Of a DNA stretch of 51,957 nucleotides, positions 1 through 51,957 are shown piece by piece. A program made the position numbers and the translations under genes. The stretch covers positions 1 to 51,957 of the IMG/VR virus record IMGVR_UViG_3300022743_000007; one strand, given 5' to 3'. Numbering within the stretch: the stretch's first letter is position 1; every line of letters begins with the position of its first letter. The DNA comes from a virus. Below the pieces are notes generated by a model, which was not told where the DNA came from, made no database searches, and saw only the letters and a list, made by a program, of their open reading frames with translations.

Positions 1-14
1 AGGTTCCCGCGCTC

Positions 15-42
15 TTAAAAGCCGTGATGTCGGTGCTACAAT
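15..42 (+). promoter_or_regulatory. Putative tRNA-Phe promoter
   Basis: A TACAAT -10 box lies at 37-42 and a weak TTAAAA -35 at 15-20, with a 16-bp spacer. A GC-rich discriminator follows and the tRNA begins at 52. The -10 is a good match and the -35 is poor. Confidence 0.45.
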
Positions 43-51
43 AGCCGTCTC

Positions 52-127
<76 letters not shown>

Positions 128-132
128 TTATT

Positions 133-164
133 AAAGGGCGACTGTTCTCAGTCGCCCTTTCCTT
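133..164 (+). terminator. Rho-independent terminator of tRNA-Phe
   Basis: Perfect 11-bp inverted repeat AAAGGGCGACT (133-143) and AGTCGCCCTTT (150-160) with a 6-nt loop. A T-rich run follows, starting 6 nt after the tRNA CCA end. Confidence 0.88.
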
Positions 165-430
165 TTCCGGCGTTCCCCCGCGCCACGCGGGGTGCGAGAC
201 CGATCTGCGTGTGCTGGGCAGTCTACAACGCGGTCACCATTTTTGGCCGAGTCGCGCCATTTCGATTCCCTTCTGTTCTCTGTTCTCAAAAAACAGGGCT
301 GAACCTTGCCTGAGTTGGCACACGCAGAACCACATTCCCGTCAACAACTTGTACGTGTGTTGGATGATGAGGTTCGCAAAGGCAACTGGATAAGCACGGA
401 CCTTAAATGCTCCGTGACCTATCGATGTAT
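165..430. other. Gene-free spacer between tRNA-Phe and the first leftward gene
   Basis: No convincing coding sequence is seen. The stretch holds a perfect 7-bp hairpin CCCCGCG-CCA-CGCGGGG at 176-192 and a short direct repeat TGTTCTC near 273-285. The left prophage/chromosome junction could lie here, or just left or right of the 431-1558 gene. I could not find a matching core sequence near the right side of the window. Confidence 0.4.
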
Positions 431-1558
431 CTAGATTTGGCTGCGGAACTGGTCTTTGGTCCACTCGGCTAGCAGCACACTTGAACGGAAGAATACGCTT
501 GCGAACAATAAAACAGCGGCCAGCGGGATCTTCTCAATCCGGAATAGGTGTGTCCGAAAGGTCGCGGACTCAACGATTTTCCCATGAGCGAGATTGCCAG
601 CCATGCGAGCCTTGATTGCGTCCCCGTCATACACGTTAATTGCCAGATCCAAGTGGTTCAACACTGCGTCGCGTACATGGCTTCCTGATGCTGCGTCGCT
701 GTCCAGATGAATGCAGCGGCCAATCAGCAGACCGTCAGAAACTTCTTCAGTGAGTTCCTCTAGCATCATCGAAAGATTGCCATCCCTGCGCTTTGCAACC
801 ACATCAAGACGACGAAGACCCATCACACGATATTCCCAGAATGGACGTATGTCATTCGGCGTCAACGGGTCATCCTCTAGGAGGTAGGAGCACCCCTCCT
901 TCTGATTGTCCCGAATGGCTAGGTTCTGCCACCAATGCGGATTGGCTGGAATTAGCGTGGCCTCCTGCAGTCTCATGCGCGGACAAGTCCCATAGGTCTT
1001 GTATGGATCAAGGCGTACGAACAATCGGCTTGTCGGGAATGTTTGCAATGACAGGGCAACGATCCGTGGATCCAGGTAAGAATCAAGTTCGTAAAATCGC
1101 CCCATGCGCTCAAAAATTTCAGAGTTCTGCTGAGACTTTAAAGATGCCGCATCGACTAATTCCAGTCGACCTTCACCTTTGCTGTCAAGTCGCGTTCGTA
1201 CCTGTTCGAGCAGATCGGAGCCATGAAAAATCGGCTGATCTGCAGCGTAAGTTTGGAAGCGGCGCTGAAGAGAGATGCGCCGCAATTTGTGCTGAATGTC
1301 GAAAAGCAGGAGGAAAAGCGCCATGCGATCGTCTTCTTTTTTGCCGACGAAATGGCCAATTTCTAGATATGGTGCCGCCCGTATCCGATCCTCGGGTGAC
1401 AGCGTTGCCACCCGGCATTTGAGTGCTTCGAGCAAGGCAGGTGATGACCTTGCAAGTTCCGCCTCCAACAACTCCTGCGATGAATTGCCAAGGGTGGCCC
1501 AGGATTCCGCTTCGCGGTCTACGTATTCGAAATAACTTTCCAGATTCATCGTGAGCAT
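431..1558 (-). CDS. Protein of unknown function, 375 aa, hydrophobic C-terminus
   Basis: I do not recognise the family. The protein is mostly soluble and charged, with an acidic helical N-terminus. A hydrophobic stretch near residues 346-364 (PLAAVLLFASVFF) could be a single membrane anchor or a buried helix. Two start codons lie close together (1558 and 1549) and neither has a strong ribosome site. It is transcribed leftward, toward the tRNA, about 60 bp beyond the end of the recombinase operon, and has a more AT-rich style than the phage structural genes. It may be prophage cargo at the integration end or the first chromosomal gene beyond it. Confidence 0.65.
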   Translation of the reverse strand: MLTMNLESYFEYVDREAESWATLGNSSQELLEAELARSSPALLEALKCRVATLSPEDRIRAAPYLEIGHFVGKKEDDRMALFLLLFDIQHKLRRISLQRRFQTYAADQPIFHGSDLLEQVRTRLDSKGEGRLELVDAASLKSQQNSEIFERMGRFYELDSYLDPRIVALSLQTFPTSRLFVRLDPYKTYGTCPRMRLQEATLIPANPHWWQNLAIRDNQKEGCSYLLEDDPLTPNDIRPFWEYRVMGLRRLDVVAKRRDGNLSMMLEELTEEVSDGLLIGRCIHLDSDAASGSHVRDAVLNHLDLAINVYDGDAIKARMAGNLAHGKIVESATFRTHLFRIEKIPLAAVLLFASVFFRSSVLLAEWTKDQFRSQI

Positions 1559-1617
1559 TGCCAGAAACTAAATTTGCAGGCTCAACACTACACGGAATTC
1601 TTGAAAAACACTTTTAT

Positions 1618-2112
1618 CTATTCAACTTGGCGAGATGCCACAAAGCCAAACAGAGTTCGTTGCTCTCCCCAATCAAGCGGCACCTCCGCCTGCCGACCAC
1701 GGAGCGCGTGCAGGTTCAGATGACGTGGCTGCCGCCCGTCCAGGACCGCCCGGATGATGTCAGGTGCCAGACGCGTCATCCTGAGGACTTCGCTGACCCA
1801 ACCTGGCTCAAGCTTGAAGCGGCGTGCCAGTTCTGTTGCGTTGGACACCTCGCCGGTGTCGATCATTTTCTGCCAGTAGAAGGCCTTGCCGATGGTGCGG
1901 ATCAAGGGCAGATCGAATGTGGAAGGCGTTCTGACAAACGACGTACCGATTGGTGGCACGATCAACTTGCTGGAATGGCGGCGCTTGATCGCCAGCGGTA
2001 CGAACGTCACCGACCGACCGCCAAGTTCGAAATCCCTTGGCTTCCCCGATGGGGTGACCACGACACGGCGTGCCGCTGGCGTTTCTCGCGTGGGCTTTTC
2101 GATGGTACTCAT
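1618..2112 (-). CDS. HTH/ParB-like DNA-binding protein coupled to the serine recombinase
   Basis: A 164-aa basic protein. The stretch around residues 83-112 (TGEVSNATELARRFKLEPG, then VSEVLRMTRLAP) reads as the helix-turn-helix of a KorB/ParB-type binding domain. The ATG at 2112 overlaps the recombinase stop as TGATG, so translation is very probably coupled. A longer in-frame start at 2208 would lie inside the recombinase gene and is less likely. Small HTH proteins often follow recombinases of this DUF2924-associated class. A role in recombination directionality or operon control is inferred from position, not shown. Confidence 0.75.
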   Translation of the reverse strand: MSTIEKPTRETPAARRVVVTPSGKPRDFELGGRSVTFVPLAIKRRHSSKLIVPPIGTSFVRTPSTFDLPLIRTIGKAFYWQKMIDTGEVSNATELARRFKLEPGWVSEVLRMTRLAPDIIRAVLDGRQPRHLNLHALRGRQAEVPLDWGEQRTLFGFVASRQVE

Positions 2113-3521
2113 CACACAGTCTCCTCGTCGGCCGGTGCGCGTTGCTCGGCCACGAATTGGTGGCGCTCGAGTTCCCGGCAGAACCGCTGCCAACTGTCGT
2201 CCTGCCAAATGATGTCCAGCCCATCCTCGTGCAGTTGGACCCGATCAATGAGCAATCGCATGATTCGGTTCTGCTCGATGGGAAATAGGTTCTCCCACAC
2301 TTCGCTCATCTGACGCATGGCCACCAGCACGGTCGGCTCGTCCATTTCCTGCCGCTCCCGCAGAGCCATGCCGGCCTGCCAGACGCCAATGATCATCTCG
2401 GGTTCCTGCAATGCCTTATGCACCTGCGCCAGTACGGCTGTTTCGATTTCCAAGGCTGGCAGCGGACCGATGTTCGGCCGTGTGGGATCGTAGGTAGCAC
2501 CTGCCGAATGCCGCTTTTCCAAGTAAGGCACGTAGTAGCGATACCGCTTCCCGTTTTTCTTCTGGGTGTACGTCGGCAGCATCCGCTGACCATCCGGCGC
2601 GTACAGGAGGCCGGTCAGCAAGGCAGGTTCCTTTTTGTACCGGGTGCGTGGCCCCTGCTTGCGGCCATCCACAAATGCGTGCACAGCCGTCCATAACTCC
2701 GTGGAAACGATGGGCTCGTGCTGGCCAGGGAAGGATTGGCCCTTGTGAGTTATCTCCCCGAGGTAGAGGCGGTTGCGCAGCATGGTGAAGATGCACTGCT
2801 GATCGATGATCTTGCCTTCGTGGCGCCGGCCATTTTGGGCCACCCATACCTTTGTGGTGTGCCCCTCGATCTGCAACTCACGAACCAGTTGCGCAGCAGA
2901 ACCTGTTTCGGCATACCGCGCAAAAATGTCCCTGACCAACGCGGCTTCCGGTTCATTGACCACAAGTTTGCGGTCCCGGACGTCGTAGCCCAGCGGGGGC
3001 GTGCCCCCCATCCACATGCCTTTGGCTTTGCTGGCCGAAATCTTGTCGCGGATCCGTTCGCCGGTGACCTCGCGTTCAAACTGGGCAAATGACAGAAGTA
3101 TGTTGAGTGTCAATCGGCCCATGCTGGTCGTCGTATTGAACTGCTGGGTCACCGAAACAAAAGTGACGCCGTGCTCATCGAACAGATCCACAATTTTGGC
3201 GAAGTCTGACAGGGACCGGGACAACCGATCTATTTTGTAGACCACCACCACATCGATACGCCCATCCTCAACGTCCGCCAATAAGCGTTTCAACGCCGGT
3301 CGGTTGGTATTGCCGCCGGAGAACCCTCCGTCGTCGTATCCATCATCGATCGCAATCCACCCTTCGTGGCGCTGACTGCTGATGAATGCCAGTGCCGAGT
3401 CGCGCTGGGCTTCCAGACTGTTGTACTCCTGGTCCAGCCCCTCGTCTGTGGACTTACGGGTGTAAATGGCGCAGCGCTTTTTCGGCGTCAGTGCCGGCGA
3501 ACGTGTTGCTGGCGTTTTCAT
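2112..3521 (-). CDS. Large serine recombinase (phage integrase)
   Basis: Catalyses site-specific integration of the prophage through a Ser-DNA covalent intermediate. The resolvase domain (about residues 15-160) carries the nucleophile Ser24 in YTRKSTDE, the GGFSGG motif (65-70) followed by NTNRP, and the conserved DRLSR at 98-102. A recombinase domain follows, with GTPPLGYD and a conserved EAALVRDIF segment. The zinc-ribbon region (LLTGLLYAPDGQRM then RYRYYV) lacks the usual cysteine pairs. At 469 aa it sits at the short end for the class. It is third in a tightly overlapping leftward operon (small protein, DUF2924, recombinase, HTH protein). The target site cannot be predicted from the protein. 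Confidence 0.93.
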   Translation of the reverse strand: MKTPATRSPALTPKKRCAIYTRKSTDEGLDQEYNSLEAQRDSALAFISSQRHEGWIAIDDGYDDGGFSGGNTNRPALKRLLADVEDGRIDVVVVYKIDRLSRSLSDFAKIVDLFDEHGVTFVSVTQQFNTTTSMGRLTLNILLSFAQFEREVTGERIRDKISASKAKGMWMGGTPPLGYDVRDRKLVVNEPEAALVRDIFARYAETGSAAQLVRELQIEGHTTKVWVAQNGRRHEGKIIDQQCIFTMLRNRLYLGEITHKGQSFPGQHEPIVSTELWTAVHAFVDGRKQGPRTRYKKEPALLTGLLYAPDGQRMLPTYTQKKNGKRYRYYVPYLEKRHSAGATYDPTRPNIGPLPALEIETAVLAQVHKALQEPEMIIGVWQAGMALRERQEMDEPTVLVAMRQMSEVWENLFPIEQNRIMRLLIDRVQLHEDGLDIIWQDDSWQRFCRELERHQFVAEQRAPADEETV

Positions 3522-3982
3522 ACCTGGGCCGCCTTTCGTTCACGACTGGACGGCTTCAAGCCGAAAAACACAGGGCCGGAATACACCGTCCCGGTGATTT
3601 CGCGTGCCACTCTTGACAGGCTTTTGAATGGACGGCCGTTCAAGTCAAACCGGCCGTCGTCCATTACCTTGACCCGATAAGTGATGCCGTCGTATTCACG
3701 CACCAGGGTCGTACCAGGAGACAGTTCGCTCTCAGCTCGCCGCTTGTGGTTTGGTACCTCGCCGGTTTCGCCGATTTTTTCGAGCTTAGTCCGGACGTGA
3801 CCGGGCAGTCCGCCGAAAGTGCGCTCTTGCAGTTTGTAGGCGATTCGGCTTTCCAGATAGGTGCGATGGTGGTGACCGGGGCGGCGGTCAAAGAGCTCGT
3901 CCCACAAAGCCCAGATGCTTTCCATGGAGAGATTGGGTAACTGCGTTATTTGCGCGATGGTGCTACTTGCTTGCGTCGTCAT
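3518..3982 (-). CDS. DUF2924 domain protein
   Basis: A 154-aa protein matching the DUF2924 family, with WALWDELFDRRP, then a basic central part, then GTTLVREYDG and FDLNGRPFKSLSRVAREITG. The last segment resembles a small all-beta DNA-contacting module. Genes of this family routinely sit immediately upstream of large serine recombinases in proteobacterial prophages, and this one overlaps the recombinase start by 4 nt (ATGA). Its molecular role is not established; an accessory function in integration or excision is inferred from the conserved pairing. Confidence 0.85.
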   Translation of the reverse strand: MTTQASSTIAQITQLPNLSMESIWALWDELFDRRPGHHHRTYLESRIAYKLQERTFGGLPGHVRTKLEKIGETGEVPNHKRRAESELSPGTTLVREYDGITYRVKVMDDGRFDLNGRPFKSLSRVAREITGTVYSGPVFFGLKPSSRERKAAQV

Positions 3983-4215
3983 TCTCGAACTCCTTCTGTG
4001 TAAGACGGGTTCGCATTCACGCTCTGCTCGGCATTAAAGCCAAGACAAACTTCGCTGGAGTGGCTAATAGGCGACAAGTCCCCCGCCAATGCGCTGTTCT
4101 GGCGCGCTCGTAAGATACCTGCTGCGAGAAGTTCAGCGATTTCCCGATGTGGCTGCCGGGGCTGAATTTCACGCGTCAGGCGATGCGGGGGTAAGGGTAA
4201 TTCGACATTTGACAT
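3979..4215 (-). CDS. Small protein at the head of the recombinase operon, 78 aa
   Basis: Starts at the ATG at 4215 (an alternative ATG at 4248 has no better signal) and overlaps the DUF2924 start by 4 nt, so it heads the leftward integration operon. The readable core is EIAELLAAGILRARQ, an amphipathic helix, followed by a polar tail. Short ORFs of this type commonly precede DUF2924-recombinase pairs. I cannot assign a function. Confidence 0.68.
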   Translation of the reverse strand: MSNVELPLPPHRLTREIQPRQPHREIAELLAAGILRARQNSALAGDLSPISHSSEVCLGFNAEQSVNANPSYTEGVRE

Positions 4216-4327
4216 GGGTGGCGCTCCAGATGGAAAACTGCCATCCATGCTATGGGCCGAACCCTGTCGGAGTAACTCGTTTTAGAGGAGTGACGCGGCC
4301 ATGCGCACCTTCACATGGGATTTGCCA

Positions 4328-4341
4328 TTTCAGGCCTGAAA
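4328..4341. repeat. 14-bp perfect palindrome over the SIR2-like stop codon
   Basis: TTTCAGGCCTGAAA is a perfect dyad spanning the stop of the SIR2-like gene. It could act as a weak transcription end or a protein site, and has no run of T residues after it on either strand. Confidence 0.35.
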
Positions 4342-5325
4342 GAAACGCATCACCTTGTTGAACTCGATCGAGTCGCCGCCGAAGATTTCACGTAGAGACC
4401 GGCGAGATGCACCGATCAGTCCGCGCTCGAACGTTGCCTCAAGATCCGTCCCCACACGAATGGCGGCTTGGTGAGTTGGATTGACTCTCCTTGCCAGATC
4501 ACCGCCTTCAGGCGCGATGATGAACATTTGCGTTCCACGTTCATTGACTGAACGCATGATGACTTCGTTGATATGCGTGTCCCGGAAGCCATAGCCAATG
4601 ACCATCAACCGAGTGCCTCCCCGGTATAGGCGTTCTTCGAATTGCTGGTGGTACCAGCTCAGCACAGGCGAGAACTGAATATCCCGGATCTTGTTGCCTC
4701 CCATAATGAGCATTGGCGCGCCGTGAATCTCTTGCCAGTTCGATGAACCGTGTAGCTTGAAGTAGGGCTGGTAGCGTGAGTCCAGTGAAAATTCGGCGGG
4801 AGGTGCTGGCGACCATATTCTTTGCGCCCATGAATTCGGATTGGTCGACGCCGCGTTGTGACCAGGTCTCATGCCAGGCATCTCTGCGCCACCCCATCGA
4901 CCCGACGAGGTGAGGGAGATGTCCCGGTCGATGTAATAGTGCTCGACCAGAAGGTCTTGATTGAGCGTGAAGATCGCGTCAAATCGAGTCAGGAACGTGC
5001 CGACCATACGTTCCCTGGCTTGCTGAAACTCGAAGTCTACGTGGTCAAAATAGCCCTTGTTCATGTCGTCGAACATTCGGGTCACTGCACTTTGCAGATC
5101 TTGGAAGTGCGCGGTATTAGCTGCCGGATCACGAATGAAATCTGTCTGGACTACCGCAAGTGCGTTCTCAAAACCACCAGTTGGCTGGCATTGCCATAGC
5201 AATTTCTGAAGATGCGGATTGCGGAAAACTTCAGGGCAACCAAGTAAGTATTCAAACGCCTCAGAGGCCAGCCAACCGCCCCAGTTGCGGCTGAATCCCG
5301 CGCCAAGTAAAAGAATGTTTTGCAT
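4330..5325 (-). CDS. SIR2-like protein, candidate NAD-cleaving defence effector
   Basis: A 331-aa standalone SIR2-superfamily protein. The NAD-binding N-terminus reads LLLGAGFSRNWGG (5-17). The family's catalytic-region motifs are FTLNQD (Asn122, Asp124) and KLHGSSN (His192), and the C-terminal Rossmann segment carries VIGYGFRDTHINE. SIR2-like proteins of this GAGFS class are known NADase effectors in several anti-phage systems; no partner domain is fused here. The start ATG at 5325 has an AAGG ribosome site and lies 37 bp after the ImmA/IrrE gene on the same strand. It is therefore probably transcribed with the repressor and protease in the lysogen, which suits a superinfection-exclusion or abortive-infection gene. 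That role is inference. Confidence 0.82.
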   Translation of the reverse strand: MQNILLLGAGFSRNWGGWLASEAFEYLLGCPEVFRNPHLQKLLWQCQPTGGFENALAVVQTDFIRDPAANTAHFQDLQSAVTRMFDDMNKGYFDHVDFEFQQARERMVGTFLTRFDAIFTLNQDLLVEHYYIDRDISLTSSGRWGGAEMPGMRPGHNAASTNPNSWAQRIWSPAPPAEFSLDSRYQPYFKLHGSSNWQEIHGAPMLIMGGNKIRDIQFSPVLSWYHQQFEERLYRGGTRLMVIGYGFRDTHINEVIMRSVNERGTQMFIIAPEGGDLARRVNPTHQAAIRVGTDLEATFERGLIGASRRSLREIFGGDSIEFNKVMRFFQA

Positions 5326-5362
5326 GCTGGCCTTGGGTTGCTTGTTTGCGGAAGAGGCCTAA

Positions 5363-6286
5363 TTACCGAACGGGCAACTGCCCGTTGTCGACAAAGCGAT
5401 CAAACGTGTCTCGCGTTTCTTCGTCGTCCCAATCACTGCGTTGGAACGAGCGCGGCGGAGCCGATTCCAGCATCAGCAATGACAGAACCCGATTGCCGTC
5501 GGTGTAGGTGTGTTTGAGTTCCCGCAAGCGTATGTCACCGCCTTCGCTTGTGCACCATGCACTGGCAGGCATGTCCACACCATCCCATTCCTGCGCGATT
5601 TCGTCATCTGCGGCCAGCGTGCCAACGAATGGCTCCTGAGGATCTTCCGTTTTTCGCAGCCGTACGCGCGTGCGCCTCGCCTCACCACTGGGCCATTGGT
5701 ACTTCAAAAATCCGTTGTCCCAGTAAACCAGGACGGCGCGCTGTTCGGTGTATTTGACCAAGCGGATGCACATCGCCTCGAGCGAGACGCCGAACTCCTT
5801 GGCCAGATCGCCGAGCAGATGGATGTCGATGCGTTTGCCATCGATACGATCCCGCAGCATATTGCCGGGCATCAGCAGATTGCTGGCGAAGTCGTCGGCC
5901 TCGCGCTCGATTGCTTTGAGCGTGTCGATGCCGGTGTACACGCTCTCCTTGTCACAGTTGAACGTCGCCTGCATCGCGCGGTGCAGAACAAAATGCCCCA
6001 GTTCGTGGGCCACGGTAAACCGCTTGCGTTCGGCGCGGGCCTTTGGGTTTACGAAAATCCCCCACTCCGAATGATTCTCTGGATTGCGCACCAGCGCGCC
6101 CTCGCTGGAATTCCATGTCAGATGGGCCGGTTCTTTGATTGATGCGCCTCGCCCAAAGGGGGTGTCTGGCAGCATCTGCCTGACCAGGTCCAGATCAATG
6201 GGCAAGGTGAGGCTGCCTATGGCATCCAGCCAGGTCAGTATCTTGGCGGCAGCCTTGAAACTATTCAGCGGCGCCGTGTCGCTCAA
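5363..6286 (-). CDS. ImmA/IrrE-family metallopeptidase
   Basis: A 307-aa zinc peptidase of the ImmA/IrrE family. The HEXXH motif is HELGH at 94-98 and the third ligand region is EREADDFASNLLMP with Glu129. Family members cleave XRE-type repressors to induce mobile elements, as ImmA does for ImmR in ICEBs1. The start codon is TTG at 6286 and overlaps the repressor stop as TTGA, so the two are translationally coupled. This supports the repressor as its substrate. A roughly 130-residue C-terminal extension beyond the core domain may be the sensing or substrate-binding part. Confidence 0.92.
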   Translation of the reverse strand: MSDTAPLNSFKAAAKILTWLDAIGSLTLPIDLDLVRQMLPDTPFGRGASIKEPAHLTWNSSEGALVRNPENHSEWGIFVNPKARAERKRFTVAHELGHFVLHRAMQATFNCDKESVYTGIDTLKAIEREADDFASNLLMPGNMLRDRIDGKRIDIHLLGDLAKEFGVSLEAMCIRLVKYTEQRAVLVYWDNGFLKYQWPSGEARRTRVRLRKTEDPQEPFVGTLAADDEIAQEWDGVDMPASAWCTSEGGDIRLRELKHTYTDGNRVLSLLMLESAPPRSFQRSDWDDEETRDTFDRFVDNGQLPVR

Positions 6287-6630
6287 GCGCCCTCCGCGTC
6301 GGAGCCCTTGTTGCCAAACATCAGCTTCATGGCGTCCCGGTAGCGTTTCTTTTCTTCTTCACTCATCCCGGCATATTCCCGGAAAAAAGCGACATCAGCG
6401 CCGCTGGCCTCCTTGACCTCACCGATGGGCTCGCCCAGCAGATCCTCTACCGTGACGCCGAGCAACTTGCCGATGGCGTTCAGGCGCTCGGCAGTGGGGC
6501 GCTGACCCTCGCGCATTTCCAGTTCCCAGACGTAACCCTTGCTGCAGCCAACGGCGTCTGCCACTTGCTGGAGCGTGAGGCCCTTGGCTTCACGAAATTG
6601 CCGTAACCGTATTCCGAAAGGACTTGGCAT
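6283..6630 (-). CDS. XRE-family phage repressor
   Basis: A 115-aa protein starting at the ATG at 6630. The open frame extends further upstream, but it runs through the promoter region and gives an unlikely peptide. An HTH_3 domain occupies about residues 6-62, with FREAKGLTLQQVADAVGCSKGYVWELE as consecutive helices. The C-terminus (FFREYAGMSEEEKKRYRDAM) is a helical region, probably for dimerisation. It heads the leftward repressor-ImmA-SIR2 operon and faces the early rightward promoter, the classic position of the lysogeny repressor. Confidence 0.9.
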   Translation of the reverse strand: MPSPFGIRLRQFREAKGLTLQQVADAVGCSKGYVWELEMREGQRPTAERLNAIGKLLGVTVEDLLGEPIGEVKEASGADVAFFREYAGMSEEEKKRYRDAMKLMFGNKGSDAEGA

Positions 6631-6659
6631 TTGCGTAATCACCCTAGAAATAGCAAAAA

Positions 6660-6688
6660 AGTATAGCAGAAAGAGCCAGTTCAATGAA
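6660..6688 (-). promoter_or_regulatory. Leftward promoter of the repressor operon
   Basis: On the minus strand, TATACT (6665-6660) is a good -10 and TTCATT (6688-6683) a weak -35, with a 17-bp spacer. The predicted transcript starts about 25 nt before the repressor ATG. The -35 lies inside the palindrome at 6679-6689, so repressor binding there would affect its own promoter. Confidence 0.55.
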
Positions 6689-6689
6689 C
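6679..6689. promoter_or_regulatory. Candidate repressor operator (palindrome)
   Basis: GTTCAATGAAC is a perfect odd-centred dyad overlapping the leftward -35 and 15 bp upstream of the rightward -35. A second inverted pair, GTATCG (6739-6744) and CGATAC (6762-6767), lies just past the rightward start point. Either could bind the XRE repressor. Confidence 0.4.
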
Positions 6690-6703
6690 AAGTGCCATTT
6701 TGA

Positions 6704-6731
6704 TTGACAAGCGGGTATGTGCGCGTACAAT
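6704..6731 (+). promoter_or_regulatory. Early rightward promoter
   Basis: TTGACA (6704-6709) and TACAAT (6726-6731) with a 16-bp spacer make the clearest sigma-70 promoter in the window. It would transcribe the early lytic genes from 6857 on, and it lies in the divergent region controlled by the XRE repressor. Confidence 0.75.
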
Positions 6732-6856
6732 CGGTCTTGTATCGTTCTACATGACTTTTAGCGATACGTGGCCTATTTTGTGTAACCAGTCGCCGACGGC
6801 AGCACCGCAAGGTTCCCGGTCTTCAGTCCAACGACGACATCCTGAAAGGACCGAGT

Positions 6857-8107
6857 ATGAAACTTACCTACGCTGACGCGCTGCTCAACCTGCCAGTCGA
6901 CGCGACGCTGCGCACTTACCTCCACAACCAGGGCATGGTGTTCCCGCCAGACTTTGACTGGTCGGATGACCCGGCCACCTCAAACCGGCTGATCGAGACG
7001 ATTCAGACCTACCCCGACAGTGGAGTACGAGACAAGGTTGTCGCCGGATTGCATGTAAGCACGCAACTCGCGCACCCCCGTGGCAAGCAGGCGATGTTTC
7101 AGGCCACCACGGCGAACAGCGCCGCCCTGGTCAGTTTGATCGGCTGCCAGAGCGACATCCACCGGGCATTTTGGCTGTTCGTCCATCACATGGACCTGTT
7201 TGAGCAAGCGGCGGAGATGGAGTACGTCGATAGCCATACCCAGCACGCTCAACAGCATGACCTTGGAATCAAGGTCCCTGTGCGCCGTGACCCGGCATCC
7301 ATGGCAGCGTTCGGCGATGCCATCAAAGTGTTCTACCAAAAAGAACTTGGCTGTGGCGAGGTCTGTGTCGCGCACCTGCTGGACCGTGCTCAGGGCACGC
7401 AACTCGTGACGGTGCACGCCAAGGACCTGGCCATGATGCGACTGGAGTTTGACGGCACCACACTGCAGCGTCGAGTCGGCAGCCCGAATATTCACATGAC
7501 TCTGGAGTACTCGGACGCCACCGGCGTGGTCCGTACGTTGATTCGCGGTGGGGCGAAATACCATGAGATGCTGGCCCAGGCGTTCGCACTGCATCTGCTG
7601 GGTGTGGATGTGGCGGCGCAGCGGATCAAGCCGCCAACGCTGGACCTGTCGACCTTGAAGTTGGGTTTTCAGGTGCCGCAGGCGGCAGCCGACGGTTTTG
7701 TGTCGCTGCAGGTCAAGTCGATCACGTTGATGAGCCCGGACACCCACCTCAAGGCCGAGTTCACGGCAATGGCCAGCAGTGAGCATGATTGCGTCACGGA
7801 ATTGATTGCCGAAAGATTCGAGCACGACAACCCGCTGGCGCGGCACTGGCTGGTGACTGCAGCCACCATCAACCTCTACTACGCGCCACCCCCAGGCAAA
7901 CAGCGCAGCCCCGTCGTGACCGTTGAAGTGACACGTCGTGGTCGCCTGAATCTGCACAAGTTTGACGAAAAACTGCGCGCTCAGTTGGAGGGCTATCTGG
8001 TGCAGATCGGCATCCTGCAAGAAAAGCAGACCTTGTCGGCACAGACGGATATGGCCGGGGCACGCCCGGATCTGGTGGATGAGCGCGCAATTGAGCAAAG
8101 CCAATAA
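6857..8107 (+). CDS. First early phage protein, unknown function, 416 aa
   Basis: First gene after the early rightward promoter, with a good AAAGGA ribosome site. I do not recognise a family. The protein looks globular and soluble with no membrane segment, and contains a central run MTLEYSDATGVVRTLIRGG and a C-terminal helix-rich part. It overlaps the next gene by 29 nt, so the two are probably made together. Position suggests an early takeover or regulatory role, which is inference only. Confidence 0.78.
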   Translation: MKLTYADALLNLPVDATLRTYLHNQGMVFPPDFDWSDDPATSNRLIETIQTYPDSGVRDKVVAGLHVSTQLAHPRGKQAMFQATTANSAALVSLIGCQSDIHRAFWLFVHHMDLFEQAAEMEYVDSHTQHAQQHDLGIKVPVRRDPASMAAFGDAIKVFYQKELGCGEVCVAHLLDRAQGTQLVTVHAKDLAMMRLEFDGTTLQRRVGSPNIHMTLEYSDATGVVRTLIRGGAKYHEMLAQAFALHLLGVDVAAQRIKPPTLDLSTLKLGFQVPQAAADGFVSLQVKSITLMSPDTHLKAEFTAMASSEHDCVTELIAERFEHDNPLARHWLVTAATINLYYAPPPGKQRSPVVTVEVTRRGRLNLHKFDEKLRAQLEGYLVQIGILQEKQTLSAQTDMAGARPDLVDERAIEQSQ

Positions 8108-9053
8108 CGCGACAACCTGGGCGCTTGCGTGTCGGCTCTTTGGCAACGAGGGGCCGATACTCGAGTCCGCACTATCTGATAACGAGCGCGATGCTCTGGC
8201 CGTGCTGGATGAAAACCGCGCGGTGAAAAAGCACCCATTGGACCTCAGGTATGTGCTGTGCCCTTACTGCCAGTTGCACCGTGGGCAGGTCGTTCAATCC
8301 GCGACCGGTCTCGCTTGCCAGTGCCCCGACTGCGGGTCCGTGGCGGTGGATGCCGTTGATCGGCAAGCGTGGTTGTTCGATCCTGATTGGCTGGTTCGCA
8401 AACTGCGCGGCGCGCTGAACATTCCCGCCCAGCAGGGCACTGTGTCGGTGGTCGCTGGCATGTGGCGATTGGGGACCCACCAGCGTCGCCCCGTCATCTT
8501 GGCGCGCAGTCTGGATCTGCCGCTGCAGCACCCGTCGTTGATTGCACGAACACGCGGCACAGCGGTGCCATGGTTGATCACTCCGAAGCCGATGCGGGAT
8601 ATTGAGCATGATCCACTTGCTGGCGCAGCTGTCTGGCTACCGCTGGAGGAGCGATTCACCTTGTATGGAGGCAAGCTCAGTTATACGGAACCAGGGGCAG
8701 AGTCGAATCCCGACGTACCGGACGATACGACAGAGGCAGTGAACGGTCCGTTTTCTGCCGATTTTCGCTGGGTGCATCTGTCCGGCGCGACGATGCCGAT
8801 CGCATTGTCTTCAGCTCAGGCAGCGGTGTTCAGTGCATTCTGGCATTTCGCGGGTCAGGAGCAGGAAGCCCACAACGTGATGGGGCGCGCGAAGTTGAAG
8901 AGCGACAAACCCATCGACGTATTCAAGGTGAAAGCCGAGAACAAGGGCAACCCAAAATACGAAGATCCACTGCGCGCGTACCAGGCATTGGTCATCGCCA
9001 ATCAGCGCGCAGGCACCTATGTGATGCCTTGTGCCGCACCAGTGAAATCCTGA
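8079..9053 (+). CDS. Early phage protein with N-terminal zinc ribbon, 324 aa
   Basis: The start at 8079 gives a sensible protein; the longer open frame upstream runs through the preceding gene. Cys61-x2-Cys64 and Cys80-x-Cys82-x2-Cys85 look like a zinc ribbon (CPYC, then CQCPDC). The rest has no motif I can name. It overlaps the preceding gene and is followed by a strong terminator, so the two form a closed transcription unit. A nucleic-acid-binding role is possible because of the zinc ribbon. Confidence 0.75.
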   Translation: MSAQLSKANNATTWALACRLFGNEGPILESALSDNERDALAVLDENRAVKKHPLDLRYVLCPYCQLHRGQVVQSATGLACQCPDCGSVAVDAVDRQAWLFDPDWLVRKLRGALNIPAQQGTVSVVAGMWRLGTHQRRPVILARSLDLPLQHPSLIARTRGTAVPWLITPKPMRDIEHDPLAGAAVWLPLEERFTLYGGKLSYTEPGAESNPDVPDDTTEAVNGPFSADFRWVHLSGATMPIALSSAQAAVFSAFWHFAGQEQEAHNVMGRAKLKSDKPIDVFKVKAENKGNPKYEDPLRAYQALVIANQRAGTYVMPCAAPVKS

Positions 9054-9073
9054 TTTAACGAAACCTCCCTCAC

Positions 9074-9104
9074 AAAACGGCGGGCCATTGCGGCTCGCCG
9101 TTTT
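9074..9104 (+). terminator. Terminator after the two-gene early unit
   Basis: Inverted repeat AAAACGGCG (9074-9082) and CGCCGTTTT (9096-9104) with an interior GC-rich loop and flanking A/T runs. It sits 20 bp after the stop at 9053. Confidence 0.75.
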
Positions 9105-9118
9105 CATTTCTACGGTCA

Positions 9119-9174
9119 CTGGCGAACCCGAACTACCAGGCCAGTTCGCCAGCCGGTTCCTTAACAGTTCGCCA
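9119..9174. repeat. Triple AGTTCGCCA repeat, possible operator
   Basis: CTGGCGAAC (9119-9127) and GTTCGCCAG (9144-9152) form a perfect 9-bp inverted repeat. The core CAGTTCGCCA (9142-9151) recurs as a direct copy at 9165-9174. The cluster lies just upstream of the excisionase-like HTH gene at 9227, so it may be its own binding site or that of another regulator. Confidence 0.5.
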
Positions 9175-9226
9175 CCCAAATTTTTCAATAGCAGCGTTGT
9201 TCCTCACCTAACTGAAAGGGGTATCA

Positions 9227-9496
9227 ATGCTGCAATCAACATCAGCAAATCGCGGTCCATCAGCCACTCTGGCGATGTCCGCGCCGGTGGCACCGCACGA
9301 GCGGCGCGTGCTCTCTGAAAACGAACTCGCCCAGCGCTGGGGCGTGAGCCCGAAGACGTTGCAACGCTGGCGCTCTGAAGGACGTGGTCCGCACTATCTG
9401 AAGCTTTCCAAGCGAGTGACCTATCCGCTGGAAGTGGTGACCGATTACGAGCACAGCGCGCTGCACGTCTCGACGTCCGAACGTGCGGTCAAGTGA
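9227..9496 (+). CDS. Excisionase-like HTH DNA-binding protein
   Basis: An 89-aa protein. The MerR/Xis-like winged HTH core is LSENELAQRWGVSPKTLQRW, then GRGPHYLKLSKRVTYPLE (about residues 29-70). This fold is used by phage excisionases and small activators. A good AAGGGG ribosome site precedes the ATG. It is closely similar to the N-terminal half of the protein at 50908-51375. A role in excision control or early gene activation is inferred. Confidence 0.82.
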   Translation: MLQSTSANRGPSATLAMSAPVAPHERRVLSENELAQRWGVSPKTLQRWRSEGRGPHYLKLSKRVTYPLEVVTDYEHSALHVSTSERAVK

Positions 9497-9507
9497 GGGA
9501 GATGGCC

Positions 9508-9993
9508 ATGACTGACCTGACCATTTTCCCCGCCGACATTGCCGAAATGTCTGCAAGCCAACTGGCGGCGCTGTCCCCTGCCCAAAAGCAGGAAATCAAC
9601 CGCAATCTCGATGCCGCCATTGATTGGCTCAAGAAGGCGCGCATCAAGTTCGATGCCGCTTTGGAGCAGTCCTATGGCGAGCAGGCGCGCGCAGCTCGCA
9701 TCGAGGCCGGCAAGGATTTCGGTGCCGTCCATTTCACCGACGGTCCGCTGCGGATCACCGTCGATGTCCCCAAACGCGTGACGTGGGATCAAGCCGCACT
9801 GGCCGATTTCGCACAACGCATCGTTGCCGCCGGCGACAAGGTTGGCGACTTCATCGACATCGATTACTCGATTTCTGAGTCCCGCTTCAACGCCTGGCCC
9901 ACGACCTTGAAGGAAACCTTCGTCAAGGCTCGCACCGTCAAACCCGGCAAAACCTCTTACCGCCTTGCACTTGTACAGGAGAACCTCGCATGA
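9508..9993 (+). CDS. Conserved-type phage early protein, unknown function
   Basis: A 161-aa soluble protein. The ATG at 9508 lies 7 nt after GAGGGA; the in-frame ATG at 9502 is too close to that site. The first half is helical (LKKARIKFDAALEQSYGEQ) and the second beta-rich. It overlaps the next gene by 4 nt. It sits in the early operon between an HTH protein and a BRO antirepressor. I cannot name the family. Confidence 0.78.
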   Translation: MTDLTIFPADIAEMSASQLAALSPAQKQEINRNLDAAIDWLKKARIKFDAALEQSYGEQARAARIEAGKDFGAVHFTDGPLRITVDVPKRVTWDQAALADFAQRIVAAGDKVGDFIDIDYSISESRFNAWPTTLKETFVKARTVKPGKTSYRLALVQENLA

Positions 9994-10280
9994 AAACCCC
10001 AACCCTGCATCAAACCCTTCAGGCCAAGCTCGGCGGCTACGTCGGCGAGCACCTCGGCACAAGCATCAGCTATGAGGATCGCTACGGCAACACGGTCGAG
10101 AAGCCGCTCCTGGACGCCACTCTCGACGAAGTCGCGTTCGCGATCCAGTCCCTGAGCCGCGAAAGCTCGGCGATTCATCGCCGCCGCAATGCCCTCGAAG
10201 CGCTTTACACGCTGGCGCGTGAGCACACCTACCCGGGCGCCGAAACGGTTGGCGATATCGCCGTGGGGGTGACGAAATGA
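9990..10280 (+). CDS. Small early phage protein, unknown function
   Basis: A 96-aa protein joined to both neighbours by 4-nt ATGA overlaps. The readable part includes a helical RESSAIHRRRNALEAL segment. No motif is assigned. Its tight packing shows it belongs to the early operon. Confidence 0.72.
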   Translation: MKTPTLHQTLQAKLGGYVGEHLGTSISYEDRYGNTVEKPLLDATLDEVAFAIQSLSRESSAIHRRRNALEALYTLAREHTYPGAETVGDIAVGVTK

Positions 10281-11026
10281 ATCAACTCGTCGCATTCAAT
10301 TTTGAGTCCAGCAATGTACGCGTGTGCATGGGTGAGAACGGCGAACCGATGTTTGTCGCAGCCGACGTACTGTCTACCCTGAGCCTTGATCGCAAAGCGC
10401 TGGAGCGCCTTGACGATGACGAAAAGGGGGTGAATTCAATTCACACCCCTGGCGGCCCGCAGGACATGACCGTGGTGAATGAGTCCGGCCTGTTCAATCT
10501 GGTGCTGGGCAGCCGCAAGCCCGAAGCCAAGCGCTTCAAACGCTGGGTCACTCACGAAGTGCTGCCCGCTATCCGAAAGACCGGGTCATATGCGTCAGCC
10601 GGATTGGTCGCCGCATTGCCATCGCCAACACAGGATCGCGTCAACGCCATTCTTTCTATCGGCGAGGCTATTGCCCGAGTCCCTGGCGTGAAGCCAGGCA
10701 TCGCCATGGCGGCCACGCTGACCGTGATCCATGAAAACACCGGTCTGGCCGTCGACTCCCTGCGCAAGGTTCTGCCGGCTGCCAACGAACCAATCTGCAG
10801 TTTGAATCCAACTCAGGTCGGTGAACGCGTCGGCATGTCCGCACGTGCGGTCAACACGCGGCTGCAGTCCTTGGGCTTTCAGTTCAAGAACGACCGCGAC
10901 GAATGGGAACTGACCGACGCTGGTCAGCAATGGGCTGAGGCCCTGCCGTTCTCGCGCAACGGCCACTCCGGTTACCAGATCCTCTGGAATCCGGCAGTGG
11001 TTGTGCAGATTCGTGAGGTGGCGTAA
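10277..11026 (+). CDS. BRO-N domain antirepressor-like protein
   Basis: A 249-aa protein with an N-terminal BRO domain (about residues 5-105): GEPMFVAADVLSTLSLDRKAL, then VVNESGLFNLVLGSRKPEAKRFKRWVT and HEVLPAIRKTGSY split by short loops. This is the DNA-binding region of phage antirepressors and baculovirus BRO proteins. The C-terminal part (PTQVGERVGMSARAVNTRL) looks like a second HTH. It lies inside the early operon and may oppose the XRE repressor or act on host promoters. Confidence 0.88.
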   Translation: MNQLVAFNFESSNVRVCMGENGEPMFVAADVLSTLSLDRKALERLDDDEKGVNSIHTPGGPQDMTVVNESGLFNLVLGSRKPEAKRFKRWVTHEVLPAIRKTGSYASAGLVAALPSPTQDRVNAILSIGEAIARVPGVKPGIAMAATLTVIHENTGLAVDSLRKVLPAANEPICSLNPTQVGERVGMSARAVNTRLQSLGFQFKNDRDEWELTDAGQQWAEALPFSRNGHSGYQILWNPAVVVQIREVA

Positions 11027-11847
11027 TGGCACTCCCAATCATCTCTGCCGAAGATCGGCTGAAAGAACGTCACAGCGCCAAAGTCGGACTGGTTGGTGTC
11101 CCGGGCGTGGGTAAAACCACGCAGCTCAAAACGCTGCCGCCTGAGACCACCCTGTTTGTGGATCTGGAAGCTGGCGACCTGTCGGTGCGTGACTGGCCTG
11201 GTGACACGGTGCGTCCGCGCACCTGGCCAGAATTTCGCGACCTGGTGGTTTTTCTTGCCGGCCCCATGCCCACGGCCAGCGCCGATCAGGCCTTCTCGCA
11301 GGCTCACTTTGAGCACGTCTGCACCAAGTTTGGCGAGCCAGCGCAACTGGCCAAGTACGACACCTACTTCGTCGACAGCCTGACCGTGCTCTCGCGCTTG
11401 TGCTTTGCCTGGTGCAAGACTCAGCCGCAGGCCATGAGCGAAAAGACCGGCAAGCCGGACAACAGGGGTGCATATGGACTCTTGGGCCAGGAAATGATCA
11501 CGGCGCTCACGCACCTGCAGCATGTCCGTGACAAGCACGTCATCTACGTCGCGATCTTGGAAGAGAAAACCGACGACTTCAACCGCCGCTACTACCAGCT
11601 GCAACTGGAAGGCAGTAAGACCGCACTGGAATTGCCCGGCGTGCTGGACGAGGTCGTCGTGCTCTCAGTTCTGAAGGCCGACGACGGTAGCAGCTACCGG
11701 GGCTTCGTCACCCGTGCGGACAACCCGTTTGGCTTCCCCGCAAAGGATCGCAGCGGCCGCTTGGAAGCCATCGAAGAGCCCCACCTCGGAAAACTTATCG
11801 CCAAGTGCCTCGGCCAGACCGCCCCGGCATCGGCCTCATCAAATTAA
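11026..11847 (+). CDS. AAA/RecA-fold ATP-binding protein
   Basis: A 273-aa P-loop NTPase. Walker A is GVPGVGKTT at 24-32, and LFVDLEAGD follows as a strand ending in acidic residues. The family (AAA_24-like phage ATP-binding proteins) is usually found with single-strand annealing or SSB-like proteins in phage replication modules. It starts one base inside the BRO stop (TAATG) and is followed by an SSB-like gene and a RecB-type nuclease, which supports a role in recombination or replication loading. Confidence 0.85.
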   Translation: MALPIISAEDRLKERHSAKVGLVGVPGVGKTTQLKTLPPETTLFVDLEAGDLSVRDWPGDTVRPRTWPEFRDLVVFLAGPMPTASADQAFSQAHFEHVCTKFGEPAQLAKYDTYFVDSLTVLSRLCFAWCKTQPQAMSEKTGKPDNRGAYGLLGQEMITALTHLQHVRDKHVIYVAILEEKTDDFNRRYYQLQLEGSKTALELPGVLDEVVVLSVLKADDGSSYRGFVTRADNPFGFPAKDRSGRLEAIEEPHLGKLIAKCLGQTAPASASSN

Positions 11848-11857
11848 AGGAAATGCC

Positions 11858-12487
11858 ATGAACGCCAATACCTCCAGCAACTGGAACGATTTCAACGACG
11901 CCGAAGCCCAGCACGGCGCATTCGACCTGATCCCCAAGGGCACCATCGTGCCGCTGCGCATGACCATCAAACCCGGTGGCCATGATGACCACAGCCAGGG
12001 TTGGACAGGTGGTTACGCCACCGAGTCCTTTGACACAGGGGCGGTTTATCTCGCTTGCGAATTCGTCGTCACCGGTGGCCCGTTTGCCAAACGTAAGATG
12101 TGGTCGAACGTCGGACTGCACTCCAAGAAGGGGCCGACCTGGGGCCAGATGGGACGCAGCTTTATCCGCGCCGCGCTCAATAGCTCGCGCAACGTCCACC
12201 CGCAGGACAACACGCCGCAAGCGGCTGCCGCGCGCCGTATCAACAGCTTTGCGGATCTGGACGGCATCGAGTTCATCGCTCGGGTCGATGTGGAGAAGGA
12301 CGCCAAGGGTGAAGACCGCAACGTTGTGAAGCTGGCCATTGAGCCGGATCACAAAGATTACACGGCACTTATGGGTGGCGTGACCAAGACGGTCGCTGGC
12401 ACGGGTCACGCGGCGTCGGCAGCACCAGTTGCACCAGCACGTCCGACTCCAGCGTCTGCGACTGGCAAACCGGCGTGGGCACAGTGA
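11858..12487 (+). CDS. SSB-like phage replication protein
   Basis: A 209-aa protein. The ATG at 11858 follows an AAAGGA site; an open frame extending upstream is out of frame with the ATPase gene and unlikely. The central part (KRKMWSNVGLHSKKGPTWGQMG) and the acidic, Pro/Ala-rich tail (VAPARPTPASATGKPAWAQ) have the look of phage single-strand-binding proteins with a disordered tail. The location between the ATPase and the nuclease supports this; the assignment is by context and style, not by a decisive motif. Confidence 0.7.
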   Translation: MNANTSSNWNDFNDAEAQHGAFDLIPKGTIVPLRMTIKPGGHDDHSQGWTGGYATESFDTGAVYLACEFVVTGGPFAKRKMWSNVGLHSKKGPTWGQMGRSFIRAALNSSRNVHPQDNTPQAAAARRINSFADLDGIEFIARVDVEKDAKGEDRNVVKLAIEPDHKDYTALMGGVTKTVAGTGHAASAAPVAPARPTPASATGKPAWAQ

Positions 12488-12499
12488 TGCGAGCCCGCC

Positions 12500-13003
12500 A
12501 TGAAATGCTGGGTCTGCTCACGTCAGGCACGCGGCTTCGGCCATACGGAGAACCGGCACCGGGTGGGCGACCCCCGGCGCTACCCAATCGACTGGGTGTT
12601 CTGCTCACGCCGCTGCCAGGACGCGTTTCACAAGCTGTACGGGTCCTGGACCCGGGCGCTGGATCAGGGTCTACCGCCGGAGGCTGCCATGGTTGATGCC
12701 ACGCCTCTGGAAAAAGCGGCCATGCGCATGTGCCTCAGGTTCTTCGGTGAAGCGGCTGCGGCCATCGGCTTCGACAAGCCCCTCGGGGCTTACTCCGAAA
12801 CGGAGGCACTGTCCGTGATCGAAGCCATCGTCACTGCCTACGTCGATGAGATGGCTGCGCAGCATGAACGCACCAAGTATCCGCCAGTGCGTATGCCGGG
12901 TACGACGCCTGTCAACGATCCCATCCGCGAGTCGCTACCGCCCGTGCAAGAGAACCCGTTCGCGGACATGGCGGATGACCTGCCATGGGAGACCACACCA
13001 TGA
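12500..13003 (+). CDS. DUF6511-type zinc-binding protein
   Basis: A 167-aa protein with Cys3-x2-Cys6 and Cys35-x3-Cys39, forming a likely zinc site (CWVC, then FCSRRC) at the N-terminus. The remainder is helical. The arrangement fits DUF6511 proteins seen in phage replication clusters. It overlaps the downstream nuclease start by 4 nt. Function unknown. Confidence 0.75.
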   Translation: MKCWVCSRQARGFGHTENRHRVGDPRRYPIDWVFCSRRCQDAFHKLYGSWTRALDQGLPPEAAMVDATPLEKAAMRMCLRFFGEAAAAIGFDKPLGAYSETEALSVIEAIVTAYVDEMAAQHERTKYPPVRMPGTTPVNDPIRESLPPVQENPFADMADDLPWETTP

Positions 13004-13737
13004 TCGATTTCAATTCATCAGCCAGTCTCTCGGGCCGATTGCAGGAACTGTTCGACATTGCACTGGAAGCCGAACGGGATGCAACGCCACAGCGTGAGTA
13101 CCTGGGGGCATCGCGCCTGGGTGCGGCCTGCGAGCGCCAACTGCAGTATGAGTACGTTCACGCACCGGTCGATCACGGCAAGGGATTCTCAGGGCGACTG
13201 CTGCGCATTTTCGAGCGCGGCCACCGCACCGAGGACATGGTGATCCGCTGGTTGCGCATGGCGGGCTTTCACCTTAAGACCGAAGACGCCAACGGCCATC
13301 AGTTCGGCTTCTCGGTGGCTGGCGGTCGCTTGCGCGGCCATGTGGATGGCGTACTGATTGCCGGGCCCGATGGCTTTGCCTACCCGTCCTTGTGGGAGAA
13401 CAAGTGTCTCGGTGCCAAGTCCTGGCGTGATGTTGAAAAACACAAGCTGGCGGTATCCAAACCCATCTATGCCGCGCAGATAGCGCTGTACCAGAGCTAC
13501 CTCGAGTTGCACGAGCACCCGGCGCTCTTCACCGCCGTCAACGCAGACACGATGGAGATCTACGCCGAGTTGATTCCATTCGACGCGTCGCTGGCGCAGC
13601 GCATGTCGGACCGTGCTGCGCGCGTGATCACCGCCAGTGAGGCGGGTGATCTTCTGCCGCGCTCGTTTACCGATTCCACCCATTTCGAATGCAAGTTCTG
13701 CGCGTGGGCAGACCGTTGCTGGAGGACCAACCCATGA
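13000..13737 (+). CDS. PD-(D/E)XK nuclease with probable Fe-S cluster (Cas4/RecB-like)
   Basis: A 245-aa protein. Catalytic residues are seen as RLRGHVDGV (Asp116) and WENKCLG (Glu133, Lys135), the D...ExK core. Cys44, Cys231, Cys234 and Cys240 match the four-cysteine Fe-S latch of Cas4/AddB-type exonucleases. The start at 13000 (GGAGA site, ATGA overlap) is preferred to 12985. In phages such enzymes process DNA ends for recombination, and the SSB-like protein and ATPase just upstream fit that pathway. Confidence 0.88.
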   Translation: MIDFNSSASLSGRLQELFDIALEAERDATPQREYLGASRLGAACERQLQYEYVHAPVDHGKGFSGRLLRIFERGHRTEDMVIRWLRMAGFHLKTEDANGHQFGFSVAGGRLRGHVDGVLIAGPDGFAYPSLWENKCLGAKSWRDVEKHKLAVSKPIYAAQIALYQSYLELHEHPALFTAVNADTMEIYAELIPFDASLAQRMSDRAARVITASEAGDLLPRSFTDSTHFECKFCAWADRCWRTNP

Positions 13738-13985
13738 AATCCACCTCACTCCATCCCCCTGTGGCCAGGGAGCCGTTCGTTGATGCCCGCGAAGCGGCCT
13801 ACACCATGAATCTGCCGATGTACTACATGACCAACGCCAGGCAGCGCACCAGGCTGCATATCCCGTACTACCGGATTGGTCGCATGATCCGCTTCAAGCT
13901 TTCGGAGCTTGCCGAGTGGCAGCAGCTGCACGGCAGCACGACGTCCGCCGACCCCGCAGCCGGAGGCGAGGTGTCCGATGATTGA
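13734..13985 (+). CDS. Small helix-turn-helix DNA-binding protein
   Basis: An 83-aa basic protein with DAREAAYTMNLPMYYMT and YYRIGRMIRFKLSELAEW, the pattern of AlpA/MerR-like small binding proteins. It overlaps the nuclease stop (ATGA) and the primase start by 8 nt. Its layout matches the C-terminal half of the protein at 50908-51375. It may act as a transcription factor or origin-binding protein for the primase. Confidence 0.8.
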   Translation: MKSTSLHPPVAREPFVDAREAAYTMNLPMYYMTNARQRTRLHIPYYRIGRMIRFKLSELAEWQQLHGSTTSADPAAGGEVSDD

Positions 13986-16287
13986 TCAGGGACATCCGGA
14001 CCCGCTGGATTTTAATGACTGCGCAGCGCCAGTTGAAATGGATCGCGGTGCCGAGCGCAATGCGACCCGAACTGCGTTGTTGACGCGGCTTGAATCGGTG
14101 CTGTCCACGATTTTCCCCGCCGGAAAGGTCCGGCGCGGGAAGTTCCATATTGGCGACATCTTGGGCAGCCCCGGCGACAGCCTGGAAATCGTGGTCGACG
14201 GCGATAAAGCCGGTCTGTGGACCGACCGCGCGACCGGCGATGGCGGCGACATCTTTGATTTGCTGGCGCGGCACATGTCGGTTGACGTGCACGCTGATTT
14301 CGCACGCGTGTTGCAGTACGCCGGCGAATTGGCCGGTCGCGCCAATCTCACGCCAGCGCGCAAAGTCAAACGCGAAGCGCCAGTGGACGATCTTGGTCAG
14401 GCCACCGCCAAGTGGGATTACCTCGATGCCAACGGAGCCTTGATCGCTGTGGTGTACCGGTACGACCCGCCCGGGCAACGCAAGGAGTTCCGGCCATGGG
14501 ATGCCAAACGCCGCAAAATGGCACCACCCAATCCCCGTCCGCTGTACCACCAGCCGGGCTTGGTTGCGGCCCACCAGATCATTCTGGTCGAGGGTGAGAA
14601 GTGCGCGCAGGCCTTGATCGACTTGGGGCTTTGCGCAACCACCGCCATGCACGGTGCCAATGCACCAGTCGACAAGACCGACTGGTCACCCTTGGAGGGT
14701 AAGGTCGTGCTGATCTGGCCCGACCGTGACAAACCAGGATGGGAGTATGCCGATCGCGCCTCGCAGGCGATTCTGGCCGCTGGCGCTGAGTCCGTTGCCA
14801 TCTTATATCCGCCAGCGGAAAAGCCCGACGGATGGGATGCGGCCGATGCGATTGCCGAGGGTTTTGACGTTCAGGGATTCCTGATGGCCGGTGACCGCGT
14901 GCCGGTGGCTGTTCAAAGCGATGCGCCGATCGAGGACAAGCTGGTCGAGGGGATCGACTGGACCACCGAGGACGGGCTGGCCACCGCCTTCACGCGCCGC
15001 TACGGTGAGGACTGGCGTTACTGCGCCCAATGGGGCAAGTGGCTTGTGTGGACCGGGATCCGCTGGAATCCGGATCAGTTGCTCTACATCCAGCATCTGT
15101 CGCGCAACATTTGCCGGGCCGCTTCGTTCAAGGCCGACACGCCGCGTTTGCGTGCGCGTCTGGCCAGCTCGTCCACCATCAGCGCGGTGGAGCGTATCGC
15201 ACGCAGTGATCCCAAGCATGCTTCCATGGCTGAACACTGGGATGCCGACGTCTGGCTGCTGAACACGCCCGGTGGTGTGGTGGATCTGCGCACTGGCGTC
15301 ATTCGCTCGCATGACCGTGCTGACCGGATGACCAAGGTCTGCACTGCTGTGCCGCAAGGGGACTGCCCCACCTGGCGCGGCTTCCTGTCGGATGTGACGG
15401 GAGGCGATGCGGAACTGATGGTCTATCTGCAGCGCATGGTGGGCTACTGCCTGACTGGGGTGACCAGCGAGCACGCGCTGTTCTTCCTGTTCGGCACGGG
15501 TGCCAATGGCAAGTCGGTGTTCGTCAATGTAATCGCCACCATCCTGGGGGACTACGCCGCCAACGCGCCCATGGACACGTTCATGGAAACACGGTCGGAC
15601 CGGCATCCCACTGATCTGGCGGGTCTGCGCGGCGCGCGATTTGTCGCATCGATTGAGACCGAGCAGGGTCGGCGCTGGAACGAATCCAAGATTAAGACCA
15701 TCACCGGTGGCGACAAGGTGTCGGCGCGCTTCATGCGCCAGGACTTCTTCGACTACACGCCGCACTTCAAGCTAGTCATTGCCGGCAACCACAAACCGTC
15801 CATCCGCAATGTAGACGAGGCCATGAAGCGGCGTCTGCATCTGATTCCCTTCACGGTGACCATTCCGCCCGAACGGCGCGACGGCAAGCTTACCGAGAAG
15901 CTGCTGCAGGAGCGCGACGGCATTCTGGCGTGGGCCTTGGAGGGTTGTTTGCTGTGGCAGCAGTCTGGCCTGAAACAGCCGCAAAGCGTCATGGATGCAA
16001 CCGAAGAGTATTTCGAGGCCGAGGACGCCATGGGGCGCTGGATCGAAGACCGCTGCCTTTTGCATGGCAACGCCAAGGCGCTGACGTTCGAGCTGTTCAA
16101 CGACTGGAAGCAGTGGGCCGAGACCAACGGCGAGTTTCTCGGTTCCATGCGCCGCTTCTCAGATGCGCTCTTGACACGCCGCTTCGAGAAATGGCGCAAC
16201 AGCTTGGGCATGCGCGGCTTTGTTGGCATCGGTCTCAAGGAGCCGACCAACCTCCCACGCGCAAGCTACCCCTACAACGACAACTGA
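13978..16287 (+). CDS. P4-type primase-helicase (TOPRIM plus SF3 helicase)
   Basis: A 769-aa replication protein. The TOPRIM part shows ILVEGEK (202-208, Glu205) and WPDRD (247-251, Asp249, Asp251). The D5_N region follows, then the SF3 helicase with Walker A GTGANGKS (506-513) and a KLVIAGNHKPSI sensor segment. These enzymes prime and unwind DNA at phage or satellite origins, as P4 alpha protein does. The longer frame starting at 13909 is rejected because it runs inside the preceding gene. It is the central gene of the replication module, and the origin is probably nearby. Confidence 0.94.
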   Translation: MIDQGHPDPLDFNDCAAPVEMDRGAERNATRTALLTRLESVLSTIFPAGKVRRGKFHIGDILGSPGDSLEIVVDGDKAGLWTDRATGDGGDIFDLLARHMSVDVHADFARVLQYAGELAGRANLTPARKVKREAPVDDLGQATAKWDYLDANGALIAVVYRYDPPGQRKEFRPWDAKRRKMAPPNPRPLYHQPGLVAAHQIILVEGEKCAQALIDLGLCATTAMHGANAPVDKTDWSPLEGKVVLIWPDRDKPGWEYADRASQAILAAGAESVAILYPPAEKPDGWDAADAIAEGFDVQGFLMAGDRVPVAVQSDAPIEDKLVEGIDWTTEDGLATAFTRRYGEDWRYCAQWGKWLVWTGIRWNPDQLLYIQHLSRNICRAASFKADTPRLRARLASSSTISAVERIARSDPKHASMAEHWDADVWLLNTPGGVVDLRTGVIRSHDRADRMTKVCTAVPQGDCPTWRGFLSDVTGGDAELMVYLQRMVGYCLTGVTSEHALFFLFGTGANGKSVFVNVIATILGDYAANAPMDTFMETRSDRHPTDLAGLRGARFVASIETEQGRRWNESKIKTITGGDKVSARFMRQDFFDYTPHFKLVIAGNHKPSIRNVDEAMKRRLHLIPFTVTIPPERRDGKLTEKLLQERDGILAWALEGCLLWQQSGLKQPQSVMDATEEYFEAEDAMGRWIEDRCLLHGNAKALTFELFNDWKQWAETNGEFLGSMRRFSDALLTRRFEKWRNSLGMRGFVGIGLKEPTNLPRASYPYNDN

Positions 16288-16297
16288 GGGACAGGTC

Positions 16298-16927
16298 ATG
16301 ACAAAAATTCCAAATAACAGCCACGGCCTGACGCATCCGACAACCCAAAACATTAACTTGCTACACGTGCGCGCGGGCGCACCTAAAGAGAAGTTACGTT
16401 ATTCCGAGTCCGATGCGTCAGGCCCTGTCGGCACCACCATCGGATCGGCCACGAAAGCGGGTTACGCGCTGACCATTCTGGCGATCGATCTCGGGACCAC
16501 GACCGGGTGGGCCGTGCGTGCGCGTGACCACCAGATCGCCCACGGTTTCGTCAGCTTCAAGCCGCAACGGTTCGAAGGCGGCGGCATGCGCTTCCTGCGG
16601 TTCAAGCGCTGGTTGTCGGAAATTCACGCCCTGATAAACGACATCCATGCAGTGTACTTCGAGGAGGTGCGTCGCCATGCAGGTGTCGATGCCGCACACG
16701 TCTACGGCGGTTTGATGGCCACGCTCACCACCTGGTGCGAGCACCGCAACATCCCGTACCAGGGTGTGCCAGTCGGGACGATCAAGAAGCATGCGACAGG
16801 CAAAGGCAATGCCGGTAAGGACGAGGTCATTGCCGCCATGCGTGTCAAAGGACATCCAGTGTCGGATGACAACGAAGCTGATGCCTTGGCCTTGTTGCAC
16901 TGGGCAATCGAAACCCAGGAGGCATGA
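16298..16927 (+). CDS. RuvC-like Holliday junction resolvase with atypical N-terminus
   Basis: A 209-aa protein. The RNase H fold active site is seen as ILAIDLGTTTGW (Asp64), VYFEEV (Glu122) and DNEADALALLHW (Asp195). Phage RuvC-like enzymes resolve branched DNA before packaging. The first 58 residues are unusual, low in structure, and encoded by a 100-bp stretch framed by a 13-bp inverted repeat (16325-16337 and 16412-16424). Homologues would be expected to begin near the first strand. The GAGGGACAGGTCATG start is the only good one. Confidence 0.87.
   Translation: MTKIPNNSHGLTHPTTQNINLLHVRAGAPKEKLRYSESDASGPVGTTIGSATKAGYALTILAIDLGTTTGWAVRARDHQIAHGFVSFKPQRFEGGGMRFLRFKRWLSEIHALINDIHAVYFEEVRRHAGVDAAHVYGGLMATLTTWCEHRNIPYQGVPVGTIKKHATGKGNAGKDEVIAAMRVKGHPVSDDNEADALALLHWAIETQEA
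16325..16424. repeat. Nested inverted repeat inside the resolvase gene
   Basis: GGCCTGACGCATC (16325-16337) and GATGCGTCAGGCC (16412-16424) are perfect 13-bp inverted arms, and after one mismatch three more base pairs follow. Between them GTGCGC-GCGG-GCGCAC (16367-16382) forms a second perfect hairpin. The structure is translated in frame as part of the resolvase N-terminus. Confidence 0.7.
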
Positions 16928-16928
16928 C

Positions 16929-17132
16929 ATGAAAACACCGCAAGCGCAGTACCCGTCGCCCTTAGGCCGCATGCAAGGCGAGCATGTTGATCTGGATGCC
17001 GTGAAGCAGCGTGGCTGGCAGGAGCAGCACATCCTCGTTGTGTCGGAGGCGGATGATCGACTTGGCGTGATCGAGCGCCAACTGATTCGCATCATTGGGG
17101 ATCGTCTGTACGGGAGGACTCGGCATGGCTAA
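16929..17132 (+). CDS. Small phage protein, 67 aa
   Basis: Starts at the ATG at 16929 after a strong AGGAGG site, 1 nt past the resolvase stop, and overlaps the next gene by 8 nt. The C-terminal half (ADDRLGVIERQLIRIIGDRLYG) looks helical. Function unknown; the spacing and ribosome site make it a real gene. Confidence 0.7.
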   Translation: MKTPQAQYPSPLGRMQGEHVDLDAVKQRGWQEQHILVVSEADDRLGVIERQLIRIIGDRLYGRTRHG

Positions 17133-17514
17133 AAATCGCGTTGTCTGGTCTGTCGACGATGTCGCTGCACGTTTTCATGAGGCGGTGGTCACTGGTCGTC
17201 GCCTGCCACCAGTCCGTGTCCAAGGCTACTTCAACCTGTGGCCGCCGATGGTGCGGCAGGAGTGGGAGCGTTTTGCCGATCACGACCGCGTCATTCGGTT
17301 TCCGCCAGATCCCAAGGACGTCGACCAGATGCTGGAGGCCATGGGCTGGGTGCAGTGGCTGGAGGTGGAAAGCCGGCATCTGGTCTGGATGCGCGCGGAC
17401 AACTACGAGTGGAATGAGATCGGCAGGCGATTCGGGTGCTGTCGCACGACAGCCTGGCGGCGTTGGAAGTTGTCGATTCAGATCGTTGTCGAGCGATTGA
17501 ATGCCCAAGCGTGA
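17125..17514 (+). CDS. DUF6362-type phage protein
   Basis: A 129-aa protein. WSVDDVAARFHEAVVTGRRLPP at the start and an HTH-like C-terminus (WNEIGRRFGCCRTTAWRRWK) match the style of DUF6362 proteins found in phage early regions. A GGGAGG site precedes the ATG at 17125. The C-terminal segment suggests DNA binding; its role is not known. Confidence 0.78.
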   Translation: MAKNRVVWSVDDVAARFHEAVVTGRRLPPVRVQGYFNLWPPMVRQEWERFADHDRVIRFPPDPKDVDQMLEAMGWVQWLEVESRHLVWMRADNYEWNEIGRRFGCCRTTAWRRWKLSIQIVVERLNAQA

Positions 17515-17692
17515 ATTGGCGGGATTTGGCGGGTGTGCGAGGTGCTATTGCATGTCATGCGTACATCTGCGGCGCAAGCCTCCATTTGAGCGTGCAACAC
17601 ATTGGGGTGCTTTGCGTTACTATTTCGGCTATCTTCTGGACAGACGTGTGAGCAATGCCAAGTGGCATCGCAATACGGCTGACCGACACCAC

Positions 17693-17727
17693 AAACCCGC
17701 TCTGAGCACCATGCTCTCAGCGGGTTT
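17693..17727 (+). terminator. Hairpin terminator in the gap before the methyltransferase
   Basis: AAACCCGCT (17693-17701) pairs with AGCGGGTTT (17719-17727), with an inner GAGCA/TGCTC stem. The rest of the 233-bp gap (17515-17747) has no convincing gene. The hairpin may end the replication operon or cap a small RNA. Confidence 0.6.
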
Positions 17728-17747
17728 CTGCATTTCTGGACCCATTG

Positions 17748-19001
17748 ATGCCATCCCTGCAAATTCACTATCGACCAGTTGAGTCGCTTATTCCGTACGC
17801 GCGCAATGCAAAGCAACACACGGACGCGCAGGTGGCGCAGATTGCTGCCAGCATTCGCGAGTTTGGATGGGGTGCTCCCATTCTGGTCGATGGGAAAAAC
17901 AATGTGATCGCGGGTCACGGACGATTGCTCGCCGCACGTAAGCTCGGCATGAGCGAAGTCCCCGTCGTTCCGATGGATCATCTCACCGATATCCAGCGCC
18001 GCGCCCTCATCCTTGCCGACAACAAAATTGGCGAGAACGCTTCCTGGGAAGAAGAACTCCTGGGACTGGAATTGGCTGAGTTGCAAAGCAGCGGATTCGA
18101 TCTTGGCATCACCGGTTTCAGTCCCGATGAATGGGACGCGTTGATCGCCGGTGACACCGACAACGACGGACTGACCGATGAGGATCAGGTTCCAGAAGTT
18201 ACCGAGAACCCGATCTCCCGCGCTGGGGATGTTTGGCTTCTTGGCGAGCACAAGGTGCTGTGCGGCGATGCTACCAAGGCCGAGGACTACAAAGCGCTGT
18301 TGGGTGACGAACTGGTGGACATGACATTCACGGATCCACCCTACAACGTCAATTACGCCAACACGGCTAAGGACAAAATGCGTGGCAAGAATCGTCCGAT
18401 CCTGAACGACAACATGGGAGATGGTTTTGGTGCCTTTCTGCTAGCGGCCTGTCAGAACATTTTGAATGTCACCAAGGGCGCGGTCTACATCGCCATGAGT
18501 TCCTCGGAACTAGACACTTTGCAGTCGGCCTTCCGTGCTGCCGGTGGCAAGTGGTCGACATTCGTGATTTGGGCCAAGAACACCTTCACCATGGGGCGGG
18601 CGGACTACCAGCGCCAGTACGAGCCAATACTGTATGGTTGGCGCGATGGTGCCGACCACTACTGGTGTGGTGCGCGCGACCAGGGTGATGTCTGGCAAAT
18701 CAAGAAGCCGCACAAGAACGACCTGCATCCAACCATGAAGCCGGTGGAGCTAGTCGAGCGCGCCGTGCGCAACAGCAGCAAGACGCGGGATCTGATTCTT
18801 GACCCGTTTGGCGGCTCCGGCTCCAGTCTGATTGCTTGCGAGAAATCAGGACGTCGGGCACGACTGATCGAACTCGATCCGAAGTACGTGGATGTGATCG
18901 TCAAGCGCTGGCAGGACTTCACCGGCGCTGAGGCGACTCGTGCCGGTGATGGCGCGCAATTCAATACGCTGGCCAATCTGGCTCAGCCGGCGATCCGGTA
19001 G
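17748..19001 (+). CDS. ParB-domain DNA methyltransferase (beta-class), solitary
   Basis: A 417-aa fusion. The N-terminal ParB/Srx-type domain (about 1-95) carries IREFGWGAPILVDG and IAGHGRLLAARKLG. The methyltransferase has the catalytic DPPYN at 196-200 and the SAM-binding DPFGGSG at 352-358; DPPY before FxGxG marks the beta class of N6-adenine or N4-cytosine enzymes. No restriction nuclease lies nearby, so it is a solitary phage methylase, probably for protection from host restriction or for control of gene expression. The ATG at 17748 is preferred to the TTG just before it. Confidence 0.93.
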   Translation: MPSLQIHYRPVESLIPYARNAKQHTDAQVAQIAASIREFGWGAPILVDGKNNVIAGHGRLLAARKLGMSEVPVVPMDHLTDIQRRALILADNKIGENASWEEELLGLELAELQSSGFDLGITGFSPDEWDALIAGDTDNDGLTDEDQVPEVTENPISRAGDVWLLGEHKVLCGDATKAEDYKALLGDELVDMTFTDPPYNVNYANTAKDKMRGKNRPILNDNMGDGFGAFLLAACQNILNVTKGAVYIAMSSSELDTLQSAFRAAGGKWSTFVIWAKNTFTMGRADYQRQYEPILYGWRDGADHYWCGARDQGDVWQIKKPHKNDLHPTMKPVELVERAVRNSSKTRDLILDPFGGSGSSLIACEKSGRRARLIELDPKYVDVIVKRWQDFTGAEATRAGDGAQFNTLANLAQPAIR

Positions 19002-19486
19002 ACCCGGTCGCCTTCGCCCTTGTCCGACACCAGATTAAGTCCGAGTTTCTTTTTGAACGCACCGGCAAATGTGCCGCGCACCGTGTGTGCCTGCCAGCCG
19101 GTTACCTCAATGATTTGCGGGATGGTTGCTCCCTCGGGACGCTTGAGCATGCTGATGACCGTGGCCTGCTTGCTGTTGTCGCGCGTGCGCGGCGTTTTAG
19201 CTTCAGCGCGTGCTTTGGTTTCGATGGTAGTTACGGCGGCTTCTATTTCAGGATCCGCGACGGAGACCGGTCCCGGACGCGGCAGGCCCAGTACGTCGTA
19301 GCCCTCGGCGGCGACAAACCAGTCATCACCCAGTGGCGTGATGAGGGCGCGGTTGAACATGCTGTCGAGCACCTTGTTTCGTGCGCCGCCTTTGATGTTG
19401 TCTGGAAACCACTCGATCTTTCCGCTGGTGAGCTTGGCCGCGTGGCTGAGGATTTGCTGCTGCGATGGGGTGAGTTGGATTGTCAT
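18983..19486 (-). CDS. DUF3489 domain protein
   Basis: A 167-aa protein. The C-terminal part reads as a winged helix: KQATVISMLKRPEGATIPQI, then GWQAHTVRGTFAGAFKKKLGL and VYRIAG, the core of DUF3489. It is leftward, opposite to all surrounding phage genes, and ends 19 bp inside the methyltransferase gene. DUF3489 genes commonly neighbour DUF2924 and serine recombinases; here it lies about 16 kb from that operon. Confidence 0.85.
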   Translation of the reverse strand: MTIQLTPSQQQILSHAAKLTSGKIEWFPDNIKGGARNKVLDSMFNRALITPLGDDWFVAAEGYDVLGLPRPGPVSVADPEIEAAVTTIETKARAEAKTPRTRDNSKQATVISMLKRPEGATIPQIIEVTGWQAHTVRGTFAGAFKKKLGLNLVSDKGEGDRVYRIAG

Positions 19487-19505
19487 GGTGATGCTCCTTG
19501 GTTGA

Positions 19506-19697
19506 TTACTGGTTGGGTTGATTGGTGCTGGCGGCTTGGCTGCCCGCCTCAAAGGCGGCCTGCAAGGCGGTCTTGATGCCCCACACGCTGACCTCATGGA
19601 AGTCCAGTCGGTCGCTGTTGCGCGTCTCCAGCGTGTCGACAAAAAGATGGTCTAGCGCTATTCGCTGGAATAGTTGGTCGAGGGTCTTGGCGTCCAT
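19506..19697 (-). CDS. DUF6900-type small protein
   Basis: A 63-aa protein. The ATG at 19697 follows GAGGAGTAAG. LFQRIALDHLFVDTLETRNSD and LDFHEVSVWGIKTALQAAFEAG fit DUF6900. It is second in the three-gene leftward island, 19 bp before DUF3489. Function unknown. Confidence 0.75.
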   Translation of the reverse strand: MDAKTLDQLFQRIALDHLFVDTLETRNSDRLDFHEVSVWGIKTALQAAFEAGSQAASTNQPNQ

Positions 19698-19708
19698 CGT
19701 CTTACTCC

Positions 19709-19906
19709 TCATACCTTGTGGATTTGCTTGGCGCGATCGAACCCGACCCAAACGCCCTTGTCATCCAGACCGCGTGCGGCGAGTTCTTCGCGCGCCAGTC
19801 GGTTGAGGTCCAGTTCGCCGCGTGCGACTGCGGACAGGACTTTGGTCAGCGCGATTTGGATGAACCCGATCTCGTCGACTGTGAATTCGTTGCTGGTGTA
19901 GCTCAT
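19709..19906 (-). CDS. Small protein heading the DUF6900-DUF3489 island
   Basis: A 65-aa acidic protein starting at 19906, 11 bp upstream of the DUF6900 gene on the same strand. A central helix (VDEIGFIQIALTKVLSAV) is followed by LARGLDDKG-like and WVGFDRAKQIHKV segments. The longer open frame upstream crosses the HNH gene and is not used. The three genes look like one transcription unit read away from the HNH gene. Confidence 0.68.
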   Translation of the reverse strand: MSYTSNEFTVDEIGFIQIALTKVLSAVARGELDLNRLAREELAARGLDDKGVWVGFDRAKQIHKV

Positions 19907-20013
19907 GCGTTTTCTCCGGTGCGTTGATGGTGTCTGCATGAACGCTTCGTTTTGAGAAGAAGGCAAGCTGATTTCGGCGCGCTGTTGCGTAATTGATCGG
20001 ACATAAGCGGACC

Positions 20014-20379
20014 ATGGCCAGAAGCGCACCCACACCCTGCCGGCACCCCGGATGTGCGGCAGTCGTGCCCGTGCCTGGCTACTGCGATGCGCACCGTGTT
20101 GCGGTGCATCGTGACTACGGTCGCGCACGACGTGGGTTCGACACCGAGTACGGCTTCTACCAGTCAGCCGCGTGGCGTGCTGTGCGTGCTGCGTTCCTGC
20201 GTGAGCACCCGGTGTGCGCGCGCTGTGAGGGCCGTGGGCGCGTTGTCGCGGCGGTGGTGGCAGACCACATCCAACCGTTGAAGGACGGCGGCGCACGGTT
20301 TGACTGGGCAAACCTGCAGGGGCTGTGCGTGCCCTGCCACAACAGCAAAACCGCTGGCGAGACAGCCAAGCGGCGCTGA
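20014..20379 (+). CDS. HNH endonuclease of the packaging module
   Basis: A 121-aa HNH nuclease. Zinc ligands are CARC (Cys68, Cys71) and CVPC (Cys105, Cys108), and the catalytic set is Asp84-His85 (ADHIQPL), Asn100 and His109-Asn110. HNH proteins placed directly before terminase genes are required for cos cleavage in several phages. A second cysteine pair near the N-terminus (CRHPGC, Cys9 and Cys14) may add a zinc finger. The ATG at 20014 is preferred to the upstream start. Confidence 0.92.
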   Translation: MARSAPTPCRHPGCAAVVPVPGYCDAHRVAVHRDYGRARRGFDTEYGFYQSAAWRAVRAAFLREHPVCARCEGRGRVVAAVVADHIQPLKDGGARFDWANLQGLCVPCHNSKTAGETAKRR

Positions 20380-20381
20380 CC

Positions 20382-20480
20382 CACCCCCAGGGGGGATGAA
20401 TCTCTACATCGTGCAGCGCGCGATGCGTGCGCGTGCACAGATTTTTGCGCGTGCAAATTGAAACAAGGGGGGATCCCCCC
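20382..20480. other. Candidate cos/pac region before the terminase genes
   Basis: The 116-bp gap between the HNH and small terminase genes holds CCCCCAGGGGGG-like G/C blocks (about 20384-20395). It also has two direct copies of TGCGCGTGCA (20428-20437 and 20446-20455) and a perfect palindrome GGGGGGATCCCCCC (20467-20480). cos sites usually lie here in HNH-TerS-TerL phages. This is inference from position and structure. Confidence 0.5.
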
Positions 20481-20495
20481 AAGGACTGAATTGAA

Positions 20496-20954
20496 ATGGC
20501 CGGACGCAAACCACTGCCCACTACTGTCAAGAAGATCAAGGGGACGCTGCAGAAATGCCGCACGAACTTGCGCGAGCCGCAGCCCCAAGGAGATCTGGTT
20601 GAGCCGCCGACTTACATGACGGATGGTGCCAAGGATGCCTGGCGCTACGCCATTGACAGCGCACCGCAACATCTACTGCGCCGACTGGACATGTCGGTGC
20701 TCGAGGTATGGGCGTGCGCCGCCGATTTGTACCGCAAAGCGCAGGCGGGGCTAGCCAAGACAGGATTGCTGATCAAGGCGCCGAACACGGGTGTGCCAAT
20801 GCAGTCGCCGTATCTGGCGATCGCCAATAAGCAAGCCCAGATCATGACCAAGGCGGCGACCGAGATGGGCTTCACGCCAGCATCGCGCTCGCGCATCGCA
20901 TTGCCCATGGAAGCGGCTGACGATCTGGATCCGTGGTCGGAGATCGCTGGCTGA
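20496..20954 (+). CDS. terS: Terminase small subunit (P27 family)
   Basis: A 152-aa protein with GRKPLPTTVKKIKGT at the start and a helical WACAADLYRKAQAGL region, matching P27-family small terminases that bind the packaging site. It follows the HNH gene and overlaps the large subunit start as TGATG. Confidence 0.92.
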   Translation: MAGRKPLPTTVKKIKGTLQKCRTNLREPQPQGDLVEPPTYMTDGAKDAWRYAIDSAPQHLLRRLDMSVLEVWACAADLYRKAQAGLAKTGLLIKAPNTGVPMQSPYLAIANKQAQIMTKAATEMGFTPASRSRIALPMEAADDLDPWSEIAG

Positions 20955-22666
20955 TGCCCGCGCGAAGTTACGCCACCATTGCCCGGCGCTACGCCGAGGC
21001 CGTGGTGGAGGGTGATGTTCCCGCATGCCGATGGGTACGCATGGCATGCCAGCGGCAATTGAACGATCTGGTCAAGTTCAAGGGTAAGAGCAGCTTGCTG
21101 CGATTCAACCCAAAACTGATGGATCGATCGGGCAAGTCGTTTGCACCGGCGGACAACCTGTGTGCGTTCATTGAGAGGCTGCCGCACGTCAAAGGTCCGC
21201 TGGCAGGAGATCCGATCCATCTGGAACCTTGGCAGGTGTTCATCCTGAGCACGGTTTTTGGATGGGTCAAGGCGGACGGAAAGCGCCGGTATCGCCGGGC
21301 CTACATCGAGGTGCCGCGCGGCAATGCCAAGTCCACGCTGTCCTCTGCGCTGGCGCTGTACATGCTGGCGGCCGATGGTGAAGGTGGAGCCGAGGTGTAT
21401 TCGCTGGCGACCACCCGGGACCAAGCGCGGATCGTGTTCGGTGATGCGCAGACCATGGCGCGGCAGTCCGCAGGCTTCCGCACACGCTTCGGTGTGGGCG
21501 TTGGTGCGCACAACATGCATGTGATGACCAGCGGATCGAAGTTCGAAGCGCTGTCTGCAGAAGGCTCGACGCTGGATGGCTTGAACATTCACTTCGGCTG
21601 CGTTGATGAGTTGCACGCCCACAAGACGCGCACGGTCTATGACGTGGTGGAAACCGGGACCGGCAAACGGGACAACTCACTCTTGTGGGTGATCACGACG
21701 GCAGGCAGCAACCGCTCGGGCATCTGCTACGAGATTCGGACATTCGTGACCCGGCTACTTGATGGCGTGTTCGAGGACGACAGCCAGTTCGGCATCGTCT
21801 ACGGGCTGGACGATGGGGACGACTGGACGCTGGAGTCATCGCTGATCAAGGCCAACCCCAACTGGGGCATTTCGGTGCGCCCGGAAGTGCTGGCTCCGTT
21901 GCAGGCCAAGGCCATGCAGATGCCCAGTGCGGTGAACAACTTCAAGACCAAGCACCTCAACGAGTGGGTCAATGCGGACACGGCTTGGATGGACATGCGG
22001 TCGTGGGACCGGTGCGCCGATCCATTGCTGGACATCGAGGCCTTTGCCGGCCAGCCCTGCTGGATCGGCCTGGACCTGGCCAGCAAGACGGATATCGCCG
22101 CATTGCTGCTCGTATTCGCGCATCCGGAGATCGATGGTGGCTTTGCGGTGTTTGGCCGCTACTACCTGCCCGAGGACACGGTGCATGCCAACGGCAATAG
22201 CCAGTACCCGGGGTGGATGGGCAGTGGCCGGCTGACGGTCACGCCAGGCAACGTGATCGATTTCAGTTGGATCGAGGCCGACCTGATCGAATTTGCGTCG
22301 CGCTTTTCGGTGCAAGCGGTGACTTTCGATCCATTCCAGGCCACGCAGTTGTCGACCCGGATGCTGGCCGAGGGCCTGCCGATGATCGAAGTGCGGCCTA
22401 CGGTATTGAATTTCTCGGAGCCTATGAAAACACTGGAAGCCTTGGTGCTGCAAGGCAAGCTGATTCATGACGGCTGCCCGGTACTGGGCTGGATGGCCAG
22501 CAACGTGGTGGCGCACCTGGACGCCAAGGACAACATTTATCCGCGCAAGGAGCGCCCAGAAAACAAGATCGACGGCATCGTCGCGCTGATCATGGGCTTG
22601 TCCCGGGCGATTACACCCGGCACCAACGTCGTGCTGGGTACGGACTATGAACTGGTAATGCTCTGA
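20954..22666 (+). CDS. terL: Terminase large subunit
   Basis: A 570-aa packaging motor. The ATPase part has the deviant Walker A VPRGNAKST (120-128), normal for the class, and Walker B VDELH (217-221, Asp218, Glu219). The nuclease part has GLDLASKTDIAALLLVF, with an RNase H-like Asp. It pumps DNA into the prohead and cuts at cos or pac. It overlaps both the small subunit and the portal gene (TGATG at each end). Confidence 0.96.
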   Translation: MPARSYATIARRYAEAVVEGDVPACRWVRMACQRQLNDLVKFKGKSSLLRFNPKLMDRSGKSFAPADNLCAFIERLPHVKGPLAGDPIHLEPWQVFILSTVFGWVKADGKRRYRRAYIEVPRGNAKSTLSSALALYMLAADGEGGAEVYSLATTRDQARIVFGDAQTMARQSAGFRTRFGVGVGAHNMHVMTSGSKFEALSAEGSTLDGLNIHFGCVDELHAHKTRTVYDVVETGTGKRDNSLLWVITTAGSNRSGICYEIRTFVTRLLDGVFEDDSQFGIVYGLDDGDDWTLESSLIKANPNWGISVRPEVLAPLQAKAMQMPSAVNNFKTKHLNEWVNADTAWMDMRSWDRCADPLLDIEAFAGQPCWIGLDLASKTDIAALLLVFAHPEIDGGFAVFGRYYLPEDTVHANGNSQYPGWMGSGRLTVTPGNVIDFSWIEADLIEFASRFSVQAVTFDPFQATQLSTRMLAEGLPMIEVRPTVLNFSEPMKTLEALVLQGKLIHDGCPVLGWMASNVVAHLDAKDNIYPRKERPENKIDGIVALIMGLSRAITPGTNVVLGTDYELVML

Positions 22667-24147
22667 TGGGAATGTTCAGTTTTCTCTCCCGCTGGATGGC
22701 GTCAAGCGATGACCGCAGCCCTTGGGGAGATTTCTGGTTTGAGCCGGTCACCGTGCGCACATCCAGCGGCTTGCGCGTGGCAGCTGACAACGCCCTGCGG
22801 GTTGCGGCGGTGTATGCCAGCGTGCGCATTCTTGCCGAGACTATGGCGTCGTTGCCGTTCGTGCTGTATCGGCAGCGCGCCGATGGCGGCAAGGACCGGG
22901 TTACCGACCATTGGCTGTACCGTTTACTGGCCAAGCGTCCGAACCGGTATCAAAACCCTTATGAGTGGCGCGAAATGTTGCAGGGCCACCTGGCGCTGCG
23001 GGGCAACGCCTACAACCGGATCGTGGCCAACAGTCGTGGCGAAATCTTGGAGCTGGTTCCGATCCACCCAGACCGAATCAAGATGGAACTCACTCCTGCC
23101 GGTGACTACCGTTACCGAGTGACGGATCGTCTTGGCGTAGAAACGATCGTTCCGCGTGGCGAGATTTGGCACCTGCGCGGCCTGTCCTCCGATGGTTTGA
23201 TGGGCATGAGCCCGATCGATCTGGCGCGCGAAAGTCTGGGCATGGCGCTCGCCGCGCAGGACTATGGCGCTCGGTTCTTTGCCAATGATGCCAAACCGAC
23301 TGGCGGCTGGATCGAGTTTCCGGGTTCGTTCAAAGATACCGAGGCCAAGAAGGTGTTCCGCGAGTCCTATCAGGCTGCGCAGTCCGGTGCCAACCGTGGC
23401 AAGGTCCTCGTGCTTGAGAACGGCATGAAGTTTCACGAGGTGGGTGTTACCAACAAGGATGCGCAATTCCTTGAACTGCGCAAGTTCCAGATCACGGACA
23501 TCGCGCGATTGTTTCGGGTGCCGCCACACATGATCGCGGATCTGGAGCGCGCGACGTTCTCGAACATCGAGCAGCAGAGTCTTGAGTTTGTGATGCACAC
23601 CATGACGCCATGGGCCGAACGGTGGGAGGCCAGCATCGAGTCCGAATTGCTGTTCGACGGCGACGATCTGGAAGTGGAGTTTGATTTTGCCAACCTGATG
23701 CGTGGTGATGCCGCCAGCCGGTCTTCCTATTACCAGAGTGGCATCCAGAACGGATGGCTCACCCGAAACGAGGCACGTATCGCAGAGAACCTGAATCCGC
23801 TGGAGGGTTTGGATCACCCCTTGCGACCATTGAATATGGCCGAAGAAGGCGTAGCCGAAGACGCCGAAGTCAATGGCGAGTCGGCTGACAACCAGACAGA
23901 TGAATCGGCAGAACCAGACGCTGAAACCAATATGCGGATCCGAGCGATGGTGTTTGCCAATGCCACCCGTTTGGCACGTCGCATTAGCCGTGCCGGTGCG
24001 TTAGGCGACAGTGACCTGGTATTGATCGCCGAAGCCCTGGCGGTACCGCTGACTCGTGTGACGCAATGGGCGCAGGCAGCGCAAGACAAGCCGCGCAGTG
24101 AAACCGAATTGACTGAATCTTTGATCTCGCTTGGAACCCCATTATGA
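22666..24147 (+). CDS. Phage portal protein (HK97 family)
   Basis: A 493-aa portal forming the dodecameric DNA gate of the head. Typical segments are ALRVAAVYASVRILAETMAS and FRVPPHMIADLERATFSNIE. An acidic, low-complexity tail begins near residue 385. It starts inside the terminase stop and overlaps the protease start by 4 nt. Confidence 0.95.
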   Translation: MGMFSFLSRWMASSDDRSPWGDFWFEPVTVRTSSGLRVAADNALRVAAVYASVRILAETMASLPFVLYRQRADGGKDRVTDHWLYRLLAKRPNRYQNPYEWREMLQGHLALRGNAYNRIVANSRGEILELVPIHPDRIKMELTPAGDYRYRVTDRLGVETIVPRGEIWHLRGLSSDGLMGMSPIDLARESLGMALAAQDYGARFFANDAKPTGGWIEFPGSFKDTEAKKVFRESYQAAQSGANRGKVLVLENGMKFHEVGVTNKDAQFLELRKFQITDIARLFRVPPHMIADLERATFSNIEQQSLEFVMHTMTPWAERWEASIESELLFDGDDLEVEFDFANLMRGDAASRSSYYQSGIQNGWLTRNEARIAENLNPLEGLDHPLRPLNMAEEGVAEDAEVNGESADNQTDESAEPDAETNMRIRAMVFANATRLARRISRAGALGDSDLVLIAEALAVPLTRVTQWAQAAQDKPRSETELTESLISLGTPL

Positions 24148-25070
24148 ATAAGCAACTCCTGGTCGCTGAATTTTTGGCGACGCCTTGGGCGCTAATGCCA
24201 GAACGCTTGAATGCGATGTACGGCGTGATTGCCCGCTGGTCTGTTGGCAATATCGCCAGTGACGAAACGATGCAGCGCATTCAGAATGAACGCCTCTTGC
24301 GTGATACCCGACGTCAAGCGGCTTCTGCCATCTCCAGCGGTGGGATCGCCGTCATTCCCCTGTATGGCGTTGTCACCCAGCGCGGCAATATGGTCGACGA
24401 TGTTTCTGGGCCAGGCAGCGTCAGTACCCAGCAGTTCGCCGCAGCCCTGCGGCAGGCACTGGCAGACGAAACCGTGAGCCAGATCCTGATTGATATCGAC
24501 AGTCCTGGCGGCAGTGTCTATGGCGTATCCGAACTCGCCGATGAAATCGCCAGTGCTCGGACACAGAAGCCCGTGGTGGCGATTGCCAACAGTCTGGCCG
24601 CGTCAGCCGCTTATTGGATTGGCTGCTCGGCCTCCGAATTTTACGTATCTCCTGGTGGGGAGGTGGGCTCGATCGGTGTCTGGCAGGCGCACTTTGATTA
24701 CTCGCAGGCGTTTGCCACGGAAGGGGTCAAGCCGACACTGATCTCTGCCGGCAAATACAAGGTTGAAGGAAACCCGTATGCGCCGCTGGACGAGGAAGCA
24801 CAAGCCTTCATGCAGTCCCGAGTGGATGACTACTACACCACCTTTACCAAAGCGGTGGCCCGTGGCCGTGGAGTGCCAATCAGCCAAGTGCGTGATGGCA
24901 TGGGCCAAGGCCGCGTGCTGGGCGCAGATGCAGCCCTCGCGCAAAACATGGTTGATGGCATTGCCACCTTCGATGATGTCGTCAAGAAAATGCGTCGCGA
25001 TGCCAAAGCCCCCGCTCGATCCAAAGTGAGCCGTCTCGCCCACGCACAAAGGGCACTTGAGATTCTGTAG
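24144..25070 (+). CDS. S49 (SppA-like) prohead protease
   Basis: A 308-aa serine peptidase of the S49 family used as the head maturation protease. The nucleophile is Ser154 in SLAASAAYWIG and the general base is probably Lys206 in AGKYKVEGNPY. IDIDSPGGSV is the oxyanion segment. It lies between the portal and capsid genes, where such proteases remove the capsid scaffold domain. Confidence 0.93.
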   Translation: MNKQLLVAEFLATPWALMPERLNAMYGVIARWSVGNIASDETMQRIQNERLLRDTRRQAASAISSGGIAVIPLYGVVTQRGNMVDDVSGPGSVSTQQFAAALRQALADETVSQILIDIDSPGGSVYGVSELADEIASARTQKPVVAIANSLAASAAYWIGCSASEFYVSPGGEVGSIGVWQAHFDYSQAFATEGVKPTLISAGKYKVEGNPYAPLDEEAQAFMQSRVDDYYTTFTKAVARGRGVPISQVRDGMGQGRVLGADAALAQNMVDGIATFDDVVKKMRRDAKAPARSKVSRLAHAQRALEIL

Positions 25071-25134
25071 TTCAGGCGAGCTCCGTTGAGTCACGCCAAT
25101 TTCTGACACGACCCGTCGGTCGTACCTAAACCAC

Positions 25135-25157
25135 AACCACCTTCGGGTGGTTTTTTC
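25135..25157 (+). terminator. Hairpin with T run between protease and capsid genes
   Basis: AACCACC (25135-25141), TTCG loop, GGTGGTT (25146-25152), then T residues. It may attenuate packaging-gene transcription before the highly expressed capsid gene. Confidence 0.72.
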
Positions 25158-25175
25158 ATTTCTGGAGAACCATTC

Positions 25176-26486
25176 ATGAGTAAGCAACTACGCGAGCTTC
25201 AGGCTCGCAAGACCACGCTGGTCAAAGAGGCGCGAAACCTGACCGACCGGGTCGCCGCCGATAGCCGCGACATGAGCGACGAGGAAGTTGTCGCCTTTGA
25301 TGCACTGCGCACCCGCATCGATGCCACATCTGCAGCCATCGATCGTGAGGCTGCGCTGATTGCAGACGAAGCACGCATCAGTGTGAGCAGCGCCATCGGA
25401 CCGATAGTCACAGACAACCGGGAAGACGATCCCAAACGCGGCTTTGGCTCCTTGGGTGAATTCATGCAGTCGGTGTACCAGGCCGACAAACCCGGCAAGT
25501 CGATTGATGGACGTCTGCTGCTCGGCGGCTTGGGTGGTATGAGTGCCGCAGCTCCTGCCAACTTCAGCAACGAGGCCGCAGGCCAGGACGGCGGCTTTCT
25601 GGTTCCGCCCCAGTTCTCGCAAGAGATTTTCAAGCTGTCCTTGGGCGAGGATTCGCTGCTGCCGCTTACCGACAACGTCGAGATCAGTGGCAACAGCATG
25701 GCATTCCCCAAAGATGAGACTACGCCTTGGGGCACCAACGGTATCCGTGCTTACTGGCAAGGTGAGGCAGCATCAGCCATCGCCACCAAGCCGGTGCTGG
25801 GGCTGGCCACGCTGCGCCTGAAGAAGCTGATGGCACTGGTTCCCACTACGGATGAGTTGCTGGACGATGCCAACGCGCTGACCACCTACCTGCCGCAGAA
25901 GGTCGCGCTGTCCATCCGCTGGAAAGCCAACGAATCGATCCTGTTCGGGGCCGGCAACGGCATTCCAGTTGGCTGCATGAACGCCGGGGCGATTGTGACG
26001 GTGGCCAAGGAATCTGGCCAGGCCACGCAAACCCTGGTGCCGCAGAACCTGGCCAAGATGATCGCGCGGCTGCCTCCCGGCTCTTTCACCAACGCCGTCT
26101 GGATCGTCAACAACGATGTACTGCCGGCACTCTTCACGCTGAGCTTGGGTAACTTCCCGATTTATCTTCCCACGGGCTTGTCGGTGGGCGGGATGCAAGT
26201 GTCGCCCTACGGCACGCTGCTGGGTCGCCCGGTGTTCGTATCGCAACACGCCAACACCTTCTCAAGCCAAGGGGACGTGCTGCTGGTCGATTTGTCGTAC
26301 TACCAAACCATCACCAAGGCCGGTGGCCTGCAAACCGCGACCTCGATGCATCTGTATTTTGATGCGGATCTGACGGCGTTTCGGACCACCTTCCGCATGG
26401 ATGGTCAATCCAAGATCGCCAATCCGATCGCGCCAGCCAAGGGCAGCAACTCGCTGTCGCCCTATATCCAGCTCGGCGCACGCTAA
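25176..26486 (+). CDS. Major capsid protein (HK97 fold)
   Basis: A 436-aa protein. An N-terminal helical scaffold (about 1-100, RELQARKTTLVKEARNLTDR) precedes the HK97 fold, with typical DGGFLVPPQFSQEI, LVPTTDELLDDA and GTLLGRPVFVSQHA. The leading helices should be removed by the S49 protease. A clear GGAG site lies before the ATG. Confidence 0.95.
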   Translation: MSKQLRELQARKTTLVKEARNLTDRVAADSRDMSDEEVVAFDALRTRIDATSAAIDREAALIADEARISVSSAIGPIVTDNREDDPKRGFGSLGEFMQSVYQADKPGKSIDGRLLLGGLGGMSAAAPANFSNEAAGQDGGFLVPPQFSQEIFKLSLGEDSLLPLTDNVEISGNSMAFPKDETTPWGTNGIRAYWQGEAASAIATKPVLGLATLRLKKLMALVPTTDELLDDANALTTYLPQKVALSIRWKANESILFGAGNGIPVGCMNAGAIVTVAKESGQATQTLVPQNLAKMIARLPPGSFTNAVWIVNNDVLPALFTLSLGNFPIYLPTGLSVGGMQVSPYGTLLGRPVFVSQHANTFSSQGDVLLVDLSYYQTITKAGGLQTATSMHLYFDADLTAFRTTFRMDGQSKIANPIAPAKGSNSLSPYIQLGAR

Positions 26487-26560
26487 CCGCAAGGCGGGAC
26501 ATCTCAGTCACATGAGTGTCCCGCAATCCAAATCGATTTCATTTCATTCAGGAGATTTCC

Positions 26561-27007
26561 ATGTTCCCCAACGCAAAGGGCAGCGAAGAGCTGTCGATTC
26601 TCGCCACCATCGATCCGGCCAGCCAGGCCGCCGGCACGGTGACGACGGGCTGGGTGTCCGTCACCAATTTTCATGCGCTACTCGCTGTAGTGGAAACCGG
26701 CGTACTTGGTGCATCCGCCACGCTGGATGCCAAGTTTCAGCAAGCGCAGGACAACATCGGCACCGGCGCCAAGGACGTGACCAGCAAAGCAATCGTCCAG
26801 ATCGTCAAAGCGACGGGCGACAACAAGCAGGCGCTGATCAACCTCAAACCAGAGGATGTCGATAACGCCAACGGTTTCGCCTTCGTGCGTTTGTCGCTGA
26901 CCGTCGGTGTGGCGGCCAGCATCGTGGCGGGCAAGTTGCTCGGTATGAACCCCCGATACGCCACGGCTGACGCGTTCAACCAAGCGGCTGTCGTTCAGAT
27001 TATTTAG
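26561..27007 (+). CDS. Phage head-associated protein, unknown, 148 aa
   Basis: The ATG at 26561 follows CAGGAGATTTCC. VTNFHALLAVVETGVLG and GTGAKDVTSKAIVQIVKATG suggest a beta-rich structural protein. It lies directly after the capsid gene, where decoration or stabilising proteins occur. No specific family is recognised. Confidence 0.78.
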   Translation: MFPNAKGSEELSILATIDPASQAAGTVTTGWVSVTNFHALLAVVETGVLGASATLDAKFQQAQDNIGTGAKDVTSKAIVQIVKATGDNKQALINLKPEDVDNANGFAFVRLSLTVGVAASIVAGKLLGMNPRYATADAFNQAAVVQII

Positions 27008-27015
27008 GGGGGCGT

Positions 27016-27225
27016 ATGAGCACGCGCATTCTTTTCAATCTGGACTTCAATGCGGTTGATGGCGGAGGTAACAGCTTCGTCAAATATCGCGCCGGGGAGA
27101 GCTACGAGGTGACAGAGGAAACAACTCGCCTTGTGGCATCTGGTATCGCCGAACCGGTTGCTGTGCCGGAAAGTCCTGCACCTGCGGACAAACCAGCAGT
27201 GGCGACGACTGCGGCCAGCGAGTAA
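27016..27225 (+). CDS. Small structural-region protein, 69 aa
   Basis: A short acidic protein whose tail is rich in Pro, Ala and Glu (PVAVPESPAPADKPAVA). It starts 8 bp after the preceding gene with a GGGGGG-type site. Perhaps a head or neck accessory protein; function unknown. Confidence 0.68.
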   Translation: MSTRILFNLDFNAVDGGGNSFVKYRAGESYEVTEETTRLVASGIAEPVAVPESPAPADKPAVATTAASE

Positions 27226-27228
27226 GCG

Positions 27229-27849
27229 ATGCCCTTGCAACTGATCAATCCACCTGCCGAGGAGCCCGTCTCGCTGGCTGAGGCCAAACTCCACGTGCGG
27301 GTGGATATCAATGACGACGATGCGTTGATTACCGCGCTGATTTCAGCCGCGCGCCAAGCGGCTGAATCGCTGACGGGCCGGCAGATCGTCACAGCACGCT
27401 GGAAGCTCGTATTGGACAGTTTCCCCGGACCTTCTCTGAAGGGGGTGCCGGCAGGCCAATCGTTCACGATCCCTGGTCACGCTATCTTGATCCCGAAATG
27501 CCCGGTCCAGTCGGTGGTCGCTATCCAGTATCTGGATATGGCCAGCAACTTACAGACGATGCCGCCGACCGACTATGTGGTCGATGTCGCCTGCGAACCG
27601 GCGCGCCTGACACCGGTCTTTGGCAAGATTTGGCCGATTTCACTGCCGCAAATTGGCGCGGTGTGGATCACTTTTGACGCGGGTTACGGTTCTGCTGCCA
27701 GCGCTCCCGAAGGGCTCAAGAGTTGGATCAAGTTGCGCGTAGATAGTCTGTATTCCCACCGGGGTGAGACGGCTGTGGTTAAAGGCAAGCTGGAACGCTT
27801 GCCGTTTATCGATGGGCTGCTTGATCCTTATCGGGTGGTGCTGGCGTGA
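27229..27849 (+). CDS. Head-tail connector protein (gp6-like)
   Basis: A 206-aa protein. VSLAEAKLHVRVDINDDDALI at the start is the hallmark of gp6-like connector proteins that close the portal ring. It starts 3 bp after the preceding gene and overlaps the next by 4 nt. Confidence 0.88.
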   Translation: MPLQLINPPAEEPVSLAEAKLHVRVDINDDDALITALISAARQAAESLTGRQIVTARWKLVLDSFPGPSLKGVPAGQSFTIPGHAILIPKCPVQSVVAIQYLDMASNLQTMPPTDYVVDVACEPARLTPVFGKIWPISLPQIGAVWITFDAGYGSAASAPEGLKSWIKLRVDSLYSHRGETAVVKGKLERLPFIDGLLDPYRVVLA

Positions 27850-28208
27850 GCGGCTTGATTGCGTGGCCGGATTCTGGCGAGTTGGTACGACGTATCACGC
27901 TGCGACTCTGGAGCGATGTACCGAATGTCGCATTCGGCCTCGATCAGGCTTTCGATCCCGGCATTCAACGTTGGGCAAAAGTCGAGCCTGCTCTGGGAGT
28001 CTCGATCCGAGCCAACATGCAGACCGGAGAAGTGCCAACCCATATGTTTTGGGTGCGTTACACGCCGGGCACCAGGCCCGAAGAGATCACTGCCAGTCAT
28101 GTCATCGAATGGAATGGTCGCCGCTTTCGGGTCATGGATGCCATCAATATTGAAGACGGCCAGCGTTTTACCCGCATCACCACCAAAGAACTCGGAGCGA
28201 TCAGCTGA
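27846..28208 (+). CDS. Head-closure (head-tail adaptor) protein
   Basis: A 120-aa protein starting with GTG (GTGA overlap). WAKVEPALG and FWVRYTPGTRPEEITASHVI, then WNGRRFRVMDA, match SPP1 gp16-like head-tail adaptors. It is placed correctly after the connector. Confidence 0.86.
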   Translation: MSGLIAWPDSGELVRRITLRLWSDVPNVAFGLDQAFDPGIQRWAKVEPALGVSIRANMQTGEVPTHMFWVRYTPGTRPEEITASHVIEWNGRRFRVMDAINIEDGQRFTRITTKELGAIS

Positions 28209-28642
28209 TGGAACGAGAAACCCAAAGCACCAACCTGGGTGGCATTTCAGTCCATGCGACGCTCGAAGGTCACTCGCGCATCGACTTTGATAAACGTGCA
28301 ATCAAGAAGACATTGCGCAAGGCAGGCGGTGACATCCGTAAGGCCGCGCGCCGCCTCGTGGCACGCAGAGCCACCTCAAGCCCGGGAGACTTTCCCGGTC
28401 GGGACACTGGTGCACTGCTGCGCTCGATCAAACTGAAAATGTCCAGTGGCGGCTTCTGGGCAAAGGTCGAACCGCAAAAAACACCGGAAATGAAATCCTT
28501 CTATCCGGCGTTCCTGTTTTACGGTACGAAGCGCGGAGTCGCCAAACGCGGCAATTACATGATCGCCGCGCTCGATGCCCAGCGAGAAAACGTGCGTGGT
28601 CAGATTCGTGACGCCCTCAAACATTCGTTGGTTCCCAGGTAG
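28208..28642 (+). CDS. HK97 gp10-like neck protein
   Basis: A 144-aa basic protein. KKTLRKAGGDIRKAARRLV and the FPGRDTGALLRSI and FYPAFLFYGTKRG segments fit the gp10-like/minor tail families that sit at the head-tail interface. It begins inside the preceding stop (TGATG). Confidence 0.8.
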   Translation: MERETQSTNLGGISVHATLEGHSRIDFDKRAIKKTLRKAGGDIRKAARRLVARRATSSPGDFPGRDTGALLRSIKLKMSSGGFWAKVEPQKTPEMKSFYPAFLFYGTKRGVAKRGNYMIAALDAQRENVRGQIRDALKHSLVPR

Positions 28643-28644
28643 TC

Positions 28645-29232
28645 ATGCAACTCGAACCAATCATTTCAGCACTGCGAACTCGCTGCCCGAGTTTTGGTAA
28701 TCGCATCGCCGGTGCCGCACAGTTCAAGCTGCTTCCAGAAAACGCAGCACTCGCCGTTCCCTGTGCCTTCGTCATCCCGCTGGATGACAGCCCGCAGGAA
28801 TCCCGTGCGCAGAACAGTGTTCGCCAAGCGCTGACAGACAGTTTTGCAGTCGTCGTGGCGGTGAGCAACGTGGCAGACGAGAAGGGACAGATCGGTGCGC
28901 AGAGTATTCACTCGCTGCGCGCGGAAGTTTGGGCCGCGTTGCTCGGCTGGCGGCCCGATTTGCGTTACGACGGGATCAACTATGAGGGTGGGCATCTGCT
29001 CAGCCTAGACCGAGCGCGGCTCTGGTACCAGTTTGAATTTGGTGCGCTGATGGAAATTGAGCCGAGTGATGGCTATCAGGAAACAGAACTTGCCACCTTG
29101 CCACATTTTGATGGCGGCACGATCAATGTCGACGTCATCGATCCGATGGCCGATCCGAACGTGCAGTACCCCGGACCGGATCAGCGAATCGAGGCCAAGT
29201 TGGTGATTCCGAAGTCCGGAAACCTGCCGTAG
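28645..29232 (+). CDS. Phage tail terminator protein (Mu gp37-like)
   Basis: A 195-aa protein. LRAEVWAALLGWRPDLRYDG and YQFEFGALME, with an N-terminal helix, match tail terminators that cap the sheath and tube in Mu-type phages. It is the last gene before a terminator and the tail block. Confidence 0.84.
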   Translation: MQLEPIISALRTRCPSFGNRIAGAAQFKLLPENAALAVPCAFVIPLDDSPQESRAQNSVRQALTDSFAVVVAVSNVADEKGQIGAQSIHSLRAEVWAALLGWRPDLRYDGINYEGGHLLSLDRARLWYQFEFGALMEIEPSDGYQETELATLPHFDGGTINVDVIDPMADPNVQYPGPDQRIEAKLVIPKSGNLP

Positions 29233-29257
29233 CCCACTGCTGAGTCACCTTTATCCG

Positions 29258-29282
29258 ACCCGCCCGTGTGGCGGGTTTTTTA
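29258..29282 (+). terminator. Terminator between neck and tail operons
   Basis: ACCCGCC (29258-29264) and GGCGGGT (29270-29276) with a 5-nt loop, followed by a T run. It lies 26 bp after the tail terminator stop and separates the head/neck and tail units. Confidence 0.8.
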
Positions 29283-29301
29283 CGTTAACAGGAGTTATCC
29301 C

Positions 29302-29469
29302 ATGTTCGTCAAACCCGTCGAAAACCGCCAAGTGCCTGATCCGGTTCGCGGCGACACCTTGCCGCCGGAAGGCCGCGATGTTGAGCCGATCCAATACTGG
29401 CAGCGCCGCCTCGTCGATGGTGACGTGGTCGAAGCCGCCCCGGAACCCATCAAGAAAACCAAGGAGTAA
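29302..29469 (+). CDS. DUF2635 protein (Mu gp38-like)
   Basis: A 55-aa protein. FVKPVENRQVPDPVRGD and LPPEGRDVEPIQYWQRRL match DUF2635, a small gene that always precedes the sheath in Mu-like tails. An AGGAG site lies before the ATG at 29302. Confidence 0.88.
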   Translation: MFVKPVENRQVPDPVRGDTLPPEGRDVEPIQYWQRRLVDGDVVEAAPEPIKKTKE

Positions 29470-29472
29470 ATC

Positions 29473-30981
29473 ATGGCCGTATCATTCAACTACATCCCGG
29501 CCAATGTTCGCGTGCCGCTGTTCTATGCGGAAATGGACAATAGCCAGGCTGGCTACTTCACCCAGAACAAGCGCTCGCTGCTGGTCGGTCAGAAGCTTGC
29601 TACGGGCACGGCGGTGGTCAATACGCCCTATCTGGTGAGTACGACCGATGCAGCAAAAACGCTGTTCGGTACCGGATCGATGCTGGCTCGCATGCATGCG
29701 CTCTATCGACTGCAGGACAGTTTTGGTGAGGTCTGGTGTATTGCCGTCGCCGATGCCGGCGCAGGCGTGCAAGCTACCGGCACAATCACCATCACCGGGC
29801 CGGCCACGGCTGCCGGTGCGATCAACCTCTACATTGGTGGCCAGAAAGTCTCGGTCGCCGTGGGGGCTTCCGATGCTGCCAATACCATCGCCACTGCGAT
29901 CAACACGGCGATCAATGCCGCTACCGATCTGCCGGTGACCAGCACCGTTACCACCAACGTGGTGACGCTGACCTGCCGCTGGAAGGGGGCCACCGGCAAC
30001 GACATCACGATCCTCGACAGCTTCCGTGGATTCGCTGGTGGTGAAACCATCCCGGCAGGTGTTTCCCTGGCTTATTCCGGTAGCGGTCTGCTGGCCAGCG
30101 GTGCCACCAACCCGACGTTGCCAGGCAACGTGATTACGGCGATGGGCGATGACGAGTACGACTACGTCATCCACCCGTACACCGACAGCACCAGCCTCGA
30201 TGCCTTCCAGACCGAATACAACGACTCAGTCGGTCGCTGGGCATGGTCGCGTCAGGTCTATGGTCATGTCTACACCGCCCTGCGCGGCACGCTCAGTGCA
30301 CTGACTACGGCCGGCGCGTTACGCAATGACCCACACCACACGATCGCCGGTATCGATGTCGATTGCCCGAGTCCGAGCTGGGAGTATGCTGCTGCCTATG
30401 GCGGTGCGAATGCCCTGGGTCTCAACGTTGATGTGGCGCGCCCGACCCAGACCCTGCCGCTCACCGGCATTCTGGTCCCGCGAGCCGGCAAGCGCTTCCT
30501 GCTGACCGAACGCCAGTCGCTGCTCAACTACGGCGTCGCTACCAGCTTCGTTTCGGGCGGTCTGCTGCGTGTCGAGCGGGCAATCACGACGTACCAGAAA
30601 AACACCTGGGGTCAGGCGGATCCGAGCTACCTGGACAGCGAAACACTGCACCAACTGACCGAGATCACCCGTCGCCTGCGCAACCGCATCACTCAGAAGT
30701 ACCCGCGCCACAAGCTGGCCAACGACGGTACCCGCTTCGGTGCTGGTCAGGCCATCGTCACGCCGAGCGTCATTCGCGGCGAAATCATGGCCGAGTACTC
30801 GGACATGGAGGAAGTCGGCCTGGTCGAAAACGCCAAGCTCTTCGCCAAGTACCTGATCGTCGAGCGCGATTCGACCAATCCGAACCGCGTGAATGTGCTG
30901 CTGCCGCCTGACCTGGTCAATCAGCTGCGCATCTTCGCGCTGCTCAACCAGTTCCGCCTGCAGTACGGCGCCAACGCTTAA
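29473..30981 (+). CDS. Tail sheath protein (Mu gpL-like)
   Basis: A 502-aa contractile sheath subunit. It starts with FNYIPANVRVPLFYAEMDNS and has the C-terminal subtilisin-like sheath core (LTGILVPRAGKRFLLTERQS and the NRITQKYPRHKLANDG region). The presence of a sheath shows this phage is a myovirus. Confidence 0.95.
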   Translation: MAVSFNYIPANVRVPLFYAEMDNSQAGYFTQNKRSLLVGQKLATGTAVVNTPYLVSTTDAAKTLFGTGSMLARMHALYRLQDSFGEVWCIAVADAGAGVQATGTITITGPATAAGAINLYIGGQKVSVAVGASDAANTIATAINTAINAATDLPVTSTVTTNVVTLTCRWKGATGNDITILDSFRGFAGGETIPAGVSLAYSGSGLLASGATNPTLPGNVITAMGDDEYDYVIHPYTDSTSLDAFQTEYNDSVGRWAWSRQVYGHVYTALRGTLSALTTAGALRNDPHHTIAGIDVDCPSPSWEYAAAYGGANALGLNVDVARPTQTLPLTGILVPRAGKRFLLTERQSLLNYGVATSFVSGGLLRVERAITTYQKNTWGQADPSYLDSETLHQLTEITRRLRNRITQKYPRHKLANDGTRFGAGQAIVTPSVIRGEIMAEYSDMEEVGLVENAKLFAKYLIVERDSTNPNRVNVLLPPDLVNQLRIFALLNQFRLQYGANA

Positions 30982-31034
30982 CCCCCGGTGAGGCTGCTTG
31001 ATCAAGCGCCTCACTAAGTAGAAAGGAAACGATC

Positions 31035-31394
31035 ATGGCAAAACGTGTTGCCGGTATTTGCTACATCAAGGTCGACGGCGAGCAGCTCGAGGTATCGGGT
31101 GGCGTCGAAGCGCCGATTGTCGAACTCAAGCGCGAAACCGTCATGGGCCTGTCCGGTCCTGCAGGTCTCAAGGAAACCGCGCTTGAGCCTTACATCAAGG
31201 TGACGGCCATCTTCATGCCCGGCTTTCCCATGGATACGCTGCGCACCAACACCGAAATGACGGTCACCGCCGAAATGGCCAACGGCAAGGTCTATACCCT
31301 GTCCGGCGCCTTCGTGAAGGGTGAGCCGAGCGCCAAGGGCGAAGACGGGACCGTCGAGCTGGAATTCGGCGGCAAGCGGGGGCAGTGGCAATGA
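31035..31394 (+). CDS. Tail tube protein (Mu-type)
   Basis: A 119-aa protein with KRVAGICYIKVDGEQLEVSGG at the start and TVMGLSGPAG and KVTAIFMPG segments, matching Mu gpM-like inner tubes. A good AAAGGA site precedes the ATG. It overlaps the tail assembly gene as ATGA. Confidence 0.92.
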   Translation: MAKRVAGICYIKVDGEQLEVSGGVEAPIVELKRETVMGLSGPAGLKETALEPYIKVTAIFMPGFPMDTLRTNTEMTVTAEMANGKVYTLSGAFVKGEPSAKGEDGTVELEFGGKRGQWQ

Positions 31395-31699
31395 GCGCCG
31401 TCATCCCGCTTTCCAAGCCGATCAAGGCGCACGGCGACGAAGTTTCGGAAATCTCGCTGCGCGAACCCACCACCAAGGACATCATCGAGCTGGGTCTGCC
31501 CACACTCATTATCCCGGGCGCCGATGGGCAAAGCACGGGTGTCGAGATCCGGCAGCCGGTGGTCGCACGCTACATCTGCCGTCTGGCGGCGATCCCCATG
31601 GGTAGCGTCGAGTCGCTGGCCGTGAAGGACTTCTCCCTTTGTACCGCAGCGGTGATGGGTTTTTTCGGCTCGGGCGATGGCGAAGCGCCGACGACATAA
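31391..31699 (+). CDS. Tail assembly chaperone (Mu gp41-like), 0-frame product
   Basis: A 102-aa protein: PLSKPIKAHGDEVSEISLRE, then KDIIELGLP, the gp41-like/tail assembly pattern. Near its C-terminus the codons GGT TTT TTC form the slippery heptamer TTTTTTC (31660-31666). A -1 shift there would fuse residues 1-91 to the downstream frame ending at 31842. Mu, P2 and lambda all use such a fusion to guide the tape measure protein. Confidence 0.9.
   Translation: MSAVIPLSKPIKAHGDEVSEISLREPTTKDIIELGLPTLIIPGADGQSTGVEIRQPVVARYICRLAAIPMGSVESLAVKDFSLCTAAVMGFFGSGDGEAPTT
31660..31666 (+). promoter_or_regulatory. Predicted -1 ribosomal frameshift site
   Basis: T TTT TTC in the 0 frame (codons GGT TTT TTC) is a canonical X XXY YYZ slippery sequence. 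A -1 shift leads straight into an open frame running to 31842, whose product resembles GpE-like proteins. P2 gene E uses the almost identical TTTTTTG. Confidence 0.85.
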
Positions 31700-31842
31700 C
31701 TGACCGCGTTTTCGAGGTCGCCTACTTCTGGCGGGTGAGTCCCGCCGAAATCATGGCCCTGTCGCTCGATGAGTTCAGTCTCTACGAGCGGCAGGCCGAA
31801 CGCCTGGCAGAGCAGCTGCAGGCGCAACACCAACCGGAGTAA
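31667..31842 (+). CDS. GpE-like tail protein, -1 frame extension
   Basis: The part after the slippery site reads LGRWRSADDITDRVFEVAYF, then WRVSPAEIMALSLDEFSLYER and a QAERLAEQLQAQ tail, a GpE-family pattern. It has only a poor TTG start of its own (31639), so it is probably made only as the C-terminus of the frameshift fusion (31391-31842). It ends 3 bp before the tape measure gene. Confidence 0.85.
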
Positions 31843-31845
31843 ATC

Positions 31846-33501
31846 ATGGCCGATAACTGGCAACTCAAGGCGGTGCTCTCTGCCGTCGACCAGATGTCGC
31901 CGGTCCTGAAAAGCGTCAGCAACGTCGCCAAGACGACCCGCAAGTACCTGTCGGATGTTGCTGGTGCGGCCAGTGGGCTGACCAGCAAGGTCGGCCTGCC
32001 GCTGACGGCGCTCTCCGGGATCCTTGGTGGATTTTCTGCGGTGGCGATCAAAAATGCCGTGGTCGGCTTCACCGACATGGGTGAGGCGCTCTACAAGTCG
32101 AGTCTGCGCACCGGCATGAGCGTCGAGCAACTGCAACGCATGAAATACGTCGCAGAACAGTCTGGCGTGCCGATTGAGGCGCTCGAGGGTGGCATTGGCA
32201 AACTCAACCGGAATATCGGCATGGCTGCTGCCGGGAAGAGCAAAGACCTAGCTGCGCTGATGCAGAAGCTAGGGATTTCGACGCGCGATGCCAACGGTCA
32301 GCTGAAGTCGGGCATCGATATCCTGCCGCAATTGTCGGATGCCTTTGTCCGCAACAAGAACCCAGTGGTTCAGGCCCGCATGGGCATGGCCCTGTTCGGC
32401 AAGAGCTGGCAGGAAATGGTGCCGCTTCTGATGGAAGGTGCAGACGGCATCAATTCAAGCCTCGATCGCTTCAAGCGATTGAAGGGCGTGATGAATCTAG
32501 ACGATCTCAAGGGCGCCAAGGAACTCGGCGACAAGTTCAAGGACTTGGAATTCGTTACCAAGGGCTTCCAGAACACCATCGCCAAGGAGCTGGTGCCGGT
32601 CCTCGCTCCGCTGATCGAGTATATCGTCCAGTGGGCCGCAGCAAACCGAAAGGTGATGTCGACCGGCGTGAAGGAATTTGTCCGCGACCTGGTTGCAGGG
32701 ATGCGCCAAGTTGATTGGAGTGCAGTGATAGAAGGGGCCAAGAACTTTGCCCGATCACTCGGCACTCTGGTGGATTGGATCGGCGGGGCGAGAAACGCAC
32801 TGATCCTGTTGGCGGTCGTGATGAATGCCCAGACGATCATGGCGATCGCCGGTCTGATCGGTGCCCTTGGGCGTGCTGGAATTGCGTTCCTGATTATGGC
32901 CGCAAATGCGTACATCGCCGGCAATGCCTCGCTGCTTTCCCTGATGCGCATCGCTGCGGTGGCGCTCTTCACGGCAGGTCCGATTGGTGTGCTGGGCGCC
33001 GCCTTTACTTGGTTGGCGGGCATTGCTGCCGGGGCCAGCGGTCTGATCAGTGGGGCCATGGGTGCGGTCAGTCTTGCCATCCGTGGCATTGGTGCCACGC
33101 TGATGGCCAATCCGCTCGGCATCATTCTCGCCCTGGCGACGGCGGCGTATCTGATCTACCAGAATTGGGACACGCTCAAGGCTTGGTTCTCCAGCTTTTT
33201 CGACTGGATCGGTGAAAAGTTCCAGAAGGTGGTCGGCTGGGCGGTTGATCTGGCGCACTCCGTCGGCAGTTTTTTCGGGGGTGACAGCTCGGCTCGAGCG
33301 GCAACGAACGCCGGATCCGCACTCAATGGCGAGCGTCAGTCACTGGTTGGCCCGGCCAGCCAGGTGAAAGCCTCCGGCCAGATTGAGGTCAGTTTCAAGG
33401 ATGCGCCGCAAGGCATGCGTGTCGAGCAGGCGAAGGTCGGCGGCGACGTGCCGATCAACACCAATGTGGGCTATCGCTCCTACGCAACGGGAATGCCGTA
33501 A
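31846..33501 (+). CDS. Tail tape measure protein
   Basis: A 551-aa protein with an N-terminal SVSNVAKTTRKYLSDV region, hydrophobic stretches (about 305-420) and a Gly/Ala-rich middle, typical of tape measure proteins that set tail length. At about 1.5 angstrom per residue this suggests a short contractile tail near 80 nm, a rough estimate. It lies after the frameshift gene and before the circularisation protein. Confidence 0.9.
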   Translation: MADNWQLKAVLSAVDQMSPVLKSVSNVAKTTRKYLSDVAGAASGLTSKVGLPLTALSGILGGFSAVAIKNAVVGFTDMGEALYKSSLRTGMSVEQLQRMKYVAEQSGVPIEALEGGIGKLNRNIGMAAAGKSKDLAALMQKLGISTRDANGQLKSGIDILPQLSDAFVRNKNPVVQARMGMALFGKSWQEMVPLLMEGADGINSSLDRFKRLKGVMNLDDLKGAKELGDKFKDLEFVTKGFQNTIAKELVPVLAPLIEYIVQWAAANRKVMSTGVKEFVRDLVAGMRQVDWSAVIEGAKNFARSLGTLVDWIGGARNALILLAVVMNAQTIMAIAGLIGALGRAGIAFLIMAANAYIAGNASLLSLMRIAAVALFTAGPIGVLGAAFTWLAGIAAGASGLISGAMGAVSLAIRGIGATLMANPLGIILALATAAYLIYQNWDTLKAWFSSFFDWIGEKFQKVVGWAVDLAHSVGSFFGGDSSARAATNAGSALNGERQSLVGPASQVKASGQIEVSFKDAPQGMRVEQAKVGGDVPINTNVGYRSYATGMP

Positions 33502-34721
33502 TGGCAGAGAAAAAGAAACTCTCCGACAACCTGCGCCCGGCCAGTTTTCGGGGCGTTCTGTTTCAGGTGGAAACTACCGAACTGGCCGCAGGGCGTCGCA
33601 CGCAGTTGCACGAGTACCCGCAGCGCGACAAACCCTATGTCGAAGATCTAGGGCGTGCGGCACGGGACCTGAACTTTGCCGGCTTTGTGGTCGGTGACGA
33701 TTACATTGATCAGGCCAACGCGCTGTTGGGAGCCCTCGAGGAACCCGGGCCGGGTACGCTGATCCATCCGTGGTTCGGTACGCTGACGGTCAGCATCAAG
33801 GATACGGCGCGGGTTTCGTTTGACGCCGCGCTCGGGCAGGCTCGGTTCTCCATGTCGTTTGTGGAATCCGGTGAGCTTGAATTTCCGTCGTCGGAAACAT
33901 CGACGCAGGCTGCCTCGCGCATTGCTGCATCCGATCTTGAAAAAGCATCGGTCGAGTCTTTTGCAGATCGGTTCTCGATCAAGGGATTTCAGGATTTTGT
34001 TGCGGCAGCCGCGAACGGCAATTTGGGCGACATGTTGGGCATCGTTTCCGCGAGCGAAATCGGCAAGGTGCTCGGGTACGCCAATAGCCTGGCCAACACC
34101 GTGTCGACTGCGATTGCTCTGGTGTCGAATCCAAGCTCGCTCGGCTGGAAAATCATGGGCGCCTTCGGCCTATCCGGTCTGGCCACCACGGTGGCGGCGT
34201 GGAGCAACATCGTCCGCTCGCTGTCTCGGGTTGGCTCGAGCAGCAAGATCGATGCACCTGGTGTGCCGGTGGTTTATACGCCGTCGCGTCAGCAAGCCTA
34301 CGTCAATGCCTGCGCCGTCAATGCGCTTGGCCGGCAGGCCTTGATCGCCCAAGCGGTCGGCGCATCCAGCCTGGTCGGCACTACCGTCGATTCGTCAGCC
34401 AAGCCGGTGATCAGTTACACGGACATGGTCGCTGTGCGCAATGAGTTGATCGCGGTTATCGACCGGGAGTCGCTCACCGCGTCCGATCAAGTCTATGCCG
34501 CGCTGATGAAAGTCCGCGCCGCTGTCTGGAATGACCTGACGACGCGTGCCAGGGAGAGCGCCCGCCTGACCACGCTGACGCCGAATGAAGTGATGCCAGC
34601 CCTGGTGCTGGCCTACGACTACTACGAGGATGCCTCGCGCGACACCGATATCGTGGCGCGCAACGGCATCCGTCATCCCGGCTTCGTGCCGGTGCTGCCG
34701 ATCAAGGTTTTGACGCGATGA
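33501..34721 (+). CDS. DNA circularisation/baseplate protein (Mu gp43-like)
   Basis: A 406-aa protein. FRGVLFQVETTELAAGRRTQLHEYPQ is the DNA_circ_N signature, split here by short loops, followed by the YVEDLGRAARDLNFAGF region. It is the Mu gpN-type protein joining the tail tube to the baseplate. It starts 1 nt inside the tape measure stop. Confidence 0.92.
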   Translation: MAEKKKLSDNLRPASFRGVLFQVETTELAAGRRTQLHEYPQRDKPYVEDLGRAARDLNFAGFVVGDDYIDQANALLGALEEPGPGTLIHPWFGTLTVSIKDTARVSFDAALGQARFSMSFVESGELEFPSSETSTQAASRIAASDLEKASVESFADRFSIKGFQDFVAAAANGNLGDMLGIVSASEIGKVLGYANSLANTVSTAIALVSNPSSLGWKIMGAFGLSGLATTVAAWSNIVRSLSRVGSSSKIDAPGVPVVYTPSRQQAYVNACAVNALGRQALIAQAVGASSLVGTTVDSSAKPVISYTDMVAVRNELIAVIDRESLTASDQVYAALMKVRAAVWNDLTTRARESARLTTLTPNEVMPALVLAYDYYEDASRDTDIVARNGIRHPGFVPVLPIKVLTR

Positions 34722-35959
34722 CTGTTTTGTATCCAGACCCCGCGAACGCTGTCCGCCTGCTGGTCAATGGACAAGAGTACGACGGTTGGAAGTCGGTGCG
34801 GATAACGGCCGGCATCGAACGGCAGGCGCGGGACTTCGACCTCGAGGTTACGGATCGCTGGCCGGGGCAGACGGATATCCCACGCCGGATCCAGCCGGGC
34901 GATCCGTGCCAGGTGTATATCGGGCAAGACTTGGTGATGACCGGCTATGTCGACGCAACACCGATCCGCTACGACGGCAAGACGGTTGGCGTTGGGATAA
35001 AGGGTCGCAGCAAAACGGCTGATCTGGTGGATTGCTGCCCGATCCCTTCTGGAGAAAGCACAGCGGCATCTGGCGGTGGCACCTGGAAGGATGTAATCGG
35101 CCCGGATGGCAAGCAGCCCAATGTGGTGAAGCCACCGGCCAAGAGCGCCAATCAGTGGCGCAGCCAGAAGATGGAAGTGATCGCTGCCGCCCTAGCTGCG
35201 CCGTATGGCGTCCGGGTGGTGGCCGAGGTTGATACCGGCAAGACCATTCCTGATCACCAGGTGCAAGTCGGTGAGACGGTATTCGAGAGCATCGACCGCA
35301 TGATGCGCCTGCGTCATGTGTTGTCGACCGACAACGAGAAGGGCGATCTGGTGTTCATCGATGTTGGCAGCACTGGCCGCGCCGGTACTGCTATTGAGTT
35401 GGGCAAGAACATCCTGACCGGGAACTCCCCGCTCGATTACAAAGGGGTTTTTTCCGAGTACATCGTTAAGGGACAGCGCGCTGGCAACGACGAGCAATAC
35501 GGCTCGGATGTCTCGGAAGAAGAGGGAAGTGCTGAAGACGACAGCAACACAACGGTCACCGGCGAGACGGCAACAGCCACCGACGCCCGCGCCAAACGTC
35601 GCCGTATTTTGGTTATTAAGCAGTCCGGTCAGGCGGACGAAGGCACCTGCAAGGACCGCGCCGAATACGAGCGCGCGCACCGGGCTGCCAAGGCGCTGCA
35701 GACCGATTACACAATCAACGGCTGGCGTCAGGAAGATGGCAACCTGTGGTTGCCGAATCTGCTGGTGCGCGTGCGCGACGGCCTGATCGGCTTCGACACC
35801 GAAATGGTGATTGCCGAGGTGTCGTGGATTCTCGGCAAGGAAGGCTTCCGAGTCGAGATCAAGGTCGGACCACCTGATGGCTACCGAACTAAGGCTGGCA
35901 AGCTCAAGACGAGCAAATCTCAAAAGGGCGGTGGCCCGCAATGGAGTGATGTGAAATGA
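34718..35959 (+). CDS. Baseplate hub protein (Mu gp44-like)
   Basis: A 413-aa protein. VRLLVNGQEYDGWKSVRITAG and the VTDRWPGQ and IQPGDPCQVYIG segments match gp44/gpP hub proteins (gp27-like fold) that receive the tail tube. It overlaps both neighbours by ATGA. Confidence 0.92.
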   Translation: MTVLYPDPANAVRLLVNGQEYDGWKSVRITAGIERQARDFDLEVTDRWPGQTDIPRRIQPGDPCQVYIGQDLVMTGYVDATPIRYDGKTVGVGIKGRSKTADLVDCCPIPSGESTAASGGGTWKDVIGPDGKQPNVVKPPAKSANQWRSQKMEVIAAALAAPYGVRVVAEVDTGKTIPDHQVQVGETVFESIDRMMRLRHVLSTDNEKGDLVFIDVGSTGRAGTAIELGKNILTGNSPLDYKGVFSEYIVKGQRAGNDEQYGSDVSEEEGSAEDDSNTTVTGETATATDARAKRRRILVIKQSGQADEGTCKDRAEYERAHRAAKALQTDYTINGWRQEDGNLWLPNLLVRVRDGLIGFDTEMVIAEVSWILGKEGFRVEIKVGPPDGYRTKAGKLKTSKSQKGGGPQWSDVK

Positions 35960-36537
35960 GCGACCTCGGCAAGATGCTCGCGCCGTTCGCGCGTCGTCTC
36001 GGCAACATGCTGGCTCGGGGTAGCGTGGCTGCTGCCAACGGGGCTGGCAAGATGCGCACCCTGCAGATCCGGATGATGGCCGACGAGACGAAAGACGACG
36101 TCGAGCACTTTGAGCCTTACGGCTTCACTTCTGAGGTGATGCCAGGTTCTGAACCGATTGCCGCTTTCTTCGACGGCGACCGATCGCATGGCGTGGTGCT
36201 GGTAGTTGCCGATCGGCGCTATCGACTGACCGGAATGACATCCGGAGAGGTTGCACTCTACGATGACCAGGGGCAGAAGGTTTATCTGACGCGCACCGGC
36301 ATCGTGATCAATGGTGCAAACCTGCCGTTGGTCATCCAGGACGTGCCGACTGCGACGATCAAGGCAGGCACCAAGGTGCGCTTTGAAACGCCGCTTCTGG
36401 AAGTGACCGGCCAGATCAAAGATATGAGCGACAGCACCGGGAAAACCATGTCGGCCATGCGCTCGACCTACAACGGCCATACGCATCACGAAAACGATGT
36501 GCATGGCGAGACTAACAACCCGACCCAACAGATGTAG
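35956..36537 (+). CDS. Baseplate assembly protein V/spike (Mu gp45-like)
   Basis: A 193-aa protein. QIRMMADETKDDVEHFEPYG, AAFFDGDRSHGVVLV and a repeated beta C-terminus match gp45, the membrane-piercing spike of Mu. The HTHHEND tail segment suggests metal-binding histidines, common in such spikes. Confidence 0.9.
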   Translation: MSDLGKMLAPFARRLGNMLARGSVAAANGAGKMRTLQIRMMADETKDDVEHFEPYGFTSEVMPGSEPIAAFFDGDRSHGVVLVVADRRYRLTGMTSGEVALYDDQGQKVYLTRTGIVINGANLPLVIQDVPTATIKAGTKVRFETPLLEVTGQIKDMSDSTGKTMSAMRSTYNGHTHHENDVHGETNNPTQQM

Positions 36538-36539
36538 CC

Positions 36540-36983
36540 ATGATCAATGACCAACCACTGACCGTCGTTATCGATGGGCAGACGATCCCGCTCGGGCTGG
36601 ATTCTTCAGAACCGCTGGTCCGCGCCGTCGTCATCAGCCTCTTCACCTGGCGTCGGGCGAATCCGGATGACGATCTCCCGGGTGATCTCCGGCAGGGCTG
36701 GTGGGGTGACAACTTCCCAGCCGTGCCGAACGACAGGATCGGATCCCGGCTCTGGCTGCTATCACGCGCCAAGCTGACCAGCGAAACCGTGGTCCGTGCC
36801 CGGGAATACGCCGAAGAGGCGCTGGCCTGGCTGGTCAAGGACGGCGTCGCGGTTCGGGTGGTGGTGGAGGCCGAGCGGCAGGGAATTTTCACCCTGGCTC
36901 TGGCCTGCCGAATTTACAAGTCCGACGGCACAGTGCCACTCGATGTTCGCTTCACCGATGTATGGGGGTTCCTGAATGTTTAG
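36540..36983 (+). CDS. Phage GP46 family baseplate protein
   Basis: A 147-aa protein. LVRAVVISLFTWRRANPDDDL, GWWGDNFP and GSRLWLLSR are the GP46 signature. It sits between gp45 and gp47 as in Mu and overlaps gp47 by 8 nt. Confidence 0.92.
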   Translation: MINDQPLTVVIDGQTIPLGLDSSEPLVRAVVISLFTWRRANPDDDLPGDLRQGWWGDNFPAVPNDRIGSRLWLLSRAKLTSETVVRAREYAEEALAWLVKDGVAVRVVVEAERQGIFTLALACRIYKSDGTVPLDVRFTDVWGFLNV

Positions 36984-38019
36984 CCGCCCGTCGCTTGCCG
37001 ACATTATCCAGCGCGTCCGCAATGATGTGCTTTCGAGACTATCTACCGATGACGTGCTGCGTCGCGCCGATGCCGAGGTGTACGCCCGCGTCATGGGTGG
37101 CGTAGCCCACGGCCTCTATGGTTTCATCGAGTGGCTGTCTGACCAGGTCATCTACGATACGGCCGAACTGGAATACCTCGAGCGCTGGTGTTCGATCTGG
37201 GGCATCAGCCGAAAGGCTGCTACCGTGGCAACCGGCTCGATCATCTTTACAGTGCAGGCCGGATCGGTAATCCCATCTGGCACTCTGCTGCAAGCCCTCG
37301 ATGGCGTGCAGTACCAGACGACCGAAGATGCCGTGATCGCAGCGCCAACGGCGACCGCGTCTGTTTCTGCCGTAGTAGCTGCTGCTGCAGGAAACCGGGC
37401 AAACGGGCAGAGCCTTTCTCTGGTTTCTCCCGTCGTTGGCGTGCAGACCACGGCAACGGCCGGCGAACTGTCGGGTGGTGCCGATATTGAAACCGACGAT
37501 GCGCTGCGTGCTCGTCTGCTCGCCCGGATCCAGCAGCCACCGCATGGTGGTGCCTCCTACGACTACATCGCCTGGGCGCTTGAGGTTTCCGGCGTGACCC
37601 GCGCCTGGGTGTATCCGGCCGAGCTGGGCCTTGGTACGGTGACCGTCAGATTCGTGCGCGACCTTGATGCCACACCGATCCCGGATGCTGGCGAGGTCGC
37701 CGCCGTGCAAGCCTATATCGATGTGCGCCGTCCGGTGACAGCGCAGGTGACTGTCGTAGCACCAGCCGCCGTGCCGATTAATTTCCAGATACAGGGGCTA
37801 ACACCAAGCAATGCCACCGTGCAGGCCGCTGTCCAAGCCGAGCTGCAGGACTTGCTGCTTCGTGAATCAGTTCCGGGCGGAACGATCCTTCTGTCGCATA
37901 TCCGCGCGGCAATTTCAGCGGCAGCCGGTGAGACTGACTATGTGCTGGTGTCACCAGCGGCGAACGTCACGAACACCACCGGAAACATGAGCACCATGGG
38001 GACGATCACGTGGCTCTAA
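36976..38019 (+). CDS. Baseplate J/gp47 protein
   Basis: A 347-aa protein. RPSLADIIQRVRNDVLSRL at the start and GGADIETDDALRARLLARIQ match baseplate J/gp47 wedge proteins. It overlaps the next gene by 10 nt. Confidence 0.93.
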   Translation: MFSRPSLADIIQRVRNDVLSRLSTDDVLRRADAEVYARVMGGVAHGLYGFIEWLSDQVIYDTAELEYLERWCSIWGISRKAATVATGSIIFTVQAGSVIPSGTLLQALDGVQYQTTEDAVIAAPTATASVSAVVAAAAGNRANGQSLSLVSPVVGVQTTATAGELSGGADIETDDALRARLLARIQQPPHGGASYDYIAWALEVSGVTRAWVYPAELGLGTVTVRFVRDLDATPIPDAGEVAAVQAYIDVRRPVTAQVTVVAPAAVPINFQIQGLTPSNATVQAAVQAELQDLLLRESVPGGTILLSHIRAAISAAAGETDYVLVSPAANVTNTTGNMSTMGTITWL

Positions 38020-38600
38020 TCGATACCGATTACCTGCACCAGTTGCAGGCTCTGTTGCCGCCCGGACCCGCTTGGCAGAAAGACGACAACGCGCTGCTTA
38101 CGCAAGTGCTATCCGGTCTCTCCGGAGAGATGGCCCGCGTCGACGGGCGCGCTTGGCAGATCGCTGAAGAAGCAGACCCGCGAACAGTGGCTGAGCTATT
38201 TGCTGACTGGGAGCGCGTCACGGGATTGCCGGATGCCTGCGCGGTTGCTTTTGGCGGCACACAAACGGCTGCCCAACGTCGGGCAGCCCTGGTTGGTCGA
38301 TTGACGACGATGGGCGGGCAGTCGCCAGCTTATTACATCGCACTAGCGGCATCGATTGGCTATGCCATCACGATCACGGAGTTTCGCGCTCATACCGTCC
38401 AAGACGATGTCAATTACGCGCTTTTCGGTGGTGCATGGGACTTCGCTTGGCAAGTGAATGCGGCGCTCAACACGATCAACGAAATCACGGTCGACATGAC
38501 GGTTGAAGACCCGCTCGCGGCTTGGGGTAATGCCCTGCTCGAGTGCGTCATCAATCGACTCAAGCCGGCTCACACCACCCTTCTGTACAGCTACACCTAA
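38010..38600 (+). CDS. DUF2313/YmfQ protein (Mu gp48-like)
   Basis: A 196-aa protein starting at GTG 38010, 10 nt inside gp47. LHQLQALLPPGPAWQKDD at the N-terminus and RRAALVGRLTTMGGQSPAYY match DUF2313 (YmfQ), the last Mu-type baseplate gene before the fibres. Confidence 0.92.
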   Translation: MALIDTDYLHQLQALLPPGPAWQKDDNALLTQVLSGLSGEMARVDGRAWQIAEEADPRTVAELFADWERVTGLPDACAVAFGGTQTAAQRRAALVGRLTTMGGQSPAYYIALAASIGYAITITEFRAHTVQDDVNYALFGGAWDFAWQVNAALNTINEITVDMTVEDPLAAWGNALLECVINRLKPAHTTLLYSYT

Positions 38601-38611
38601 AAGGAGCAACC

Positions 38612-40084
38612 ATGGATCGTTCATATGCATCCGGAGCTGCAGGCAGCGCCCCGGCCGCGCCGGCCAGTCCGTCGATCGGCTACCCGACTGCCGGCAACCC
38701 TGGAACTGGAACGCCAGCCACCAAGCCTGGTCCGTACTGGTACCACCAAATTACCGAAGAGTTGCTGGCGATTATTTCGGCGGCTGGTATCACGCCAGCG
38801 CAGGGAACGCTAACGCAATTGGCGTCGGCTATTCAGTCTGGAAAGTTGTTTTCTTCGGCTGCAGGCGGGACCCCCGATGCCCTGACCGCAAGCTTTGTTC
38901 CGACTGTTTCGTCATTGATTAATGGTATGTCGCTGTATGTCCGTGCTGGGTCGGCCAATGTCACGACCACGCCGACCTTCACGCCGGCAAGCGGCACCAT
39001 CGCAGCCAAGACCATCGTCAAGGGCGCAGGTGGGACACTTTCTGCTGGCGACATTGCAGGGGGCGGGCACTGGATCGAGTTGCAATACGACCAGGTGCTG
39101 GATAAGTGGGTGCTGCTCAACCCAGCGACAGGCATCATGGGAAGCTCTTCTGGAACAATCAGCGTAAGTTTCCGAAACCGCATCATCAATGGAGACATGC
39201 GTATTGACCAGAGAAACGCAGGTGTGCCGCAGACATTCACTGCTGCCGCTGCGGTTGCCTATTGCGTTGATCGTTTCTATGCATCCTGCTCCGGCGCCAA
39301 TGTTGTCGGGCAACGCGTTGCCGGGTCAGGGAGTGATCAATACCTTTATCAATTTACTGGCGCCGTTTCCGTCACCAGCATCTTGTTTGGGCAGCGCATT
39401 GAAGCGACAAACATCTATGACCTCGCCAATACGACATGCTCGTTCTCTGTGGAACTCTCCAACTCAGCATTAACGAGTGTGGTCTGGACGGCTTATTACC
39501 CAACATCATCAGACAACTATACTAGCAAGACTCAAATCGCGACCGGAAGTTTTAGCGTTAATTCCACGCTAGCCAAATATGCTGCGCAAATTAGTTTGCC
39601 GTCAGGCGCTCAAAACGGCTTGTGTATCGAGTTGAGCGTTGCTGGGCAGACAAGTGGTACGTGGAAGATAGGTCAGTTTCAGTTTGAGTCCGGGAGTAAC
39701 CCATCAGCCTTCGAACGTAGGCATGTCTGGTACGAACTCGGTCAATGTCAGCGCTACTACGAAAAGAGTTACGAGGCTGGTGTAACTCCTGGAAGCGCCA
39801 CTCGAGTTGGGATTGTGAATATAGGTGCGCTATTCAATGCTTCTGCGCAATATCTTGGTGCCGAATTCAAAGTACCTAAACGTATTGCGCCCTCAACAAT
39901 GTCTTACTGGGACGGAGGAGGAAATCCCAACAAGGCTTGCTACAACTCTGGTGGAACATGGTACGACAACGGGATCGTTGTAGCTGCGTACAACACGAGT
40001 ACACGAAACTTCTACGTTAGCTGCTCTGGGCAGTCAGGCTATGCGCAGAATTTTCTACATTTCAATGCTGATGCGGAGCTCTAA
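38612..40084 (+). CDS. Tail fibre protein
   Basis: A 490-aa protein starting at the ATG at 38612 (AAGGAG site). The N-terminus (GPYWYHQITEELLAIISAAG) attaches to the baseplate. The middle is Thr/Ser/Gly-rich (VTTTPTFTPASGTIAAKT) and the C-terminus (about 180-490) is aromatic and beta-rich, beginning NRIINGDMRIDQRNAG, as in phage receptor-binding tips. It decides host range. Confidence 0.85.
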   Translation: MDRSYASGAAGSAPAAPASPSIGYPTAGNPGTGTPATKPGPYWYHQITEELLAIISAAGITPAQGTLTQLASAIQSGKLFSSAAGGTPDALTASFVPTVSSLINGMSLYVRAGSANVTTTPTFTPASGTIAAKTIVKGAGGTLSAGDIAGGGHWIELQYDQVLDKWVLLNPATGIMGSSSGTISVSFRNRIINGDMRIDQRNAGVPQTFTAAAAVAYCVDRFYASCSGANVVGQRVAGSGSDQYLYQFTGAVSVTSILFGQRIEATNIYDLANTTCSFSVELSNSALTSVVWTAYYPTSSDNYTSKTQIATGSFSVNSTLAKYAAQISLPSGAQNGLCIELSVAGQTSGTWKIGQFQFESGSNPSAFERRHVWYELGQCQRYYEKSYEAGVTPGSATRVGIVNIGALFNASAQYLGAEFKVPKRIAPSTMSYWDGGGNPNKACYNSGGTWYDNGIVVAAYNTSTRNFYVSCSGQSGYAQNFLHFNADAEL

Positions 40085-40086
40085 CC

Positions 40087-40386
40087 ATGTTCAAACTCAA
40101 TATAGAGGGAACGTTTGCCAACAAGATTGGAACGGGCGAATGGCACGACGTTGAAAGTTCGCTGGAGTTTCTGAATTGGGTAGCAGGCGGAAATACACCA
40201 GAACCCTATGATCCACCTACCCTCGTGCAATTGGCCATGCAACGTCGGCAGGAAATTCTTATATCGCTTAATGCGATCGATGCAAAAAGCATACGCGCAC
40301 TCCGTGAAAACGACCAGACTCGGCTTGCTGAACTTGAGGAGCAGGCAAAGAAATTGCGCAATAAGCTTAATGAAGTGCAGTTATGA
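40087..40386 (+). CDS. Tail fibre assembly-like protein
   Basis: A 99-aa protein. EFLNWVAGGNTPEPYDPPT is a tail fibre assembly motif, and the C-terminus (RALRENDQTRLAELEEQAKK) is a coiled coil. It directly follows the fibre gene, where chaperones for fibre folding are found. Confidence 0.7.
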   Translation: MFKLNIEGTFANKIGTGEWHDVESSLEFLNWVAGGNTPEPYDPPTLVQLAMQRRQEILISLNAIDAKSIRALRENDQTRLAELEEQAKKLRNKLNEVQL

Positions 40387-40557
40387 GCGATCCAACGCAT
40401 TCTCTCCCATTCAGGGTAAATCAACCGGATGGTGCAATCTGACGCGACGGCCAGCGGTGCATTCTTGGCGGCTGCGGAAGAGTGCCGCAATGACGTCTTT
40501 ACATAGTCTTGGTCACTGAAGAATGCGCTGACCTGACTTATTTCCGGCCTCGACAAG

Positions 40558-40617
40558 GGCCGCCTCATCGTTTTAACCACGCGGTCATCGGAGAGCATTC
40601 CGGCGGCCGTTTTTTTT
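40558..40617 (+). terminator. Putative late-operon terminator before the lysis genes
   Basis: GGCCGCC (40558-40564) and GGCGGCC (40602-40608) could pair across a long loop, and eight T residues follow (40610-40617). The rest of the gap from 40387 holds no complete gene; two short out-of-frame ORFs there may be a decayed small gene. Confidence 0.45.
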
Positions 40618-40628
40618 GGAGAGGTTAA

Positions 40629-41000
40629 ATGCCAGAACCAACCAGTAGTGGAGTTGCAGGTGCTGCCGCCTTTAAGGCAGTCGGAGGTGCGGCAGCCGGA
40701 GGAGCGCTGCTTGCCACCATTGTCGTGATGTTGATGACGCCGCCCCGATCCAGTCGAGAATGGGCCGTTGGGGTGATCAGTACTGTGGTTACCGGCATTG
40801 GCGGTGGGGCCATCACCGTCGAGTATTTTGGGTTGCAGGGCTGGGTGCATTCGGTAACAGGACTTGCTGCCTTGGGTGGCTTGATATTCGGCTGTGGCCT
40901 GCCTGGATGGGCCATCGTGCGCTGGGTATTCAATTTCATCGAGAAAAACCGTGATGCTGGAATCGATGAGATTGCACACGACATGAAGGAGATACTGTAA
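40629..41000 (+). CDS. Putative holin
   Basis: A 123-aa protein with three hydrophobic segments (about 18-37, 47-65 and 75-98), a short charged C-terminus (FIEKNRDAGIDEIAHDMKE) and a GGAGAGG site. It starts a lysis cassette, 1 nt overlap with the endolysin (TAATG). A holin is the natural reading; no family motif is decisive. Confidence 0.78.
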   Translation: MPEPTSSGVAGAAAFKAVGGAAAGGALLATIVVMLMTPPRSSREWAVGVISTVVTGIGGGAITVEYFGLQGWVHSVTGLAALGGLIFGCGLPGWAIVRWVFNFIEKNRDAGIDEIAHDMKEIL

Positions 41001-41461
41001 TGAACGCTCAGGACTTCATCAAGCTCATTGGCCCAGCCGCACAAGCTTCGGCCAAAGCGACCGGCGTGCCTGCAAGTTTCACCGTAGCAGAGGCAGCGCT
41101 TGAATCGGGATGGGGTGCGTCACAGCTTGCCACTCTAGGAATGAACCTGTTCGGTGTGAAGGCCGACCCGTCTTGGCACGGCGATGTCTTGACACTGAAC
41201 ACTCGGGAGTTTCTGCACGGCACCTGGGTTATGGTGCCTGCGCGTTGGCGCAAGTACGCCGATTGGCAGACGTGCATGGACGATCACGCGGCGTTCTTGC
41301 ACCAGAACCGCCGATACGAATCATGTTTTTTGTGCGCGACCGGTGACGCCTTCGCCAAGGCGGTGGCGCAGGCTGGATACGCGACAGATCCTGATTATGC
41401 GGCCAAGCTCACGTCCATTATCGACCGGCACAAGTTAGTCAATTTGGACGGGGTGGCGTGA
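41000..41461 (+). CDS. Endolysin, glucosaminidase (GH73-like)
   Basis: A 153-aa protein. TVAEAALESGWGASQLA carries the catalytic Glu35, and NLFGVKADP (49-57) follows, the glucosaminidase/GH73 pattern that cleaves peptidoglycan glycan chains. No signal peptide is seen, so export depends on the holin. No separate cell-wall-binding domain is present. Confidence 0.9.
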   Translation: MNAQDFIKLIGPAAQASAKATGVPASFTVAEAALESGWGASQLATLGMNLFGVKADPSWHGDVLTLNTREFLHGTWVMVPARWRKYADWQTCMDDHAAFLHQNRRYESCFLCATGDAFAKAVAQAGYATDPDYAAKLTSIIDRHKLVNLDGVA

Positions 41462-41994
41462 TGTTTCCGATTCTGAACGTTCTAGCTGCGTTTCCATGGC
41501 GGTTGATTGCCATTGGTGCGCTTGCTGCAGTCATATTCGTCGGTGGATGCCAATTTGGGGAGAACCGTGTTGCCGCCAAGTGGGGCGCGGAAAAACTCGC
41601 GGTTGCTCAGGTCGTTGCCAAACAGGCAGACAAAACTGCCTCCATCAACGCGCAGGAATCCGCTATCAATCAGGAGATTTCAAATGAATTTCAGAAAACC
41701 AAAGCTGCCATTGCCACCAATGGCCGCGATTTGCTTGCCCGTGTTCCTGTGCGCGTGCGCGTCGACGCCGCAGGTCGTGACAGCGCCGTGCCCAGCGTTC
41801 CCGACAGTCCCAGCCGATCTGCTTCAGTCACCACCAACGCTATACCTGCTGCCGAGCAACCATCAGGCAACGCCACCTGCGAAAAACTAGCCGAAGATGC
41901 GGCTCAAACGACGCTGATTCTGGTGGAATTGCAGCGGTGGTATCAGGAGCAAGCAGCGGCATTTTCGAGCCCAACTTCTTCTACGTGGCACTGA
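41461..41994 (+). CDS. Rz: Rz-like inner membrane spanin
   Basis: A 177-aa protein starting at the ATG at 41461, inside the endolysin stop. One N-terminal transmembrane helix (about 12-30, LIAIGALAAVIFVGG) is followed by a long periplasmic helix (about 35-85, AEKLAVAQVVAKQADKTA). This is i-spanin topology. It contains an out-of-frame Rz1 gene. Confidence 0.85.
   Translation: MFPILNVLAAFPWRLIAIGALAAVIFVGGCQFGENRVAAKWGAEKLAVAQVVAKQADKTASINAQESAINQEISNEFQKTKAAIATNGRDLLARVPVRVRVDAAGRDSAVPSVPDSPSRSASVTTNAIPAAEQPSGNATCEKLAEDAAQTTLILVELQRWYQEQAAAFSSPTSSTWH
41684..41890 (+). CDS. Rz1: Rz1-like outer membrane lipoprotein nested in Rz
   Basis: A 68-aa protein fully embedded in the +1 frame relative to Rz. 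An AGGAG site lies 7 nt before the ATG at 41684. The lipobox is LCAC (signal peptide cleaved before the second Cys), and the mature part is Pro-rich (PCPAFPTVPADLLQSPPTLY), as in lambda Rz1. With Rz it fuses inner and outer membranes at lysis. Confidence 0.9.
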   Translation: MNFRKPKLPLPPMAAICLPVFLCACASTPQVVTAPCPAFPTVPADLLQSPPTLYLLPSNHQATPPAKN

Positions 41995-42136
41995 CATGGT
42001 GCTGGCTTTGGGCTGAGAGGTGTGAGCGCTTCAACACATCGATCGACGATGTTTGTAAACCCAAAATCACATGGATCGTCTGTGCATGCGCCTATGTCGC
42101 CGGCAACTAACAATCACGCATGTTGCACGACAATAA

Positions 42137-42160
42137 ATGCCCGCAAAACACTGCAGGCAT
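42137..42160. terminator. Candidate bidirectional terminator between lysis genes and cargo
   Basis: ATGCCCGC (42137-42144) pairs with GCAGGCAT (42153-42160) with one mismatch, flanked by A/T-rich ends on both sides. It lies between convergent Rz and carbamoyltransferase genes. Confidence 0.45.
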
Positions 42161-42182
42161 CATTTGTCGCAGCCTACTTGAA

Positions 42183-43961
42183 TTACTTTACTTTAGTGAG
42201 CAAGAAGCGATCAATGCAAAGTACATCGATGTCAGTTGAAAGGAAGCATCTTATTGCGTCCTCCGGGGTTTCGACGATAGGTTCACCGGCGACGTTAAAC
42301 GATGTCTCCAACACCATAGGTATGCCTGTGCGCTTGTCGAATGCCTTTATCAAGTCGTAGTAAGGCGCATTGACATCTCTGGTGACGGTTTGCACTCGTG
42401 CTGTGTTATCCACGTGTGTAATTGCAGGCACCAACTCTCCCTTGCCTGGTTTTACGTAGGCTGCCAGAAGCATGAAGGGCGCATCGACGTCTAACTCGAA
42501 GAATTCGCTAGAACGCTCAGCAAGGACTGACGGTGTGAAGGGGCGGAAGCTTTCCCGAAATTTCACTCTCGAGTTGAGAATGTCTTTCATGTCATGACGT
42601 CGTGGATCGGCAATGATGCTTCGATTGCCCAGTGCCCTTGGTCCAAATTCACTTCGCCCTTGATACCAACTCGTAATCTGTCCTGCCTCTATGGCAGCTG
42701 CCATAACGTCATAAAGTTCGGCTAGGTCGTCGAACTCCTTGATCACGATAGAGCTATCGCCCTTGCGGGCTTCAACCGCTTTGCGGATTTCTGCCTCTGA
42801 GTACAACTTGCCAAGTGAATCTGTCGTCGCGACATATTTTCTTGGATTGTTTTGAAGTTGATTGTAGGCATGGAGGGCTTGCCCTACCGCCAAACCATTG
42901 TCACCGGAATTCGGATGGATAAAAATATTGTCAAATTTGGATCGTGCCAAGACTTGATAATTCGCCACGCAATTCAACCCTACGCCGCCTGCGATGCAAA
43001 GGTTCTTGCTGCCCGTATTCTCGTAAAGCCAGTCAGCAAGATATACCATCACATCTTCTGTTAGCTTCTGCACTGCGAAAGCTAGATCCTTGTGAACATC
43101 TGTGAACTCCTCACCCTTCTGCTTTCTTTTGAACTGTCTCAAAAAGCGGCCATAGGAAGGAAGTTTGTAGAGCACCTTTTCAGGCATAAACCCACGCTTG
43201 ATGAGTTTGACCGGATGCCGTATGTCGAAGTCGAGGGTGTCAAATTCCAATTCGTTTTTTAGGGTGTCGTAATACGTGGATTTTCCATAGGGTGCGAGTC
43301 CCATGGTTTTTCCCTCTTCGTTTGTTTCGAACCCCGCCGCCTTTGTAAAGGCCGCATACATGCCGCCAAGGCTGTATCTGACTGGTAGATCCCTGAGTAT
43401 TTCTATGGAGTTACCCTTACCATACGCCAGGCATCCGGATAACTGATCGCCACCAGTTCGCGCGAGAGGCACTCCTTGCCCATCGACCACCATGATGGCA
43501 GCCTCTTCAAAAGGCGATGGGAGAAACGCTTGGCATGCGTGAGAGAAATGATGCTCCGGAACAATAAATTCAATATTCGGATTGCGATCCTTAAAGAATT
43601 TCCGGGCGCTCTCGTTATATCGGTAGCTATAAACCACGCAGGTTACGTCGCTTAATGAAATGCCTCCCGCATCTAGCAGGTAGTCGAGCAAGAGGTTGAA
43701 TTTTTCCAGCTTATGAAAATCGACATTCGAGTAGTCCCCCTCGAAATCGAAAGGAAGATCCAGATGTTCCTGATAGACCTTCGGGTCACTGGTCCAGCCG
43801 AATGTCTCCAGGTCCACCTTGGTAATTGGCAATAAAATGTCATTTTTTACTCGGGTCAATCTTTCAAGACTTGTGGCAACAGTAACTACACCATCAAGAC
43901 ACACGACCCCACTGAAGCCGTGACCACTTAGAGTAAAACTCAGTATGCAATTTCTCTTCAT
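42183..43961 (-). CDS. NodU/CmcH-type carbamoyltransferase
   Basis: A 592-aa protein in two domains. The N-terminal half has the metal-site motif HHFSHA (137-142) and VVDGQGV. The C-terminal half has SWYQGRSEFGPRALGNRSII (Gly435 to Ser448 in its core) and SGDNGLAVG. The family moves carbamoyl from carbamoyl phosphate to sugars or antibiotics. The start at 43961 matches family length; an upstream ATG at 44003 has no ribosome site and overlaps a palindrome (43993-44012). The neighbouring acyltransferase and TPR genes suggest a surface sugar target. Style is clearly more AT-rich than the phage genes. Confidence 0.9.
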   Translation of the reverse strand: MKRNCILSFTLSGHGFSGVVCLDGVVTVATSLERLTRVKNDILLPITKVDLETFGWTSDPKVYQEHLDLPFDFEGDYSNVDFHKLEKFNLLLDYLLDAGGISLSDVTCVVYSYRYNESARKFFKDRNPNIEFIVPEHHFSHACQAFLPSPFEEAAIMVVDGQGVPLARTGGDQLSGCLAYGKGNSIEILRDLPVRYSLGGMYAAFTKAAGFETNEEGKTMGLAPYGKSTYYDTLKNELEFDTLDFDIRHPVKLIKRGFMPEKVLYKLPSYGRFLRQFKRKQKGEEFTDVHKDLAFAVQKLTEDVMVYLADWLYENTGSKNLCIAGGVGLNCVANYQVLARSKFDNIFIHPNSGDNGLAVGQALHAYNQLQNNPRKYVATTDSLGKLYSEAEIRKAVEARKGDSSIVIKEFDDLAELYDVMAAAIEAGQITSWYQGRSEFGPRALGNRSIIADPRRHDMKDILNSRVKFRESFRPFTPSVLAERSSEFFELDVDAPFMLLAAYVKPGKGELVPAITHVDNTARVQTVTRDVNAPYYDLIKAFDKRTGIPMVLETSFNVAGEPIVETPEDAIRCFLSTDIDVLCIDRFLLTKVK

Positions 43962-43992
43962 TTTCTTACCCACATCTTTCCGATTTGTGAAT

Positions 43993-44012
43993 GGTTGACC
44001 CATTGGTCAACC
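43993..44012. repeat. 8-bp inverted repeat before the carbamoyltransferase
   Basis: GGTTGACC-CATT-GGTCAACC is a perfect dyad about 30 bp upstream of the chosen start. It could be an operator or an RNA hairpin affecting expression of the last cargo gene. Confidence 0.5.
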
Positions 44013-44033
44013 GAGCAGCAGTGTTAGTGTTAT

Positions 44034-45278
44034 TCAGTGCAATGTTCGCGATCCAGGGATGGCGTCATTGCTGACAGACTCGTGCGAGTCGTATGCAACG
44101 CTGTATGAATCATCTGTGTGAATTGTAAACTTCTCGTCTGTGCTAGCACAGCCTCTTGCCTTGCGGGCCTCATCCAAATTTGCACGAATAGTCGTTGTAA
44201 GTTCGTGGTGAGGTCCAAAGATCTTTTCACGTATTACCAGGGCGCGGCGCCATAAGCTTTCTGCTTCAAGATGACCATGGGCCGCCTGGAGCAACTGCGC
44301 CAGATTGCTGAGGCTGTTAGCCGTGACTGAGTGATCTGGCCCAAGCGTCATTTCATTGATTGCCAATGCCTGACGAAATAGTGACTCGGCCTCGGATGTT
44401 CGACCTTGCGAGCGATAGAGCACTGCCAAATTGCTCATGGTAACGGCAGTGTCTGGGTGGTTCTTTCCGAAAACATCTGTGCAGATTGCTACTGCGCGCG
44501 ACAAGAGTGGCTCCGCCTCAGAAAGTCTGCCTTGGTTTTCGTATACATTTGCCAAGCAATTTAAAGTCGCAGCAACATCAGGATGACTAGACCCTAAACT
44601 TCGACTAAGGACGCTGAGAGCGTGCAATAAGAGCGGTTCTGCCTCTGCATACCGCCCTTGATTGACATAGAGGACCGCCAGATTGTTTTCCGTTCTTGCA
44701 GTATCGAGATGATCTGGCCCATTCACTTTTGTTCGGCTGGCCAGCACTCGTAATAACGGTGGCTCTGCTTCAGCAGATTTGCCTTGTGAATTAAATAGCA
44801 GTGACAGATTGCTGAGGATTAGCAAAGTATCCGGATGCTCAGAGCCCAATGCCTTCTCTGTGATTGACAGGGCTCTCAGAAGCAACGGAGCAGCCTCGTC
44901 GTAGCGCCCCAATAGCCGATAGAGCATCGCTAGGTTACTTATTGCGGTAGCAGTTTCGGGGTGATCAGACCCGAGGTTCTTCTCTCGACTTTTTAGTACA
45001 CGCAATAAGAGAGGCGTGGCGTCTTCGTATTGAGCTTTTGACGCGAAAAGAACAGACAGGTTGTTGATCGTTGTTAGCGTATCCGGATGATCAGGTCCCA
45101 AGGTTTTTTCCCGGATAGCCAAGACACGCAACAGCAAAGGTTCTGCATCCGCGTATCGACCGTTTGTAAAGAGCAGAACGGCCAGTTCGCTTAGTATTGC
45201 TAAGGTCTCAGGGTGCTCTGGCCCCAACACCTTTTCACGAATTGCTAATTCCTTTTGAAAACGAATCTCCGCCGGCAT
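44034..45278 (-). CDS. Tetratricopeptide repeat protein (kinesin-light-chain type)
   Basis: A 414-aa protein built of about nine 42-residue TPR units, each with the pattern LGPDHPDT, NNLAVLY and GRYAEAEPLLLRAL, visible as a 126-bp periodicity. These form a superhelix for protein binding. The start is uncertain: the frame opens at a GTG at 45398, but that would overlap the acyltransferase by 62 nt with a non-TPR N-terminus, so the ATG at 45278 is preferred. It lies between two sugar-modifying genes and may be a scaffold or regulator for them. Confidence 0.82.
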   Translation of the reverse strand: MPAEIRFQKELAIREKVLGPEHPETLAILSELAVLLFTNGRYADAEPLLLRVLAIREKTLGPDHPDTLTTINNLSVLFASKAQYEDATPLLLRVLKSREKNLGSDHPETATAISNLAMLYRLLGRYDEAAPLLLRALSITEKALGSEHPDTLLILSNLSLLFNSQGKSAEAEPPLLRVLASRTKVNGPDHLDTARTENNLAVLYVNQGRYAEAEPLLLHALSVLSRSLGSSHPDVAATLNCLANVYENQGRLSEAEPLLSRAVAICTDVFGKNHPDTAVTMSNLAVLYRSQGRTSEAESLFRQALAINEMTLGPDHSVTANSLSNLAQLLQAAHGHLEAESLWRRALVIREKIFGPHHELTTTIRANLDEARKARGCASTDEKFTIHTDDSYSVAYDSHESVSNDAIPGSRTLH

Positions 45279-45336
45279 ACCCCACCCAAAAAGGAACGGA
45301 GCCCTAAGTACCTGCAAGCGTAAAGAATCCCAATAG

Positions 45337-47289
45337 TTAATCAACGTGAGTCCCGCTGCTAGTCTGACTAAATATTCGCTTGGCCAAGAAATATGCACCA
45401 GGCTCAGTTAAGTGCATGGTGTCAAAGGACGAGAGATCGCGCCAGTCTTCACCAACGCGGGTCATGCACGCTTTCCCATCACAAAAAATGTTCATCGCCG
45501 AGATGTAGTCCACGCCGAGCACTTGGATTTTGGCAGCCATTTCCTTATCGAAGACAAATGAGTCTGCATCAAAGCCCTTGGATGACATCGCCGGAGTTGG
45601 AATCTCCTTATGAATGGTCCATTCTGCAAAAATTTGTTTTGGAAGTTGCGGCCTCCAGAGAGGCAATGGTCCAACGATAATGATTCGCTTCACACCTTGA
45701 GATTGCAAAAAGGCTACCGTTTTTGCAAGCAAGTCAGGAACATTGAAATCTGTATCGTATCCAGCATATTTTGTGTACTTGATCCAGTAGCCAGATAACA
45801 CAACTGTCTCTGGCTTGAGGTCAGTGATTTTTTTGGTTACGAACTGATTTACGCTGCGGCAGTGCTTGTTATTTGGGTCGTCAAAATCAAGAAATGGGGG
45901 ACAGTTGCTAGTGGTGTATTGAGCCAGTATGCGCCCCTGTTCCGCTTGAACTTTAGCTAGACCTGGGTAGAAGCTCCCTGCGATTGAGTCACCCCAAAGC
46001 AGCATCGATCCGGCTCGCTGTTTGGCAACATCACCGCTACAGATTTCGGCGAAATCATGTTCGTAGTCTGCAGCCTTCAGATTGAAGCATGTTCCAGAAC
46101 GCCAAGCACCCACCAAGTCAAAGGTCTTTTCATATCGAATAATGTTGGCGACGTAGTCGGGAAACCGTTTTGCATAGCCTGCGGATTGGTAAGTTGCAGC
46201 GCCCATGCAGCCGATGCTGAAAATCAGCACTGACAAAGCGATCGGCACCTTCCGATTCGTCTTAAGCATTCCGCTCCGGACGGGCTGTTCAAAGCATTTG
46301 TATGTCAGGTAAGAAAGCACAAATGCAACGATGGTGGCAACTACTCTAGACTTGAAGTCGTATCCGGCTATTCTGGTAAAGGCAAATAGGGGCCAATGCC
46401 AAAGATAAAGTGGGTAGCTTATTAATCCCACAAAGACCATAGGCTGGCTGCTCAATATCTGCTTATTTACTATTGCATTGGGGCCGGCGTAAATCAGCAG
46501 TGCAGCGCCAAGAACTGGCAGTAGAGCCCACCATCCTGGAAAATCCATGGCTTTGTTCAATCCAAATACTGCAGCCAGAATCAGAACGGTGCCAACAATA
46601 GAAATAGCATGTCGGCCATTCTTTGAAACAGCAAATTGGTGATTTGAAATTGATAGCCAAGCGAGTCCGCCACCCACCAGTAGTTCCCAAAAACGGGAAA
46701 CTGGCAAATAGAAAGCATTAGCAGGTTCAGACTGAATAAGAAGGATATTTAAGGCAAATGACGCCACGAGCGCGATAACGATAACTCGCCCAAAATTTCC
46801 AAGGAATCTCCAGGACAACAGCAATACGACTGGCCAGACCACATAAAACTGTTCCTCGACCCCAAGTGACCAAAGATGAAGTAACGGCTTTAATTCACTA
46901 GCGGTGTCAAAGTATCCAGTCTCTAACCAATACCCTATGTTCGCGACGAAACCTGCGCCCGCTGCTATGTGTTTTCCGAGGGATTCATAATCGGAGGGCT
47001 CTAGCCAGATATAACCAGCAGCCCAAGTTGAAGCAAGGACGAGAATTAATGCTGGAAAAATGCGCCGAATTCGCCTGCTGTAGAAATGCCAAAAGGAGAA
47101 AGTTCCATCTTTCAGTTCAGAAAGGATGATTTTCGATATTAAATAGCCGGAAATCACAAAAAAGATGTCGACGCCGACAAACCCGCCGGATAATAGGCGA
47201 GAACTGGCATGGAAAGCGACGACGGACAGGACCGCGACGGCGCGCAATCCGTCGATATCGGCCCTATATTTCAAGGAAGGGTTGCTCAT
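45337..47289 (-). CDS. OafA/YrhL-type acyltransferase with SGNH domain
   Basis: A 650-aa membrane protein. The N-terminal acyltransferase_3 domain begins YRADIDGLRAVAVLSVVAFH (His27) and has about ten transmembrane helices. The C-terminal periplasmic SGNH domain has WGDS (Gly433-Asp434-Ser435) and the DTMH end motif (Asp623, His626). This architecture O-acetylates lipopolysaccharide O-antigen or similar surface sugars, and phage-borne members cause serotype conversion. The start at 47289 is chosen over 47331. It heads the leftward cargo operon. Confidence 0.92.
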   Translation of the reverse strand: MSNPSLKYRADIDGLRAVAVLSVVAFHASSRLLSGGFVGVDIFFVISGYLISKIILSELKDGTFSFWHFYSRRIRRIFPALILVLASTWAAGYIWLEPSDYESLGKHIAAGAGFVANIGYWLETGYFDTASELKPLLHLWSLGVEEQFYVVWPVVLLLSWRFLGNFGRVIVIALVASFALNILLIQSEPANAFYLPVSRFWELLVGGGLAWLSISNHQFAVSKNGRHAISIVGTVLILAAVFGLNKAMDFPGWWALLPVLGAALLIYAGPNAIVNKQILSSQPMVFVGLISYPLYLWHWPLFAFTRIAGYDFKSRVVATIVAFVLSYLTYKCFEQPVRSGMLKTNRKVPIALSVLIFSIGCMGAATYQSAGYAKRFPDYVANIIRYEKTFDLVGAWRSGTCFNLKAADYEHDFAEICSGDVAKQRAGSMLLWGDSIAGSFYPGLAKVQAEQGRILAQYTTSNCPPFLDFDDPNNKHCRSVNQFVTKKITDLKPETVVLSGYWIKYTKYAGYDTDFNVPDLLAKTVAFLQSQGVKRIIIVGPLPLWRPQLPKQIFAEWTIHKEIPTPAMSSKGFDADSFVFDKEMAAKIQVLGVDYISAMNIFCDGKACMTRVGEDWRDLSSFDTMHLTEPGAYFLAKRIFSQTSSGTHVD

Positions 47290-47699
47290 ACTGAAATCCA
47301 AAGTCAATCGCCGTTCGGCGGTGCCCCACATAAGGGAGCAAGTTTACTTTGGGGCCGCCAATTGCCACCCCTCGGCTCGCTTTTTCGCGTAGTCAAATGG
47401 TTTGTGGACCGGGCGACGGCGTCTATGAGCGATAAACGCACCATTTTACTTCGATCTTCAACCTCAGGGAAGCTTTATGCCTGTAGGCTTTATGCCTGTA
47501 GGATTCTTGCTCCGGAAACCTACAAAGCGACATGGCCGTCTCACATGTTGCCGCTGTTGAAAACGGAATGTTGAGCGTGATTAGCGACCGACCTCAGTCA
47601 GGCTCAACTGGAGAGCTGGCTAGGGGCTGAAAGTTGGTTGTACTGACCGCCGTGGCTGCGTTCACTCTGTTGCGCTGACCCAAGAATGGAGAAGTAAGA
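47290..47699. other. Divergent intergenic region with a tandem repeat
   Basis: A 410-bp gap between the leftward acyltransferase and the rightward DCL gene. It should hold both promoters, but no consensus pair is convincing. It contains a perfect tandem repeat of GCTTTATGCCTGTAG at 47472-47486 and 47487-47501. Base composition changes across it from the AT-rich cassette to a GC-rich gene, so it may mark a recombination junction. Confidence 0.45.
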
Positions 47700-48446
47700 A
47701 TGGCAAAGCCCGTCGAGATTGGTGCCCGGAGTTTCCGGACCCAGAGCAGCGCCCTTGAACACTTTAAGGCTCTACTGCACCGTTATCAAGATGGTCAGCG
47801 CATTGCCGACCAGGGCGATCATGCCGACCTAACGGATCTCATCGAGCGGTATGACCTGGTGCTCGATGCTGTCGGTGAGCCAACGAAAGGTGCGGGCCAG
47901 ATCGCACATTTCGAGCGACGGCTGAATACGGGGACCGGCTGGAGCAGCTCGGGGTTCTGGGTTGTTCGTCAGGACGGAAGGGCTACCGACTTCTCGTACA
48001 TCGACGCCGTGAAGGGCAAACCGAAGGGCCGTTCGCAGAACTTTTACAACGCCTGCCGTCAGGCCGTCGCACTTGACCTCATCCAAGCCAAGAAAAAGGC
48101 CTTTGTCCAGTACGGAGACGATCAGGGCCGGGTCGAGTGTGAATTGACCGGAAAGATGGTCACCATCGACGATGCGCATCTGGACCACGCGTGGCCGTAC
48201 TTTTCACACTTGGTGAGCGGATTTCGAGCTGCCAGGAACTGGTCGAGAGAAATTCCGGAGGGAGTCGTTTCTGACCCGGCTGACGGGCAGACCACGGCGA
48301 CCTTTCTCGACAGCGCTGTGGCTGATGCTTTCCGCGCTTTCCACAACGATCAGGCCATGCTCCGAATCCTCTCTCGGGAGGCTAATCTTCAAACGGCTAG
48401 CTCAGCGCGGCGGCCGAAAGTAGCGCGGCCGATCTCCTTGGTGTAA
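47700..48446 (+). CDS. DCL-family (DUF3223) protein
   Basis: A 248-aa protein. The N-terminal half (about 9-115) matches the DCL pattern: FRTQSSALEHFKALLHRYQDG, a DLIERYD segment and FWVVRQDGRATDFSYIDAV. The domain was named from a plant chloroplast rRNA-maturation protein; bacterial members are poorly studied and often occur on mobile elements. The C-terminal part contains CELTGKMVTIDDAHLDHAWPY, a nuclease-like Cys/His cluster (possible HNH remnant) by eye. It lies 234 bp before the dCTP deaminase on the same strand. Confidence 0.8.
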   Translation: MAKPVEIGARSFRTQSSALEHFKALLHRYQDGQRIADQGDHADLTDLIERYDLVLDAVGEPTKGAGQIAHFERRLNTGTGWSSSGFWVVRQDGRATDFSYIDAVKGKPKGRSQNFYNACRQAVALDLIQAKKKAFVQYGDDQGRVECELTGKMVTIDDAHLDHAWPYFSHLVSGFRAARNWSREIPEGVVSDPADGQTTATFLDSAVADAFRAFHNDQAMLRILSREANLQTASSARRPKVARPISLV

Positions 48447-48680
48447 CCGCGTGCTGCTTGGCTGAGTCGGACTGAGGATGCCGCACTGAAGATGCCATTC
48501 CGCCACGGCCTTTGAAATTTCGTCATCGGTAATGGGGGCTGCGCAGAAGCTTCAATTCAGGCATCATGACACGTACAATCTTTTCATTCTCCGAAGCATT
48601 GCCGTGACTTGGGCTTGTGCGGCATAAATTACGTTTCGGTGGGGCTATAGAAAAAACAAGATGCGAATATAGAGGGTGGT
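48447..48680. other. Leader region of the dCTP deaminase gene
   Basis: No coding gene is seen on either strand that I would accept. In known AvcID systems an inhibitory small RNA (AvcI) is encoded just upstream of avcD, so this 234-bp stretch is where such an RNA would be expected. I see no decisive hairpin or promoter for it. Confidence 0.35.
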
Positions 48681-50279
48681 ATGAGTGCAGCAGGAACGAA
48701 TGCCCTAAAGGTGGTGACTGGACCTGAGCAGGGTGCAACTGAGCAATCTGTCAGGATTCCGCGACTGAACGAACGGCTTACTGAAGAGCTGGTAATTGCA
48801 CTCGTCGGCCCTGTAGGCTCTGGCTGTTCGACGACCTACGCGACACTCAATGAGATATTGGGCAGCCAGTACTCCTACGAAGTGCATTACTACAAGCTCA
48901 GCGAATACATCGCTCAAGGAGCCAAACTCGTCGAGGATGCCATCGCCGATCAACTGCCCGCAGCCGATCGCGTTGATATGTTGCAGACAGTCGGCGATAA
49001 GCTCCGAAAAGCTTGTGGATCCTCATACTTGGCTGCGAAGGCAGTCGAGAAGATTGCCGAGCAACGAGATCTCGAGGGTTTCGGAAAGACGGCGGATGGC
49101 GTTGCAGTGCCGAAGAAACTGCGGCAGGTCCACATCATCGACTCTATCAAGCACCCAGAAGAACTCAAGCTGTTGCGTTCGACGTATGGCGAGATCTTCT
49201 GGCTGATCGGAGTCTTTGCGCCATTGGGGGTTCGCGAGCAGCGGCTCACGTTACAGCAGAATTTGGACAAGGCAGCGCTGAGCAAGATTATTCAGCGAGA
49301 CTATCGCGAAGAAGACGATCACGGTCAAAAAGTCCGCGATGTGTTTTACCAAGCCGACTTCTTTGTCCGAAACGACCAAGAAAACAAGATCCAGTTAGAA
49401 AAGTCACTGGATCGGTTTTTGGAAATCATCTTCGGCAGTCCGGTTCATACGCCGACGCTGGATGAGTCCTCAATGTATGCTGCATACGCTGAGGCTGCGA
49501 AATCCGCTTGCCTGTCGCGGCAAGTTGGCGCGGCGGTCGTAAGTGGAAAAGGTGAATTGATCGGACTTGGTCGTAATGATGTTCCGCAGTACGGCGGCGG
49601 GCTCTATACAGAAGACGCCGGTGCTGGCGATCATCGTTGTCATGCCTGGCAGGACAGGCGCTGCCACAACGACAAGAAGAAAGATGTGCTTTACCAGCAG
49701 ATTTTCGAGAAGCTAAAGAAGAGCAACCTGCTGGCTGAAGGGGTCCGTCCAGAGGACGTGGCCAAGGCAGTCAAGGCGACGGACGTAAAGAGCCTGATCG
49801 AGTACTCACGGGCGGTGCATGCTGAAATGGACGCCATTACATCAGTAGCAAGGACTCACAAGGCGGGTCTGTTGGGTGGAACGCTGTACTCAACGACCTT
49901 CCCCTGTCATTCCTGTGCGCGGCATATCGTGGCCAGTGGTATTTACAAGGTGTTTTTTATCGAGCCGTATCCGAAGAGCCTGGCCACGGAGCTACACTCC
50001 GATGCGGTGTCGGAGAGCGAGGGCGATGCCGGAAAAAAGGTCCTGTTCCTTCAGTTTTCAGGAATAGCGCCGAAAAACATCCTTAAGCTCTTCAACGTCG
50101 GATTGACACGAAAGGGCAGCGATGGGAAACTGAAGCCCTTCGACAAGAAGACTGCGTCTCCTGTCGTCAAGGTCTCATTAGACGATTATTCGACTCACGA
50201 AAAGTGGGTCATTGCGGAGCTAGCCGAGAATGAACAACAAGCGTCACAAGGTAAACAACCAGCTCTCTTTGACGCTTGA
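48681..50279 (+). CDS. Anti-phage dCTP deaminase (AvcD-like)
   Basis: A 532-aa two-domain protein. The N-terminal P-loop-like domain has GPVGSGCST (43-51), in which the usual Walker A lysine is Cys49. The C-terminal deaminase has the zinc site HAE (His380, Glu382) and PCHSC (Cys409, Cys412), preceded by the family's GDHRCHAWQDRRCHND segment. AvcD-type enzymes deaminate dCTP to dUTP on infection, starving phage of nucleotides. The length matches the family. A GAGGGTGG site precedes the ATG, and a small ORF follows with a 50-bp overlap. Confidence 0.93.
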   Translation: MSAAGTNALKVVTGPEQGATEQSVRIPRLNERLTEELVIALVGPVGSGCSTTYATLNEILGSQYSYEVHYYKLSEYIAQGAKLVEDAIADQLPAADRVDMLQTVGDKLRKACGSSYLAAKAVEKIAEQRDLEGFGKTADGVAVPKKLRQVHIIDSIKHPEELKLLRSTYGEIFWLIGVFAPLGVREQRLTLQQNLDKAALSKIIQRDYREEDDHGQKVRDVFYQADFFVRNDQENKIQLEKSLDRFLEIIFGSPVHTPTLDESSMYAAYAEAAKSACLSRQVGAAVVSGKGELIGLGRNDVPQYGGGLYTEDAGAGDHRCHAWQDRRCHNDKKKDVLYQQIFEKLKKSNLLAEGVRPEDVAKAVKATDVKSLIEYSRAVHAEMDAITSVARTHKAGLLGGTLYSTTFPCHSCARHIVASGIYKVFFIEPYPKSLATELHSDAVSESEGDAGKKVLFLQFSGIAPKNILKLFNVGLTRKGSDGKLKPFDKKTASPVVKVSLDDYSTHEKWVIAELAENEQQASQGKQPALFDA

Positions 50280-50442
50280 GTTCTCGCCGCAGAATGTCCA
50301 GAGCGCCTGTTCCACAGTGGCACCTGTCCAGCAGCGTTCTGCCGGCATCATCGCATTCCCAACCCGCCAATCTCAGGGGACGAGCTTTCGTGAGCGTGTC
50401 ATCCAGGACCTGAGGAAAACCCGGGTCATGGTCGCAGATTAG
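50230..50442 (+). CDS. Small protein overlapping the dCTP deaminase end, 70 aa
   Basis: NNQLSLTLEFSPQNVQ at the start and SFRERVIQDLRKTRVMVAD at the end look like real protein. A GGAG lies 10 nt before the ATG at 50230. It overlaps the deaminase gene by 50 nt and is followed by a terminator at 50469-50497, so the pair forms one unit. I cannot assign a function; a partner or regulator of the deaminase is possible. Confidence 0.6.
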   Translation: MNNKRHKVNNQLSLTLEFSPQNVQSACSTVAPVQQRSAGIIAFPTRQSQGTSFRERVIQDLRKTRVMVAD

Positions 50443-50832
50443 AAACGTCCTGACATCGGACCCATGCACAGCTCGGAACTCCCGGGCTGTTTTGTTTATA
50501 GGATGCGTTGTGCGTTCAAGGTTGCAAATTCGATTGTTAAAGGCGGAACCGAACTGGGCGTGCGTCCAAGATCTACGGGGTATCCCGAAAGCAAACCCAT
50601 TGATTTCGCAGTTGGTCTTGCAAAAACTCAAGGCACCCCATACAATCCGCCACCTTGCGCACATGCGCGCAGAGCGGTGAAGGGGTGGTTGTAATTGCAA
50701 CGCTTCTACACCACCAAATTCCAATGAGGAGATGCGAGTAGTTCCGAGGAGTTGGTAGTAAAGAAATTCGCAAAGATTTCTGCCTACCCAGTCCATATAA
50801 CGAACTCTCTCGACTCCAAAGCTAGAAAAATC
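50443..50832. other. Intergenic region after the deaminase operon
   Basis: Apart from the terminator at 50469-50497, nothing recognisable is seen. Overlapping open frames on both strands here lack ribosome sites and protein-like composition. Confidence 0.4.
50469..50497 (+). terminator. Terminator of the dCTP deaminase operon
   Basis: CAGCTCGG (50469-50476) pairs with CCGGGCTG (50482-50489), allowing one G-U, followed by TTTTGTTT. It closes the deaminase plus small-ORF unit. Confidence 0.7.
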
Positions 50833-50891
50833 AACGACTTAGAGCGTGTGTCACGCTCAAGAAAGCGGCCCCAGCAGGGGCCGCAGTCGTT
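50833..50891. other. Three-way-junction-like structured element / terminator
   Basis: An outer stem AACGACT (50833-50839) and AGTCGTT (50885-50891) encloses two perfect hairpins: GAGCGTG-TGT-CACGCTC (50842-50858) and GCGGCCCC-AGCA-GGGGCCGC (50865-50884). The second with TTTT at 50889-50892 could serve as a terminator. The leftward HTH gene ends 17 bp away at 50908. Confidence 0.6.
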
Positions 50892-50907
50892 TTAGCCTCC
50901 CAATTTA

Positions 50908-51375
50908 TTACCCGGGTAGTTGCGCGAGCGTCTGCAGTAATGTGCGGCGGTTGTCGTCAGCTGACAGCGTCGCGCCATTGGCTTGCGCTTCTTCCGACCA
51001 CTTGCGCGCCCACCCCATGACTTCCTCAGGATTGAAGCGTACGAGTTTGCCCACTCTGGTATGCGGAATACCAAGTGTTTCCCGAACCTGTGGGTGAGTG
51101 AGCGTGTACATGGGGATTCCTGTGGCCGCAGACAGCTGCCGTGGGGACAGCCACCTCGTATTGGCTGGAAGGATCACATCACTTGCCTTTTGCCAGGTTG
51201 ATTCGTAAAGGGCACTGTGTTCGTAGGCCTCGATTTCATCAAGCGGGTAGATCACCCGCTTCGAGAGCTTGAGGAACCGTGGCCCTCGACCTTCACAGCG
51301 CCAGCGTTGCAAGGTCTTGGAACTGATCCCCCAGCGCTGAGCCAGCTCGTTTTCGTTAAGCACTAGCTTTTCCAT
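50908..51375 (-). CDS. Two-domain HTH protein, fusion-like excisionase/regulator
   Basis: A 155-aa protein starting at the ATG at 51375 (AGGAG site). The N-terminal half, LNENELAQRWGISSKTLQRW and then LKLSKRVIYPLDEIEAYEHS, is closely similar to the 89-aa protein at 9227. The C-terminal half, LSAATGIPMYTLT and TRVGKLVRFNPEEVMGWARK, resembles the 83-aa protein at 13734. It may be an excisionase or repressor of a second element beside the prophage. Confidence 0.82.
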   Translation of the reverse strand: MEKLVLNENELAQRWGISSKTLQRWRCEGRGPRFLKLSKRVIYPLDEIEAYEHSALYESTWQKASDVILPANTRWLSPRQLSAATGIPMYTLTHPQVRETLGIPHTRVGKLVRFNPEEVMGWARKWSEEAQANGATLSADDNRRTLLQTLAQLPG

Positions 51376-51597
51376 TGTGTAACTCCTGTTAGTAGTTGAG
51401 GAGTTCACATTGGGTTTGAAAGAGTCAGGGTACACAAGGTTCTCAAGGCCCTCAAGGCCCAATTTCTTCAACTATTAGCTGGGCGGCACATTTGGACACT
51501 CCCTTTCTTCACGCCAGCCCGACTGGGTGTATTCTTGAGATATCTGAAGAGATCACAATGTGCTCGTATTTGTAGAACTAGGTAAAAATCGATAAAT
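51376..51597. promoter_or_regulatory. Divergent control region at the right edge
   Basis: A 222-bp region between the leftward HTH gene and the rightward HTH-ImmA gene. It holds a tandem CTCAAGGCC repeat at 51442-51450 and 51451-51459 and a short dyad, CTTGAGATATCTGAAG, near 51535. These are candidate regulator sites; no clear promoter pair is assigned. Confidence 0.4.
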
Positions 51598-51957
51598 ATG
51601 GCTACAGCAAAAGAAGGCCTGCCTATCACTCCCGCTGTCGTTCAGTGGGCACGTGAGCGGTCTGGCTACTCTATTGAAGAAGCAGAGCGACATTTCAAAA
51701 AGATTGCCGCCTGGGAGGCGGGGCGGTCAATGCCGACCTATGTCCAAGTCGAAGATATGGCCGACCGATTTAAAGTGCCCGTCGCTGTCTTCTTTTTCCC
51801 CCAACCTCCAGAGCTGCCTGCACTAGAAAAATCGTTTCGAACTCTCACAGCTGAAGACTTTGCGGCAATTCCGCGAAGGGTTCGCTTCTTTTTACGCCAG
51901 GGACGTGCTATGCAGCTGAACTTGGCGGAACTAAACGATGGGAAAAACCCCTCGTCA
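51598..51957 (+). CDS. HTH plus ImmA/IrrE protein, truncated by the window end
   Basis: An open frame from the ATG at 51598 to the last base, 120 codons with no stop. AVVQWARERSGYSIEEAERHF and AWEAGRSMPTYVQVEDMADR, then FKVPVAVFFFPQPPE, are typical of the N-terminal HTH of long ImmA/IrrE proteins, followed by SFRTL. The HEXXH motif would lie beyond the window. Such genes often pair with a PIN-type toxin, which cannot be checked here. Confidence 0.82.
   Translation, partial: MATAKEGLPITPAVVQWARERSGYSIEEAERHFKKIAAWEAGRSMPTYVQVEDMADRFKVPVAVFFFPQPPELPALEKSFRTLTAEDFAAIPRRVRFFLRQGRAMQLNLAELNDGKNPSS

Follow-up and report, generated by a model that had tools for sequence, protein, structure and literature searches.

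The locus lies in a 51,957-base IMG/VR record (IMGVR_UViG_3300022743_000007), the whole of which was analysed and is referred to here as the window. The window reads as a prophage: it contains a tRNA-Phe (52-127), a serine recombinase on the minus strand (2112-3521), terminase, portal, capsid and tail genes, and lysis genes at 41000-41994, as read from the translations. An att repeat was searched for between the window ends and none was found. 3' of the lysis genes is a cargo region with a GC content of 0.48-0.55, compared with mostly 0.55-0.62 before it, whose genes follow the order NodU-type carbamoyltransferase, TPR protein, acyltransferase, DCL, avcD and a small open reading frame (ORF); the avcD locus is thus located in the cargo end of the prophage. 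The first three of these genes, on the minus strand at 42183-47331 and including an OafA-like acyltransferase, are likely involved in surface modification. On the other side of the locus are an excisionase-like HTH protein (50908-51471, minus strand) with a strong hairpin just after it at 50865-50884, and an XRE protein with weak RmrA similarity that is cut by the window end (51598-51957). Near the recombinase, three minus-strand ORFs were read by eye as a SIR2-like-looking protein (4330-5325), an ImmA/IrrE-type metallopeptidase (5363-6286) and an XRE regulator (6283-6810); this group is a possible further defence or lysogeny module.

The original prediction described a DCL gene, avcD, a small ORF and a terminator at 47700-50497. 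All four were found in the window, the right end at 50497 including the terminator, and their coordinates are listed in Table 1 together with the motifs discussed below.

Table 1. Features of the avcD locus in window coordinates.
Feature	Position	Strand	Basis
DCL/DUF3223 (HamC-like) gene, 248 aa	47700..48446	+	Pfam DUF3223, PADLOC HamC
Gap of 234 nt before avcD (AvcI RNA position in classic AvcID)	48447..48680	+	RNA fold, gap lengths
avcD, anti-phage dCTP deaminase, 532 aa	48681..50279	+	NF041025, PADLOC dCTPase, aligned homologues
P-loop-like stretch GPVGSGCSTT, AvcD residues 43-52	48807..48836	+	Sequence and alignment
HAE zinc/catalytic motif, AvcD residues 380-382	49818..49826	+	Invariant in alignment
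PCHSC zinc motif, AvcD residues 408-412	49902..49916	+	PCHxC conserved in alignment
Small 3' partner gene, 70 aa, 50-bp overlap with the avcD 3' end	50230..50442	+	Clade ORFs with same motif, codon bias
QLSLTL, clamp-binding-like motif, small-protein residues 11-16	50260..50277	+	Clade alignment, published consensus
Predicted C-terminal helix, small-protein residues 50-63	50377..50418	+	AlphaFold2, low confidence
Terminator-like hairpin and T run after the small gene	50468..50490	+	Sequence; hairpins also follow the small gene in L028, L029 and L045

Studied AvcD enzymes convert dCTP and dCMP to dUTP and dUMP during infection, and phage DNA synthesis is starved. The 532-aa protein of the window is, as judged from its sequence, a true member of this anti-phage dCTP deaminase family. 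It matched the NCBIfam model NF041025 with 463.3 bits against a cut-off of 400, covering positions 1-437 of the 437-position model, and the PADLOC dCTPase model with 556 bits, which confirms the earlier assignment made from the zinc motifs HAE and PCHSC and the P-loop-like N-terminus. In an alignment of nine homologues, the HAE and PCHxC frame was invariant, and all three features of the window protein aligned with those of plasmid-borne AvcD proteins, the one from ETEC H10407 among them. By sequence, the closest solved structures were dCMP deaminases. The protein therefore shares its deaminase family, HAE/PCHxC motifs and P-loop-like N-terminus with the AvcID systems of Vibrio and E. coli (ETEC), which are type III toxin-antitoxin systems, and it aligned over its full length, at about 33% identity, with the AvcD of the ETEC plasmid p58 (L008). 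When viral contigs were scanned with the window AvcD as a single protein, no match was obtained; a scan with the AvcD alignment gave 80 loci, of which approximately 66 were true AvcD relatives. The AvcD of studied relatives depletes dCTP/dCMP during infection (PMC10511110).

The DCL protein matched Pfam DUF3223 with 39 bits (cut-off 21) and the PADLOC HamC models with 287 bits, and its fold comprises a DUF3223 domain (2K0M-like) and a C-terminal domain that lacks a clear solved match. The C-terminal half may at most tentatively be read as an HNH nuclease, the fold matches to HNH/NinG-type proteins being weak (E 0.08-0.4). HamC is a component of Hachiman type II (HamA-HamB-HamC) and is described next to hamAB at approximately 4% of the loci of that system (PMC8565338). 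However, hamA (DUF1837) and the hamB helicase are not beside the DCL gene of the window, whose neighbours are the acyltransferase and avcD.

DCL lies on the same strand as avcD, 234 bp upstream, and the DUF3223 protein Mlp1 of Tetrahymena promotes pre-tRNA folding (PMC9705548). Both points would suit a three-gene system, with the small ORF as its third member, in which an RNA antitoxin of AvcD is chaperoned or processed by DCL. The co-occurrence counts make this reading very improbable. Among 125 avcD loci (8 from plasmids and the rest from viral contigs and GTDB genomes, with flanks of 1.5-6 kb, some of them cut by contig ends), the window was the only one with DCL near avcD. Conversely, avcD was beside none of the 31 DCL loci in genome contigs, and none of the 19 genomes with a DCL relative, searched whole, contained an AvcD over the cut-off. 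In 399 Burkholderiales genomes, avcD was present in 14, DCL in 13 and both in 0; as an overlap of only about 0.5 is expected by chance, this zero is weak alone, but it is consistent with the other counts. DCL as an AvcD partner was thus rejected on counts taken in both directions.

DCL genes with 74-95% identity to that of the window (L002, L003, L100-L113) were found in unrelated defence settings instead. Their neighbours were CapV and a CD-NTase of CBASS (L003), BrxA/B/C and a WYL regulator of BREX (L104, with L113 and L002 looking alike), AbiEi/AbiEii (L100 and L110) and a HerA-type helicase (L105 and L106); on plasmids, DCL adjoins Hachiman genes. A DCL with 91% identity (L101) lies in a prophage lysis region, with an acyltransferase beside it after the lysis genes. 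Closely related DCL genes in these different settings shared flanks of only approximately 24-150 bp upstream and 30-280 bp downstream, and because flanks this short are carried across such varied settings, we judged DCL to be a moving cassette. Serine recombinases were also observed near DCL in several loci (L003, L107, L111 and L112). From these comparisons, DCL looks like a portable, independent single-gene defence-island cassette and an unrelated passenger beside avcD, and where DCL adjoins a defence gene, it is best regarded as a passenger unless a link between the two is shown. The proposed extension of the system to three genes therefore holds for the small 3' ORF, which recurs beside avcD as predicted (see below), but not for DCL, which does not. 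Since the small ORF co-occurs with avcD and DCL does not, the unit looks two-gene rather than three-gene.

The sequence 3' of avcD was read at every locus and revealed short ORFs with a shared start pattern at the avcD stop codon. In a FastTree phylogeny built from AvcD only, the window fell in a clade of 18 (support 94), with an inner set of 7 at 98. An ORF of 50-95 aa was present at the avcD 3' end in all 18 members of this clade, whereas 27 of the 28 members of the sister clade, to which the plasmid AvcDs of E. coli and Vibrio (AvcID) belong, had no small downstream ORF and only 1 had one. The pattern was kept under a better model in IQ-TREE, a quick run that left out L023 and L045, whose avcD frames are broken or partial: the small ORF was present in all of the window's subclade of 6 (support 97) and in all of a second subclade of 10 (support 98), and the sister clade had a support of 99, although the two small-ORF subclades were not firmly united. 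In the viral contig L023 (5950-7544), avcD is split into two frames and the small motif-bearing ORF is kept.

The small ORF matched no family in any library searched, it is short, and it overlaps avcD by 50 bp, features that would also be expected of a spurious overlap at a locus where only avcD matters. We consider this the least probable of the alternatives, given the 18/18 occurrence, the shared motif described below and the signs of coding. Coding selection was measured in close pairs only, the window ORF itself being without a close relative. Between the small ORFs of L020 and L021, 34 of the 58 nucleotide differences were at third codon positions (P 7e-5), and the pairs L029/L045 and L028/L029 showed a similar third-position bias. 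The DNA of L020 and L021 is similar throughout avcD and up to the final base of the stop codon of the small ORF, where the similarity ends at both loci. A terminator-like hairpin was found 3' of the small ORF in L028, L029 and L045, as in the window, so the small ORF is probably the last gene of its transcript; the repeats at these three loci had at first looked like cassette ends and proved to be the terminator hairpins themselves. On this sequence evidence, the small ORF is a real, conserved 3' partner gene of one AvcD clade. An AlphaFold2 model of its 70-aa product had a mean pLDDT of 60.5, with approximately 71 in the helix block, and was disordered outside one C-terminal helix, which suggests, at low confidence, the shape of a short adaptor.

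In the AvcID systems studied so far, AvcD is held by an RNA antitoxin, which is lost when the phage shuts off host transcription. This antitoxin RNA, about 171-300 nt long, is encoded next to avcD, whereas the window's clade has a conserved small protein at the 3' end and often little upstream room for such an RNA. The window could nevertheless represent an ordinary AvcID, with AvcI RNA in the 234-nt gap as the antitoxin and the small ORF as a minor accessory: its AvcD is clearly in the family, and the gap is long enough for a minimal AvcI, the functional minimum being roughly 171 nt (PMC10511110). Several observations render this improbable. The gap had no structure signal in an RNA fold comparison (z-score +1.59), although the ETEC plasmid control had none either (z-score -0.47). 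In several members of the clade the gap measures 33-140 nt, and every sampled member of the clade carries the small ORF. When the gap was taken as the distance between avcD and the closest ORF of at least 150 aa on its upstream side, it was below 171 nt in 6 of 14 loci of the window's clade and in 1 of 18 of the sister clade, a modest difference (Mann-Whitney P 0.02) that includes one short gap, in L162, resting on a possibly spurious ORF. AvcI was also sought by upstream DNA similarity, but these regions were too divergent to align. Replacement of the AvcI RNA by the small protein is plausible from these gene arrangements. Members of the sister clade (L005, L008, L009, L036, L037, L189-L191, L195 and L196) have an ORF of approximately 61-79 aa immediately before avcD, at a distance of -8 to 54 nt, where the AvcI RNA would lie; some of the plasmids annotate it as a hypothetical protein.

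The small ORFs of the window's clade have an N-terminal Q-L-x-L-x-F/L motif. In 19 ORFs, including one from the sister clade, position 1 was Q in 19/19, position 2 L or M in 15/19, position 3 E, S or D in 17/19, position 4 L in 15/19 and position 6 F or L in 17/19, giving the Q-anchored pattern Q-[LM]-[ESD]-[LF]-x-[FL] at most positions. Within the first 30 residues, 14 of the 18 small ORFs of the clade had the strict motif; the expectation from shuffles was 0.09 (maximum 2 in 5000), and 0.6% of 6357 ORFs of like size had it. The corresponding P value of about 7e-22 allows for three candidates and treats the loci as independent though they are related; the small ORFs were chosen with the motif already in view, but from only one to three candidates at each locus, so that this choice has little effect, and the tree was built without them. 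L020 (QPSLLL) and L021 (QTSLLL), which are among the window's nearest relatives, fit the motif only loosely.

This pattern resembles the bacterial clamp-binding consensus, QL[S/D]LF or QxxLF, and QLSLPL is a tight binder of E. coli DnaN (PMC12309361). QLSLTL in the window and the clade consensus QLxLx[FL] are like both QLSLPL and the QLSLF of PolC. QLSLTL thus looks like a beta-clamp-binding motif, and docking on DnaN may be read from it; unlike known carriers of such motifs, the small protein matches no known family. The C-terminus of the window AvcD itself ends in QPALF, which also fits QxxLF but was absent from every other AvcD checked, so it probably arose by chance from the overlap of the two reading frames. 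QPALF and the QLSLTL of the small ORF are read from the same bases (50256-50279), and both fit clamp-motif patterns. A literature search, with most subscription papers outside its coverage, found no paper tying AvcD to a downstream protein or to the clamp.

In the next clade out, an unrelated downstream protein of 160-190 aa was present at 9 of 11 loci (L011, L046, L051, L060, L163, L164, L167, L169 and L172), and the two of these proteins that were tested had no Pfam match. Five of the nine contained an exact QxxLF (QLSLF, QLDLF, QGLLF, QGMLF and QALLF), compared with a shuffle mean of 0.2, and two more contained QLALPY or QLSFPY; the motif was often near the N-terminus. That two unrelated partners share this tag is, in our view, the strongest reason to think that the tag has one target. 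A third type of downstream ORF, 55-80 aa long and with a WPxWK-like motif but no clamp-like one, was seen in other AvcD clades (L047, L049, L053, L055, L065, L161, L165, L168 and L193); it is possibly another protein partner or antitoxin.

The small gene could alternatively be a real AvcD partner, either an antitoxin or an assembly factor, whose QLxLx[FL] binds AvcD or another host protein rather than the clamp. What has been observed for the small gene is its conservation and linkage, and clamp binding is read from a six-residue motif alone; moreover, protein antitoxins encoded beside their toxins are common, and space for an AvcI RNA is often scarce in the clade. On the other hand, the motif agrees with all defined positions of the clamp consensus, among them position 3 (S/D/E) and the last position (F/L), and the exact QxxLF recurs in the unrelated downstream family of the neighbouring clade. 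We therefore regard a target other than the clamp as rather unlikely, yet as an alternative of real weight.

The explanation we prefer, to which we give an even chance of being correct, is that the window contains a prophage-borne two-gene variant of AvcD in which the overlapping small protein uses the clamp to target or control the deaminase. The unit would consist of avcD and the overlapping small gene, closed by the terminator. The small protein would be a mostly disordered adaptor, with its N-terminal QLxLx[FL] docked in the pocket of the beta-clamp (DnaN) and its C-terminal helix holding AvcD. It might hold AvcD inactive up to the point at which the replisome is disturbed, or the clamp drawn upon, by phage replication, or it might park AvcD at replication forks, such that dCTP would be removed where phage DNA is made. 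The small protein may take the place of AvcI, the upstream RNA antitoxin. Starting from the family, linkage and motif observed here, we infer the binding to AvcD, the binding to the clamp and the trigger.

Extended to the family, this leads to the more tentative proposal, which we hold at somewhat below an even chance, that there is a branch of AvcD in which a partner protein couples the enzyme to the sliding clamp, so that phage replication is sensed or locally starved, and that the unrelated downstream partners of a neighbouring AvcD clade evolved or kept the same clamp tag. If true, a clamp-docking partner would give the same enzyme a different trigger or place of action, and it would explain how nucleotide depletion could be aimed at replicating phage DNA.
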